NCBI RefSeq assembly: GCF_040954645.1
Contig: NC_092807.1
Location: forward strand, 26,584,309 to 26,648,308
DNA length: 64,000 bases
Source: Diabrotica undecimpunctata
Taxonomy: Eukaryota; Arthropoda; Insecta; Coleoptera; Chrysomelidae
Reading direction: 5' to 3'
In this document: positions 1-64,000 of the stretch, one piece after another
How positions within the stretch are numbered: position 1 is the first letter of the stretch
Layout: each line of letters opens with the position of its first letter
Notes under the pieces: generated by a model
Databases searched by the model: none
What the model was told of the DNA's origin: nothing
What the model saw: the letters and a program-made list of their open reading frames with translations, nothing else
Made by a program: the position numbers and the translations under genes

Positions 1-2327
1 GTAATCAAATATTTAGTTTAAATCAAATAGTCACATTTTCGGGTTATGTTGACTGATTTATTTTATTCAATTTTATTATTTGGCGTTATAATTTAAAATA
101 AACCATAATTAAACTCTCTCTGATGTTAATTTCATGTTTTTAATTACAAATCAATAATAATAATAAGCAATTTTTAATAATTTTGACAGCTGCTGTGACG
201 TATTTGATTGTTAATCTCACTTTTGGATATGAAGTTTAGCGTTTTACCTCTCTTGCATTGGACTGGAGTTTTCATCTTGAATGAGATATACGTACGTCAC
301 CTTCTGTGGTTATAGGCATAATTTCAAGATTATCCTTGGATAAACACAACAATTGATTACTTATTTCGTTGTTTGTCTCAGCTAGTACTACCGCATTGTT
401 TTTAGATGCACACATTATTTCTTGATCACCAACAACAGAAACATCGGTATTTAGATTTTCTGCTGCCTTCTGCAGTATTAACTTTGTTCTATTTAACATT
501 TTTAAAAAACTGTATTAACCAACCGTTCTCCTTGAAAAATGGCAATAAACTAACCTTATTACAAATTTTACACATGCTGTAGAAATCTGTTACATGCTTA
601 GTCAAAACGCCGCATCTAGCGTCTACTTAGGAAAAACGCAGCAAGTGAAATTCAAATACGGCGTTTTGTCTACGTATTTTTCAGATGACGCATTGATTCT
701 AAGTATTCATGTACATTTTTGTAGATACGACATAAAATGAGGTGTGTTTAATGGGTTTGGCCTAAATTAAGTCATTTTTAGTAAGCAAATAAGATATATG
801 CACATGTTGCTTTCAAGGAAGTGCAAATTTAATTTTCTCAGATTTTTGCAGATACGGCGTTTTCGCTAAGGACGGCAGCATGCATGTACGGTATGAGCAG
901 CGTATTCTATGAAAAAAATAAATTAATGAAACAAAAATTTTTGTTCAAAAATTAATTATTATTAAAAATTAATTAAAAATATTTGCGGCTACAAGTATAT
1001 CCACTCTATTTTTTCCCGTGCGTCATAATTTATTTTCAAACAAGTTAAATCCAAATATAAAATGAAACGTATGTCGACATATAGATAATTATTATTGATA
1101 CCTACTACTATCAATGTAATAATTACGAAATGGCTATTATCCCGGTGGATGTATTTTATAAAGTTAAATTCAGTAAATATATTATTTATTATAATTTTTG
1201 TGTATTTGTATTAGTATTCAATTATTCATCGAGAATAGGATTAATAAAAATATGATGAAAGGAAGACTAAAAAGTAATCTCAATATGATTTGTACAATCT
1301 GCCAAAATAATTCATTAATTAATAAATATAGAACCACGTAGCTATGGAACACCTCGTGTTGTTGCCTTACTTTTTTTTTAATTCTTGGTATTATTTTAAG
1401 GACTTTTTTGGAAAATAGTAAGTACACACACTTTTTTTTATTAAAGTGTTTATTCTTTTTCACTATAGAGAAGATTGATGGACTCAACATTAAACAGCTT
1501 GAACCTCATACCGGCTATTACTAGTATAAACATAAGTATAAACAGAAATAGAAAACTATCCAGTGAATTACATAAAAAACAATTAATATTTTTAATATAT
1601 CGCACCTTTAGGTAAACAGTGACACAAGTGCAAATTTTTCACAAATTGAGTTATCAACACTACAATCTTACTAATACTGGTCTTTGTCTGGGCACCCAAA
1701 AGTCAGAATTGCAACTCTTCCTTTTGTCACTCATGTGACTTTGACCCATTTATGGATTCAATTGAAGGAAAAAGATTTGTTTAGTGGTTATCGTATGTCA
1801 CTCAATGTTGTACTGAAAGATATAGGTTTTAAATGGATATAGGACTAATGAAACAATCTCATATTGTTGTAAAGAGAGCAGAATCTCTGAGATTATATAA
1901 AAAATATAAACATGAAGAACTGTACAAGTTTTTTTTTATAGATCTTGACCTATAGATTTATATGTCGCTTATGGCAAGATGAGAATAAAATATGTGTAAA
2001 ATTTATTAAAACTGATGAAAAACCGTAATATTCGCTATAATAATATAACCGTAATCATAATAAAAACATGAAGATGTTAAAATAGTTTTTTTGTAGATAT
2101 ATTATTCTTTAATGGTCATTAAAATGGCTTCATTAATGGTGCACAGACTATATTTTCCTTTAGATCGACTATAATGGACTACCATGAAGAATCAAGCAAT
2201 TTTTTATCGTGGTTTGAATAGCATATTCTTAGAGAAAGTACCAAACATGTCTTCAAACAAGACTAAAATAGAAGATTGGGTAACTATATAACAATAAATT
2301 GCCAACAGAAATAGAAACTCATGTATT
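1..2327. other. AT-rich DNA with no recognised gene
   Basis: No family could be assigned here. A 75-codon minus-strand frame (272-499) starts with ATG and contains a possible splice donor near its end, but it matches no family I know and may be chance. Three copies of a CpG-containing motif around ACGGCGTTTT lie at about 606-620 (inverted), 657-672 and 852-868; the outer pair forms an imperfect inverted repeat of about 20 bp. This hints at a small decayed element. Otherwise I see only A/T runs. Confidence 0.5.
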
Positions 2328-2496
2328 TTAATTCTCGTCACTGTCTGAATCTGAGCTATCACCAGGATTTATTATAATTGGTTGAATGTCAACATTCACC
2401 ATACTCTTGTCTCGGATATATCATTTTTTGATAATTCCATTAGTATGTCTGACACATTTCTCTCAAATTTCTGCATTACATTGTTCCAGTGCCTTA

Positions 2497-2529
2497 ACGT
2501 ATGGTCCTAAAGTTTTGGGAAAAATTTCA
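2497..2529 (+). repeat. Left TIR of mariner-like element
   Basis: 33 bp, perfectly complementary to 3762-3794; preceded by TA at 2495-2496. Confidence 0.93.
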
Positions 2530-2590
2530 AAAGCATATAACTCTGACCACAATAATCTTATATTTTTATTAAATTATTCAACAATTTAAC

Positions 2591-3646
2591 TTAATTATCC
2601 TTATTATAAATCAAAATTGAAATGACAGGCAAGGGACCATTATTTTCGATTTGCCTAATAATTCTCCTGACATGTTGCATCATCCTTTGGACGACCTCGG
2701 CGCCAATTTCTCTAATTTTTGTATATATGCGGCGTCTTAACTGTTCCTGATTTTGTGCTTCCCATCCGTTATTATAGACTTTTCGACTTAATATTGCCCA
2801 GAACTCTTCAATTGGACGAGCCTGAGGTAGGTTGGGGGGATTGTCTGCTTTCGGTACAAAGGTAATGTTGTTAGTTTCGTACCAGTCCCTTGTGATCCTC
2901 GCGTAATAACATGAAACAAGATCTGGCCAAAAGACTATTTGATCATTTGCATGATGTGTGTTCACAAACTGAAGCAATTTAGAGAGACATCTTTGAATAT
3001 AAATATTTGCGTTTAAGGCTTCGCCTCGAACAACACCAATGTAGGGCTCTGAGATAAAGCCAGCCTCAGAAATTGCACACCATAGCAAAATTTTGTCCTC
3101 GAATTTTTTCTTACTTTTGAATTTTATTTCATCAGGTACATTTTCGTAATCGTTCGTGTAAAACCCATCGTTACCCTTTATCTCAGAGTTGGACAAAGTA
3201 AAATATTTTTCATCGTCCATCACGATCAACTTGTTGACGAAATGCACTCGCCTTAACGCGCGGCAACATCTCGGAATTCTCTCTAATTGATCCTCTGTGT
3301 ATTTTGGAGCTTTCCTTCATTTCCGGTAGATAATATTGTTACTCGATAGGGTTCTGTATACTGTACTCTTTCCAACATGAAATCTTCTGGCCAGTTTTCG
3401 CTGTGAGACCCCAATTTTGTTCTTAGCTGCTTCAATCAGTCTTGCTTCTCTTATATGGTTCAAAATCCGTGGTCAGTCACTTTTACGCAAGTTAACACAT
3501 GGTATTCCTTCTTCACATTCTCTGATTGTGCGATAAATTGTCGATTTGCTTATGTTTTGATCTCGATAAATATTAACAATATCTCGTTTCGACATTCGCC
3601 CAACCATATTATAAACACCTCGACGAATATCAATTTTGTAAGACAT
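2591..3646 (-). pseudogene. Mariner-like transposase, frameshifted
   Basis: Transposase of the mariner-like element. The likely start is ATG at 3646 (MSYKIDIRRGVYNMVGRMSK). Two helix-turn-helix units follow: KRDIVNIYRDQNISKSTIYR near the start, and KIGVSQRKLARRFHVGKSTV at about 3350-3420 in another frame. The catalytic half is an open frame of 218 codons (3247-2591) with VMDDEKYF (first Asp), FWPDLVSCYYA (second Asp) and PNLPQARPIEEFW (Glu), giving 37 or 38 residues between second Asp and Glu. A stop and at least one frameshift lie between the halves, so it is not functional as read. The exact DDxE subfamily is unresolved. Confidence 0.85.
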
Positions 3647-3761
3647 TTTGCAGAGCACAAACCAAAATATTCTGCTTTGTTTATTAAATGTCAATAACTG
3701 ATGACATTTCAATTCCATGGCCTTCTTTGTTAAATGCATTTTGCTTCTCAATCGGACCAGA

Positions 3762-3794
3762 TGAAATTTTTCCCAAAACTTTAGGACCATACGT
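3762..3794 (-). repeat. Right TIR of mariner-like element
   Basis: 33 bp, perfectly complementary to 2497-2529; followed by TA at 3795-3796. Confidence 0.93.
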
Positions 3795-4489
3795 TATTCC
3801 ACATATTTAAAACAGCAGTATCAGAATATCCATGCCTATCTATACCAATATACTTATTGTAATACGACTTACAATTTGCCCAAATTAATTCTATTGCGTT
3901 AAATTCATAGTTATAAGGAGGCAGTCTCAACATCTCATGACCATATTCTCGGAGCAACTCGTCAATTACATAAATATTTTCTTTTCTCTTATTTTTGGCT
4001 ATTTGTAGCAATTCAGCTTTAGAAAAATGAAATGTGGGTCATATGTAATATTATTTGTTATCAACCAACTAATAATTTTATTTTTCCTTAAAGTAATTGA
4101 AGGTTTTTTATTTAAAAGGACACTGTGGTAAGAAGCATTATCCATTACAACCAATGATGGCGCTTCTAAATTAGGTAATAATTGTGTTCTTATCCACTTA
4201 GTAAAAAATTCGTCGTTCATTTTTCCATGATAATCAGCTACGTTAGATTTTAAACAAAATAATAAATTTGCTCCTGAAACAAATTCCTTTGCGTGAACCA
4301 GCGTGAACAATTACAAAACATTTACCATCATAACCTCCTGGTTTTCGGACACTTTTGGCACTATTGTCTTGCCAAAAATTTGTTTTATCTACTTTGGAGT
4401 AAATCCAAGTTTCATCTAAAAAACAGCTTCTCTAGTAAATAAACTTTTAAGATTTTCTATATATTTACGGAGGAATATGGCTCTTAGAG

Positions 4490-7400
4490 CAGAAGAAGTT
4501 TATTGATTCAAAAATAGGGAAAGCCCTAATACATACAAAATTAATCAATTTACAACATTCATATATGATAAAAACAACAATTACACTTAAAATATAGTAC
4601 CTACACTTATTAAAAAATATAAAACAATAACATTATAACATAAAACATGACAACAAAACAACTACCTAACTATTGGTGCTTTTAATATGGTCCATTAATT
4701 TGCTTTTAAACATTTGTGTAGATGAATAACTTTTAACTGTTTGAGGAAGCTTATTAAAAAGATCAAAACCCTTAAACAACAAAGAGTTTCTTGAAGCTGT
4801 CCTTTTTGTTTTCACAATATGTAAATTTCACTTACCTCAAGTAGGGTAATTGTGAATATCACACAAAAGTAAGCAGGGGCCAAATTATTTAGAATTTTAT
4901 AAATGAACAACACTGTAAGGTAAAAGACCCTTTGTTGAACTAAAACCCACTGCAGCATGCTAAGCATTGTTGCTATAGGTGTATATCTGTTTCCACCAAT
5001 AATGATTCTCATTCCACGATTTTGTAATTTTTGCAACTGGGCTGATTGATTTAAATTGAAGAGAAAAATAACTGACGAGCAAAAATCGAAATGAGGTTGA
5101 ATAATCGCATTAAAAACTGTAATTTTAGTTGCAGTTGACAAATTTTTAGATATTCTTGAAAAAAAGTATAATTTTTTAGAAATCTTTTTTAATAGGTAAT
5201 TAAAATGGTCATTAAAAGACAATCAATTATCCAATTTAAAACCAAGGTACTTAATTGTTGTAATGACTTCTATTTTGTCATTGTCAATTTGAAGATTAAT
5301 AGTATTAATATCAACATTTGAGTATTTGTATTTCGTTGTTATTATCATAGCCTTTGTCTTTAACACATTTAACTTTAGTTTGTTGATCTTTAAATAATTG
5401 TTAACAGACTGCAATGCTGAGTTCACTTTAGATACAGCATTTTCTAAGTTTGAATCAAAACATGCAAGTAGGGTGTCATCTGCATACAAATTAAAGAAAT
5501 CACATTTAACAAACAAGTTTATATCATTTAAAAAATACAATATAAATAAAAGGGGTCCTAAGACACTACCTTGAGGTACCCCAATATTAACACTAATTGC
5601 AGAAGAAGTAATATCATCAATCCTCACTTGTTGCTTTCTATTCAATAAGTAATCTTTAAACCATTCAAGAACATTTCCTCCAATACCATAGCCTTCTAAT
5701 TTAGTGTGAAGTATATTACGATCAATAGTTTCAAACGCTCTTTTTAAATTAAGGAATACTACTACTACATAATTATTATTGTCCAATTCAGACCTGAATT
5801 TACAAAGTGAAAGTTGCAGTGCAGTTTCACATGAATACTTTTTACGAAAACCTGACTGAGTATTCATTAAGATTTCATTTTTATCAATGTGATTCATGAC
5901 TTGATCATATACTACCAATTCTAATAATTTCTCAATGGGAGGAAGTATATTTATAGGTCTAAATTCATCTGCCTTAATAGTATTATTAAGTTTTGGTATT
6001 GGAACAACTGGACTGATTTTTAATAAATCTGGAATTTTTCATGATTTAAGAGAAGTTATAAAATTTAAGATAACGTGACCACAAGTTACAAAAAACTCCT
6101 TTAATATTTTGGAGTTTAGTATTTCCTTAATGTTACTTCTATTATCTAACGACTTAACCATGACTGCCAAGTCGCTCAGTGACAGTAACCGAAATTCATG
6201 TATACAAGGATACAAATTCTGATTATTATAACTCCATAGTTCTTCAGAGTCGATAGTTTCAACAATTTGCTGAATACTAGAGACGAAATACTCACCAAAC
6301 TGACGCACCATTTCAACTTTGTCACTCAGAATGCATAACTGATTCTGAACCATAAATTCAATGCGATAAGGGAATTTTTGACAATTATTGTTAATTAGTA
6401 TTTTTAGCGTTTTCCACATAAGTCTAGAGTTATTTTTATACCTATCGATTTTATCAAAATAATATTGTTCCTTTTTTGCTTTTAACATATTAACTACTAC
6501 ATTTCTTGCTCTTTTAAAATCCTCCCATTTGACATTTCTATCGTTTATGTTAGCAGTTTTAAAAGCTTTGTATAATTTGTCCCTAATTTTAATTTTACTA
6601 TTAACTTCGTTATCAAACCATGGTATGTTACTTTTGATCTGACATGTTTGAATAGGTGCTATTTTATTCATAACAGACTGACTGTTTGATAAAATTTCAT
6701 TGTAAATGGTATTGACATCAGTACAATCTAAATCCCAATCACAAGAAAGTAAATTCATTTGGATTTAATATATTTTTTCCTCGTTCAGACATCTGTAACG
6801 TTTACTAGACACATTAAAATTTTGAAAGCTATTACTAAAACTGACCGATATTATAGAATGATCACTCAACTTGGGAGTTGAATGAACAAAACAACTAACC
6901 AGATCATTATTAACAAGAACATAATCAATTAAGGTTTCACTAAAATTCATAATTCTAGTAGGTTCTGTTACTAACTGCTTAATGCCACATTGTAAAAACA
7001 TTGGTTTAATTTTCTGAGTGTAGAAGCTAGTACTTAAAAAATTAAAAAATCCAAATTAAAATCACCAATTAAAATACAATTGACATTACTTTTAAATAAT
7101 TCATCAAAAATATGCTCTAAGTTATCTAAAAATACTGCATCAGAACTAGCAGGTGAATGATACATGCCACCCAAAACAATCTTGTAAGAACCAATATCTA
7201 CTTTAATAAATTTACACCAAAAATTATCTTCTTTAACAAAAGTTTTAGCGGCAGTACACGTAAGGTTATCCTGAACATATAGTACAACACCCCCTGTAGA
7301 TCGTTTAGATGAATTGCAGCGTATCACCTTATACCCACACAAAGCAATTTCAGAATCTTCAATTTCACTTGTAACTCGAGCTTCGCTAACGACTATTATT

Positions 7401-7696
7401 TTAGGACAATAACACAGCGGACTTAACTTGATTTGATCCATTTTGTTTAACAAGCTCTGTGCATTTAAATATAAAACATCAATATTAAATAATATACTAG
7501 GGCTACTTACTAGTTTTTTTGAGATAACATTACGTCTTTTTTCACTATTGTAGGCTTATTAATAATGAATTTGATTGTTTTAGAATTATCACCTTTCTTA
7601 ACCATATCATCTAATTGTAATTTGATTTTCTTGAAATACTCTTGCTGGGCTTTTGTTTTATCAAGGGAAATTCTGACATCGGGCACTTTAATTAAT
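4490..7696 (-). mobile_element. 5'-truncated CR1/Daphne-like LINE inserted in DDE transposase
   Basis: A non-LTR retrotransposon copy lying between two halves of the DDE transposase gene, same strand. The 5' end falls within an ORF1-like tail (VRISLDKTKAQQEYFKKIK at about 7690-7640), directly fused to transposase residues ...IATKR. The 3' end is near 4490, where transposase residues RAIFLRKYIENLKS resume. ORF2 parts follow in order: endonuclease, linker, reverse transcriptase. The borders are inferred from where each protein stops matching. A target duplication is not clear; CTAAGAG near 4488 and CTAAAAG near 7702 are weak candidates. Confidence 0.75.
4812..7453 (-). pseudogene. LINE ORF2: apurinic endonuclease and reverse transcriptase
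   Basis: Degraded ORF2 of the CR1/Daphne-like LINE. The endonuclease is at 7453-6765 (ILIGDFNLDF catalytic motif and later KLSDHSIISV). A linker frame spans 6758-6039. The reverse transcriptase is at 5918-5223, with FRKKYSCETA, GVPQGSVLGPLLFILYF and the catalytic LYADDTLLA, followed by the thumb and C-terminal part at 5222-4812 (QKLQNRGMRIIIGGNRYTPI). The reading frame changes at about 7030, 6760, 5930 and 5222, so it cannot make one protein. The polymerase aspartates survive. The C-terminal motif suggests the CR1/Daphne group, but clade assignment needs a tree. Confidence 0.82.
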
Positions 7697-8402
7697 CTTT
7701 TAGTAGCAATACTAGTTTGCTTAATTAATGCTCGTCGATTGTCATCCTTTTTGAATTTAAATCTGAGTCTTTTAATAATGTTACTAAGCGATGATTTTCC
7801 AATATCCATTACTTCTTTATCGCTTAATTGACAGGTCAAACTCCGCAGACTAACATGCTTCTCTGAAAAAAAAAAGAATTCAATATCGTCCTTTTATAAC
7901 CAAAAATAAATAGATAAAAAATTTGATGAAAATTTAAGTACCTATCCAGGTTCTTGTTTATTATAAAATTCACACTGAAGAAATCAATACTTACTCTATT
8001 GGTAGATATTATACAACGTATTCCGTACTGCCTTTTTTGATGCCTCGGGCATATCAGTTGTCTTGCTTTTAAGATGACGTCTATTTTTGCCTGGTTTTGA
8101 AAGGACGGGATTGTTTTCTTTCCTTTTTTTATCGAGTATATTGTCCTTTTTTTTGTCCTATGTTCTATGTTGTCCTCTTTTATTTTTTTATCGAGTATTA
8201 GTGATATTTTTAAAGCAGCGGTAAGTCGCTTAAAAAATAATCATTTAATAGTAACTGATTAACAAATATGCATTTGATATTTTACCTCTTGAACAGACGT
8301 AAGAGGCTCCAAAGGGTTTCCATTACTTCTTTTTAACTCATAATATTTATATAAATTCAACACAAGTTGCCGCGCTTGGGAATTTAGCGGTTTTGCAGGC
8401 AT

Positions 8403-8915
8403 ATCTTAAAAATAATAATAAGTAATCTCGAAAACATACAAATAAGTTTCCGTTCGACGGAACTATAGCCAGACTCATGTAGTATAATGACAATTTGTAG
8501 ATTAGAAAATATTACTTTTCTCGTTAGCTTAAAAATAAATACTTACCGGAAGTAATCAAATTAAAAGAGCAGTAGTTAGTCGTTCTAACAATAATTATGC
8601 TTGGAAATATATAATTCAAATGACATACCCAAAGACTACAAGTTAAATAATTTGAAAAACCAAAAAAAAAAAATATTTAAATAAATCAACAAACACGACA
8701 AATGAGCTAATGTCATTGTCAATGAAAATTATAAACGTCAAAATTTATAGTAAACAAGGTTTCAAAAACATGCGATATTGTTGATCTTTGTTTAACTTAT
8801 TGTGGTTTCTATGGACAAACGGCTTAGTTGTGCATTACTAGTTTCTGTAAGTAAAAAAGAGACCTAATATAAAAAGTAATTCGTGAATAATTTCATGCAT
8901 GGGAAAAGATAGAGT
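8403..8915. other. Flank between DDE transposon start and the next element
   Basis: About 500 bp upstream of the DDE transposase start codon. It may contain the 5' end of that transposon, but I could not find matching terminal repeats near 2.0-2.3 kb. No open frame is recognised. Confidence 0.4.
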
Positions 8916-8923
8916 GGACGTAA

Positions 8924-9857
8924 CATCGAGTTAGAATCTATGAAGAAGTTATGAGCATATTAACGTGTGTATTAAAAACAGCGTCAGTAGGTGTGGTTAA
9001 AGATCATACCAATATGGCGGTGGGATCAGGGCCTGACTCAATAATATTAAAACTACTATACAAATATGACTAGTTATTCAGAAGATTTAATAATAATCTA
9101 AAAAAGTGAAATACATTTTTAATAAACTATGATTTATTTATCTCGCGGTAAACACTAAAAACACGACATATTATACATAAAGATAAATTAATACAGTCAA
9201 GTAACAAGTTCTATCTGAAAGAAATAATAATATAAATACTATTTTAAGGGGTAAAATACACATACGGTATGAAATAAAAGAAATACGTTCGTTTTACAAC
9301 TTATAAATTTGACAACTACAAATTAACTGACACTTAAAAATTTAGTTCAATTAACAAAGTTAGAAAAGTTATTATTAAAAAAACAAAATTGAATATTTGC
9401 CGAATATCAGAATGGAAATACTGTGTAGAAATAAAAATAATTATGTTGCAGTAGTTAATAAGAAATTTTAAGATATTTAGGATGAAGATATTTGAGTATT
9501 CTCAAGAATAGCACGATCTACCTTACTTATACCTAAGATTTTTTATGAATACTAATAATTTATTTTCTGTAGTACGGGCCATTACTTTGTTTACATATTT
9601 GTATACGAACCTGTGGAATGTTATTCCTGAAGATTTTTTGTTAACATTGCTTCTGCTACTGCAGCTACGTTGAGAACAAGAAACCATTATTATACACTAT
9701 CACAATATAATATTACAGATTTTATAAAAGTATTATAAAACTGAAAATATTCGAAAAACAACAAACGTAAACAATCATAAACGATCTGTCAAAACGATCA
9801 TAACAATATGGCCGAAGTGAGGTCGTTCTTAGTCACTCCATAGATTCTAACTCGATG
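8924..9857. mobile_element. Non-coding DNA transposon, 19-bp TIRs, 8-bp TSD
   Basis: Perfect 19-bp inverted repeats (CATCGAGTTAGAATCTATG at 8924-8942, its complement at 9839-9857) bound a 934-bp segment. Outside them lie GGACGTAA (8916-8923) and AGACGTAA (9858-9865), an 8-bp duplication with one mismatch. Such lengths fit hAT or P-like elements. No transposase frame is visible inside, so it is probably a non-autonomous copy. A direct repeat of about 16 bp (GATCATA-CAATATGGC) occurs near both ends, at about 9002 and 9796. Confidence 0.8.
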
Positions 9858-9865
9858 AGACGTAA

Positions 9866-11029
9866 TTATATCAACATATTCTACTGATTTTAAATGCATA
9901 AAAAAATGTAAGTTTGATTTACTACGTTATGAACAAAGTGGTCTTATAGTGGGATCTCTTACTACCTATATGTTATATGGAAGTTATCGTATGTGCAGAA
10001 AGCAACAATGTTATCTGTTATTTCTCTAATCAAGACTCCTCTAAGACTAGAGCTCGTTCTCTAACTTTCGCATTAAAACCTTCTAATACGATGTTAATTT
10101 CGCGATTTTTAGTTATCTGAAAGCTAAAGAAACCGCTCTAGCTCTTCTTCTGACTTTAGTTATTTAAACTTACTTCACAAAAAATATAATTATCAAAACA
10201 ACGAATTATGATTGTTATCTTTTGCAATAGGACTCTTAATTTGAACTATTTTAATTGCATACTTATCAAGAAGTTTTTATGTCGATATGGTACATATTTT
10301 GCTAGAACATTTTAAACAGTAATTTAGCTTTTTTTATTTTGTACTCTTAATTTGACTCGCACGATAGTTTCTTGTCTGAAGTTTAATACAATACAAAAAT
10401 CTATACAGCTTTTGTAAAATATCCGAAGTTCTTTGAACTAGTGGAGCAGAAAAAATATAAAAATTATTAGACTAACTTTTTACGAAAATAAAAGTGTAAA
10501 AGCTACGGCAAGTATAATAGCTTCAAAAGAATGTTTTTATCGTGTCACAAAGTTTTCATTGTTCCATGGCATTAAGTCTCAGAGCTTCCTAAAAATTATG
10601 AAAGAATTTCTATTACGTCAATATAATTTATCATGTCTTATAAAAGCTGGCACCGTACAGACGATTAAAGTTTGTGACAATAAATTAAGGAACAAAGTGA
10701 TCGTCAAAAACAAAAAACGACTAAATTTGATTTTTGTTTATTAATTATTGCAAAAATATAAGAGAAGCAATTCACAGTACCTACTTACACTTTAAAATAA
10801 AACATGATGTGCTTAAGAATTCCCCGCTCTGTAAAAAGTGCATAACTGGGCGTGAGGATCTGTTTTGCCGCTTGCGAACATATTCGTCATACCCACTATC
10901 ATAATTAATTCATTCGTCATTCTCATTAAGTAAATAAATAATTATAGATATTATCTATTGTATCATTTATTAGGGTATATTTTAATATAAACATAAATAA
11001 AAGTGATTCTAACTTAAATCTTAATAACA
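9866..11029. other. No gene recognised
   Basis: AT-rich DNA. A 61-codon frame at 10559-10744 has no recognisable motif. I see no repeats, RNA genes or element ends I can support. Confidence 0.5.
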
Positions 11030-11040
11030 TAAAATGACTT

Positions 11041-12644
11041 TCTTCTTCTTCAAGGCTATCATAGTTTTGTTGACTGGTTTTTCAACCACGAAATACGACA
11101 GCTTCTCGGTCTTCTTCTGTCAAATACTTTACTCTGTATAACGAATTGAAGAATGCGATATTTTTCTTCGTTTCGCATCACGTGGCCGAGGTACCCAAGC
11201 TTACGTTGTTTCACTAAATTAAGCACTTCTTTTTCTTTTGTCATGCGCTGTAGGACCTCAACGTTGGTACCATGATCCACATACGATTTTTAGTGTCCTC
11301 CTGTAGATCCACATCTCGAAGGCTTCAATCCGCTTTTCAGTAGCTTGAGTCAGTGTCCAGGTTTCAACTCGATATAGTAACACTGGAAGAATGTAGCACC
11401 TCACTATACGCATCTTAGTTCTCAAACTGAGATCACTGAGACTTAGACTGTTCCCGTCTTTGTTTATGAGGAAGTGTGTGTTTCTCCTCTTGTATTGACC
11501 AGTGGCGTCTCGAATCTTTCGCTGGATATTAATATGGTCGTATTTCACTTGGAGCTCTTCGATTAGTTTACATTTTTCTTGCACCCATGTCTCCTTGACT
11601 CTTCGTATTTTTTTTTTAATTGTTTGGTTGATTTCTTGGTATTTCTTCGCTTCCCTGTTTTTCATTAATCTCCTTTGGTCCATCATCAGTCATCCATTCT
11701 TTATTTTTCACTCTTGTTTATTTTCCCAGATGTTCTTTTTCCGCATTTAGCATGACGTCTTTGATATAACTCCATTTTTGTTCTTCATTCTGTTCTTGAT
11801 GTTTAGCGGTTTCTAGTTTTTCTCTTATTACATTTCTTACCTTCTGATGAACTACGGGGTCTTTAAGAGTGTCATAATCTAGGTTCTGATTAGGTTTACT
11901 TTTGATGAGTTTCTTTAGTTTGAGTTCTATCCGGCCCACTAATGGGTTGTGGTCCGATGAGACGTCTGCTCCTGAGAAGGTCTTCGCCGAAGTCAAGCTA
12001 TTCTTGAATCTTTTGTTAATAAGAATAAAGTCTATCTGGTTTCGGATTCCCTTTCGTTTTTTTCGCCTTAGCCGTATTGTCAGACGATGTCTTCTATTCT
12101 GCTTTTGCCAACTTTGGCATTGAAATCACTCATGATGATGGTAAGCTCGTTCTAGTGCTTTTTGTACAAGTGCATAGAACTTCTAGATATCCTCTTCTGG
12201 CTTTCCTGATGTTGGAGCATAAATAAGAATGATGTTCGTATTAAAGGGTCTGTTTTTGCAGCTTCATCAGAATGACTCTATGAGGGAGGGGTAGCACGCT
12301 GGTCACAGCTCCAGCGACCATTTTGCTCAGAATCACCACTACGCCATTCCACTGATGTAGTTTATCGTTTTCCGCATAATATACTATATGCTCATACACA
12401 CAGCACTGTGCCTAGCCTGGTCATCTCATCTCGCTGATTCCCATCACGTCGATATTTAGTCTTTTCTGCGCACTTTTTCTCTATTAGTGTTTAAATATTG
12501 GTAAGGATTTCGTGGGTTGACGACCTGGGAAGCCTTACATTTTCGTGTTCTTTTTTTCCTGCTGAAACTGATATGGATGGTATCCGTAGTCCATAATCAG
12601 TACCTTCTCCAAATTGGTTTACATTAACCATGATGAATGAACTG
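11041..12644 (-). mobile_element. LINE with the reverse transcriptase core deleted
   Basis: Minus-strand non-LTR element of the type often annotated in insects as craniofacial-development-protein-2-like. Its 3' end is a (GAA)n tail at about 11041. TAAAATGACTT at 11030-11040 and TAAAATGTCTT at 12645-12655 are a likely target duplication (10 of 11 match). The coding part starts near 12631 with an ATG. Clade is probably RTE-like, not proven. Confidence 0.68.
11059..12631 (-). pseudogene. LINE ORF2 remnant: endonuclease joined to RT C-terminus
   Basis: From 12631 down, endonuclease motifs are readable across several frames: YAPTSGKPEEDI-like at about 12215, a GDFNAKVG-like stretch near 12130 and GADVSSDHNPLVGRIELKLK at about 11970. 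The linker (KKYQEINQTIKKKIRRVKET) continues to about 11470, then switches straight to the post-palm segment (MRIVRCYILPVLLYRVETWT, IEAFEMWIYRRTLKI) and the terminal YLGHVMRNEEKYRI part. The fingers and palm, including any Y/F-A-D-D motif, are absent, which points to an internal deletion of several hundred codons. Stops and frameshifts also occur. Confidence 0.72.
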
Positions 12645-14429
12645 TAAAATGTCTTACAGCTATAATATTATGATACAAACTGAATAATTTGTAAATTCTA
12701 TAAAATATAATGAATGATAGTTTCTGCAAAATAAATGTTTTTATTTAAAATTTTATTTCTTGAAATAATATATCTTGAAGCAAGGAGCAGGGCATAATCC
12801 TATTCTGCAGTCAGGGCACCAGTACCGGAATTCTTTACGATTGCCTTTAGCATAACACAGTGTGCAACGTTTTCTTGCTTTTGTTTGGTTGTTGGTGGAA
12901 TAACATCGGGAAAATGTCGCTCTATTAGTCGGGAAGGTCTGTTTAATGTTGATCGACGGTTGGAAATATTCCTTTCACTGGCGTATTTTTTTATTATCAT
13001 TTCACCGACATCAATCTGTAAATTCAATCTCTTTTTTCTGCCTCCAAGTTTTTTATAAATTTGATAATAATTGAACGTGGTAATATCCGGAAAATGGCGA
13101 AAAATTTTCATGTAATATTTCTTTAACCTCTTCCTAGCAGATGAATAAAAGCTCAAACAGTTATCACTTAAATTTACTCCCCCCATATTCTTGTTATAAT
13201 CCACAACAGGTTTTTGCTTTTCTATCATATGCCCCCCTTGCTTGGCAAGCTTTGGATAACTTTCTCAGCACACCCATTTTTGTTGGCACATCCACTATTT
13301 CAGGCACAGAGAAAGATGACATGTTTTTGTATTTCTATTTTCTAATTATGACTTTACTTTTGCTTGGTCTCATGACTAATTTAACCCTTTTTAATTTAGC
13401 CTCACTTACTACTTTCGGATTATGCTTCCTGTTTTTTCTCAGTGTGCCTATTAAATGTGTATCTTTGTTCAGAAGTTAGTGTACTAAATTCACGCTAGTG
13501 TAATAATATATCTGTGCACAGAACGCGATCTGAATGTAAATGTGGTTTCATAAGCTGTAGCACCACTTTTGTATCAATTGGCTTTTCATTAGGTGTTTGC
13601 TCTTTTCCTGTATAAATTGTATGTGTAACCTGTCACTCCACACAACTTAAATAATTTTACACCGTATTTGCGTCGCTTCCCCGGTATATATTCACGAAAG
13701 CACAGTCGACCTCGAAAAGAAATTATTGTCTCATCTATACACACATTGTTGTCAGGAACATAATGCTGACTGAAACTTCTTGATTAGCAAATTTCGCAAG
13801 GGTAGGAATTTTTGAGCTTATAATCTGAGGCAATTTCGTTATTTGAGCAGTGCAAATTGGACAAAAGGAGCTCAAACCTTATCCTGGATATGTGTACAAA
13901 TTTTACAATTTCATTTTTGTACAGCATATTAGTGCTAAAATAATTTTTCAAAGTAAGTTTACGATTCAACCCCATCCAACATAGAAGACTTATGAAAACA
14001 AAAATTTCGGATTGATTTGTGTTTCTCCATTGTCCCAATAATGTTGTTTTTGTTAATGTTTCATTTGTAATTCCTAATATTATTTTCTGTTCAGCATATC
14101 TGTTGGTTTCCTCGGCAATAAGTCATAAGATTTCGTTGTCAATAAATAATTTATAAAAATGAATCGGATGATTTTCTTTCCTCTGTGCAAAAAAACTTTT
14201 AGAGAATCCTGAATTTTCCGTGAAAGTAAATGTCTTTCCTACAAAATTGTTAACAAAACTTAAAACTATAAAAGTAAATACTAATTTATATATTACCAGC
14301 ACAATTATTCCAAATGACATTAGGATTATTATTAGTATTATTTAAAAAATTATCACGTTCAGAAACGTTGTTGAGAGATTCTAGATCAGATTCGAATTCT
14401 AACCCTTGCCCATCACTGTTAATATCTTA

Positions 14430-16455
14430 ATTAGATGAGTATTTTATGCAAAATATACATATTTATCTAGAAAATATGCATGTAATAAAAAATATTTACA
14501 ATATTTTTGTATTTACAAAAATACTTACAATATAAATATTATTTTGAATTGTGGTAACAATAGATTATCAAATGATTATCAAAATTTTCTAATAAAAACT
14601 TATGGCTTCTATCTCAATACATATATTTATAAATAGAAAAACTTCTTTCGACATCAACTGATGTAACTGGCGCATTTTTCAATCAAATTTACTGTAATAG
14701 ATGGTTTTAAATTAAGTGATTCGGAAAATATCCCAGCTAGTACTTGAACCACTTCAGAAAGAACCTGGTAACCACTAATTTTTTCCATGTTTACTTTAAA
14801 TTTTTAAAAAATTTCCTTTCCAATAGTACCTTTAACGTTTTGACACAATGACTCAAATTCTTTTATTAAAACTGTACTCTAACAATGATGAGTTGGAGGA
14901 TTCTAATTGAGTTATTAAATTATAGTTTTATAAAATTATAGTTTTCTAGAGAAAACTATAATTTTATTCTATGAATGACAGTTGCTGTTGGAGGATGTTA
15001 TTTTGGAAGGCTTGCTTAGCTTCCAGTAAAGATTCGAAACTATCAGCCGTTAAAAGGTTAATTATTTTTTTAAATCAACAAAATGATCAGCATAGAAATT
15101 AGCTTGCTTCCAACCATGTTTCCCAACTTGTTAAAATGGGTTGCTGTGGCAGTGGAACAGCAGGAAGCATATCTCTGTAACATTGTATTCTTACAGGTGA
15201 TTTCAGGAATACCTTTTTGACGCTCGCTATTAAACTGTTAACTAGTGGAAATTTTTTTTTCTTACTTCCTCCGCAACTCTGTTTATTCCATGCGCTAAAC
15301 AAGTGACATGTATTAAGTTTAGATAAAATATTTTTAAATTTTGTTCTGCTTTCACCATATATGGTGCGGCATCAGATAAAATAAGCAATAATTTATGATT
15401 AGGCAGAGCAGCAGGAAGAAAAAATGTTGCTAATGCTTCTTATAGAAACCGTGATATTGTTAGAGCGTTGGTTTTTTCCACTTGCTTACAGGAAATTAAA
15501 TACGATTTTGGAAAGGTTTCTTCGCTAAGTACACTAATCAATAAGTGCGCAATGTATCTTCCTGATGGGTCAGTGGTCTCGTTCACACATATGTAAAAGT
15601 AATTATTACTTATTTATGTTGTGGATAACTGAGGAGTATAACAAATTAACATTATTTCTCTTTACAGTTCGTTCACTTGGAATGTTTTGTTTACAATATT
15701 TTTTAAAAAAAGAACTAAAGTTTTCATTAGATAATTTTGAAAGCGGTATATTAGAAGATACTAATGCACGACACAAGTCTTGGTTAAAAGTTTCTTGTTC
15801 GGTTAATTTTTTGAAACTTGACTGAAAGCACTTGAACACTGAAGGTTGATATTTTGCACCAGATGTGGTTTTTACTTTTTTAGCTAGTTGTTTCGCGGTT
15901 CTGACATGCTGATCTATTTGAAATTTTTTTTCAAATGAAATCTAAAAAACAATATAAATATTCTATAGTACTATATACTAAAAATGAACCGTTTTTGCAT
16001 AACAATTAAAATATTTAAATTAAATCATATAAAAATCGGTGTAGTAATCTTGAAAATGTCAAGAAATGACTGTGCAAGAAGGAAGAATCCCCAAATATTT
16101 TCAAGAGGCTCTTGGTCTTTTCTGTTTACATCACAAAAAAAATACTGTGAGCATAAATTAAAAGCACTTAATTAATTAAGTTCAATATATGATATGTTTT
16201 TGTTTTTAGCAAAATTAAAGCAAACTATGCTATTGTTAGAAAAAAATGTTAGCAACCTTTCAGTTGACTACTGAATGATTTGAATTTTAAATAGGTACCC
16301 TATTTTTTATCGCAAGGAGTTTAAATAATGCTCGAAAAAAGAAAAAATACATCGATTTTTTATAAAAATCGATGTATTCACTCACTTTTATAAAAATATG
16401 CAAAATTTTACATTTTTGCATTTTTTATGCATTATATGCAAAATATGATATTTGG
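14430..16455 (-). mobile_element. hAT transposon remnant inside piggyBac
   Basis: About 2 kb separating the two acidic N-terminal parts of the piggyBac gene. It carries hAT transposase sequence and AT-rich ends rich in TATGCAAAATAT-type words (about 14445-14530 and 16395-16445). The exact ends and the 8-bp duplication could not be fixed. Confidence 0.65.
14540..15947 (-). pseudogene. hAT-family transposase remnant
   Basis: Readable pieces in order: a basic N-terminal part (FEKKFQIDQHVRTAKQLAKK, about 15935-15880) after a T-rich AG acceptor; FNQDLCRALVSSNIPLSKLS (15780-15720); a SDAAPYMVKAEQNLKIFY stretch with CLAHGIN (about 15390-15290), the usual hAT region before its domain insertion; LPQQPILTSWETWLEAS (15150-15099); and at about 14660 the C-terminal dimerisation signature SVDVERSFS. 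Stops and frame changes interrupt it throughout. The motif order fits hAT elements common in beetles and aphids. Confidence 0.75.
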
Positions 16456-16565
16456 ATATTTGCCTAAGTCTAATCATCATCTTCACTTATAAAATCATAC
16501 TCCATTTCACTCAAATTCTCCGCTATTTTAAGTAGTTCAGCATCACTTAATTTTTTATTTGCCAT

Positions 16566-19343
16566 TTTACTAATTTTAGAAACGTAAACAAACAAGAGTA
16601 ATGTTGGACAAACTAATACAGTGAATCACGCCTGCAAGTCAGTAATATGGCATCTGTTGAATAAGTCTGAAACTACTTCGCCAGAATTTAGCCGTAAACT
16701 GTAGGAGCCTAGATGGGCATATAAAAGCATCAGAACTGTGTTCACAAACATACACACAGCTTGATGAAACATTACCACTTCATGTAACCAAAATTGGTAA
16801 ACGCAGTTTATGGTAAACATCAACTGTGTACCAGAAATGGTGCACGTAGTAGCCAAAGTGTTAAATTATAATTCCAAAAGATTATTTTTTATTACCCTTT
16901 ATTATATATTATATACCAATTAATAAGCTGTTTGCTTATTAAATTCTCTTAACCGTTACAAACATCTCTTATTAATATGTACTCTATGTAAATTACTAGA
17001 AAAAATTATTGAAAAATTTAATCTTCTAGATACTTTTTTTGTCTTTATATAGGGGTGGTCTGAAATCTTCAAAAGACGTCTCAATCCAAGACGCCGCCCA
17101 ACCGATTTAAGTGCAGAATTCATTATTCGTAGTCTCGGCCATCATTTCCGATGTAATTTAAAATGCCCTCTGGTGGCCAACTCTACGCCAAATATTCTAA
17201 AACAGCCCCTTCTCTTTCATTCAGAGTTACGGAAGCGGAAAAGCCGCTATAAGGCCGAGAAACACTTTCGAAGCACTACCTCCATTCATTTCATAGACTG
17301 GCAGTCAGGAAGCTCCCTATCCCGTTTCTCTGTTTGCCCCCTTTTCTTGTTCAAATAATTGGATTTTTTTGAGAGGAACCCCGTTCCAGATAGCGCGTGG
17401 AAGGTCTTCATCCTAGAACAACATCACATCCAGTGGGGCGTTTCCTGCTTTCTTACAGTCTGATTCGCACAGTCCGACCCACTTGTTTGCCTCTTATCAA
17501 AACGTATTTCCTACATCTTTAACTTACAACATCTTTTCCTCTTGCCTTTGCCATTGGTACAGCTTTTTTTCTTCCTCTTCTTTCTTCTTGTCACTGTACG
17601 GATACAGTTGTGTACACTAGTCCAACCTGCTTTATTTTCAATCATTCTCTCAATCATCTCTCTCACTGTCACAAAATTCACACATGTACCTACCACAATG
17701 TACTCGGAGTAGTATTTTCCATAGTCTGTCCCACCTTGACTTTACAGTACAGGTTCTTATGACCAACAGTGATGCCAAATTTTATCAAAAACAGGTTTTA
17801 AGCAAATATACTTTTTTCTACAGGACAACTCTAGATAACTTAGGAATTAATATTATTGACATTTTGTGGCTGTCAGGGGTTCTAAAACATTTTTTTTGGA
17901 AAATACCAAAATATGTAAATAAAATAAAAATAATTTCAAGCCTGTAGTGAGTCCACGAACAAAATGCATCCCTATGTGACGATACGAAATGTACGAATTT
18001 CTCGCAAATATCGATGACGCCAAGAAATAATTTCGGGTTTTTCTATCAACATTGACTTTCTATCCCGTTTTGTGTACACAAATCAATATTAAAAAACTTT
18101 AGAACAATATTAAAAAACTTTATAGTACAAAATACTTAATGCAGTATGTAAAACAGATGTGATCGGACGCAACATAAATCTATCTATAGTCTTAAATTTT
18201 GACTCGTGCAATGTGAAAAAATTTACTAAAACACTTTAAGTGTAATCATTATAGATTATAAAGACTAGTGCGCAATATAAGTGTTAATTTTAGGTAGGTA
18301 TATACTTAGTTTGTCAAATCACGGAACTTATCCACCATTTTCAATCGTTTCAATCCACTGCATTTTCTCCTTGGACTTGGGTCACGTACAGACCGTGATA
18401 TCCCCATACGAGATATCTTTATATAAGATTAAAACTTTAACAAATATTTCATTTTTATAACTACTGCCATTAATAAATTTTCAGCCAGAAAAAGATGAAA
18501 CATTTTGTCCAACCTACAGCAGAATAATGATATTATGAGTTATAGCTGCAGAAAATCTTAAAGTAAACAATCGAAAATTGCCAATTGCCTTCAAGTGCTA
18601 GAATTAGCCAATTACCGGTTATCAGAATTTTGCACAACAATAATTTTTTACCCCAACAATTAATTATAATTGCAAAAAATTTACACCAGAGAGATAAAAA
18701 ACTAGACTTGATATTTATCAATGACTAAGAAGAAATAATATTAACGATAAAACACTTCTGAATAAAATTCATTTTACTGACGGTGCAATTTTCAGCAGAC
18801 GCGTAGATCTTAATTGGGAAATAGTCACGTTTGACAGACCGATAACCCTCACGTAAATAAAAAAAATATTCCTAGTAGTAAATCCAAAAAACATTGCTGA
18901 CTATCAATAGAGAATTACATACTGTAACGACATAACTAGTGTAATTTTACAGAATGTTGGAAAAAATAAAAAATATATTAGGCTATGGCTGACATCACAA
19001 TGGGTGAGTATTTTAAAAACTCTTCCAAAAGTTTTTAATGTGTGTGTATTTCTCCCATAAGAAGTTGAAAATATTGTTTTTTTTAATTGTTTGAAGAATA
19101 AATAAGGAATTTTGGTTATAAACAGTCATTCTATGCGATTGGAAAAAAAATTGTTGTACGTGAATTTGTGAGGTAAGAATATCAAAGCATTAAGATATTT
19201 ACTATGAATGTTCATATCTTAAGATTATGTTATTGAATAAATAAAACATTAATTATTTTTTACTGTATTTCAATTCAGATGGTCGATAAATCCACGCTAT
19301 TTCGATTGCAGTAAGTAGTCTACATAGGTATTATATATGTATA
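16566..19343. other. No gene recognised; GC-richer patch at 17.05-17.7 kb
   Basis: 16566-16870 probably holds the 5' flank of the piggyBac element. About 17050-17700 is noticeably less AT-rich than its surroundings and has short frames on both strands, none recognised. At 18086-18127 a 21-bp word (AATATTAAAAAACTTTA...) is repeated twice in tandem. The rest is AT-rich DNA without features I can support. Confidence 0.45.
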
Positions 19344-19345
19344 TA

Positions 19346-19940
19346 TGTTACGAGCAATGTCCGAAATTGGACAATCCTAGCATTGTACGGAAAATCTTGT
19401 CCACTTCTAGCATTGTACCCCTTTACTGTACAATCTCCGAAATAGACATAATCGTCGGACTTTGTATAAAAGAATTGCTGTACAATGTTCGAATTTCAAT
19501 AAGTAGTCATTCGTCAAAGTTTGGGAGAATATGACAGATATGGATTCACAAACATCTTCCCTATATTAGAGTATAGTGATGTACCTATCTCTTGAAGCTT
19601 TATAATGTTTCACTCACATTATTACTCTATTGCAGAACAAATTCTTATTATTTATATTTTAGTTTGACACAGCCTTTTATCACATTGACGATTCGAAAAA
19701 GAAGAACTCTATAGATAAATAGAAAATATAAAAATATCAAATAATTAATAAGAAATGTTCGATTTTTAATTTGGTGTGTCGCTTGTCAATAATAATCAAG
19801 ACGAATCGATGAGCGTTTCAATAATAATTTTTAATTTTGATCATTTCGGACATTGTACGGTTTGGGAGTACAATGCTAGAAGTGGACAATAATTTGCGTA
19901 CAATGCTAGGATTGTCCAATTTCGGGCTTTGCTCGTAACA
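19346..19940. mobile_element. Foldback MITE with ~100-bp inverted arms
   Basis: The two ends are inverted copies: TGTTACGAGCAATGTCCGAA at 19346 matches the complement of 19921-19940, with few mismatches over roughly 100 bp. TA flanks both ends (19344-19345, 19941-19942), suggesting a Tc1/mariner-type MITE. The arms contain the word ACAATGCTAG twice each. No coding capacity. Confidence 0.82.
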
Positions 19941-20024
19941 TAGAGAAGAAACAAACAAAAAGGTTAACTTTATTATTTGATCAGTTAACGTATAATATAG
20001 TGTCCATCTAAAGGTTCTCTAGGG

Positions 20025-20298
20025 CAGCGTTTTTTAAACGGTGTACTGCGGAAGCCCATGGTTCCGTGGGGATCATCTAGGGATTTCGTGAAAGCTACGT
20101 GATTTTTTAATAACATTTAAAGAACTATATAACATGAAAAAAGTAATAAAAATTTAACGACATAATTAAATTACACTTACTATTCTGGATATTTTCATTC
20201 GGTGCAAACTCGATAATCTGGCGTCGCGAATTGTACGGCGCCATCACCATAATCATTTTTGGTATTTAAAGTAGCCGTTCTAGTGATATAATTACGGA
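20025..20298 (+). mobile_element. Possible hAT terminal region
   Basis: GCAGCGTTTTTTAAACGGTG followed by TGCGGAAGCCC...GGTTCCGTGGGG resembles the terminal sequence of ZBED5/SCAND3-type hAT elements. The same kind of transposase is coded at 22.5-25.0 kb, so this may be its left end, later hit by the LINE at 20312. Recognition is by memory of the family only. Confidence 0.3.
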
Positions 20299-20311
20299 AA
20301 ATCTTGGTATC

Positions 20312-21037
20312 CAATAATAGAAGAATATAACAAATGGGGTCTCGAACATTAAGGTCAACATTAAGAAAACTGAAACCATGTGTATTGGAGGGACAAAGCA
20401 GTCCATTTTATTAGACGATGGGGTAGAAATTAGACACTGTGATGAATATAAGTACCTGGGTATGAAGATAACTCAAGATGGAACACTCGATGCTGCTATA
20501 AAAGACAGAAACATACAGGGTTGAAAAGCCATATCCATGATGAATGGCATTCTATGGGACCAAACACTATCTAAAGCGAACAAACAACTCATATACAACA
20601 CCATACTTAAAAGTGTAATCACATATGGCAGTGAAGTTTGGCCAATGAAACAAAGAACAGAGAAACTGTTACTAGCAACAGAAATGGACTTCTAGAGAAG
20701 AGCAGCAGGCAACTTAAGAAGAGATCGGATACCAAATGAGAGAATACGAGAAATAATGGGAGTCAAGCATACAATAGTTGATGACATAAAAACAAAACAG
20801 TTAATATGGTACGGCCATGTACAGAGAATGCCAGATGACAGGATTCCGAAACAGATTTTGACGTGGACACCACAAGGACGAAGAAAAAGAGGAAAGCCGA
20901 GAAGAAGCTGGAGAGAGGGAACTGAAAAAGAACTAGAGGAAAGAGAAATCCCTCCAGGCCTCTGGTTAAATAGAGAAGAATGGCGGTTAGAAGTCGGAAG
21001 GCGTCGGAGAACGCTGTGAACCGATAGCAGTAGTAGT
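20312..21037 (+). mobile_element. 5'-truncated LINE with 13-bp TSD
   Basis: 726-bp insertion flanked by perfect direct repeats AAATCTTGGTATC (20299-20311 and 21038-21050). The 3' end has a short (TAG)n tail. Only the last part of the reverse transcriptase remains, so it is a typical dead-on-arrival LINE copy. Confidence 0.92.
20345..21019 (+). pseudogene. LINE reverse transcriptase C-terminal fragment
   Basis: Translation on the plus strand gives the connection and C-terminal region downstream of the palm: TMCIGGTKQS, YKYLGMKITQDGTLD, NTILKSVITYGSEVWPMK, then QLIWYGHVQRMPDDRIPKQI and a basic tail ending at a stop at 21017-21019. Stops appear at about 20522 and 20693. The palm motif lies upstream of the truncation point and is absent. 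Confidence 0.8.
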
Positions 21038-21050
21038 AAATCTTGGTATC

Positions 21051-22560
21051 GGATTCCCAGTCTGAATTCTTTATTATTAAACAATACACTTTATCATTAC
21101 TATGCGAGTTTTGGAGTATTTTACATATTAGTCACTTACCGGTGTGTGTCTTATAAATAAACTAATTGAAAGTTACCGATAGTGATTTTGTTTATTGATA
21201 AAGTTGATTGGTTCAGTCTAAAACCAAATTGTCTAAAAAACGTGCTTAAACCTAGAACTTGTAATTGTTTGTGTTTAATTGTTCACTGTCACTATATACA
21301 CTATAATATATTATACTAAGTAACCTTTTAAACCTTATTCGGTCTTAATGGGGAGTTCTCGTTCTTCTAAATAAAAATATGAAGAAATATTTTCTTTTTT
21401 AAAAGAAAATGGTTTTTTTACATATAGAAACTAACGCGCGAAAAACGAAGCAAAGATTACTTCTGTTGAGTAAAATAAGATCTTTTCAGAAAATTAAAAA
21501 ATATAAGAATGGCAAGCATTTTAGTGAGAATTTAAACAAAGGACCTTTTTAGATTATTAAAAGCGAAATTAAAACTAAAATATAGTATTTTAATCAAAGA
21601 TCCTAGGTTGCCCACTGGTGTACACGTTTACAAACATACTATACCATTTTTCAAAGTAAAAACGTTGCACGTCACAATTTATATAAAGTCACTTATATTT
21701 AAAATTTCCAGAACGTCAACCTTAGAGTTCAAATTTTCCTAACACAGCTAATAATACGAAACCAATACTGAACTGCTCGATCTTTCATATGCGTCAACAT
21801 GGTGTAATAATCAGAAAAATGTAATCATCATTATATTGGAAATTTTAGAAATATATTGATTAAATAACCAAAAACATTTGTTATTATTAATAATATAAAT
21901 TTTATGAAATAACCCTCTAAGTCTAATATTCCACAAATAATAATTTTAATTAAATATATTAGACAATTTTACGCAACTTATACAGGAATACTTCAAATTT
22001 TAATGACAGTTCAGCGTGTGGCAAAATTGTTTAAAGTGTTGCCACTTTTCTAGAGTAAGAATTTTGTTTATATTTTGATTTCTTACACAATTTGATCATA
22101 ATATATTATATATTAATAAATTGTATTTATAAATACATATTAAATTTAGATTAATAGCTTTAAAAACTAATTATTGTTATGTATTATGAGTGTGCTATGC
22201 CAAAACAACTAAATAGTCTGTAGAAAGCTGATAATCTTTTATATAAAATATATTACTTTGGACAAGAAATAATGGCGAAACGTTTTTATATTAATGCTCT
22301 AAAAGAGGTAAGTTTAAAATTTATAATATATAATTTTGTATTAAAATGTTTTCTTATATATTTTAGTGTGTTACAGTAGTCTTAAAACTAAGTGTATTTA
22401 CTGTTAATAAAATAGTTTGACAAATAGTTGACATTTTAAAAATTCCTCACTTACTAACTATTCTGATGTTTTGGCAACGCTGTGGGGTTCTGACGTCGTA
22501 AATCTTGAATGACGTGCAATCATTTTTATATGAAAAATTCTATACAAAAAGATTGATATC
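21051..22560. other. No gene recognised; possible short first exon
   Basis: AT-rich. A short ATG frame at 22272-22307 (MAKRFYINALKE) ends at a good splice donor (GTAAGT), about 250 bp upstream of the hAT transposase, and might be its first exon; nothing else supports this. Confidence 0.35.
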
Positions 22561-23274
22561 TGGAAATGGTAAAATGTGTGTTAGGTGAAAAATCGTCAGA
22601 AGAAATGTCTAAGATTCCATTTTCGAGTGACACGGTAGCTCAGCGCATTAGAGATTTATCAGCCAAGATTAAGAATAAACTTACTTTTCGCCTCAAATCA
22701 TGCAAATTTTCGTTACAAATGGATGAATCAACCGATGTAGCTAGACTATAATAATTGTAATCGTTAGATATCAGCACGAAAACGAATTATTGGAAGATCT
22801 TCTTTTATGTAAATTTCTACCAACACGTACTACTGGAGTCGAAATATTTGGTACTCTTTTCTTAAAGAGAATAAAATACTATGGGACAACTGTGTTGATA
22901 TCTGTATCAATGGAGCAAAGGCCATGACTGGCGTAATTATTGGGGCTGTACAGCTTATTAAAAATATAGCTAAAAACTGTTCTAGTAGCCATTGCATGAT
23001 CCATAGGCAGGCACATGCTGCTAAAAAATTATCCTCCAGTTATAAGAGTGCTGTTGATGAGGTCATAAAAATTATTAACTTCATAAAATTTCGGCTGCTA
23101 AATAATCGGTTATTTAATACACTCTGTGAGGAGATTGACGGTGTACACACATCTCTTCTTTTACACACTAAAGTCAGATGGTTATTTCAAAGAAAGATAC
23201 TAACCCGTTTTCTTGACTTAAGGGACGAGGTGCTCCCCTTTTTTAGAACACAATTTTGAAATGAAACGTCGATT

Positions 23275-24280
23275 CTTCTTCTCTTCTTCTTAAAGTGCCC
23301 TCTCCTCAATGGAGGTTGGCTACTACAATTTTAAAATCTTCTCTATCTTCAGCTGTTCTTATTAGCTGTTCAAAATTTAGCCCTGTCCATTGTCGGATGT
23401 TTCTGAGCCACGATAGTCTTTTCCTTCCTAGGCCTCTCTTTCCCTCGATTTTTCCTTTCACTATAAGTTGGGCATATTGGTACTTATTATTTCTCAGTAT
23501 GTGGCCTAGGTATGATGTTTTTCTAACTTTTACTGTGTTAAAAAGTTCTCTTTCCTTGCCTATTCTATGCAGCACTTCTTCGTTTGAGGTATGCGATGTC
23601 CATGAAATTTTGAGCATTCTCCGGTAGATCCACATTTCAAAGGCCTCCAATTTATTTACGGTTGATGTTTTTAGGGTCCACGTTTCAACTGCATATAGAA
23701 GAGTCGACCAGACGTAGCATTTTGATAAACGTAGTCGAATTTCGAGTTTTATTCGAGAATCACAAAGCAGTTTTTTTATATTTTTCGAAAGATTTTCTGG
23801 CCTGTTCTATTCTCGATCTTATTTCTAGATCAGGATTTAGGCTGCTATCGATCCAACATCCCAGGTACTTAAATCTATTGACCTGTTCTAAAATGTGCCC
23901 ATTTATTGTGCAAGGTTGAGGTACGTTTTGATTTTTTCGGATTGACATCACTTTGGTTTTTTTTAATGTTTATTTTCATACCAAATTGCTCACAGGTCGA
24001 GTTGGTCTTGTCGATGAGTCATTGTAGACCTACGTCGGAATCCGCAATTAACACTGTATCATCGGCGTATCTGATACTGTTGATATTTACGCCATTCACC
24101 TTGACTCCATCCTTGGAATCCTCCAATGCTTCTTTAAATAGAAACTCGGAGTAAAGATTAAACAGCAGAGGCGACAGAACACATCCTTGTCTAACTCCCC
24201 TCCTAATTTCTACTTCTGCGGATGTGGAACCTTCGATCCTAACTCTGGCGTTTTGGTTCCAGTACAAGTTTTTTTTTTTT
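23275..24280 (-). mobile_element. 5'-truncated RTE-like LINE inside hAT transposase
   Basis: 1006-bp insertion flanked by perfect CGTCGATT repeats (23267-23274 and 24281-24288). On the minus strand the 5' end begins with about 12 A residues before coding sequence, and the 3' end has a GAA-rich tail. Both breakpoints fall within the hAT transposase frame. Confidence 0.9.
23306..24267 (-). pseudogene. RTE-like reverse transcriptase fragment
   Basis: Starts in the palm: GVRQGCVLSPLLFNLYSEFL and the catalytic IRYADDTVLIAD (24267-24019), then FKYLGCWIDSSLNPDLEIRS (23951-23760) and the terminal domain AFEMWIYRRMLKISWTSHTS with YLGHILRNNKYQYAQLIVKG (23650-23306). Three frames are needed. The YADD motif is intact, but the fingers and endonuclease are missing through 5' truncation. 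The palm motifs resemble RTE/BovB-type elements; this is a motif-based guess. Confidence 0.8.
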
Positions 24281-24798
24281 CGTCGATTATTCGATACTAA
24301 TTGGTTAGTTAAAATTGCCTATTTAAGCGACATTTTTGCAAAAATGAGTGAACGTAATTAAACCGTTCAGGACAAACGAGTAAATTTATTTATTGCCACG
24401 AAAAAATTCTTGCTTTCAAGAAAAATATTGAATTTTGGAAAATATGACAATATTTGGACAATAACGAGTTCGATTGTTTCCCAATAATAAAAGACTTTTT
24501 AGAAGAAGATGGGGTTGAAATATTAGAGGCATTTATTGAAGAAATTATTCAATATCTAAAAGGATTGAGTAAAGCTTTTAATAAGTATTTTCCAAAAGAA
24601 CAGCAGATTAACTATCAAACTGAATTCTGGATAAAAACCCCATTAATTTTTAATGCTCAAACTTCCACCATGTCACCGAAAGGATACGAAACTTTTATTG
24701 AAATGGCATCTGATTCATCATTTCAAAATAAATTTAAATTAATGCCATTAACGGAATTTTAGTGCAGTATAAAAGATGAATATCCTTAATTGTCGTAA

Positions 24799-24903
<105 letters not shown>

Positions 24904-25089
24904 TAACCTGACATGAGAATTCAACTTTCATCAATTAAGCCTAATATTAAGTATATTTAGGGCAATAAAAAGCAATATCACTCATCCCATTAAAATTAAA
25001 ATTTAAAAGTCCTGTAAATGTAAATTTAAGTTCTTTTAAGAAATTTTATGTTAATTAATTACTTTTTGAAGATAATAAATATTTTGTTT

Positions 25090-25480
25090 TTAAATTGTCA
25101 TTTGTCTTGCATATAATTAATCTACAGATGAGGTTAATCAAATGCTTAATATTCCCAATAATGACCTACGGATGTGAATCCTGGACCCTAAGGCAATCGT
25201 AAAGAAGAAAGCCACTGAAATGTTCTGTAAGAGACGAATATTACGAATTCCTTAGATTGGACCGACCGTAGAACAAATAATTCAATTTTAAGAGAGCTAA
25301 AAGTTAGCCAACGACTTTCCAGTAAAGTACATCTCCAACAATTAAAGTACTTTAGACATGTTTGAGAGCAAACACAAAAAACATAGAAAGACTTATTATA
25401 CAAGGAAAGGTGGAAGGCTCAAATGGCGCGGAAGATCCCCAACAAGATGGATCGATCAAATTACAGAAATGTGCAAAAGA

Positions 25481-25483
<3 letters not shown>
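25090..25483 (+). pseudogene. LINE reverse transcriptase C-terminal fragment
   Basis: Plus-strand remnant with KCLIFPIMTYGCESWTLRQS at about 25140-25200 and [19 protein letters not shown] at about 25380-25435, i.e. the region downstream of the palm. Several frameshifts. It runs directly into a (TA)n tract that may be its 3' tail. Confidence 0.65.

Positions 25484-25575
<92 letters not shown>
25484..25575. repeat. (TA)n microsatellite
   Basis: About 46 uninterrupted TA units between the LINE fragment and the foldback element. Confidence 0.97.
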
Positions 25576-25576
<1 letters not shown>

Positions 25577-25579
<3 letters not shown>

Positions 25580-26592
25580 TATAACTGTTTTGGATGGGTT
25601 GGAGTCAATAAAAGCTATTATGGCTATAAAAGCTATTATTGCTAATATGGCTATTGGTTAACTATTTTTTTAATCTTGAGCTTTCAACTGTGTTTACAAT
25701 TATTATCAAGAGCTAAAAAAGACAAAATATCTTACAAGGTTGAACTAAAAAGAAAAAACAATTTTTTGTTAACTTACCAAATAAAAATTAGTTTAGTAAG
25801 TAAAAATTACTGCTAATACATTTTCAAAATAATTAATATAAAAATGTTTTAATCTAACAAATGTTTCTCTGAAAATTTTTATAATTTTGAAAACATCTTT
25901 TTAATACAAAAATAATTGAATTTATAAATAAGTTAAAATAGCAACCAATTACAAATAAGCCCTAATGTCATAAATGCCAAGATAAAATTTTTATTTTTGA
26001 CAATTATGTTGCCAAAAGTAAAATTTCATTTAAACATTCTTTTTTGTTTAGTAACAAAAAAAAGAAGATTTATTCACCGTTGACAGATGTCTGAAAAAAT
26101 GTAACAGATATATGGAGAATTAAATATGACATTTTAAAAGTTTTATATATAAATCATAAAGAAAGAATATAATTATAAATTTTGCTTAGATTTTGAATTT
26201 CTGATCTTTTCACTTTTAAACTTTTTAGACTTTTAAAAAGTCCTTTTAAATTTATTACTTTCACTAATAAATGAATTCAAAAATCACAATTTTTGTATTA
26301 AAAAAATGTTTTCAAAATTATAAAAATTTTCAGAGAAACATTTGTTAGATTAAAACATTTTTATATTAATTATTTTGAAAATGTATTAGCAGTAATTTTT
26401 ACTTACTAAACTATTTTTTATTTGGTAAGTTAACAAAAAATTGTTTTTTCTTTTTAGTTCAACCTTGTAAGATATTTTGTCTTTTTTAGCTCTTGATAAT
26501 AATTGTAAACACAGTTGAAAGCTCGAGATTAAAAAAAATAGTTAACCAATAGCCCTTTTATTGACTCTAACCAATTCAAAACAGTTATATAT
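25577..26592. repeat. Large foldback element, ~310-335-bp arms
   Basis: The left arm (about 25577-25912, starting AATATATAACTGTTTTGGAT) is an inverted copy of the right arm (about 26288-26592), with scattered differences and small gaps. A spacer of about 375 bp separates them. No coding frame is seen. (TA)n tracts border both sides. It could be a foldback transposon or an inverted duplication of a repeat end. Confidence 0.82.
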
Positions 26593-26625
26593 TTGTTCCA
26601 AACGAGTCACAAGTACTTCTTTTTT

Positions 26626-26627
<2 letters not shown>

Positions 26628-26677
<50 letters not shown>
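26628..26677. repeat. (TA)n microsatellite
   Basis: About 25 TA units between two inverted-repeat structures. Confidence 0.95.
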
Positions 26678-26679
<2 letters not shown>

Positions 26680-26785
26680 AGTTTATATATATATAAACTA
26701 AGGTACACTCGAAGAGTGGTGGGTTTTTCGGTCAAAGTGGAGAAATAAAAGACAAAGAAGGTGGCTACTTCATCTATTTATTGAA

Positions 26786-26819
26786 GACGTTTCGCTTTCT
26801 GCTCAGAAAGCATCATCAG
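26786..26819 (-). ncRNA. Candidate small hammerhead ribozyme, left arm
   Basis: On the minus strand: CTGATGA, then a helix (GCTTTCT / AGAAAGC) with a short loop, then GAAAC and GTC. This is the order of the hammerhead core. Helix III would be only the A-U and C-G pairs with no loop, as in the small Penelope-associated variants described as acting in dimers. Activity is not shown. Confidence 0.6.
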
Positions 26820-27249
26820 TTCATCTAAAAAGAACAATATGAAACCAAACATCCATAGAGAAGTTACAATAAAAGTGTGTTACCTTACAAAGACATGAAG
26901 CAGTCAATGATGTTAAAAATATGAAAAAGCTTACGAAACTGGATATTTAAAGTTAAAGTTGTATAAAACAATTAATTGAAACTAGGTATAGTTTGCAATT
27001 TAACAAAATTAGCACAGCAAAAGTACATGTATGTTTATCACATGTTCTTTTGCTGTGCTAATTTTGTTAAATTGCAAACTATACCTAGTTTCAATGAATT
27101 GTTTTATACAACTTAAACTCTAAATGTCCAGTTTCGTAAGCATTTCATATTTTTAAGATCATTGACTGCTACATGTCTTTGTAAGGTAACACACTTTTAT
27201 TGTAACTTCTCTATGGATGTTTGGTTTTATATTGTTCTTTTCAGATGAA

Positions 27250-27283
27250 CTGATGATGCTTTCTGGGCAGAAAGCGAAACGTC
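27250..27283 (+). ncRNA. Candidate small hammerhead ribozyme, right arm
   Basis: CTGATGA (27250-27256), 7-bp helix II (GCTTTCT / AGAAAGC), GAAAC (27276-27280), GTC (27281-27283). Mirror copy of the left-arm motif. Confidence 0.6.
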
Positions 27284-27400
27284 TTCAATAAATAGATGAA
27301 GTAGCCACCTTCTTTGTCTTTTATTTCTCCACTTTGACCGAAAAACCCACCACTCTTCGAGTGTACCTTAGTTTATTTTGGATTGACGGTCGTACTCCTT

Positions 27401-27403
<3 letters not shown>

Positions 27404-27448
<45 letters not shown>
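27404..27448. repeat. (TA)n microsatellite, left part of an interrupted tract
   Basis: Continues after the LTR element at 35101-35173, so the retrotransposon inserted into one longer TA tract. Confidence 0.95.
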
Positions 27449-27451
<3 letters not shown>

Positions 27452-28878
27452 GACGATTGGGGTTTATAGAAAATAATTTATAAGTTATATACTACATAAT
27501 ATTAGATATAAAAAAGTATTTGATTATTTTAAATAAGTTATATACTAGAGAATTTAATAAAAATATATTTATGTGAGGGCATTTTTAATAAATTAGCATA
27601 TAATAATTGTAAAAAGTTGTATTTTAGTAATTTTAATGTTGTAAATAGATTTAAGTGAGCCATGTGCTTAGGCAACCAACTATACAGTGGATTGACAGAT
27701 AGAAATTAATCATAATACGAATATAAGTGGGGTTATAATAATAATGTTGGTTTGAGGTGTTTAATTTATATATATTTGATGATTTAAATGTTTATTCTGA
27801 TCTGAAAAGCCTAAATGTCAACAAAATTATCAATGGAACATTAACGAATTCTTCAGAGTGCAGAGTGTGACCATTGTTTACAGTCGAACATTCTCGAAAT
27901 AATGATTATGGCGGTGGATCGAACAGATATTTTTTTCGAGAACATCTATATAGAAGTGATAGAACAAATTGGAACATGAATTCTTACCAGATGGTTCTGG
28001 AAGATTGAAAAGATATAAATACCCGTGATTTGGATTCAAGATGGCAGTTTTTAGTTAGAAGTCAAGCAGTTTATTATGAAAGTTAGTAGAAGATAGACAC
28101 AATTAATTAGTGAAGTCAATTGTTCACAGTTTTAGTAAATCAGTCAAGCAGTTTTATAAGAAATATGAAAGTTAGTTGGAGATAGTCCAATTGTTTAATA
28201 TAGTGAGTTAAATGAAGATTAAAAATTATGCATATAATTTAATGCACATTTATAATTATACACAAATAATTATTGAAGATTAAAAAAGGTATATTGGAAG
28301 AAATTAAATTATATTATGGTTGGAGATTAGTATAAATCAACTTATAATAAGTGGATATTGGTATATTGAAAAGAAGAATAAATATAAATGCTGTTTGCTG
28401 GTTTGGTTGGTGGTGTATAAATGCTGGTGAAGAAAACTATATCTTAAATTGGTAGAAGCTGATAATTGGAAAAAGTAATTTCACAAAAAACAAGGATAAC
28501 TGAAGTACGAAGACATTCAGTGGTGATTAGAATATATATAGTGGAAAACAGTTCATTTAGGCATTTAGTGAAAGAAAGGTACAACATTTTGTTAATATAA
28601 TTTAGTTAATGTCATAACAATTTCAATTTTGAAGATAGTTTGTTTAAATTTTACATTGTCTATAGAATTTAATTAGTTTTATAAGAGTATCAATTTAAAG
28701 ATAGTTTATTTTAAATTTACATTGGCTAGGTTAGATATATATGTGTGTTCCATAATAGTTATAATAAAGATAATTTAAAAAAGTACTTACAAACTAATTC
28801 TTTGAGAACCGCGATAAAAACCCTATATTATTAAAAATACTCATTGCTCATCATTCAAACAAAAAACACATCATAACA
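27449..28878 (+). repeat. 5' LTR of gypsy element 1
   Basis: 1430 bp, TGTGACGATTGGGG ... CATCATAACA. Unusually long and AT-rich for a Ty3/gypsy LTR. Confidence 0.95.
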
Positions 28879-28881
28879 ATT

Positions 28882-28899
28882 TGGCACCCAACGCGGTGG
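28882..28899 (+). other. Primer-binding site of gypsy element 1
   Basis: TGGCACCCAACGCGGTGG, three bases after the 5' LTR, begins with the TGG that complements a tRNA CCA end. The tRNA was not identified. Confidence 0.7.
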
Positions 28900-29015
28900 C
28901 TCTCTATTTAAAAGAATTAGTTTGGGAAGATAAGTGCTCTCATATAATTAAATTAATTATCAGTAGAAAGAAAAAATTATAGATTTTATTTTTAATTATA
29001 TTTGAAAGTCTCAAA

Positions 29016-29501
29016 ATGTCTCAAGGAAAGAAAGGTACAAGAAGCAAAAAGAATGAAGAAGATGTGGAAGTAGAAACACAACCTATACAAGAGAAGAGTT
29101 TAGTTCAAGTTCCACAAGATACTGCAGAAATGAATCCAGAAAGAGAGGAAAATGTCAATATGGCAGCTTTGATGTCATTAATGATGCAGATGAACAAGAC
29201 AATAGAAGAGAATACGAAAAAAATGGAAGAGAATTCAAAAGAAGTCAAAGAAGACATGAAAAAAATAGAACAAAAAATGGAAGAGAATTCAAAAGAAGTC
29301 AAAGAAGACATGAAAAAAATGGAACAGAAATTGGAAGAGAATTATAGAAAATTAGAAAAGAAAATAGAAGATAATAATAATAAAATTGTAAAACAAATGG
29401 AGAAAAAACTTGAAGCTGCAGAGAAAAAAGTAGCAAATGAAATAAAAAGTATACGGAATGACTACAAGAAAAGGATAGACAATGAGAGGACAGAACTTTA
29501 A
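29016..29501 (+). CDS. Gag-like coiled-coil protein, capsid region missing
   Basis: 161 codons from the first ATG after the primer-binding site. A lysine/glutamate-rich N-terminus is followed by a long coiled coil (about residues 60-150) with a repeated unit of about 22 residues around EENSKEVKEDMKKIEQ. The frame ends at 29501. The expected Ty3/gypsy capsid domain (roughly 200 residues) is not seen. The next frame, overlapping by 20 bp, already looks like the nucleocapsid end. I infer an internal deletion in gag of this copy or its source, which would make the element dependent on Gag supplied by others. Confidence 0.65.
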   Translation: MSQGKKGTRSKKNEEDVEVETQPIQEKSLVQVPQDTAEMNPEREENVNMAALMSLMMQMNKTIEENTKKMEENSKEVKEDMKKIEQKMEENSKEVKEDMKKMEQKLEENYRKLEKKIEDNNNKIVKQMEKKLEAAEKKVANEIKSIRNDYKKRIDNERTEL

Positions 29502-29802
29502 TAATAATACTAGTTATAATAGACAAAATTTTAATAATAATACTAATTATAATAGACAACATTTTAATGACAGTACTAATAATAATAGACAAGATTTTAA
29601 TAATAGAAGAAATACAGAGCGACCTAACTATAACAGACAGGTAAATTGTGTTCGAAGGAATAGAAGCTGCGAAGACAGGGAACAAAATAGTACAAGGCAG
29701 GAAAATGTGAGTAGAAGTCATAGTAGGGAAAGACATAGGACATCAGATCCAAGTGGTCAGATACAATCTGACAATTCTAATAATCAAAATTTTGTGCAGT
29801 AA
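29482..29802 (+). CDS. Asn/Arg-rich Gag C-terminal frame
   Basis: A frame of about 106 codons in phase +1 relative to the first Gag frame. It contains four to five imperfect repeats of the type NRQNFNNNTNYNRQ, then an Arg/Ser-rich tail. There is no CCHC knuckle; the basic Asn-rich repeats may bind RNA instead. It has no convincing start of its own and is probably the tail of Gag after a deletion. It ends at TAA (29800-29802), right after a slippery heptamer leading to the protease frame. Confidence 0.5.
   Translation: MRGQNFNNNTSYNRQNFNNNTNYNRQHFNDSTNNNRQDFNNRRNTERPNYNRQVNCVRRNRSCEDREQNSTRQENVSRSHSRERHRTSDPSGQIQSDNSNNQNFVQ
29787..29793 (+). promoter_or_regulatory. Candidate -1 frameshift site between Gag and protease
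   Basis: A AAT TTT in the Gag phase, three codons before the Gag stop. This matches the X XXY YYZ slippery rule. A -1 slip here enters the frame that encodes the protease (FCAVNFLNYKLGH...). Downstream structure was not assessed. Confidence 0.55.
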
Positions 29803-29807
29803 ACTTT

Positions 29808-30128
29808 CTGAATTACAAGTTAGGCCATTGCTATTATGAAAAACCTTCTGAATTTATTTCTTTAGAAGAAGAGAAAATTATTGAATCTATTAATTTAATT
29901 TATATAAATGCTTTGGCCAAAAATAAAATGATTAAGATTATGATAGATACTGGTTCAGAAAGTACTTTAGTCTCGGAGAATTTTATTTTTAATACATTAA
30001 AATTATCAGATATAATAAAGATTCCAAAAATTAAAATTGTTGGTGCAAATAATAAGAAGTTGGGTGAAATTGATAAACTAGCCAATTTTAAAATTGCAAG
30101 GATTTATTGTCAAGGATTTATGTGTTGA
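29808..30128 (+). CDS. Retroviral-type aspartic protease, frame broken at its end
   Basis: The open frame continues from the Gag overlap and contains the protease active site MIDTGSESTLVSE at about 29938-29976. It stops at 30128, while the last protease strand (LCVDILMGND) is read in the Pol frame from 30094. The frame relation between protease and Pol (+1) is not that of the Gag-protease shift. A one-base indel in the protease is the simplest explanation, which would make this copy defective. Confidence 0.7.
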   Translation: MNYKLGHCYYEKPSEFISLEEEKIIESINLIYINALAKNKMIKIMIDTGSESTLVSENFIFNTLKLSDIIKIPKIKIVGANNKKLGEIDKLANFKIARIYCQGFMC

Positions 30129-33075
30129 TATATTAATGGGAAATGATGAATTGGAAAAGAAGAAAGTAAAGATAGATTTTGAAGAAAAAATGGTAACTTT
30201 GGAAGGGCAAATAATTAAATTTATGCAGAAAGATGAGGTAGAAGAAGGAATAAGAGTTGATAGGATATTATTAAAAGAAAATAATGATGTTTATGAAGAA
30301 GAAATGTATTTTGATGATAGGGAAATGTCCCAGAAGAATGTAAAGAATAATTATTGTAGTGAATATTTAAGGAATGGAAATTTTAAGCAGATGGATGCCT
30401 ACGAGGCGGAGTGCGTAAAATTGGAAGCAAGGAATAATGAGTACATATTGAAGAATAATGTGATTTGTAAAGAAGAAGATATGATGAAAGTTTTAAATTG
30501 CCCTGAAGAATATAAATCAATAGTCATTTCCATATTGCAGCAACACAAGGGACTTGTCAATAAAGAAAATAGAATTGCACAAAATTATATCCATAGCATA
30601 AAAGTTAAAGAAAAAAAAGATTTTAAAACAAAATCATACCCAATACCATATAAATACAGAGAAGAAGTAAACAAAACAATTAATAATATGTTAGAAGATG
30701 GGATCATTGAGAAGGCAGACACACGTTTTATTAACCCCATAGTAGTAGTACGAAAAAGATCAGGTGAAATCAGGTTATGTATGGATGCAAGGAATATTAA
30801 CAAGATTACTGAAAAGCAATTTGAAGCACCAATGAGTATAGATGGAATATTAGGAAGAATTACAGGAATGTCATTTTTCACTAAAATCGATTTACAGCAT
30901 AGTTTCTGGTTAATACCTCTAGAAAGAAAAAGTAGACAGTATACAGGATTTCAGATAGATGGAGTAGTATATCAATTCAAAGTAGTACCATTTGGACTTC
31001 AATCATCTTGCAGTGCTCTATGTAGATGTCTTCATGATATTTTGGATCAATATGAACATTTTGTAATTCACTACATTGATGATATCTTAATTTTTTCTAA
31101 AACGGCTGAAGATCATGAGAAACACCTAAAAATTATAATAAATAGATTAGACAAAGTTGGACTAAAAATAAATCAAGAAAAATGTACATTTTTTCAAAAA
31201 GAAGTAATATATCTAGGTTATAAACTTAACACTAAGGGAATCGAAATGGATCCAGAACGGACACAAGTCATTCAGGAATATAAAACACCACACAATTTAA
31301 GAACTTTAAGAGGATTTATTGGAATAATTAATTATTATAAAAGGATGATACCAGATCTAAGTATAAAAGAAATTCCATTACTTGAACTACTGAGAAAAGG
31401 TGTAAAATGGAGATGGGATCAGAGAAGAGAACTAGCATTCCAAGAGATTAAAAACATTTTTCTGTCAAATTTGAAAATATACTATCCTGACTACACACAG
31501 CCATTCATATTAAGAACAGATGCATCAATAGAGAGATTATCAGGGGTATTATTACAAATACATGATGGGGTCGAATACCCAATACAATTCATTTCAAGAA
31601 TTACAAAGCCACATGAAAAGGGTTACTCAGTTTCAGAATTAGAACTAGCAAGTATAATACACTGTGTCACAAAATTAAGATTTTATTTGTTGGGTAATGA
31701 ATTTACAATAGAAACAGATCACCAAGCTTTAACGTCTATATTAAATAACAAATATGGAAACAGTAGAATACATCGGTGGAGTCTAATACTTAGTGAATAC
31801 TGCTTTGAAATCAAATACATTTCTGGAAAATCCAATATAGTGGCAGATGCTTTATCAAGGTTAGAAAATACATCACAAAAAGGGCAGCGAACAATAAAAA
31901 TTGGATTAAATCAATTAGTAGAAAGTACTGGATTATATTCTAAAGAAGAAATTATAAGAGATCAGATCAATTTGAGTGAAAAACAAAAAGTCCTTAGGAA
32001 AGATGGAGTATATTATAAAATAATAAATGGCATAGAAGTATATGTAATAACTAGAACTTTAGCAAAGAAAATATTGAAAAATTTACATAACAATTATATG
32101 CATATTGGTTCAAGAAAGCTATGGATGCTATTTAGGGACAATTATTTTGCAAAGAATGACATAAGTATAGCAAAAGAAATTACTACCCAATGCCCAATAT
32201 GTCAACTAAACAAAGAAAAGAATTTCAAAAACCAGAACACATATAAATCTAATGTTGTATATGAAAAACTAAATACAGTTTCCATGGATTTTATTTCAAA
32301 TTTAGTTCTCAGTCCAACAGGAAAAAAGCATATACTAGTGATAGTTGATTTATATACAAAATTTATTAAACTATATCCCTGCTCTAGAACAAATGTTAAA
32401 ACATTAAAATTATATATTAATCAATTTTTCGAAGAAATAGGACCATTTAGAAATTGCATAATAGATAATGCTACATATTTTAACAACCAAAAATTTCGGA
32501 CATTTTGTGAGAAAAAGGGAATCAACATTCATTTTACAAGTATCAGACATCCTCAGGCAAATCCTGCAGAAAGATATATTAAAGAAGTTATAAAATATTT
32601 AAGGATACTGTGCCAAAACCAACATGAAACTTGGCAGCAACATATACCACAAGTAGAGTATTTTTTAAATAATACACATAATTTGAATACAGAAGAAGTA
32701 CCAGAATATTTAATGTTTGGCCATATAGGAAACAGAAAGTGGATTAGTGAATATAATCAGGATATGTTAGAACAAGTAATGCAGAAAGTAAATATCCGAA
32801 TTAGGAGGAAAGCTGAAAAATATATCAGAAGACAAAATCGAAATATAAAAAAACCAATCACATTTCAAAAAGGAGACCTAGTGTTAATTCGTTCACTTAG
32901 AAAAAGTAATGTTAAAGAAAACCGTTGTAAGAAATTACAACCAATGTTTGAAGGTCCATATACAATTGAAAATCAGAATGGACTAAATAGTTATGTGTTA
33001 ATAGATGCAGAGAACAGACTAAGAGGCATATTTCATATCAACGACATTTTTCAATATCATGAAGAGATTGAATAA
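30094..33075 (+). CDS. Ty3/gypsy Pol: RT, RNase H, integrase
   Basis: A 993-codon open frame entered by read-through (the first codon is TTG, so no true start). The reverse transcriptase lies at residues ~170-440 with the catalytic YIDD at 327-330. RNase H is at ~445-590, with RTDAS (Asp 476) and a LRFYLLGNEFTIETDHQALT stretch. The integrase zinc-binding part has CPICQ near residue 705. The integrase core has Asp 732 (VSMDF), Asp 791 (IIDNAT) and Glu 826 (NPAERY), spacing D-34-E. A GPY-like end (EGPYTIENQNG) precedes the stop. All catalytic residues are present. There is no chromodomain and no envelope gene downstream. Confidence 0.93.
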   Translation: MQGFIVKDLCVDILMGNDELEKKKVKIDFEEKMVTLEGQIIKFMQKDEVEEGIRVDRILLKENNDVYEEEMYFDDREMSQKNVKNNYCSEYLRNGNFKQMDAYEAECVKLEARNNEYILKNNVICKEEDMMKVLNCPEEYKSIVISILQQHKGLVNKENRIAQNYIHSIKVKEKKDFKTKSYPIPYKYREEVNKTINNMLEDGIIEKADTRFINPIVVVRKRSGEIRLCMDARNINKITEKQFEAPMSIDGILGRITGMSFFTKIDLQHSFWLIPLERKSRQYTGFQIDGVVYQFKVVPFGLQSSCSALCRCLHDILDQYEHFVIHYIDDILIFSKTAEDHEKHLKIIINRLDKVGLKINQEKCTFFQKEVIYLGYKLNTKGIEMDPERTQVIQEYKTPHNLRTLRGFIGIINYYKRMIPDLSIKEIPLLELLRKGVKWRWDQRRELAFQEIKNIFLSNLKIYYPDYTQPFILRTDASIERLSGVLLQIHDGVEYPIQFISRITKPHEKGYSVSELELASIIHCVTKLRFYLLGNEFTIETDHQALTSILNNKYGNSRIHRWSLILSEYCFEIKYISGKSNIVADALSRLENTSQKGQRTIKIGLNQLVESTGLYSKEEIIRDQINLSEKQKVLRKDGVYYKIINGIEVYVITRTLAKKILKNLHNNYMHIGSRKLWMLFRDNYFAKNDISIAKEITTQCPICQLNKEKNFKNQNTYKSNVVYEKLNTVSMDFISNLVLSPTGKKHILVIVDLYTKFIKLYPCSRTNVKTLKLYINQFFEEIGPFRNCIIDNATYFNNQKFRTFCEKKGINIHFTSIRHPQANPAERYIKEVIKYLRILCQNQHETWQQHIPQVEYFLNNTHNLNTEEVPEYLMFGHIGNRKWISEYNQDMLEQVMQKVNIRIRRKAEKYIRRQNRNIKKPITFQKGDLVLIRSLRKSNVKENRCKKLQPMFEGPYTIENQNGLNSYVLIDAENRLRGIFHINDIFQYHEEIE

Positions 33076-33670
33076 CATTTTCTATACCTTTAACACAAAT
33101 ATAATAACACTAATAACTTACTGATATATCCATTTTATTCAATAGACTTGATTTGTTAAATGGTAGATGGTAGATTTCATTATTTTGAATCAATTTGACA
33201 TCATACTTGTTGAATTTTGTATATATGGAAATTAATTTGTACCCTAAAAATCATAATTTGGGGTTAGACACAAAATTGATACTATAATTGCTATAAAAAT
33301 GTCTTTCTAATATAATAAAGTAAAAAAAAAACTTACCAATTTATATTGATGAAAGTTATTTTGAATGGAAATAATTCCTAGATTTTGTCTATAAACAAAC
33401 AGAACACCATATCGATTATATTTTAATTAAGGTTATATTTTATTCTCTGATATCGCATCCATTGCCCCATTTGACATGACAGTTTGACCATAGAATAGCC
33501 GAACTGTGCTCCGTTGTTCTCTGCTTTGATATAGACAGCGAACAGGGATGTATTTAACACATTTTAAATAAAAAAAAAATTGATTTATTAAATTTAATAA
33601 GGTATGAGAAAATTAATATTTAAAAAAATAATAAGTAAATTATTTATTTTAAATATTATTTTTGGGGTAT
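33076..33670 (+). other. 3' untranslated region of gypsy element 1
   Basis: About 595 bp between the Pol stop and the 3' LTR, AT-rich, without an open frame of note; no envelope gene. Confidence 0.7.
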
Positions 33671-35096
33671 TGTGACGATTGGGGTTTATAGAAAATAATT
33701 TATAAGTTATATACTACATAATATTAGATATAAAAAAGTATTTGATTATTTTAAATAAGTTATATACTAGAGAATTTAATAAAAATATATTTATGTGAGG
33801 GCATTTTTAATAAATTAGCATATAATAATTGTAAAAAGTTGTATTTTAGTAATTTTAATGTTGTAAATAGATTTAAGTGAGCCATGTGCTTAGGCAACCA
33901 ACTATACAGTGGATTGACAGATAGAAATTAATCATAATACGAATATAAGTGGGGTTATAATAATAATGTTGGTTTGAGGTGTTTAATTTATATATATTTG
34001 ATGATTTAAATGTTTATTCTGATCTGAAAAGCCTAAATGTCAACAAAATTATCAATGGAACATTAACGAATTCTTCAGAGTGCAGAGTGTGACCATTGTT
34101 TACAGTCGAACATTCTCGAAATAATGATTATGGCGGTGGATCGAACAGATATTTTTTTCGAGAACATCTATATAGAAGTGATAGAACAAATTGGAACATG
34201 AATTCTTACCAGATGGTTCTGGAAGATTGAAAAGATATAAATACCCGTGATTTGGATTCAAGATGGCAGTTTTTAGTTAGAAGTCAAGCAGTTTATTATG
34301 AAAGTTAGTAGAAGATAGACACAATTAATTAGTGAAGTCAATTGTTCACAGTTTTAGTAAATCAGTCAAGCAGTTTTATAAGAAATATGAAAGTTAGTTG
34401 GAGATAGTCCAATTGTTTAATATAGTGAGTTAAATGAAGATTAAAAATTATGCATATAATTTAATGCACATTTATAATTATACACAAATAATTATTGAAG
34501 ATTAAAAAAGGTATATTGGAAGAAATTAAATTATATTATGGTTGGAGATTAGTATAAATCAACTTATAATAAGTGGATATTGGTATATTGAAAAGAAGAA
34601 TAAATATAAATGCTGTTTGCTGGTTTGGTTGGTGGTGTATAAATGCTGGTGAAGAAAACTATATCTTAAATTGGTAGAAGCTGATAATTGGAAAAAGTAA
34701 TTTCACAAAAAACAAGGATAACTGAAGTACGAAGACATTCAGTGGTGATTAGAATATATATAGTGGAAAACAGTTCATTTAGGCATTCAGTGAAAGAAAG
34801 GTACAACATTTTGTTAATATAATTTAGTTAATGTCATAACAATTTCAATTTTGAAGATAGTTTGTTTAAATTTTACATTGTCTATAGAATTTAATTAGTT
34901 TTATAAGAGTATCAATTTAAAGATAGTTTATTTTAAATTTACATTGGCTAGGTTAGATATATATGTGTGTTCCATAATAGTTATAATAAAGATAATTTAA
35001 AAAAGTACTTACAAACTAATTCTTTGAGAACCGCGATAAAAACCCTATATTATTAAAAATACTCATTGCTCATCATTCAAACAAAAAACACATCAT

Positions 35097-35100
<4 letters not shown>
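33671..35100 (+). repeat. 3' LTR of gypsy element 1
   Basis: 1430 bp, nearly identical to 27449-28878. Just before it a short TTTTGGGGTAT tract may serve as a polypurine primer. Confidence 0.95.

Positions 35101-35173
<73 letters not shown>
35101..35173. repeat. (TA)n microsatellite, right part
   Basis: Continuation of the tract at 27404-27448, and adjacent to the 3' end of the minus-strand LINE that starts at 35174. Confidence 0.95.
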
Positions 35174-35177
<4 letters not shown>

Positions 35178-37654
35178 CTCTCCAGGCCTAGAAGGCCCAT
35201 GGCTTGAGTTACTATTCTTTTCCATTCTTTTCTGTTGCTTTATTTTTCCAGTTTGGTATTTTAAGTTTTTCTATGTCTTTTTCAACATCCTTCTTCCACC
35301 TGGTCCCTCCTATTCCTCCCATTAGCATTATTTTTGGCAGTCTCGTGTTTTCCATCCTTTGGATGTGTCCCAACCATCTCAGTCTTTGTGACTTTATAAT
35401 CCCTACGATATTCGGTTCTCCATACATCTCCTCTAATTCCATATTTGGTCTTTTTATCCATATACCATTCCATAATTTACCTCCAAATATTTTCCTGAGG
35501 ACTTTTCTTTCCCAGACTTGCAGCAAGACTTGCTCGGATTTGTTCATTGTCCATGTTTCACTGGCATATAATACAATAGGTCTTATTACTGTCTTATATA
35601 TTCTTATCTTAGCCATCTTCTAGATATGTTTTTGCTTCTTAATAAATTGTTTAGTGCAAAAATACAACGGTTACCGGCCATAATTCTCGCTTGGATTTCT
35701 TCCTTCATATTTGGTCTTCTCGTGAATGTCGCTCCTAAATACTGGAATATTTCTACTTCTTCAAATTTATATGATTTTTCATCTGTTATTACTGTCAGAT
35801 ATTGTTCTTGTAGGTAATCTCTTTCTGTCCATTCCATATATTTGGTCTTTTCTTCATTTATGTACATCCCTTTCTTTCTCGCTTTCATTTCTAATCTTTT
35901 TATTATTTCTTTTAATTCTTGCTTACTTCTGGCTACCAGTACAATGTCGTCAGCGAATGCTAAGCATTGGTGTTTTCTTTGATATGTATGTCCTGACCTG
36001 TTGATTCCAGCTTCTCTGATGGTAACTTTAAGAACGATACTGAACAACAGCGATGACAGTGGGTCTCCTTGTCGCACCCCCTCACTGATCTCAAACTTAT
36101 CTGTTTCTTCGCCATTTATTTTACCCTATTCTCTGTTTTTCGGAGTGTCACTTTTACCATTCTTATCAGTTTTTCACTAATTCCCATTTCACGTAGTGCT
36201 TTGTATATTTCTTTGCGTTTTATCCTATCGAACGCTTGTTTAAAGTTGATGAATAGGGCCATTGTAGGTTTCCCATATTCGTAGCTTTCTGCTTGTATTT
36301 CGCGCAGTAGGAAAATTTGATCCACTGTGCTGCGCCCTCTTCTGAATCCACATTGATATTCCCCTCTGTCATTATCTATATTTTGAGATAGCTTATCTTT
36401 TATATATACTGCAAGTATTTTATATGCAACATTTAGTAGGGCTATTCCCCTGTAATTGTGGCATAAACTTTTGTCGCCTTTTTTGTGAAAAGGGTACAGT
36501 GTCGCTTCGGTCCATTTCTTCGGTAATTTTTCTTGTTCCCATATGTCTTTTAGCAACTTTTCCAAATGCTTAATTAGTACTGGTCCTCCATATTTAAACA
36601 TTTCAGCTGTTACTTCATCTCTTCCTGGGCTCTTATTATTCTTTAGTTTCTCTATTATTTCTTTTATTTCTTTTTCGTTAGGCGGTCTTTCCTCTATTCG
36701 TTCTTTATCGACATTTTCCTTCACTTCTTCTTCCTCTTTATATTGTGTTGTGGGAATTTCATTTAAAAGTTCTTCAAAGTATTCTTTCCATCTGCTCAAT
36801 ATTTCTTCGTCACTTACTAAATTTCTTCTACTTTTGTTTTTGTACTGTACAGGTTTTCCTTGGTACCCCTTTTTCACATTTTTCACCCCTTGATATAAGT
36901 TTCTAATTTCTCTATTTTTATAGCTCTGTTCTATACATTTTAATTTATCTTCATTGTATTTTCTTTTCTTAGATCTTATTATTCTTTTGGCTCCTTTCCT
37001 TTGTTCATTGTATTTTCTCTCTATTTCTGTTGTTTTTTCTTGCATCATTTTTATTTGTAATTTATTTCGTTCATCTAGTTCCATTTTACATTCATCGTCG
37101 AACCATTCTTTGTATTCGTGTTTTATATTTCTATTACTGGCCTGAGCTGCTTTGGTCATACATACTTTTATTTGCATCCATGTTTGTTCAATATCCCCAC
37201 TTTCTGCAATATTATCTAATCCTCTACTGACTATTCTTTCATATTTATTTTGTTCCTCTTCTGTCAGTAGTCTCACAGGTTTAGTTGCTTTATACCTTTT
37301 CTTCCGCTGATTTCTAAGCACTGGAATAAGTTGTTTCATTTGTATTCCAACTATAAAGTGATCTGAATCTGCATCTGGACCTCTGTATGTTCTTATGTTT
37401 TTTATACATTTTTGCATATCTTTTTCGACAAGCACATGATCAATTTGGTTTATGGTTTTCCCATCCGGTGATCTCCACGTTCCTTGGTGTATTCTTTTGT
37501 GTTGGAAGTACGTGCTCATAATGATCATATTTCTTTCTTTCGCGAAATCAATTAGGAAGTGACCATTTTCGTTCGTTGTTTCATGCAAGCTGTATTTTCC
37601 TATGGTGGGTACATATATTTCTTCTTTTCCTATTTTTGCAAAGACACTATGCAT
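35174..37654 (-). mobile_element. LINE, 5'-truncated in the endonuclease
   Basis: Minus-strand non-LTR element whose 3' end abuts (TA)n. The 5' end lies in the endonuclease at about 37654. Its last part resembles the LINE at 59.4-62 kb (both have a GGCCT..AGGCC-type word at the 3' end), so both probably belong to one family. A target duplication was not found. Confidence 0.78.
35212..37654 (-). pseudogene. LINE ORF2: endonuclease end plus reverse transcriptase
   Basis: Three overlapping frames. 37654-36116 (512 codons, uninterrupted) carries the second half of the endonuclease (GTWRSPDGKTINQIDHVLVE, DADSDHFIVG), a long charged linker, and the RT start: NNKSPGRDEVTAEM, GFRRGRSTVDQIFLLREIQ, MALFINFKQAFDRI. 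36077-35604 continues with MRQGDPLSSLLFSIVLKVTI and the catalytic LAFADDIVLVAR. 35616-35212 is the C-terminal domain (ETWTMNKSEQVLLQVWERKV, LGHIQRMENTRLPKIMLMG). A frameshift around 36080-36116 breaks the protein in the palm. The length of open frame suggests modest age. Confidence 0.85.
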
Positions 37655-37770
37655 CAGTTAAAGAAATGATCAGAGACAAAGATCTTTGGAGACGGACAAT
37701 AGACGACATTACGTCAACCACTACACTCCCTTTGGGGGACAGGATTGGATCGAAGAGAGAGACTGGGACA
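37655..37770 (+). pseudogene. Possible LINE C-terminal fragment
   Basis: Plus-strand reading VKEMIRDKDLWRRTIDDIT followed by a polar stretch resembles the last residues of LINE ORF2 proteins (DR.LWR..). It abuts the 5' end of the minus-strand LINE. Short and uncertain. Confidence 0.35.
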
Positions 37771-39180
37771 AACCAGGGGTTCCACCATAAAAGTGACTAC
37801 TAAAAAGGGATTCCATTTATCAAAAAGATTAAGAAACTCTGCTCTAGGCCATTGTTTGGAAAATTATATACATCAAATTTCTCTGATGAAAATTTTTGTT
37901 TTACACTATACTCTAATATATATTTAAGAATTGCAATGTTGAGAAAACACCTATATAATACTTTCTTACAGACAAGATAATGGGTTTTATCTTTTTATTC
38001 TTTTTTCTTTTCAGTAAAAAATGGCCAGCCTCCTAATCCACTTGTATTTGGGGGATTAAAATGCTTGTGCGATACAACTTCACATCGTTGCGTATAACTC
38101 TCTTAAAATTTTTCCCCGCTTCTCTTATTTTTAATTTATCAGACGAGGACCTGGAATTTATTATAGCACAGAGAAAAAACAGGTAAGTTTTGGTAGTTAG
38201 AATTAAAAAAGTATAAAAAGAGTGGATAATTAAATAAAACCTCAAAGAAAAACATACTGAGTGTCTTACAATCATATTAAATTAAAAAATATGATTCAAC
38301 TTTGCCGAACGAGCTGCTCATAACTAATGTTTGTTAAAAACGTTTTTACACTACAGTGTGTTCCATAATGTTTTTAGCAGTCTGTCATTCAGGAATATTG
38401 AATATTTTTATTTTAAAATTTAGAAATGTCAATTGGGCCTCCAATACTATCAATTGATATATACATGAGATCTATGACATCATCACGAACGGTGTGACGT
38501 CATTACGATGAAAAAAATTAAAAAGGATCGGGGATAAAGGATAGGTCAAGATGAAAGGGTTTTTATCCCAAAAATTGAACGGTGTACCACAATGAGAGTA
38601 TTAATTTAAATAAGTATCTACGCTAAATTTTCAATTTAATGTTTCTTTTTAAAAATATTCAATAACATTCCAAATGTGAATTAATGTTATGGCAAGTGTT
38701 CAAAATGACCTTCTGCTCCAAGACAAGCGTCAAATGGTCTAAGTCGTTGACCTGTGTAACGATAAAATTTGCCTACCACATTGGGTATCACTTATAGGGG
38801 GTTCAAAGTGGGGACTGAGCAATTACTGAGCTGAAGATAGGGTGGGCAAACAAACCGAAACGTTTGCGAATGGCCACTCTTGTTTCTGTTGGAGAGCTGG
38901 TTCGTAAGTAAGTGAATAAAGGAGGGACTGGAAGGGGTAACTACAAAGAAAGAAACCAAAAAATTACTTACATAGATTTCCTGGGCAACAAACACAAGAA
39001 GGTTCCTAAACTATTTGAATTATACACCGCGCCGTTTAATCTTTCCGGACCCATGTTACAAAAACTTATGCTTCAGGCCATGTGGGGTAGCTATGGTACC
39101 CCACTAAAATACTTTAATAATTCATTTAAATTATACATTATTGTTTGGGAAGTTATACAATGAAGCACTAGTATTTATTT
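37771..39180. other. No gene recognised
   Basis: AT-rich DNA with short unrecognised frames on both strands (for example 38033-38275 minus, 38912-39163 plus). Around 38819-38870 CTGAAGA and CCGAAACGTTT recall the spacing of hammerhead-type Penelope ends, but the core does not fit. Confidence 0.45.
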
Positions 39181-39519
39181 TTAGTTTTTATTTTTACCTT
39201 TAACTAAAATCTTTAAATTCATTATTTTTACAGTCAGGGCATACACATTTTTTACTTTCTTTCGATATATGTTGCAAATAGGTTTTCTACATATAGAGTG
39301 CAAGTTATTGTGCCAAGTTTTGTTAAATAATCCTTCGCCTACTTCGGTCATTACTTTTTCAATCGGGAAACTTTTTAGTGAATATAATATAGGCATTGAG
39401 TGCAGCCATATCAATAATTTCCATAAAAATCCTAAATGGCCATCTCCTACTTGAACGAACACATGTATATTCTCTGGTCATTTTATCTCCGGTGTCAACG
39501 GACCCTTTGGTTTTATTAT

Positions 39520-40451
39520 CATCATCATCGAGCCTCAAGAGTCCACTGCTGAACATAGGCCTCTTCCTCATGTTTCCAACCCCGTCTATCTTGCGCCGCT
39601 CTCATCCAGTTTTTATTGAGTCTTCTTAAATCGTCAGTCCATCTTGTAGGTGGTCGACCGACGCTTCTCTTGTCTTCCCTTGGCCTCCATTCCAATAACC
39701 TCTTTGTCCATCGCCCATCTGTCATTCTGGCTATGTGTCCTGCCCATCTCCATTTTAGTCTGGCTATCTTCTCGATGATGTCAGTCACTCCGGTTCTTCT
39801 CCTGATGTCTTCGTTGGTTATTCTGTCTCGCAGAGTTATTCCTAACATGGACCGCTCCATTCTTCTCTGCGTGACTCTCAGTTTGGTAGCTGCTGCTTTT
39901 ATTAAGGTAAGTGTTTCTGCTCCGTACGTCAAGACTGGGAGGACGCACTGATCAAATACCTTTCTCTTTAGGCATGTGGGCAGCTCACTTTTAAAAGTTT
40001 CTCTCAGTTTTCCAAATGCTGCCCACCCAAGGCCGATTCTTCTCTTCAGTTTATGAGTCTGGTTATCCCTGCCAATCATAATTTCATGTCCCAGGTATTT
40101 ATATCTATCTACGAGTTCTATTTCTTTTCCACCAATACTGATGTTCTGGTTGGGTACCAAATTGGTCATGATTTTTGTTTTCGAGATATTTATATTTAAA
40201 CCTACACTTTCTGTAGCCACAACGAGTTCCTGTACCATCTCTCTTGCCATACCTAGATCTTCAGCTATTATAAGTATATCATAGGAGAAACGTAAGTTAT
40301 TTAGATATTCTCCATCTATTTTTATTCCCTTTGTCATCCAATCCAAATTCTTAAAAGCATGTTCTAGCACCGTATTAAAAAGTTTAGGTGACATTGGGTC
40401 TCCTTGTCTAACCCCCCGTTCTATTTTTATGCGATTACTGTTAGTATGTAA
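39520..40451 (-). mobile_element. 5'-truncated LINE with 13-bp TSD
   Basis: 932-bp insertion flanked by perfect TTGGTTTTATTAT repeats (39507-39519 and 40452-40464). The 3' tail is a short (GAT)n. Removing it and one repeat joins the piggyBac frame through an HYNKTKGSVDT-type motif that the family is known to conserve. Confidence 0.92.
39525..40440 (-). pseudogene. LINE reverse transcriptase with mutated catalytic box
   Basis: The open frame 40394-39525 (289 codons) continues upstream to about 40440 with IERGVRQGDPMSPKLF. The palm box reads NLRFSYDILIIAE where related elements have F/Y-A-D-D, so the catalytic Asp pair is damaged. The rest is clean: VDRYKYLGHEIMIG, CVLPVLTYGAETLTL, WAGHIARMTDGRWTKRLLEW and a basic GRPPTRWTDDLRR end. 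The uninterrupted frame with a broken active site means either a late mutation or retrotransposition in trans. Confidence 0.83.
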
Positions 40452-41026
40452 TTGGTTTTATTATAGTGTAAAATAATTTCAGGTTTACTTTTTGCTTTTT
40501 CATCAGAGGATATTTCGTTGCTGTGAAACTGTGTCGATAAAATAATAACTGCTTTTTTTTTGTAGGTACATAGAACACTAATGTGAGATCATTATAAAAT
40601 CCAAAAATAGAGGAACTTTCTTCGCGCGCAGAGTTTGGAGCAAATTCGGCAGGAATCTCTTTTTTGTTAAAACTTAGAGTTCCCATAATTGTAAGTTAAT
40701 GTCTTAGCAGTTCTTTGGCTAGGAGAATCGAGGTGAAAACATTGTCATTGTCTGTAGTAACTCCATGCCCCGATACAAAATAGGGTCTAAGCATATCTAA
40801 AACTACCCTAAAACCTTGATTCACTTCTCGTTGTTTTTCTATCATTAAAGTGTATATCTGAGTGTTCAAAATATAAGCAGTATCAAAGTCCGAATCAACC
40901 CAAATTTTTATTCCATATCGACCAGGTTTACTTTTTATATAAACTCGAAATGGACATTTTCCTCTGAATGTAGCTGACCTCTCGTCGACTGTGATATTTT
41001 CATCAGGTGAATAATTATCAGTAGTA

Positions 41027-41183
41027 ATATCCCTAGGACATTGATAACAGACGAGATAATTTCATGACAATCGAAAGATCGTTCCTTGGTAGCACGAAGC
41101 CGAAGGCTGAGTGCTGTTACCAAGCAACGAGCTTGAGAAATTTGTCATGAAATTATGAGGCATTCATCAATGTCCGAGGGATA
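41027..41183. repeat. Imperfect hairpin (small MITE) inside piggyBac remnant
   Basis: About 157 bp. TATCCCTAGGACATTGATA at the left mirrors TATCCCTCGGACATTGATG at the right, ATAATTTCATGACA and its complement lie further in, and TTGGTA...TACCAA near the centre. It separates the ITVDERS block from the preceding transposase part. Confidence 0.55.
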
Positions 41184-41460
41184 TTCGGCGGATAATTTTT
41201 CGAAAAAAAAAAATCATAACTCAACATAACGAAACATTTATTTATTAAAAGTACAGTTAGTAAAAGGACAATTATTAAAATTTAAGTTAACATTAGATTC
41301 GTTGCTGTTCTCTACTATAGAAGATCTATTACCACGCATAATATTTATAATCTTGTTGTGGTGTTCTTTTCAAAACGTGACATTTTGAAATTTATTTGGA
41401 TGAAGTTGTCAAACTCGATCGTATTGTCATAGGGATTGAAAATTGCACTGAATGCAATTA
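41184..41460. other. Unassigned insertion within the piggyBac remnant
   Basis: AT-rich sequence between two readable parts of the piggyBac frame; partly decayed transposase or further insertion. No motif seen. Confidence 0.35.
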
Positions 41461-42180
41461 TCAGTCTAATGTTGACATGATTGGGTGAAATTGTTCCACA
41501 TGACACAAAATGACGAAATTTGAATGGTTGTTAGAACAGTCGAAAAATTATCAATGCAATTTTTTACAAATTGATCATATGTATTGCGAATTGCTTGTAG
41601 TTTATCTTTTGTTTCTATTATTTTATTTGTTGTTGTGGAGCGGTCATCAAATCTTATGTGTTTGTAGATCATCTTGAATCTATTTCGAGACATTACAGCA
41701 GTAAAAAATGTTTGTTTGAATAGTTCATTTTCGGCCTACATTTCCGCCAAGTAAAGTTTTCCTCCGTGATTTCTTCCACTGGCTATAAGTATTGCAATGA
41801 AAGCGTATAATTCAGTAATTGTAACATTTTTCCAAATCATTTGATCACCATGATGATTTTCATTAAATTTTTCAGTATATAGTTCTCCTTGTCGATTTGT
41901 GTGCGTGCATATGTCAGCTAGCATATTCTCATTTATATAGCGTTGGAATGCTTCTTTTATTGAAGTAAGAGCCATGCTAAAACAAATTGCAAATTTATCA
42001 AAATGTTTGTTTATTTTCAAAATGTATACTCACCTATTATTTTGTAAACCTTCACGACAATTTACTATATTATGAGCCCTGCGCCTTGTAGGTACAGGTG
42101 GTTGTGTTTTCCATTCATATCCAGATTTCGATTTTAGTATTTCGGCAACTGGCTCAAAAGTACATTTTTCGCTTTTTTTG

Positions 42181-43540
42181 AAATATCAAACCTTTTTGAA
42201 ATATAAATTTTAATTATTGTTAACTTTATTTAAAATAAGACTAATATCACAATTAGCTAATCCATAAAACTATGAAAGCTTTTTCAATGTTTGTTATGAA
42301 AGCAAATTTTTTTTATTAATGAAAAATTGTTAATTTTTACTTTGATTAATTGTAATAAAAATTACATTTTAGCACTGGCTGGTATATTTCCTTTAAGAAA
42401 AATTTTGGGATTGGAATTGAATCAAAAACACTACAAACAACACACAACTGTGTCCTTACACAAACTGCAAATAGTCTGGGGTGACCATGGAACATAAAAA
42501 TGGACAAATCTTGGAAATTTGAACACTGATTCCGGCTTCGGATTATCCTGGATGTCAACAAACTGCAATCTTCAAAAATCGGCCACTTAATTCCTTCTTA
42601 AAACCACGTATACCTCTCAAATGACAAAAACGAATAACAAGCATAAAAAAGTGTTTGAAGAAAAAACCGGACTCAAACCATAACTGACTGCTTCCGCGGT
42701 CCATCGTCGAATGATTTCATAATCTTCCCCGCAATACTTTCTCACCAACTTAAGCAGATATTTATTTTGACGCGCAATATTAAGCGGAATCAACATCAAA
42801 AGAAAGCAATTAGTGTTTTTATATACAGACCAGAAATGTTTATATTATCAATCTCAGCGACGCAAAAAGATTGAGAATATTGTTCGGTGTTTTAATACAT
42901 ACGAAGGGAAATCAAAATGCTACACCTGTACATGCCAAATGTATAATCTCTAACGTTATCAGGGTAAATCGTCTACTTATGTAAGTTCTTTGATAATACC
43001 CCATACAGAAAAATCCAAGGAGACAGGCGATTTTAGGGGCCTTTAAATCCGTCAGTTCCAATTCATATGTTTGAAAATATGGCACTAAAGTAATTGATTA
43101 AAATACCACTGTTACGTGGGGATGCGTCATCTTGTTTTTATACGATAACATCATTTAAATATTCTTAACCATTAACCATCTTATTCTTCACGACGATTTA
43201 AATATTCCTAAAAAAAAGGACATATTAAACATCTAATAAATAACCGACACCAAACCAGTTCTCCTTAACCAATGCGTATTTTCCATTGACCAAGAATGGG
43301 AGTTATGGCGATATACAATCCCATTACTACAGAAAATAGCTTCAAAAATATGTCATTTGAAAATGAAAATTAACTTCTAAAAATGTACAAAAATCTTTAA
43401 TTTTGCTTAATAATATGGATAGTAGCACATATCCTCAGTGACATTAGAAGTATTTGGGCTGATTTATAAACTTCACGTTGGCGTTGGCGCTGGCGTTTGC
43501 CGTTGACCTTGGCGCTGGCTATCATATACTGCATTTATAA
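42181..43540. other. No gene recognised
   Basis: AT-rich. Minus-strand frames of 60-71 codons at 42346-42561 and 42617-42799 have no family resemblance I can support. Around 43470-43520 GTTGGCG-type words recur (TTGGCGTTGGCGCTGGCG), a short GC-rich imperfect repeat. Confidence 0.45.
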
Positions 43541-43553
43541 ACTTTCTATGTAG

Positions 43554-43755
43554 ATAACTAGAAAGATCATAAGATGCATTATCATACATGTATATAAAAA
43601 ATTATTGTAAAAAACTTAAGTAAAAAACATTAAAATTGATATATAGAGAACTAGAAAGATCATAAGATGCACTATCATACATGTATATAAAAAATTATTG
43701 TAAAAAACTTAAGTAAAAAACATTAAAATTGATATGTAGAGAAAAATCATAAGAT
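43554..43755 (+). repeat. Tandem repeat, ~93-bp period, two copies plus a partial third
   Basis: AACTAGAAAGATCATAAGAT recurs at 43556 and 43649 with nearly identical 93-bp units. A shortened third start (AAATCATAAGATGTTC) at about 43744 leads into the Penelope-type repeat. Confidence 0.85.
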
Positions 43756-44089
43756 GTTCTTCATGTTCTTTTGCTGTGCTAAGTTTGTTAATTTGTAAAC
43801 TGTACCTAGTTTCAATTAATTGTTTATACAACTTGATCTCTAAATGTCCATTGTCGTAAGCTTTTTCACACATTTAATATCATTGACTGGTACATGTCTT
43901 TTTAAGGTAACACACATGTTATAACTTTTCTATGGATGTTTGGTTTTTCATATTGTTCTTTTTAGATGAACTGATGATGCTTTCTGAATAGAAAGCGAAA
44001 CGTTTTTAATAAATAGATGAAGTAGCCACCTTCTTTGTCTTTTATTTCTCCACTTTGACCGAAAAACCCACCACTCTTCGAGTGTTCCT

Positions 44090-44094
<5 letters not shown>
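43745..44094 (+). mobile_element. Penelope-type repeat, single copy
   Basis: About 350 bp matching the right arm of the palindrome at 26694-27375 (ATGTTCTTTTGCTGTGCTAA to CACTCTTCGAGTG). Followed by TTAGTTTA and a (TA)n tract, as for the other copies. Confidence 0.78.
43971..44004 (+). ncRNA. Candidate small hammerhead ribozyme
   Basis: CTGATGA (43971-43977), helix II GCTTTCT / AGAAAGC, GAAAC (43997-44001), then GTT in place of GTC. The core is kept, and the loop differs from the copies at 26.8 and 27.3 kb. Confidence 0.5.

Positions 44095-44166
<72 letters not shown>
44095..44166. repeat. (TA)n microsatellite
   Basis: About 36 TA units adjoining the end of the Penelope-type repeat. Confidence 0.95.
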
Positions 44167-44171
<5 letters not shown>

Positions 44172-44299
44172 GTCCAAAAGTTTGGAATATTTCATCTTTT
44201 TATTGATTTTTATATATAAACTCTTCTGAATAGTTAAACATAATTTTTTTTTTTGATTTTCAACAATACTAAATAAATCTCAAAAACAGATAAACGATA

Positions 44300-44324
44300 A
44301 AGGAAAGTAGCCTAATTTCGGATA
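44300..44324 (+). repeat. Left TIR of pogo-like element
   Basis: 25 bp, complementary to 46883-46907 with one mismatch; TA duplicated outside. Confidence 0.92.
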
Positions 44325-44716
44325 GTGTCTTAATTTCGGATAGCGGTGTATCTAAAAAAGTTTCTTTATTTGCGAACAGAAACCTATACGTATGTCACGC
44401 TGAATAACACAGAGAACATTATCTTAAATTGTTTAGGTAGTAGAGCTGCTCCCCGTTAGATGGCAGTGCCGAAACCACCAAACGTTATTGTGCAGTTTTT
44501 TTTCGGTCGTATTTCAAAGCCTATTTTTTCGTGTTTTTATTCCTGTTTGAAGTTTGATCTTTTGGCAGGGGTAAGCTAGAAACCTGTTTTATTTGATTTT
44601 GCTACTAATTTAAAGCAGATTTTAATCACATATAAATTAGAGAGCCCTAACCTTAAAAATAAAAAATTCCTAATTTCGGATAGTACAAGTCCCATAATTT
44701 CGGATATCCGAAATTA
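44313..44716. promoter_or_regulatory. Left subterminal array of a 12-bp motif
   Basis: TAATTTCGGATA occurs at 44313-44324, 44331-44342, 44671-44682 and 44695-44706, and in reverse at 44705-44716. The last two overlap to form a palindrome just upstream of the transposase start. Three more copies lie at the right end. Likely transposase binding sites that could also autoregulate the gene; inference only. Confidence 0.65.
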
Positions 44717-44774
44717 GGAACCTTAAATTGATGATCATGTTAGCATAAAAACTTTTGTTTCTTTTCAGAAGAAA

Positions 44775-46640
44775 ATGCCAAAAACAAGTAAAAAACATAA
44801 ACAATGGGATCCAGACCGAATGATACGTGCTATCCGTGCCGTCAGGGGAAAGGAAATGGGGTATCTTAAAGCCTAGAAGTTATTTGCTGTTCCGAAATCA
44901 ACTCTGGAAGATTATGTTAAGCAAGAAAATAAAACTCCGGAGCAGTTGGTTGCTGTTAAAATTGGAAGAAGACCAGTACTTTCTGCAGAAATGGAAGCAG
45001 ATTTAGTCTCGTATTGCCTAGAAATGGACCGGCGATTTTACGGAATTGGGACCGCTGATATCAAGAGACTTGCATATCAAATAGCTTTACGAAATGGTCT
45101 TCGTCATCCATTTGCCCATGCCGAATCTGCCGGTAAAAAATGGTTAAGGGGATTTATGAGGCGAAACGCAGTTTTGTCCCTTAGAAAACCACAAGGAATC
45201 TCGAAAGCCCGAATTAAGGGATTTACCCCAGAAAATGTCAGCAGATTCTATGATCTTTTAGAAACGTCAATGGAAAAAGTTAACTTCAACCCCGCAAGAG
45301 TTTATAACGTTGATGAAAGCGGCATAACAACGGTTCAGTCCAAGAATACTCGTGTTATAACATTAAAAGGAAAAAAACAGGTTGGATCTGTTACCGCGAC
45401 TGAAAGAGGCGCATTAGTTACTGTTGTATTTTGTATGAATGCTGCTGGTGGGTTTGTCCCTCCATTATTCGTGTTTCCAAGAAAGAACATGAAAGTGGAA
45501 TTATTAGATGGATCGCCGCCTGGCTCTATTGCAGCTTGCCATCCATCAGGTTGGATTCAGCAGCACATTTTTTCCCAATGGCTACAGCATTTCGTAGCTC
45601 ACGTGAAACCATCCCGTAAAGACCCAGTGCTGCTTATTCTTGATGGTCACTACAGCCACACAAGAAATATAGATGTGATAGAAGCAGGACGTGCAAATTT
45701 CGTTACAATTTTGTGTATCCCGCCGCACAGTTCACACAAACTACAACCTCTAGATTTGTCTTTTATGTCACCATTTAAAACATATTATTCGCAACAAATT
45801 GAGATGTGGTTAAGGCAAAATCCTGGACGCACCATAAACTCGTATCAAATTTGTAAGCTTATGTGCCCGGCATATTTGAAAAGTGCTACTGCAGAAATTT
45901 CCGCGAATGGTTTTCGCAAATCTGGAATATATCCTTTTAATAAAAATAACTTTTCTGATCACGATTTTATAATGGAGAGACAAAGAGAAAGAACACCACC
46001 ACCCATAAATCAAAATCATGGGGAAGTATTACCAACAAGAGGTCAGTCAAGACCAGAACCACAAAGCATTATCGAAAGAACACCTCCAAAACATAACTTA
46101 ACAAATAAATCATCCAATGGAAATGCAACTGAAACTACGGCAACTATGATAAGAGCTGAGGATGTTAGTCCACTGCCTTCTTGCAGTTATACCTCACAAA
46201 CAAGCAAACAAAAAAATCCTCGAAAAGGTTCTAGTTGGATAATAACTAGTACACCTTATAAAGATGAACTTGAACGAAGTGTAGCCGAACAAGAAAGAAA
46301 AAAGTCTTTGAAAGAAAAGAAACCAAAAATAAGCAACGAATTAAATCAAGTCAACAGAAAAAAAACTCCACGCCAAAAAAAGCAAAAGAAAAAAATTGAA
46401 TCGAGTAGTAGTGACACTTCACATCCTGGTGATGACCTTATTTTGGATGATGATTCTGATATGGATGTAGACGATGAAGATGGAGACACAGAATGTATGT
46501 TTTGTGACAGTTTATATTCCGAAGATACACACGGTGAGAAGTGGATAAGGTGTATAAAGTGCTTCAAGTGGTGTCATGAGATGTGCGCCAATGCTGATAA
46601 GAAGAAAACCTATATTTGCGACTTTTGTCAAGATGTGTAA
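44775..46640 (+). CDS. Pogo-like transposase with C-terminal PHD finger (one stop)
   Basis: 621 codons if read from the ATG at 44775 (MPKTSKKHKQWDPDRMIRAI), the start that includes a psq-type helix-turn-helix. A TAG at codon 34 (44874-44876) interrupts it; after that the frame is open to 46640. Next come a CENP-B-like second DNA-binding part (about residues 60-130), then the DDE_1 core: Asp 180 (NVDES), Asp 290 (LILDGHYSH) and Asp 327 (LQPLDLS), spacing DD36D. A polar, basic linker follows. Cysteines in the order C4HC3 (C574-C577 ... CIKC, CH, C ... CDFC at ~617) form a PHD-type finger that could read histone tails. Initiation at the GTT/ATG after the stop would lose the helix-turn-helix, so this copy is probably not fully active. 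Confidence 0.9.
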
Positions 46641-46669
46641 CTATTCTTATGATGAACAAAATGGTGTCT

Positions 46670-46894
46670 TAATTTCGGATAGGGTATCCGAAATTAGGAG
46701 CCCTAAAATTTTTGACATACAAAAGCACTAATTTTATTGAACAATATTTTTTGTAAAAAAGATTTTCAATAAATTGTCTATGATAATAAAATTAGTTTCT
46801 ATATTACTCTGCAAGTACTCTTGAGTAGATAAAAGTTTAAAATGTGTTATTAGGTGAAAAATATGACACTAATTGTAAATGGTATCCGAAATTA
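46670..46894. promoter_or_regulatory. Right subterminal array of the 12-bp motif
   Basis: TAATTTCGGATA at 46670-46681, reversed at 46685-46696 and within the right TIR at 46883-46894. Confidence 0.65.
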
Positions 46895-46907
46895 GGCTAC
46901 TTTCCCT
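46883..46907 (-). repeat. Right TIR of pogo-like element
   Basis: 25 bp, complementary to 44300-44324 with one mismatch; TA at 46908-46909. Confidence 0.92.
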
Positions 46908-46994
46908 TATGCAAAAAAATTATTTATTCTCTTGGAGTGAAAAACTTACAATGTACAACTTACATTTAAAAATAAATTAGTATAGAAAAAAATA

Positions 46995-47310
46995 ATTTTT
47001 AATAAAACTGATAATTTGGATTTCTTCCATTACGTACGACAAAATTTAAAACTTCCTCGAGGTACACAGCACCAGTGGCTCTTCTTTCCAGAACCAGCAG
47101 TGGCGTTTGTGTACTCATAATACCACCCCAAACCATAATACTGCCACCTTCAAATGGGACACGCGGTTGGGCTGTTTCTAGTCGCGCTTGTCGTCCTGGG
47201 GCACTCCAAACCAGTATTCTTCGTGAATCAGATACCAAGCTAATGTTTGACTGATTAAAGAACATCACGTTATTCGAGGACCATGATGCACCATTTCTCT
47301 AGCCCATTGC
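46995..47310 (-). pseudogene. Tc1-like transposase fragment
   Basis: Minus-strand DDE_3 piece: VMFFNQSNISLVSDSRRILV (where SDES/SDQS is usual, so the first Asp is lost), WSAPGRQARLETAQPRVPFE and GGSIMVWGGIMS, ending near 46999. Only the central third of a Tc1 transposase remains, squeezed between the pogo element and the Penelope element. Confidence 0.78.
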
Positions 47311-47329
47311 AACATTACTATTTTGTTTT

Positions 47330-49212
47330 GGTAGGTAAGTGTAGATTAGTGTATTTTGTATAAGGTCCGTTTTTAAATAAATTATCCAATATTGAATTTA
47401 ATTCAAATAATACTTTAGTAAGTTTTGACATAAATAGTTTATTTACGCATGTGCCATTAGATAAGACTTTAAATATAGTCAAGACAAAATTAAAGAGTGA
47501 TGATACATTGGCAACTAGAACAAGAATAAACATATCAGCTTTAATGGAGTTATTAACATTATGTACTGATAATACATATTTTCAACTAAATAATGATTTC
47601 TATAAACAAAATTTTGGCCCAGCAATGGGCTCTAGTTCATCTCCATTATTAGCCGATATATTTATGGAAGATTTTGAAACAAATATTATTTCTAAACAAA
47701 ATTTACAACCCACAGTATGGTGGAGATATGTAGATGATGTATTTTCGATATGGCCTCATGGATCAGAGTTGGACACATTCCTGAATGATATAAACGATAA
47801 TGAAGAGACAATAACATTTACCATGAAAAGGGGATATAATAACACACTACCTTTCCTGGATGTTTTAATCTGTAAAAACGATACTGGGTATGAGACTCAG
47901 ATGTATAGAAAGCCAACACATACCAACAGATATTTAAATTTCAAATAATCAAATCACAATATTAATATTAAAAAGGGAATCATTAAATCATTATACGATA
48001 GAGCCAAAGTTACTTGTTATAACGAAAATTCGTTCTTGGAGGAAAAACATTTGTTAACATGTGTTTTATTAAAAAATGATTATCCTTTATCGTTTATAAA
48101 TAAGGAATTTATAACAATCGACCGAATAGAACAGAACAACTTAGAACGAGATCCTACAGCATACACGAGATATAATAGAAAGAAAATAACAATACCATAC
48201 TTAAAAGGATTATCAGAAAAACTTAAAAGGATAGGAAATAAATTCAACATTTCAACAACATTCAAAACAACAAACACATTGAGATGTATTTTGTCTAAAA
48301 CCAAACCTAACAATGAACAAGAAAGGACAAAGAATTGCATTTATAAAATACCTTGTGAATGCGATCAGTTTTATTTATGTGAAACATTAAGACAAATAAA
48401 TGTTAGAATAAGTGAACATCAATCTTATATCAAAAATAGAGAATTTGATAGATCTCAAATATGTAAACACGCATGGGATAATGAACATAGGGTTCATTGG
48501 AATGATTCAAATATAGTCCTAAAAGAAACGGATGGTAAAAAGAGAAAAATCAAAGAAGCGGCTCTAATTATGCTAAATGAGATAGATTGTGTGGAAAATT
48601 CCTCGGCAGAATGTAGTAGGATCTGGTTACCCATATTAAAAAAGCAAGTTATTAAAAGGAAAATACCAGTATTAGTAAGTCGGTAACATATAGAGGATAC
48701 ATCATTTATGTTTTTTAAATAACAAACATAAAATCAGAATTTGGTGTTTATTGAAAGTAAACTAAATGCACGACCAAATACTTACCATGTCGGGATAGTA
48801 TTATGAGGTTTTTTTTTCCTGGTTTTTCCCTGATAATTTACTACGGAATCACTAACAGGAGATTTTTACTGTCATCACGGCATGTGTTTGTCTTTTTAAA
48901 GACGAATTACATGCTATGATTTTTTCTGACGGATATTCTCAAGTTAAAGTTGATTTCATGTAATCGAATGAACTATCTTACAAATAAAGTCGTCTACTTT
49001 AAAATGTATAATGTTTGTCTGAATTGTCGCTATAAATGAGTCAGATAAAATTAAATTATTAGAAGAATATTTCATCAAGTAACCAAAAAACAAAATTTGT
49101 TTATAATTTACTAATGTTTGTATTTTGAGAACGATTTCCGAAGTGGAAATTGAAACGTCAATAAACGTACTTTAACCTTTAATTGTGGCTTATTCCCATT
49201 TAAATAGTAAAA
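47330..49212 (+). mobile_element. Penelope-like element 1, 5'-truncated
   Basis: Contains a Penelope-type RT, a GIY-YIG endonuclease and a 3' region ending in AACGATTTCCGAAGTGGAAA ... CCCATTTAAATAGTAA (49131-49212). The same end occurs as an inverted pair at 61162-61364, which marks it as the terminal sequence of this family. Confidence 0.85.
47364..48686 (+). pseudogene. Penelope RT and GIY-YIG endonuclease, one in-frame stop
   Basis: One reading frame over 441 codons, interrupted only by TAA at 47946-47948. The RT part has SFDINSLFTHVPLDK (about 47424), GPAMGSSSSPLLADIFMEDF and the catalytic WWRYVDDVFSIW (about 47720-47755), then a TLPFLDVLI motif. After the stop, KKGIIKSLYDRAK continues the frame. 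The endonuclease begins at CIYKIPCECDQFYLC (about 48335; the second Y of GIY-YIG is kept, the G is C), followed by RISEH and CKHAWDNEH. The N-terminal RT part is missing. Penelope elements prime reverse transcription with this endonuclease. Confidence 0.88.
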
Positions 49213-49857
49213 ATACAATCGTTTACTCTTTTAATGTAAATCTTAAAATAGTTTATTCTATGATAATATTTTTGCATCATTTGTGTTACTTTTAGTTTAG
49301 ATTATTTGAGATATACTTAATGTAACTCAAAATATCAAAGGTTTAAATTTTCGTATTTTTATCATAATATTAATTTTTAAATTTTATTTTAGCGTATTCA
49401 TGTTAATGAGCTTAGACTGAAAACCTCTCGGAAAAAGAGTAAAACCTTTTACATTTCAAATGAACATGCTTTTTTACTTCATAAATTCATTAAAAACTTA
49501 GTTAATTACACTAACCAGATTTCTTTTATGCATGAAAACGTGGTGGGTTTTATGAATATTTGTAACTTCTGTGAGAACTGTCATGATACTTAACATTTCG
49601 GACGGTTTAGTGTACAGTGTGTGTGGAAACCTCTTGTGGAATAAAATTGTTTGTCCTTATTTTAAAAAATAATACGCTGGGATTTGTCGAGATTTATATA
49701 TAAACTAGTCCGTCCAATCCAATCAATTATCATTGTACAGTCAGTTATTACATTCGTAATTTATTAAACTTTTTACATATAATCCAAGTAAATATAAAGT
49801 ATGATGTGATGCACTCCTGACCTAACATTATATTTTTTTACTATACCCTGTATATAT
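48687..49857. other. Penelope 3' region and unassigned AT-rich flank
   Basis: 48687-49212 is the 3' untranslated part of Penelope-like element 1, ending in the conserved stem (ATTTCC / GGAAAT) followed by GAAACGTCAATAAACG. 49213-49857 shows no recognised feature. Confidence 0.55.
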
Positions 49858-50227
49858 ATAATCAAGGATCGCTCGAAGAGTGGTGGGTTTTTCGGTCAAA
49901 AGATGAAGAAAAAAAGACAAAGAAGGTAGCTACTTTATCTATTTATTCAAAGACGTTTCGGTCTCTAGTGAGAAAGCATCATAGTTTATTTAGAAAGAAT
50001 AATATGAAAAAACCAAACATCCATAGAGAGGTTAATACAAACGTGTTACCTCAAAAAGACATGTAGCAGTCAAAACTATAAAAAAAGCTTGAGTCATTAG
50101 ACCATTGAATAGTTAAGTTGTATTAACAATCAATTGAAACTAAGTACAGTTTACAATTTAACACGAACTTAGAACAGCAAAAGAAACATGTGGTTATTAT
50201 ACATGTACTGTATAATAACCACATGTT
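49858..50227 (-). mobile_element. Diverged Penelope-type repeat, minus strand
   Basis: Matches the left arm of the 26.7-kb palindrome (CGCTCGAAGAGTGGTGGGTT onward) with many changes. The hammerhead core (49952-49984, minus strand) is damaged: CTATGA instead of CTGATGA, and helix II no longer pairs. It ends in a perfect 19-bp hairpin. Confidence 0.75.
50185..50227. repeat. Perfect 19-bp hairpin
   Basis: AACATGTGGTTATTATACA, loop TGTAC, then the exact complement, followed by (GTTAAT)3. It sits at the inner end of the diverged Penelope-type repeat, the position of the centre in the 26.7-kb palindrome. Confidence 0.9.
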
Positions 50228-51030
50228 AATGTTAATGTTAATGACAAGTAATGTAACAAAATTATGTAAAAAGCTTATGTAACGAAACTAACAAGATCAA
50301 AAGATCACCCTTCCAACAATAGAATATTAATATAGTTTAATTTTAAATTTAGGTAACATTATTAAAAAGATTGCAAAAGTTTCTTGTAAAAAATGTAATG
50401 AAAATTACCATAAAGAGCTTCTACACTTGGAAACACTCGGCAAATGGGACCTATTTTATAGTAAACGTACCATCTCGTGAGAAACAGTGTACTTAAAGTC
50501 CAAACATGACAACAACAAGACGAATTACCAACCGCTAATGCATTGGAGCGGTAAATTTAAAGATATGATATAGAAAGAAGAAGTCCCTGTCTGTACGAAC
50601 CATTAAAAAGAAAGCAACAGATGCTTGGAAACACCATTTCACTTTCAAAGAATGGCTCGGAGAAAAACAAACAAGTGAGGTCGATCCTTCCATATCATAA
50701 TACAAGTGACTTTATTGTAGCTGGTTAACCAGCCACAGGTACAGATTAAATTCAACTTCCAACAGTCCAATGCTCATAATATTTTAAAACTGACTGATTT
50801 CATGAATCAAATTAATTTTAAAAAATTTATTAAACTATTTCATCAAAAAAAAAATTATTTTATATATTTTATAACATTACATGTAAAATGCATCAATAAA
50901 TTATTAATTGATTAGCAATCAAGATTTAAGTAACAAATAAAAAAAAATTTATTTGAGTTTATTTAAAAGTGAAAATGTATACAAAAACACACCATAGGAG
51001 ACCATATTAAAGTAAAGAACTGTTAAAGCC
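50228..51030. other. No gene recognised
   Basis: AT-rich, no recognisable coding sequence or repeat I can support. Confidence 0.45.
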
Positions 51031-51034
51031 TAGT

Positions 51035-52237
51035 TCTGCAATATTAATGCATGATAAATTTGGCTCAGGTTGCTAATGTCCGTTTTCTTATTTAGAGCGT
51101 TGGGGTGTTTCAGTATCGAACACATTTCCAAAAACTGTCTTTTCCCGAGATTGCGTTCGTTGACAAGAATCTTAATTTCGTTTAAGTTCACTTTGTGATT
51201 TGTATTAATAGCATGCTAAGCAAGAGCAAAAGTATGCTTGGATACTCCCTGTCTGACCGATGTAGCACGAGTCACACTCAGCACAAGGTATGTGATAGAT
51301 GACATTAACTTGTTTCAAAAGGGATAAGGGTGTTTTGGTTTTAGAAAATTTTAACAGGAACGTTATTGTGTTTATACAGTTTAATAAGTTTTTTCAGTAA
51401 CATGAGGAAAATAGGGTAAAGAGGAGTAATGGGTAGTTGGAGTTCCAAGTACAGTAGTAGGCAGAACAGTGTTATTGATAGTATTGTTTGATATTTCTCT
51501 GAGTTGGTCACCATTAGGTGTCATTTAAATTAGGAACCATAACTCTGCGAATATAGGTATTTATTAATAAATGAAGATGGGTAGGAATTCTCAATCAATA
51601 TGTTTCTGAGCAGTAGAAGGATTTCCCTTAGATTGATCTGATGTGTCAGCCTAACCAGCCTACAGCTTAAAGTTTTAATAAGGTTTAATTTATATTTAAA
51701 AGGATGACAGGAGTGGTAGTTGAGAAACCTATTGGAGGCCATTGGTTTCTTATACCAACTTGTGATTAAAGTATTGTCTCCCATTCTGATATTACGCATG
51801 TCTATGAAGGGAATACTATTAGTGGTGGGGTCCTCTAGTTCAACAGTTAACTGTAAATGAGAATCAAACTCAAGGTGGTCTGAATTTTATCTGGAGGTAA
51901 GGCTAGTAATAGGTCATCTACATACCGCTTAATAAAAGGGATTTGGAAATCCAAAAGACTCAAACAGTGAGACACTAAATCATCCAGTACAAAGTTAAGT
52001 AGGATGGAAGAGATTGAGGAATCCATAGGTGCCTCAAATATTTGTATCAATAGCTCAATAGTAGCTCATGCACTATCAAATTATCATTATCACTGGCTTC
52101 AAGTTCTTATCTTATTTTCAAATCTTTGGGGATCCAAGTGTGACAGAGGAGTAGACTCCAAGCGATATTTATTAATCTCGTCTCCCAACCTACTTTATGA
52201 CTTGCTATCTTTAGCTCTATGCAGTGCTAAAGGCTAT
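51035..52237 (-). pseudogene. Penelope-like element 2: RT and GIY-YIG remnant
   Basis: Minus strand, diverged from element 1. RT: IQIFEAPMDSSISSILLNFV and the catalytic FIKRYVDDLLLALP (52050-51847), then TSWYKKPMASNRFLNYHSCH and an LREILLLLRNILIENSYPSS stretch (51799-51530). Endonuclease: NVIYHIPCAECDSCYIGQTG (about 51310-51250), with an intact GIY-YIG-type Y...YIG pair, then KILVNERNLGKRQFLEMCSI near 51150. Frameshifts throughout. Its upstream part is cut by the Ty3/gypsy element at 52238. Confidence 0.8.
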
Positions 52238-52612
52238 TGTTACGTAAAAATATGAGTCATAGTTTTAACCTGTAACATGTTTTTATTCTAATATGTTGTA
52301 GAGTTTACGAGAGGCATCTATTTACCTGAACGACCTTTCAGAAAAAGGTCGAACCGATGCGAGGGAAATCCAGTTTGCCTTTACCGTTTCGCCGTCTACT
52401 CAAGAATGATTTGGACTTTTCGAGATAACGGCGATTTATGTATAAAAATAAAACATTTTTATATGGAAGGACAGTTAATTCTCAACACCCGCGCTCGCGA
52501 ATTTGTTACGTACGGATATAATAAATTATTGTCAGATAAGTTAATATAAATAAAGAAATAAATTAAATCCGTAAGTGTTATAAATATTGAACCTTTTAAT
52601 AAATTCACAACA
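52238..52612 (+). repeat. 5' LTR of gypsy element 2
   Basis: 375 bp, TGTTACGTAAAAATATGAG ... TTCACAACA. Confidence 0.96.
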
Positions 52613-52614
52613 AA

Positions 52615-52632
52615 TGGTGTCAGAGTGAGATC
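52615..52632 (+). other. Primer-binding site of gypsy element 2
   Basis: TGGTGTCAGAGTGAGATC, two bases after the 5' LTR. The tRNA was not identified. Confidence 0.7.
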
Positions 52633-52688
52633 GAACATAAATTAGACTTATAATAATAATACAAGTGAATATAAAATAAATTGTGAAA

Positions 52689-55600
52689 ATGGCTACGATT
52701 TATGAGCTGACAGTGACTAATTTAAGAAGACATCTTGAAGACAGAGAATTAGCTTCTACCGGAAAAAAGGCTGAGTTAGTCCAACGACTAAAGAACGCTT
52801 TGCTAGAAGAAGGACTAGATCCAGAGACTTAGATATTTGAAGACAAACATGATGCTGTCCTCTCGTCGATTTCGAAAATTTCTGGTGACATCGCATCATT
52901 AGAGAACAAAGTTTCTGACGATATTTCGAAAGTTTCTTCTGATGTAGCCAAAGTTTCTGGTGATGTAGCCAAAGTTTCTGGTGATGTAGCCAAAGTTTCC
53001 GGCGACATCGCTTCGTTGGAAGACAAAGTTTCTAACGAGATTTCTTCGCTGGAAAGCAAAGTCTCTGCTAACATCTCTTCGGAAATCTCTAAAGTCACTT
53101 CTGAGATGTCTGCCCTGGACGATAGAATATCTTCATTAAAAAACCAAGTTGCTGCCGATATGTTAGCCTTCGAAGAAAAGATATGGAAAGAAATGGAAAA
53201 GAAGATGGAGGAAACAGGGACAGCAGAGAGAGGAAACAATCCAATTACAGTGGAGATAAAAGAAGACCAGACGAAATTTAAGTTGGAGACACGGCCGAAA
53301 TTTGAAGGAAGTGGAGGTTCTATTCATGTTAAAGTCCCAACTTTCGACGGAAAATCATCAGGGAACAACTACATGAAACAGTTCGAATCAGCCGCAAGAG
53401 CAAATGGATGGTCTGAAAAAGAAAAGGCTGTGAACCTGACTATCGCTCTTCGAGGAGATGCCTTAGATGTGCTTCAGACCATAGCCGTAGAGGAGACCGA
53501 TGATTTCGAACAACTGAAGAAGAGGTTAAATATGCGATATGGCCACGAACATTTGGAGCATGTATATCAGTCGCAGCTTAAAAATCGTAGACAGAAGAAA
53601 GATGAGGCTCTTCAAGAATATGAGGTAGATATTGCCAGATTAGTACGATATGCTTATCCAACAGCTCCCGAAGACATGATGGAAAAATTGGCCGTTCAAA
53701 CGTTTATTGATGGTCTTCGTGATCATGAAATGCAGAGAACACTACGATTAGCTCGTCACAAGACGCTGGTTGATGTCTTATCCGCCGCTCTCGAATACGA
53801 GTCAGCTACGCAGGCCTCTGGCGGGTACAGTAAAGTTAGGACTGTAAAAGAGGAAGGAGATGAAGATAAACTTGACCAGCTCGTTAATATGATGAAAAGT
53901 ATTACATGCAAGAAAACGAAGACCATAAAATCAAGAAACTCACCATCAGGAAAACCAGAACGAGTCGGCTTTAGGGGAGCAGCTTCGACCCGGAACTTTT
54001 CCAAAGACCCTCTTATACTAATAGCTTCTTTGAAATGTCGTGAAGATAGTGTATATGTAGATGGAGAAATAAATGGTAAAAGACATACGTTGTTGGTGGA
54101 TACCGGAGCGACCAGAACCATTATACGCCCAACAGTTATAAACAGCCGAAAGAAACTGTTACCAACGAGGTTACGACTTCGGACCGCTACACGTGAAAAT
54201 GCCAACATTCATGGAGAAATCCAGGTACAATTGGGAATTGGGGCAGAAAAGTTTGTCCATACTGTTATAGTTGCTGACATCGAAGAGGATGTTATATTAG
54301 GAATGGACGTAATGAATATGCATGGATTCCAATTGGATTTTAAGAATAAGGTAATCAAAGTTGGCAACGAGGAGGTATTTCTCCATCCACATAATGACAA
54401 CACTGTGCAAGCAGCCATTACAGAAGATACAGTCGTGCCTGCGAGAAGCGAAACGATCATAGTAGCGCGACTACAGGGAATTGTAGACAAAGGGAGACCT
54501 GTTATGATGGAGCATTGGAACCACGACGATGAGGTTGGCCGTGGAATCATAATTGGAAAGGAATTGGTGACTTCGGCTAAAGAAATTCCTGTGAGACTTA
54601 TCAATGTCAACGACTACCCAGTGACCATAAAGAAAGAGACAAAAGTAGGAACTTGTGTACCTGTGACATCCATAATCCGTCAGGCGACAACATCTGATAA
54701 TTCCAACGACAAATTCGACCAAATGGTTGCAGTTGCAGGACAGTCTCTAAATCAGATGGAGAAAAGGAAATTAAGGGAATTTCTTCGGCAGTATCGTGAT
54801 ATTTTCGTACCGAAAGGAGGAAAGACGGGAAGAACTACCGTTGTTAAGCATAAAATTGATACTGGTAATGCTAAGCCAATTCGTCAAACAGCTCGACGAT
54901 TACCACAGGCGAAAAGAGAGGAAGCTGAAACGATTGTTCAGGAAATGAAGAAAGACGGGGTGATAGAACCTTCTACGAGCCCATGGGTCTCTCCGGTGGT
55001 CCTGGTTAAGAAGAAAGACGGAACGACGAGGTTCTGTGTGGATTACCGTTTGCTGAACAACGTTACCAAGAAGGATAGTTATCCTCTGCCTCGGATCGAT
55101 GACACATTGGACACATTGGCTGGAAGTAAATTGTTTTCTACTTTGGATTTGAAGTCTGGATACTGGCAGGTAGAAATGGACCCAGTCGATAAAGAAAAGA
55201 CAGCCTTCACCACAGGATCTGGATTGTGGCAATTCAACGTTATGCCATTTGGACTCTGTAATGCTCCTGCGACATTTGAGAGGCTTATGGAAAATGTGTT
55301 GAGAGGGTTATCTTGGAAAACATGCCTGGTTTATTTAGATGACATAATCGTCTTGGGGGAGACATTCGAAGATCATTTGAGGAATTTAGAAAACGTTTTT
55401 AATCGACTTAAAGCTGCCCAATTGATGCTAAACCCCAAGAAGTGCCAGCTATTTCAAGGTAAAGTCAATTATCTGGGTCATATAGTCAGTAAAGAAGGAG
55501 TGGCCGTGGATAAGGGAAAAATCGATTCCATTAAGGAATGGCCAAAACCAACTGACAAACATCAAGTGAGAAGTTTTCTTGGACTATGTACTTACTACCG

Positions 55601-58214
55601 GAGGTTTATTAAGAAGTTTGCAGATATCGCTAAGCCATTAACGCGACTTACGGAGGAAGCAAGAGATTACCGCTGGGATACAGACTGCCAAAATGCCTTT
55701 GAGACCTTGAAAAAGCATTTAATAACAGCACCAATTTTAGGGTATCCACTGCCAGAAGGAGAGTTCATCTTAGATACAGATGCAAGTAATGTGGGAATTG
55801 GAGGAGTGCTGTCTCAGATTCAAGGAGGACAGGAACGAGTCCTCGGATATTTTAGTAAAGTTCTTTCAAAACCTGAGCGGAATTATTGCGTCACGAGAAG
55901 AGAACTTCTGGCAGTAGTGAAATCAGTAGAGCACTTCTATCAATACCTCTATGGCAGAAAGTTTCGAATCCGAACCGACCATGCCGCCCTTAAGTGGTTG
56001 ATGCAGTTTAAGAATCCAGAGGGTCAGATAGCCAGGTGGATCGAACGACTCCAAGAATACGATTTTAAGATTGAGCACCGGGCCGGAGCTAGCCACAGAA
56101 ACGCTGATTCTCTTTCCAGAAGGCCATGCCCAGCAGAGTGTTCCCACTGCAACAAAACGGAATCCAAGGAAGCAGCAGTGCTAAGAACGACGATTGTCAA
56201 CAACGACTGGACGCCTACTAAGATCAGGGAAGGACAAGAGAGAGATCCAGTTATACAAAAAATCCGAAAATGGAAAGAGGAAAACCGTCGACCACCTTGG
56301 CAGGAAATATCAAACCTATGCTCAGTAGTTAAGACGTATTGGGCCCAGTGGGACTCATTTATCATCGAAGATGGCTTGCTTAAACGAGTCCTGGAAAATG
56401 ATGACGGTTCAGAGAAGAGAAGACAGTTGGTGATCCCAAAGAGCAGAATAGCCGAAGTACTTCGTCAGTTACACGACAGTCCATCGGGAGGGCATTTTGG
56501 TGTGAGGAAAACCCTTCAGCGAATTCGGGAACGGTTTTATTGGATGAACAGTTCCGACGACGTAAAAGACTGGTGTAAGAAATGTACTATTTGTGCTACG
56601 AGTAACGGGCCTCACCGAAAAAGGAGAGCTCCTATGAGACAATATAATGTTGGAAGCCCGTTTGAAAGAATAGCTTTGGACATCGCTGGGCCATTTTCAG
56701 AAAGTGAAAATGGAGGCAAGTACATGCTGGTAGTAATGGGTTACTTTACTAAGTGGGTCGAGATTTACGCACTTCCAGACCAGAAGGCCGCCACCGTTGC
56801 AGATAAGTTGATCCAAGAATATATCAGCCGATTTGGAGTGCCTTTGGAGATCCATAGTGACCAAGGCAGGAACTTCGAAAGCGATCTATTCCAAGGAATA
56901 TGTGATAGACTAGGCATGAAGAAAACAAGAACTACCGCGTATCATCCGCAATCGGATGGTATGGTAGAACGAATGAATAGGACAGTTGGCAAGTATTTGA
57001 CAAAGATGGTGTCCGATCATCAGCGAGACTGGGACCAATACCTTCCGTTCTTCACAATGGCCTACAGATCTGCTGTTAACGAATCAACAGGCCATACACC
57101 AGCCAAAGTCCTATTCGGACGCGAAATGCGACTACCTTGTGATCTCGAGTTTGGATGTAAACCTGGAGAAGATGTAGCAGGTGAAGATTATGTGATCGAA
57201 TTACAAAGAAGAATGGACGATGTACATGAGTTGGTCCGTTCCCACCTTCAGATCGCTAGCGACAGAATGAAGAAACGGTACGATACACAAGCCGAAAAGG
57301 GTTGCTTTAAGAAGAACGACAAAGTATGGCTGTATAATCCCAAGAAGCGAAAAGGTTGTTCTCCCAAATTGCAGCAGTTTTGGGAAGGTCCATACCTCAT
57401 TATGGAGAAGATCAACGATGTCATCTACCGAATAAGCAAGATTCCGAGGGAAAAGCCGATGATAGTACACCATAACCGGTTGGCGTCTTTCGAAGGTGAC
57501 CACAACGTAGATGAAGAAGTGGAAGTAAACCAAATCCACGATGTGTCTGACCTCACGTTTGAGGAATTCATGGGTGCCTATGGAGGTACCGGTAAAGCGA
57601 GACATGGTGTTACCACTGAAGAAAAGCAAGATCTACTCGCGCTCCCCGATGACTACTCGCTGGCCCTTACCATCCCGGCCAGTATCAAAGACGCACCAGG
57701 GTTGGCATCCGTCTTTCGAAGGAAGTTTGGTCGAGTTGCAGAACTTCAATGCCAAGTGCCAGCTCCCGGTAAAACCTTGAAACTCCAAGATGCATCACGT
57801 TACCTTTTCTACCTGGTAACAAAAGACACTGCCCGTGACCAACCTACCTACCGAGATGTATGGGAAGCCTTACTTCAATTGAGAAAGCACGTACTAGAGT
57901 CCGACGTGCAAAAGTTAGCCATGTCAAAGTTGGAGTGCCGCCAATTAGATTGGAGGGTTATCCGAAATATCGTGGAGGAGATCTTTAAAGACACCGAAGT
58001 CCAGGTGTTAGTCTGTTGCAATCCGCATAGTTACTGGTGCGGAGAGAAAACCGTCCCTTGTCATTTTTATACAACTGGAAGTTGTAAAAGAGGGTCCAGT
58101 TGCCGATACCAGCATACCGTTCCAGTTCTAGCCCCGACAAGGTTCCAGGAGGAACCATCTTTTGAGAGGGGGGCAATGTTACGTAAAAATATGAGTCATA
58201 GTTTTAACCTGTAA
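52689..58214 (+). CDS. Gag-Pol polyprotein: SAP-Gag-PR-RT-RNH-IN-macro-like-CCCH
   Basis: One frame of 1841 codons from ATG 52689, broken only by TAG at codon 48 (52830-52832). Order: SAP motif, residues ~7-40 (LTVTNLRRHLEDRELASTGK); coiled coil ~50-165 with VAKVSGD heptads; retrotransposon Gag ~205-385; protease DTGA at 471; RT with YLDD at 882-885; RNase H Asp 1029; integrase HHCC, then Asp 1331, Asp 1391, Glu 1427 (D-35-E); GPY/F (EGPYLIMEKI). After the integrase, residues ~1655-1773 (YSLALTIPASIKDAPGLASV ... YLFYLVTKDTARDQPTYRDV) resemble the TARG1/OARD1 macrodomain, and 1791-1809 is C-X7-C-X5-C-X3-H. No CCHC knuckle is seen in Gag. A Gag-Pol frameshift is not needed. The macro assignment is from remembered family pattern. 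Confidence 0.93.
58164..58176 (+). other. Polypurine tract of gypsy element 2
   Basis: GAGAGGGGGGCAA immediately before the 3' LTR; the usual plus-strand primer. It is translated as part of the Pol C-terminus. Confidence 0.75.
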
Positions 58215-58551
58215 CATGTTTTTATTCTAATATGTTGTAGAGTTTACGAGAGGCATCTATTTACCTGAACGACCTTTCAGAAAAAGGTCGAACCGATGCG
58301 AGGGAAATCCAGTTTGCCTTTACCGTTTCGCCGTCTACTCAAGAATGATTTGGACTTTTCGAGATAACGGCGATTTATGTATAAAAATAAAACATTTTTA
58401 TATGGAAGGACAGTTAATTCTCAACACCCGCGCTCGCGAATTTGTTACGTACGGATATAATAAATTATTGTCAGATAAGTTAATATAAATAAAGAAATAA
58501 ATTAAATCCGTAAGTGTTATAAATATTGAACCTTTTAATAAATTCACAACA
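58177..58551 (+). repeat. 3' LTR of gypsy element 2
   Basis: 375 bp, same sequence as 52238-52612. The Gag-Pol frame ends 38 bp inside it (58214). Confidence 0.96.
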
Positions 58552-58579
58552 CTATCATGCTTATAAATTCTAATAATAT

Positions 58580-59190
58580 TACTAAGTGTGTTATCATGTG
58601 ACTTACTTGGTGTCTATTAAACACTTAAATAGATCTATCCAAAAGGTTTCATTGAGAAACTGATAAAACTAGAACTCATACAAGCTCAAGTAAATTCTAG
58701 AAGTATCAGATTTATACGGATTCCATCCCACATTGGCATTGCAGGCAACGAAAGAGCGAACCAGTGTACGAGTGAAATTGCTATATGTACCGATATACAA
58801 GACGCCGAGTAGTGATATAAAAACTTTTATTTGAGAATAGAGTTTTGTGCACGTGAAAAATCGAACGACAATCTTCTCAAACATCACTAAAGCAAATTAA
58901 AAAAAATATTACAGCTTGGAAACCCTCAACAAGGAGCAGAAGCGAACAATAATAATAATAACGAAATTACCAATAGGACACACGAGACTCATTCATTTAT
59001 GTGTATTGTCTAAAAGTGATCCACCTATATGTGAAACATGTAATGTACAAGTTACCGTTAACAATTTTTTACTTGTATACCCTAGATTTGTCAATTTTCG
59101 TGTAGCATTAAACATACCTCCCGCATTTAACGGTACAGGTAATGTATTAGGGACTAATTTTTTAGCGAATAATATTGTAAATTTTTAAAA
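58580..59190 (+). pseudogene. Jockey/I-type LINE 3' fragment with RNase H
   Basis: Plus-strand remnant: IRFIRIPSHIGIAGNERAN (about 58705-58760) is the last RNase H motif of LINE ORF2 proteins. Further on, PIGHTRLIHLCVLSKSDPPI and CETCNVQVTVNNFLLVYPRF (58970-59095) form the C-terminal cysteine-containing end. Frameshifts and a stop occur between. RNase H places it among the I/R1/Jockey-related clades, different from the other LINEs here. Confidence 0.75.
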
Positions 59191-59394
59191 ATCTATAGTA
59201 ATATCCACCATAATAACCATTATGGAGGATGTGACTGTACTTTCTAATAAGAAGACATCTAAAGAGATTGGTAAAAAATATAATTACAAACTTGTAAGAG
59301 ATGGAAAACCAAATAGTGGAAGGCTTCTATGCAGACCACCTGAAAAATGACAAGATAGCTGGTGAACTTACGAATAAGTCTAAATAACAGCGCT
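59191..59394. other. No feature recognised
   Basis: A 42-codon plus-strand frame from 59222 (MEDVTVLSNKKTSKEIGKKY) is not recognised. Confidence 0.3.
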
Positions 59395-59399
59395 ACAGG

Positions 59400-61390
59400 C
59401 CTTGAAGGCCTCTGGCTCTAAAAACTTGATTTTTTCCCTCCATTTCTTTCGGTCCTTTGCTTTCTCTCTCCAATTTCTCACGCCTATTTCTGACAATTCT
59501 TGCTTTAATGCTTCCAACCACTTCTTTTTTGGACGTACTCTTCTTTTTTTCCCATTTCTCCCTTCTTCAGTATGGTTTTAACATTTCAATTCTCTGGCAT
59601 TCGTATAATAGGACCAGGCCATCTAGCTCTTTGGGCTCATATTTTTGCCGTAATTGCTGGTTTTCCATACATCCTCATTATTTCTTTATTCGTTCGTCTT
59701 CTCCAAATATTTTCTGTCGTCTTTATTATTTCGAAGATTTTTCTGAGCACCTTTCTTTTCCAGATCTCTACTTTATTTTCTTCCTGCTGGGTTCATAATT
59801 ATGTTTCACTGGCATACATCACTGTGGGTCTGAGTACTGTCTCGTAGACTCACAATTTAGCTGTTCTTGACACATTTTTTGCTTTCAGTAATGTATTTAG
59901 TAACCCTATCGCTCTGCTTTCCTTCCTTAATCTTTTGTCTATCTCTTTTTCTTCTTTTTCCGTGTTTGTTGTGGTTACTTCTAAGTATTCAAATTCTTAA
60001 ACTTTTTCAAAACTATAGACAGTGTCTGCTCCTTTTATTTTGATATATTTGTTATTATTTGTTATGTGTCTTCTCATTTGCTTATATTGCGTTTTTGTTT
60101 GGTTTATTATTAATCCATATCTTTTTGGTTCTTCTTCAAATTTCTGGAAAACCTTTTCTAAATGTTCTTTTGTTCTCGCTAGTATCACCACATCATCCGC
60201 GTACGCTATACACTGTTCCTTGCTATTGACAATAGTCCTGTTGTTGAGCTTATATTTGATCTTCTTACGATTTGTTCTAATACTAGGTTAAACTGGGATA
60301 CCACTTTCTCCTACAGTTTTGTTATTTTTTAGGTCTCTTATTATTTCTTTGACTTCATTCAGAGTTGGTTTCTCCCACGTCCCTTTTTCATCTTCTTACC
60401 AATTCTCATTTCCCTCAAGTTTCTCTTGTTGGTCTGTAGTTAATAATTCTATGAAATAGTCCGGTCATCTGTTTAATTTTTTTGTTTTTACCTAGTAGTA
60501 AGCCTTCTTTTGTTTCTGCAATACTGTGGATTATTCTTTGTAGTTTCTTTGGATTTCTTAACTTCTTGGTAAAAATTATTTACCTCTTTGTTTATGTAGG
60601 CTTCTTCTATGTTTTTCAATTGTTTTCTAGCTATTCTCTTTTCTTTTTTCTGCAAATTCTTTTCACTTCCCTTCTTCTTGTCATATAGTTTTCGATCGCA
60701 TTTTGGGTATTTTCTTTATCTCTTTGTAGTTTTGCCCTGTTTCTTCTTGCCAAACATTCGTACATTCTTCATCTAACCAGTCTTGCCGTCTTTTTATTGC
60801 TCTCCTCCTATACACTTTTCCGCTGCTTCCGACATGGCTGTCTGTATGCTCTGCCATTCTTAATGTTTACAACCTGCTTCTCTTGAAGATGCTCTAATTG
60901 GTAATTTAATATATCTCTAACAGGTTTTGGTATTATTGGTAGTTCTTGTTTTAGTTTTGCTATTATTAGTGTATGGTCACTGTTGGTATCTGCCCCTCTG
61001 TAACTCCTGCAATCGATTATTGCCTTATTATGTTTGCTTTCAATTAGAACATAATCTATCTGATTTTTTATATGTTACCTTATGAATTATTCTTCTATAT
61101 AATTCCTCTTTTCCCACTTTCGCATTTATATTGTTCTGAAGCTATTTTCTTGTGGCATTTTAAATTAATTACTATTTAAATGGGAATAAGCCACAATTAA
61201 AGGTTAAAATACGTTTATTGACGTTTCAATTTCCACTTCGGAAATTGTTTTATGAGAACAAATTATTATTTTTGAGAACGATTTCCGAAGTGGAAATTGA
61301 AACGTCAATAAACGTATTTTAACCTTTAATTGTGGCCTATTCCCATTTAAATAGTAATTAATTTCGCATTTATGTCACCAATGATTATCT
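59400..61390 (-). pseudogene. LINE ORF2 remnant
   Basis: Readable parts on the minus strand: GDINAK at about 61385-61368, and again INAKVGKEELYRRIIHKVTY at 61135-61075 because the insertion duplicated the target; an endonuclease SDH-type region near 60980; and RT sequence VILARTKEHLEKVFQKFEEE with YGLIINQTKTQY (60191-59997), just after the palm box. The C-terminal domain is spread over 59850-59400. Many frameshifts. Confidence 0.62.
61130..61362. mobile_element. Penelope-type end inserted as an inverted pair, 11-bp TSD
   Basis: Arms of 84 bp (61162-61245 and 61281-61364) are near-perfect inverted copies of the 3' end of Penelope-like element 1. The insertion lies between TTCGCATTTAT at 61119-61129 and 61363-61373. 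A leading segment TGAAGCTATTTTCTTGTGGC (61137) recurs at 61601 with the following AATTACTATTTAAATGG, a second small fragment of the same family. Confidence 0.78.
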
Positions 61391-61770
61391 TTATATCGTA
61401 TTTCTGTATATTCCCTATCAGGGTGCTTAGCTTGTCGTAGAACTCAGTCTGCGCATGTACATTAATGATACGTATCTTCCTGTACTTTCCTCTGACTCTC
61501 AAGGTCTCATGTAACATATTCTGTCTGATATTGGTTGAAATTTTAATCTCCGAAAATTTTGAATAACTCTTGGCCCATAACGGTTTTTTAATATTGTATT
61601 GAAGCTATTTTCTTGTGGCATTTTAAAGTAATTACTATTTAAATGGAAATAAGTTGAAAAGTTATTTGTGATATGAATGTTTCCATGCTTTCTTTTAGTT
61701 TCTTATCATCATTTATATCCATTTTTAAACCCGATATAATCAAACTTTTCTTTTTACTTGTTTTCTCCAA

Positions 61771-61995
61771 TTATTCCATTCTGTCTTGTAATTGTTTCAC
61801 ATTGTTTTTTAATTTTCTGTATTCCTCCTTTATCTCTTGTAGTTGTTTATTATTTTCAATTTGTTCTTTTCTTATTTGCTTTATTTCATTTGTCATTTCT
61901 TCATTTTTTTCCATTAGTTGTTGCATCATTTTAATCATGACATCCTCTTTCACTTCCTTTTTCTCCGTGTTACTTTTAGAAGGTGAAGGTGTCAT
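61771..61995 (-). CDS. LINE ORF1-like coiled-coil fragment
   Basis: 74 codons from ATG 61995 (MTPSPSKSNTEKKEVKEDVM), almost entirely charged coiled coil (MMQQLMEKNEEMTNEIKQIR). Located just 5' of the LINE ORF2 remnant on the same strand, the place of ORF1. The RNA-binding part expected after the coiled coil is not visible. A gypsy Gag N-terminus would look similar, but position favours LINE ORF1. Confidence 0.5.
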   Translation of the reverse strand: MTPSPSKSNTEKKEVKEDVMIKMMQQLMEKNEEMTNEIKQIRKEQIENNKQLQEIKEEYRKLKNNVKQLQDRME

Positions 61996-62040
61996 ATTTT
62001 ATACCATTTTTTATGTATTACAATAGATAATCTCTTTGGA

Positions 62041-62482
62041 ACGACTTGAGAAGAAATGGTAGTATTATCCCAGTGGTTCATGGTTTCTATTATTAGTAGT
62101 TAGGTCCATTTTCTGTTTAACTTCGTAGATCATCTTATTTCTTTAATATCCCTATACGTTTCACGTATTTGCATGGTTTTACATCAAATTAAAGCTAACA
62201 AATCAACATCAATTAATCAATAACATTAAATTGCGCTCTATTTTACTTTATATTTGACAACTCGGGTTTTTAACAGCTGGCAATCCTAATTTGCCACCAC
62301 TTTTTTTTCGGGCAACTTTATATCATCGTATTAAGAAAAAAGTTAGCTTTAATTTAATATAAAAAACATACATTTACATCATAAGCAGGGTATTTTATTT
62401 AAAAATTTAACCAATAACTGAATTATAACTATTAATTGAAATAAAAATATTTGCGGCCACTTTTTGATTGGAAACCTATTAT

Positions 62483-62483
<1 letters not shown>
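62041..62483. other. No gene recognised
   Basis: AT-rich; no supported feature. Confidence 0.45.

Positions 62484-62568
<85 letters not shown>
62484..62568. repeat. (TA)n microsatellite
   Basis: About 42 TA units. Frames translating as Tyr-Ile repeats across it are artefacts. Confidence 0.96.
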
Positions 62569-62572
<4 letters not shown>

Positions 62573-62919
62573 TGGCGCACCGAAAACGAAACAGATGCAT
62601 TTACTGGCAGATGATTCCTTTAAAAAAAAAAACGCTTGGACCCGTCGATTTTGTTATCGAGGGGGAAACAAAATTGGCATAAAATCACATTAACATTTGC
62701 AGCCCCCTAAGCACCATCCCTAAAATCTTAAATGGAAAGGGGGGTCGAATAATCCATCATTTAAAAGGTCTTTCAACTCCCTTTACAATGATGTAAAATT
62801 TATGTACTTCAATTCAGCAGTTTTGGAGATTTATTGATTTAAAGTTTAAATACATCATCGTAAGAGGAGATCAATACATAGCAGCAAAGTTGTTAAAAAA
62901 TAAAGAATGAACTGACCTG
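62569..62919. other. No gene recognised; likely flank of the mariner-like element
   Basis: Short spacer between the microsatellite and the transposase end. It may contain the 3' terminal repeat of that element, which cannot be paired because the other end is outside the window. Confidence 0.4.
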
Positions 62920-64000
62920 TCAGCCGAGTAAATGTTGAAAATAACCACCATTACTTTCCATGCAATAATAAAGATTTTGCTGAAAACGTTGCCGGACATT
63001 TTGCAATATTTGAGGAGTAATTTGATGGCACTCATTCACAATTCTTTGTCGTAAATCTTCTAAGGATTTTGGCTGAGTAGCATAGATTTTGCTTTTTAAG
63101 TAACCCCACAAAAAGAAATCCAAAGGTGATAAATCTGGCGATCTTGGGGGCCATTCAACGGCACCTCTTCTACCAATCCATTGACCTGGAAAGGTCTGAT
63201 CTAAATAATGCCGAACTCTTAATGCGTAATGTGGTGGGGCACCATCCTGTTGGAACATCAACATATTCTCAGCGTATCGACCATCATTCTGATTTTCAAT
63301 TATATCTGTTAGCGCAGGATCTATGGCATTTTGCAGTAATTCCAAATACATTTCACCAGTCAAATTTCCAGGTAAGAAAAAAGGACCAACCAAATGATCG
63401 CCAAAAATGCCAGTCCAAACATTTAATTTTTGTGGCTGCTGTGTGTGTACCTCATGGTAAATTCTGGGATTAGAGTCCAACCAATATCGACAACTATGAC
63501 GATTTACTTCGCCATTTAAAAAAAAAGGAACATTCGTCGGAAAAGCAAATGTTAAATAAAAATTGTTCATCGTTTGTAATTCGTTCACTCATAACTTTAC
63601 AAAATTCTAATCGCTTATCAAAATCGTCTTCATTAAGTTCTTGTACAAGGTGAATTTTATACGGATGAAAATTATGAGCCTTTAGAATCCGTTGGATAGT
63701 ACGTCGACTAACACCACACGAAGTTTGCAATTTGCGGGTACTTAATGTAGGATCTACAATAACTTGCCCTAAAACCCCCACTTCTGTTGCTTCGTTCCTT
63801 ATAGGATTTTCAATATTACGTTTTTTATTGGCGACTGATCCAGTTTCCCGAAATTTAGCTACAAGTTCTAGAACATATTTTCGGTTCACATTATTGTTCT
63901 CATGTCGCTCATTAAAAATTTGTGCTGTTCTATTAGCGCACTGATTATTTCCGAAAAATATTTCAATAATTTCAACCCTTTCTGTCGTGGAATATACCAT
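62920..64000 (-). pseudogene. Mariner-like transposase, one frameshift, at window edge
   Basis: Minus-strand transposase in two frames. 64000-63494 has MVYSTTERVEIIEIFFGNNQ, a helix-turn-helix pair (TLSTRKLQTSCGVSRRTIQR) and the first catalytic motif CFSDECSFF. 63588-62920 continues with FFLNGEVNRHSCRYW, NVWTGIFGDHLVGPFFLPGN, the second Asp in MFQQDGAPPHYA, and RSPDLSPLDFFLWG. Between the second Asp and the two later Asp residues lie 36 and 41 positions. The shift sits in a run of nine T/A at about 63518-63526; one base fewer would restore the frame. The start at 64000 coincides with the window edge, so upstream sequence is unknown. Otherwise the gene is clean and probably young. Confidence 0.85.

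What the first reader, a model, noticed from the sequence alone, without database searches (positions are those of the whole stretch)
52689..58214. Ty3/gypsy Gag-Pol with a macrodomain-like region fused after the integrase
Seen: the Pol frame continues about 230 codons past the GPY/F end of the integrase. Residues ~1655-1773 follow the order and spacing of TARG1/OARD1-type macrodomains (an ASVFRRKFGRV-type helix, a YLFYLVTK strand, a PTYRDVWEALLQL helix, a final strand). The Lys of the TK motif is kept. The Gly-rich loop and catalytic Asp region appear changed (KLECRQLDW), so binding without hydrolysis is plausible. In chromoviruses a chromodomain occupies this position and steers integration; a module reading ADP-ribose could do the same at PARP-marked chromatin. 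I know of no such fusion as a described system, but cannot search.
Basis: partly seen in the sequence, partly recalled or inferred. Interest (0 to 1): 0.92.

Follow-up and report, generated by a model that had tools for sequence, protein, structure and literature searches.

The report
Beetle retrotransposon with captured ADP-ribose domain
A group of beetle jumping genes has fused a protein module related to an ADP-ribose-removing repair enzyme to the end of its integrase; many relatives keep the enzyme's key residues, while the abundant family in this window has lost part of the active site but still keeps the module.

The parts
52234..52237 (.). target-site duplication CTAT (left)
   Evidence: same CTAT follows the 3' LTR
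52238..52612 (+). 5' LTR, 375 bp (TG...CA)
   Evidence: 100% identical to 58177-58551 over 375 bp
52615..52632 (+). primer-binding-site-like stretch TGGTGTCAGAGTGAGATC just after the 5' LTR
   Evidence: sequence; the resemblance to a tRNA-Leu-type PBS is recalled, not tested
52689..52829 (+). SAP domain at the Gag N-terminus
   Evidence: Pfam PF02037 2.9e-8
53016..58214 (+). open frame (rest of Gag)-PR-RT-RH-IN-macrodomain-CCCH
   Evidence: domains
53439..53723 (+). Retrotrans_gag capsid-type domain
   Evidence: PF03732 1.7e-8
54057..54146 (+). aspartic protease (partial match)
   Evidence: PF13975 5.6e-6, just under the curated cut-off; DTGATR
55005..55487 (+). reverse transcriptase
   Evidence: PF00078 1.4e-38
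55752..56060 (+). RNase H
   Evidence: PF17917 1.1e-34
56433..57485 (+). integrase: H2C2, rve core, p58_C C-terminus
   Evidence: PF17921 3.6e-21, PF00665 1.3e-11, PF22938 9.4e-13
57489..57602 (+). linker with the family-conserved FMxxY...KARxGVT motif
   Evidence: alignments
57603..58022 (+). TARG1/OARD1-type macrodomain
57822..57824 (+). Lys equivalent to TARG1 K84 (kept)
   Evidence: kept in 70 of 70 family copies read, the window's own included
57927..57953 (+). loop KLECRQLDW in place of TARG1 RIGCGLDRLQW: GxG and Asp125 lost, 2-residue deletion
   Evidence: LECRQLDW in 70 of 70 family copies read
58047..58115 (+). CCCH zinc finger C-x7-C-x5-C-x3-H (nearest solved: CPSF4 fingers)
   Evidence: PF00642 1e-6; CPSF4 2.7e-5
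58164..58176 (+). polypurine tract before the 3' LTR
   Evidence: sequence; function inferred
58177..58551 (+). 3' LTR (the Pol ORF ends at 58214, inside it)
58552..58555 (.). target-site duplication CTAT (right)

Best explanation
This is a recently inserted copy of a high-copy Ty3/gypsy family, most likely from a beetle. [quoted passage not shown] (Shown: the domain, its recurrence, one clade.) (Inferred, likely:) the ancestral tail is an enzyme carried on integrase or the pre-integration complex. It removes ADP-ribose from the element's own cDNA ends, RNA or proteins, or from chromatin proteins at the integration site, because host ADP-ribosyltransferases otherwise hinder replication or integration. 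(Inferred for this family:) the active site has since lost the catalytic Asp and the phosphate-binding GxG loop, while the fold, the adenosine-site Asp, the Lys and the CCCH finger are kept. The module therefore now works as a non-hydrolytic binding or scaffold module, for a ligand that may no longer be ADP-ribose.
For: Fold and family; a profile of six macrodomains (five tails and P0113) hits TARG1 at 2.7e-49. Recurrence: 84 of the 120 listed relatives carry the domain (83 after the integrase, P0113 before it; a few are cut short); of the 36 without it, 32 end within 20 residues of the integrase, and P0077, P0079, P0096 and P0107 run on without a match. One clade of 30 rows, 27 with and 3 without, support 100/99. 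Catalytic residues: Lys 28 of 30, Asp 24 of 30, both 23 of 30 non-redundant rows; Asp125 in 23 of 23 rows when the window clade, P0009 and P0034 are left out; published TARG1 signature in 16 of 30. Window family: tail frame open in 69 of 70 copies, LECRQLDW and LVTK in 70 of 70. Macrodomain variants shared by 3 or more of 70 copies: 9 syn/4 non; singletons 15 syn/31 non or stop; Fisher p=0.026. In the 38 loci with flanks 8/2 vs 7/25, p=0.0016; integrase of 35 of these 31/7 vs 26/66. Column conservation in the window clade follows that of the catalytic set, rho 0.40 over 134 columns. Plausibility: PARP3 ADP-ribosylates 5'-phosphorylated blunt DNA ends and TARG1, not D125A, reverses it (PMC5725667 passages); TARG1 reverses thymidine-linked DNA ADP-ribosylation (PMC8501950 passages). 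Gypsy elements of a brown alga independently carry a NADAR domain in Pol (PMC12477816, part 1 of section 5); NADAR enzymes reverse guanine ADP-ribosylation (PMC11125620 passages).
Against: No biochemical or genetic test. Three nested relatives (P0079, P0080, P0081) lack the tail, so it can be dispensed with or the records are truncated. In the 40 copies found by DNA search alone the shared/singleton contrast is absent (2/3 vs 10/9, p=1; pN/pS 0.45 and 0.27), and family B shows none either (9/7 vs 22/30, p=0.4). The dyad is broken in at least three lineages (window clade with P0009; family B; P0024), so hydrolysis is not essential everywhere. Most of the rows in the trees come from sources without a named organism. 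Whether protease cuts the tail off the integrase is unknown.
Confidence: 0.55

Rival explanations
1. One reading: the module is a reader that binds ADP-ribose without hydrolysis and tethers integrase to PARP-marked chromatin, as a chromodomain does in chromoviruses.
For: Same position as chromodomains (C-terminus of integrase). Asp125 lost but Lys and fold kept. The adenosine-site Asp (TARG1 D20) is kept in 23 of 23 rows of the catalytic set, 5 of 5 window-clade rows and P0009. Two families in one genome lost different catalytic residues, Asp in A and Lys in B, yet kept the domain.
Against: GxG loop replaced (G121 to Glu in 5 of 5 window-clade rows; P0009 has Asp) and H32 to Leu in 70 of 70 copies of the window family, so pyrophosphate and distal-ribose contacts are largely gone. 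Most non-redundant relatives look enzymatic (23 of 30). Insertion sites were not compared with ADP-ribose maps.
Confidence: 0.2
2. The window family is still an ADP-ribosyl hydrolase, by a different chemistry that uses the kept Lys or the new Glu in loop 3.
For: SCO6735 lacks both TARG1 catalytic residues yet de-ADP-ribosylates DNA (PMC9411070 passages). K84-equivalent kept in 70 of 70 copies. The new Glu149 is invariant in the 6 aligned close relatives.
Against: TARG1 D125A is inactive on ADP-ribosylated DNA (PMC5725667 passages); loop shortened by two residues; GxG lost.
Confidence: 0.13
3. The tail is a passenger or decaying relic without function, carried along because it does not harm the element.
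For: Three nested relatives lack it; active site eroded in the window clade; the macrodomain changes faster than the integrase (mean identity 0.50 vs 0.72 over 300 pairs); the shared/singleton contrast fails in two of the copy sets.
Against: Open in 69 of 70 copies; shared-variant pN/pS 0.13 vs 0.61 for singletons in the full set; conserved column pattern; Asp125 in 23 of 23 rows of the set without the window clade, P0009 and P0034.
Confidence: 0.08
4. The CCCH finger is the working part (RNA packaging or polyadenylation-signal binding), and the macrodomain is a spacer.
For: No CCHC knuckle found in the window Gag (Pfam; three forward frames of 53850-54120 by eye). A CCCH match follows the macrodomain in 16 of 25 tailed rows of the integrase set, P0113 not counted, and in 23 of 29 family B loci. 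Closest solved fingers are those of CPSF4.
Against: One subclade (P0022, P0025, P0026, P0028, P0030, P0031) keeps the macrodomain but has no CCCH match.
Confidence: 0.04

Closest known systems
Human TARG1/OARD1 (C6orf130) macrodomain hydrolase
   Different: Fused to a retrotransposon integrase. The window copy lacks Asp125 and the GxG loop.
DarG macrodomain (DarTG toxin-antitoxin)
   Different: Bacterial antitoxin; more distant in sequence than TARG1.
Chromoviruses (chromodomain Gypsy elements)
   Same: Extra domain at the integrase C-terminus.
   Different: No chromodomain match in the tail; a macrodomain plus CCCH finger instead.
Ectocarpus Gypsy elements with a NADAR domain (PMC12477816, part 1 of section 5 read)
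   Same: Gypsy Pol carrying a domain of ADP-ribose chemistry.
   Different: [quoted passage not shown] The authors suggest RNA processing.
Fish epsilon-like ERVs with extra ORFs for macro domain proteins (one passage of PMC4977317 citing Basta et al. 2009)
   Same: A retroelement with a macro domain.
   Different: Vertebrate retrovirus, described as an additional ORF, not a Pol fusion. Sequence relation not tested here.
Orchid Gypsy elements with an AlkB m6A demethylase (PMC9289625 abstract and passages)
   Same: Gypsy lineage that fixed an eraser enzyme.
   Different: Separate ORF, RNA demethylase, plants.
Gypsy_Ds1 of the ostracod Darwinula stevensoni (PMC7998251 section 14)
   Same: [quoted passage not shown]
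   Different: The authors report remote coiled-coil similarity to viral spike proteins, not a macrodomain.

Membership tests
Ty3/gypsy LTR retrotransposon | paired LTRs and short target-site duplication | tested here: met
   375-bp LTRs 100% identical, TSD CTAT
Ty3/gypsy LTR retrotransposon | pol order PR-RT-RH-IN with H2C2 and rve integrase | tested here: met
   Pfam order (protease match partial, under its cut-off)
Ty3/gypsy LTR retrotransposon | intact gag-pol frame in this copy | tested here: not met
   TAG at 52830-52832. Other scored places have stop-to-stop frames of up to 1843 aa and 1866 aa (family B)
Chromovirus | chromodomain at the integrase C-terminus | tested here: not met
   no chromodomain among Pfam matches of the tail up to E=0.1; the tail folds as a macrodomain
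TARG1/OARD1 macrodomain | TARG1-type fold and sequence | tested here: met
   [not shown]
TARG1/OARD1 macrodomain | catalytic Lys84 | tested here: met
   Lys at 57822-57824; 28 of 30 non-redundant relatives
TARG1/OARD1 macrodomain | catalytic Asp125 and GxG loop; signature TKx(30,35)Px[IL]GxGxD (PMC6397177 passages) | tested here: not met
   window fails; 16 of 30 non-redundant relatives, P0113 and L071 pass; 17 of 86 when near-identical copies are counted
TARG1/OARD1 macrodomain | adenosine-site Asp20 | tested here: met
   Asp kept in the window, the other window-clade rows, P0009 and 23 of 23 rows of the catalytic set
TARG1/OARD1 macrodomain | ADP-ribosyl hydrolase activity or ADP-ribose binding | not testable with these tools
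   needs purified protein
Macro-domain fish ERVs | same macrodomain lineage | not tested
   no sequence of those ORFs was fetched

The most novel reading that the evidence does not exclude
Host ADP-ribosylation is a real barrier (or signpost) for retrotransposon integration, and Ty3/gypsy elements have captured the host eraser TARG1 at least twice, once at the end of the integrase and once between RNase H and integrase (P0113), to counter it. In some very successful families the eraser then turned into a catalytically dead reader or sink that still serves integration.
Probability: 0.3. Interest if true: 0.88.

Novelty: new variant of a known kind. Interest (0 to 1): 0.72.

Why it matters
Fixation of extra domains in LTR retrotransposons is considered rare (abstract of PMC9289625), and the domains that are fixed point to host pressures. 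A TARG1-type ADP-ribosyl hydrolase domain tied to integrase, kept across a clade found in several beetles and with thousands of first-look candidate places in one genome, makes it directly testable whether host ADP-ribosylation of DNA, RNA or proteins limits or guides retrotransposition in animals. Together with NADAR domains in algal Gypsy elements it suggests repeated recruitment of ADP-ribose chemistry. The in-genome contrast (one family without the Asp, another without the Lys) is a natural series from enzyme to pseudo-enzyme.

Tried and rejected

Led nowhere: Rfam on the window (0 matches); viral-contig scan with the tail (4 pattern matches, none a relative); viral contigs with alignment A3 (not conserved enough). 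Literature searches aimed at this fusion showed none in the rows listed; lists were capped at 20 of 22, 20 of 87, 20 of 139 and 10 of 26 papers; most subscription papers are not in the library. One search was malformed; two searches were on TARG1 itself. Donor gene not settled: only human TARG1 and one beetle locus (L071) served as host-type outgroups; an intron-rich host gene would be missed. The P0019-macrodomain search of the own genome did not complete. The second structure-prediction job was not used. Insertion-site preference was not analysed.
Full report
WHAT IS THERE. Window 52238-58551 is a complete-looking Ty3/gypsy element: two 375-bp LTRs with no difference, TG...CA ends, flanked by CTAT on both sides, so a recent insertion. 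Pfam finds, in order, SAP, Retrotrans_gag, a partial aspartic-protease match (just under its curated cut-off), RVT_1, RNase H, Integrase_H2C2, rve and Integrase_p58_C. Other scored places in the genome have stop-to-stop frames of up to 1843 aa and, in a second family, 1866 aa, so longer open copies exist.

HOW WIDESPREAD. A first search with the tail as region found one full-length Pol (P0002, 66% identity); a search with the tail alone found six shorter proteins, four of them named Diabrotica virgifera virgifera (P0003, P0006, P0007, P0008). A search with the integrase C-terminal half plus tail gave 1707 hits, of which the best 120 were listed. Of these 120, 84 carry the domain by HMM (83 after the integrase, a few cut short; P0113 before it). 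Of the 36 without it, 32 end within 20 residues after the integrase; P0077, P0079, P0096 and P0107 run on for 825, 79, 576 and 226 residues without a match. The insects named for tailed proteins are Diabrotica, Aromia moschata, Molorchus minor and Callosobruchus maculatus, all Chrysomeloidea. Three tailed records are labelled Klebsiella pneumoniae or Erysiphe pulchra, which I take for contamination (not tested). Tail-less relatives include Cordylochernes, Trichonephila and Henosepilachna. That the window itself is from a beetle is inferred from the 88% identity to the Diabrotica protein P0003.

ONE CLADE, AND A SECOND SITE. Of 123 proteins with an integrase match, 64 cover enough of it for a tree; the partial ones left out include the Aromia and most Molorchus rows. 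In the 52-row tree (12 long-branch or near-identical tail-less rows dropped from the 64), 30 rows form a clade at 100/99: 27 with the tail and 3 without (P0079, P0080, P0081), nested inside (64-row quick tree). The simplest reading is one gain and a few losses or truncations; P0079 keeps a scrap that looks like the finger region (by eye). One distant element, P0113, has a macrodomain between RNase H and integrase (residues 820-952 of 1475). In a macrodomain tree rooted on human TARG1 and holding the single-locus beetle protein L071, the 30 C-terminal tails group at 92/86 with P0113 outside; in the earlier tree without L071 the place of P0113 was unresolved. A separate capture is likely but rests on moderate support and long branches.

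ENZYME OR NOT. In 30 non-redundant domains (85% clustering of 89 held, those under 140 residues left out) the TARG1 catalytic Lys is present in 28, the Asp in 24 and both in 23. The Asp is invariant in 23 of 23 rows when the window clade, P0009 and the rearranged P0034 are left out. The published TARG1 signature (PMC6397177 passages) is met by 16 of 30, but by only 17 of 86 when near-identical copies are counted, P0113 among the 17. So the ancestral tail probably was an ADP-ribosyl hydrolase. The window clade and its sister P0009 (integrase support 99/95) lack the Asp. The window clade also has a two-residue deletion and G121 replaced by Glu; in 70 of 70 copies of the window family H32 is Leu. 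The adenosine-site Asp20, Thr83 and Lys84 remain. By the published pocket map the pyrophosphate and distal-ribose contacts are largely gone, so ADP-ribose binding is uncertain for this family.

THE SAME GENOME. The window lies in a 1.74-Gb genome. First-look candidate places, which are not verified copies, number 6203 for P0005 and 4695 for the P0113 macrodomain; 150 each were scored, and 148 and 149 of them have no stop in the matched stretch (the scored ones are the best, hence biased). Besides the window family (A), family B (29 loci, L072-L100) has Lys to Arg in 29 of 29 and keeps the Asp in 26 of 29. Its integrase groups with P0011/P0012, which have both residues, at 90/58 (96/88 with P0081), whereas its macrodomain sits weakly next to the window clade (91/34). 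As A lost the Asp and B the Lys, the two losses are separate either way.

SELECTION. Counted against one existing copy as reference: macrodomain variants shared by 3 or more of 70 copies (the window's own included) are 9 synonymous and 4 non-synonymous (pN/pS 0.13), singletons 15 and 31 (0.61), Fisher p=0.026; whole tail 15/12 vs 23/51, p=0.036. In the 38 loci with longer flanks: 8/2 vs 7/25, p=0.0016; the integrase of 35 of these: 31/7 vs 26/66. Against: the 40 DNA-search copies alone show no contrast (2/3 vs 10/9, p=1), family B gives 9/7 vs 22/30 (p=0.4), and L009-L038 were chosen by protein score. Column conservation in the window clade correlates with that of the catalytic set (rho 0.40, 134 columns). 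Constraint is likely, but a proper lineage dN/dS is still needed.

MECHANISM. Shown: domain, clade, residues, open frames. Inferred: the tail acts with integrase or the pre-integration complex. PARP3 modifies 5'-phosphorylated blunt DNA ends and TARG1 reverses it, D125A not (PMC5725667 passages); TARG1 reverses thymidine-linked ADP-ribosylation (PMC8501950 passages). Retroelement cDNA has such ends (general knowledge), so an eraser tied to integrase is a sensible counter-measure. For the window family I think a non-hydrolytic binding role most likely, with noncanonical activity possible (SCO6735 lacks both residues and is active; PMC9411070 passages).

KNOWN OR NEW. Closest in print: NADAR domains in Ectocarpus Gypsy (PMC12477816, part 1 of section 5 read), an AlkB demethylase in orchid Gypsy (PMC9289625 abstract and passages), macro-domain ORFs in fish ERVs (one passage of PMC4977317), and a C-terminal extension of another kind in an ostracod Gypsy (PMC7998251 section 14). 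The rows listed showed no TARG1 macrodomain fused to Gypsy Pol; the library holds open-licence papers only and some lists were capped. I call it a new variant of a known kind (retrotransposons with captured domains).

Noticed in passing
P0113 residues 820-952 (protein, no named organism): A distant gypsy Pol carries a TARG1-type macrodomain with full GCGLD loop between RNase H and integrase, a different site from the window family; probably a second capture.
   Followed up: partly
L071 1027-3309 (-): In the same genome a 760-aa open frame with a Lys/Asp-complete TARG1-type macrodomain and no Pfam match up to E=0.1; possibly a host gene.
   Followed up: partly
L072-L100: A second macrodomain-bearing gypsy family in the same genome: catalytic Lys changed to Arg in 29 of 29 loci, Asp kept in 26 of 29.
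   Followed up: partly
P0006, P0007, P0008 (Diabrotica records): Gene models named 'OARD1-like', an uncharacterized protein and 'Tachykinin receptor 86C' appear to contain pieces of this retrotransposon tail; probable annotation errors or exonised fragments.
   Followed up: no
P0017 (Klebsiella pneumoniae), P0010 and P0022 (Erysiphe pulchra): Tailed gypsy proteins in bacterial and fungal records on contigs of about 5.4-6.5 kb; probable contamination.
   Followed up: no
BFVD matches of the tail model: The best viral structural match is a Kadipiro virus VP8 protein (34% identity); macrodomains of this kind may occur in other insect-associated viruses.
   Followed up: no
window 30094-33075 (+): A second gypsy-type Pol ORF (RT, RNase H, integrase), distinct in sequence by eye, without macrodomain match.
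   Followed up: partly
window 44946-46640 (+): DDE_1 transposase with an HTH_Tnp_Tc5 match and a C-terminal Cys/His-rich stretch that looks PHD-like (by eye; no Pfam hit).
   Followed up: no
window 61162-61364 and 49117-49210: Inverted 88-bp arms, 98% complementary, 27 nt apart, with further copies in the window; MITE-like.
   Followed up: no
window 53850-54120: No CCHC zinc knuckle seen in any of the three forward frames at the Gag/PR junction, although P0010 shows one (by eye); the C-terminal CCCH finger might take over.
   Followed up: partly
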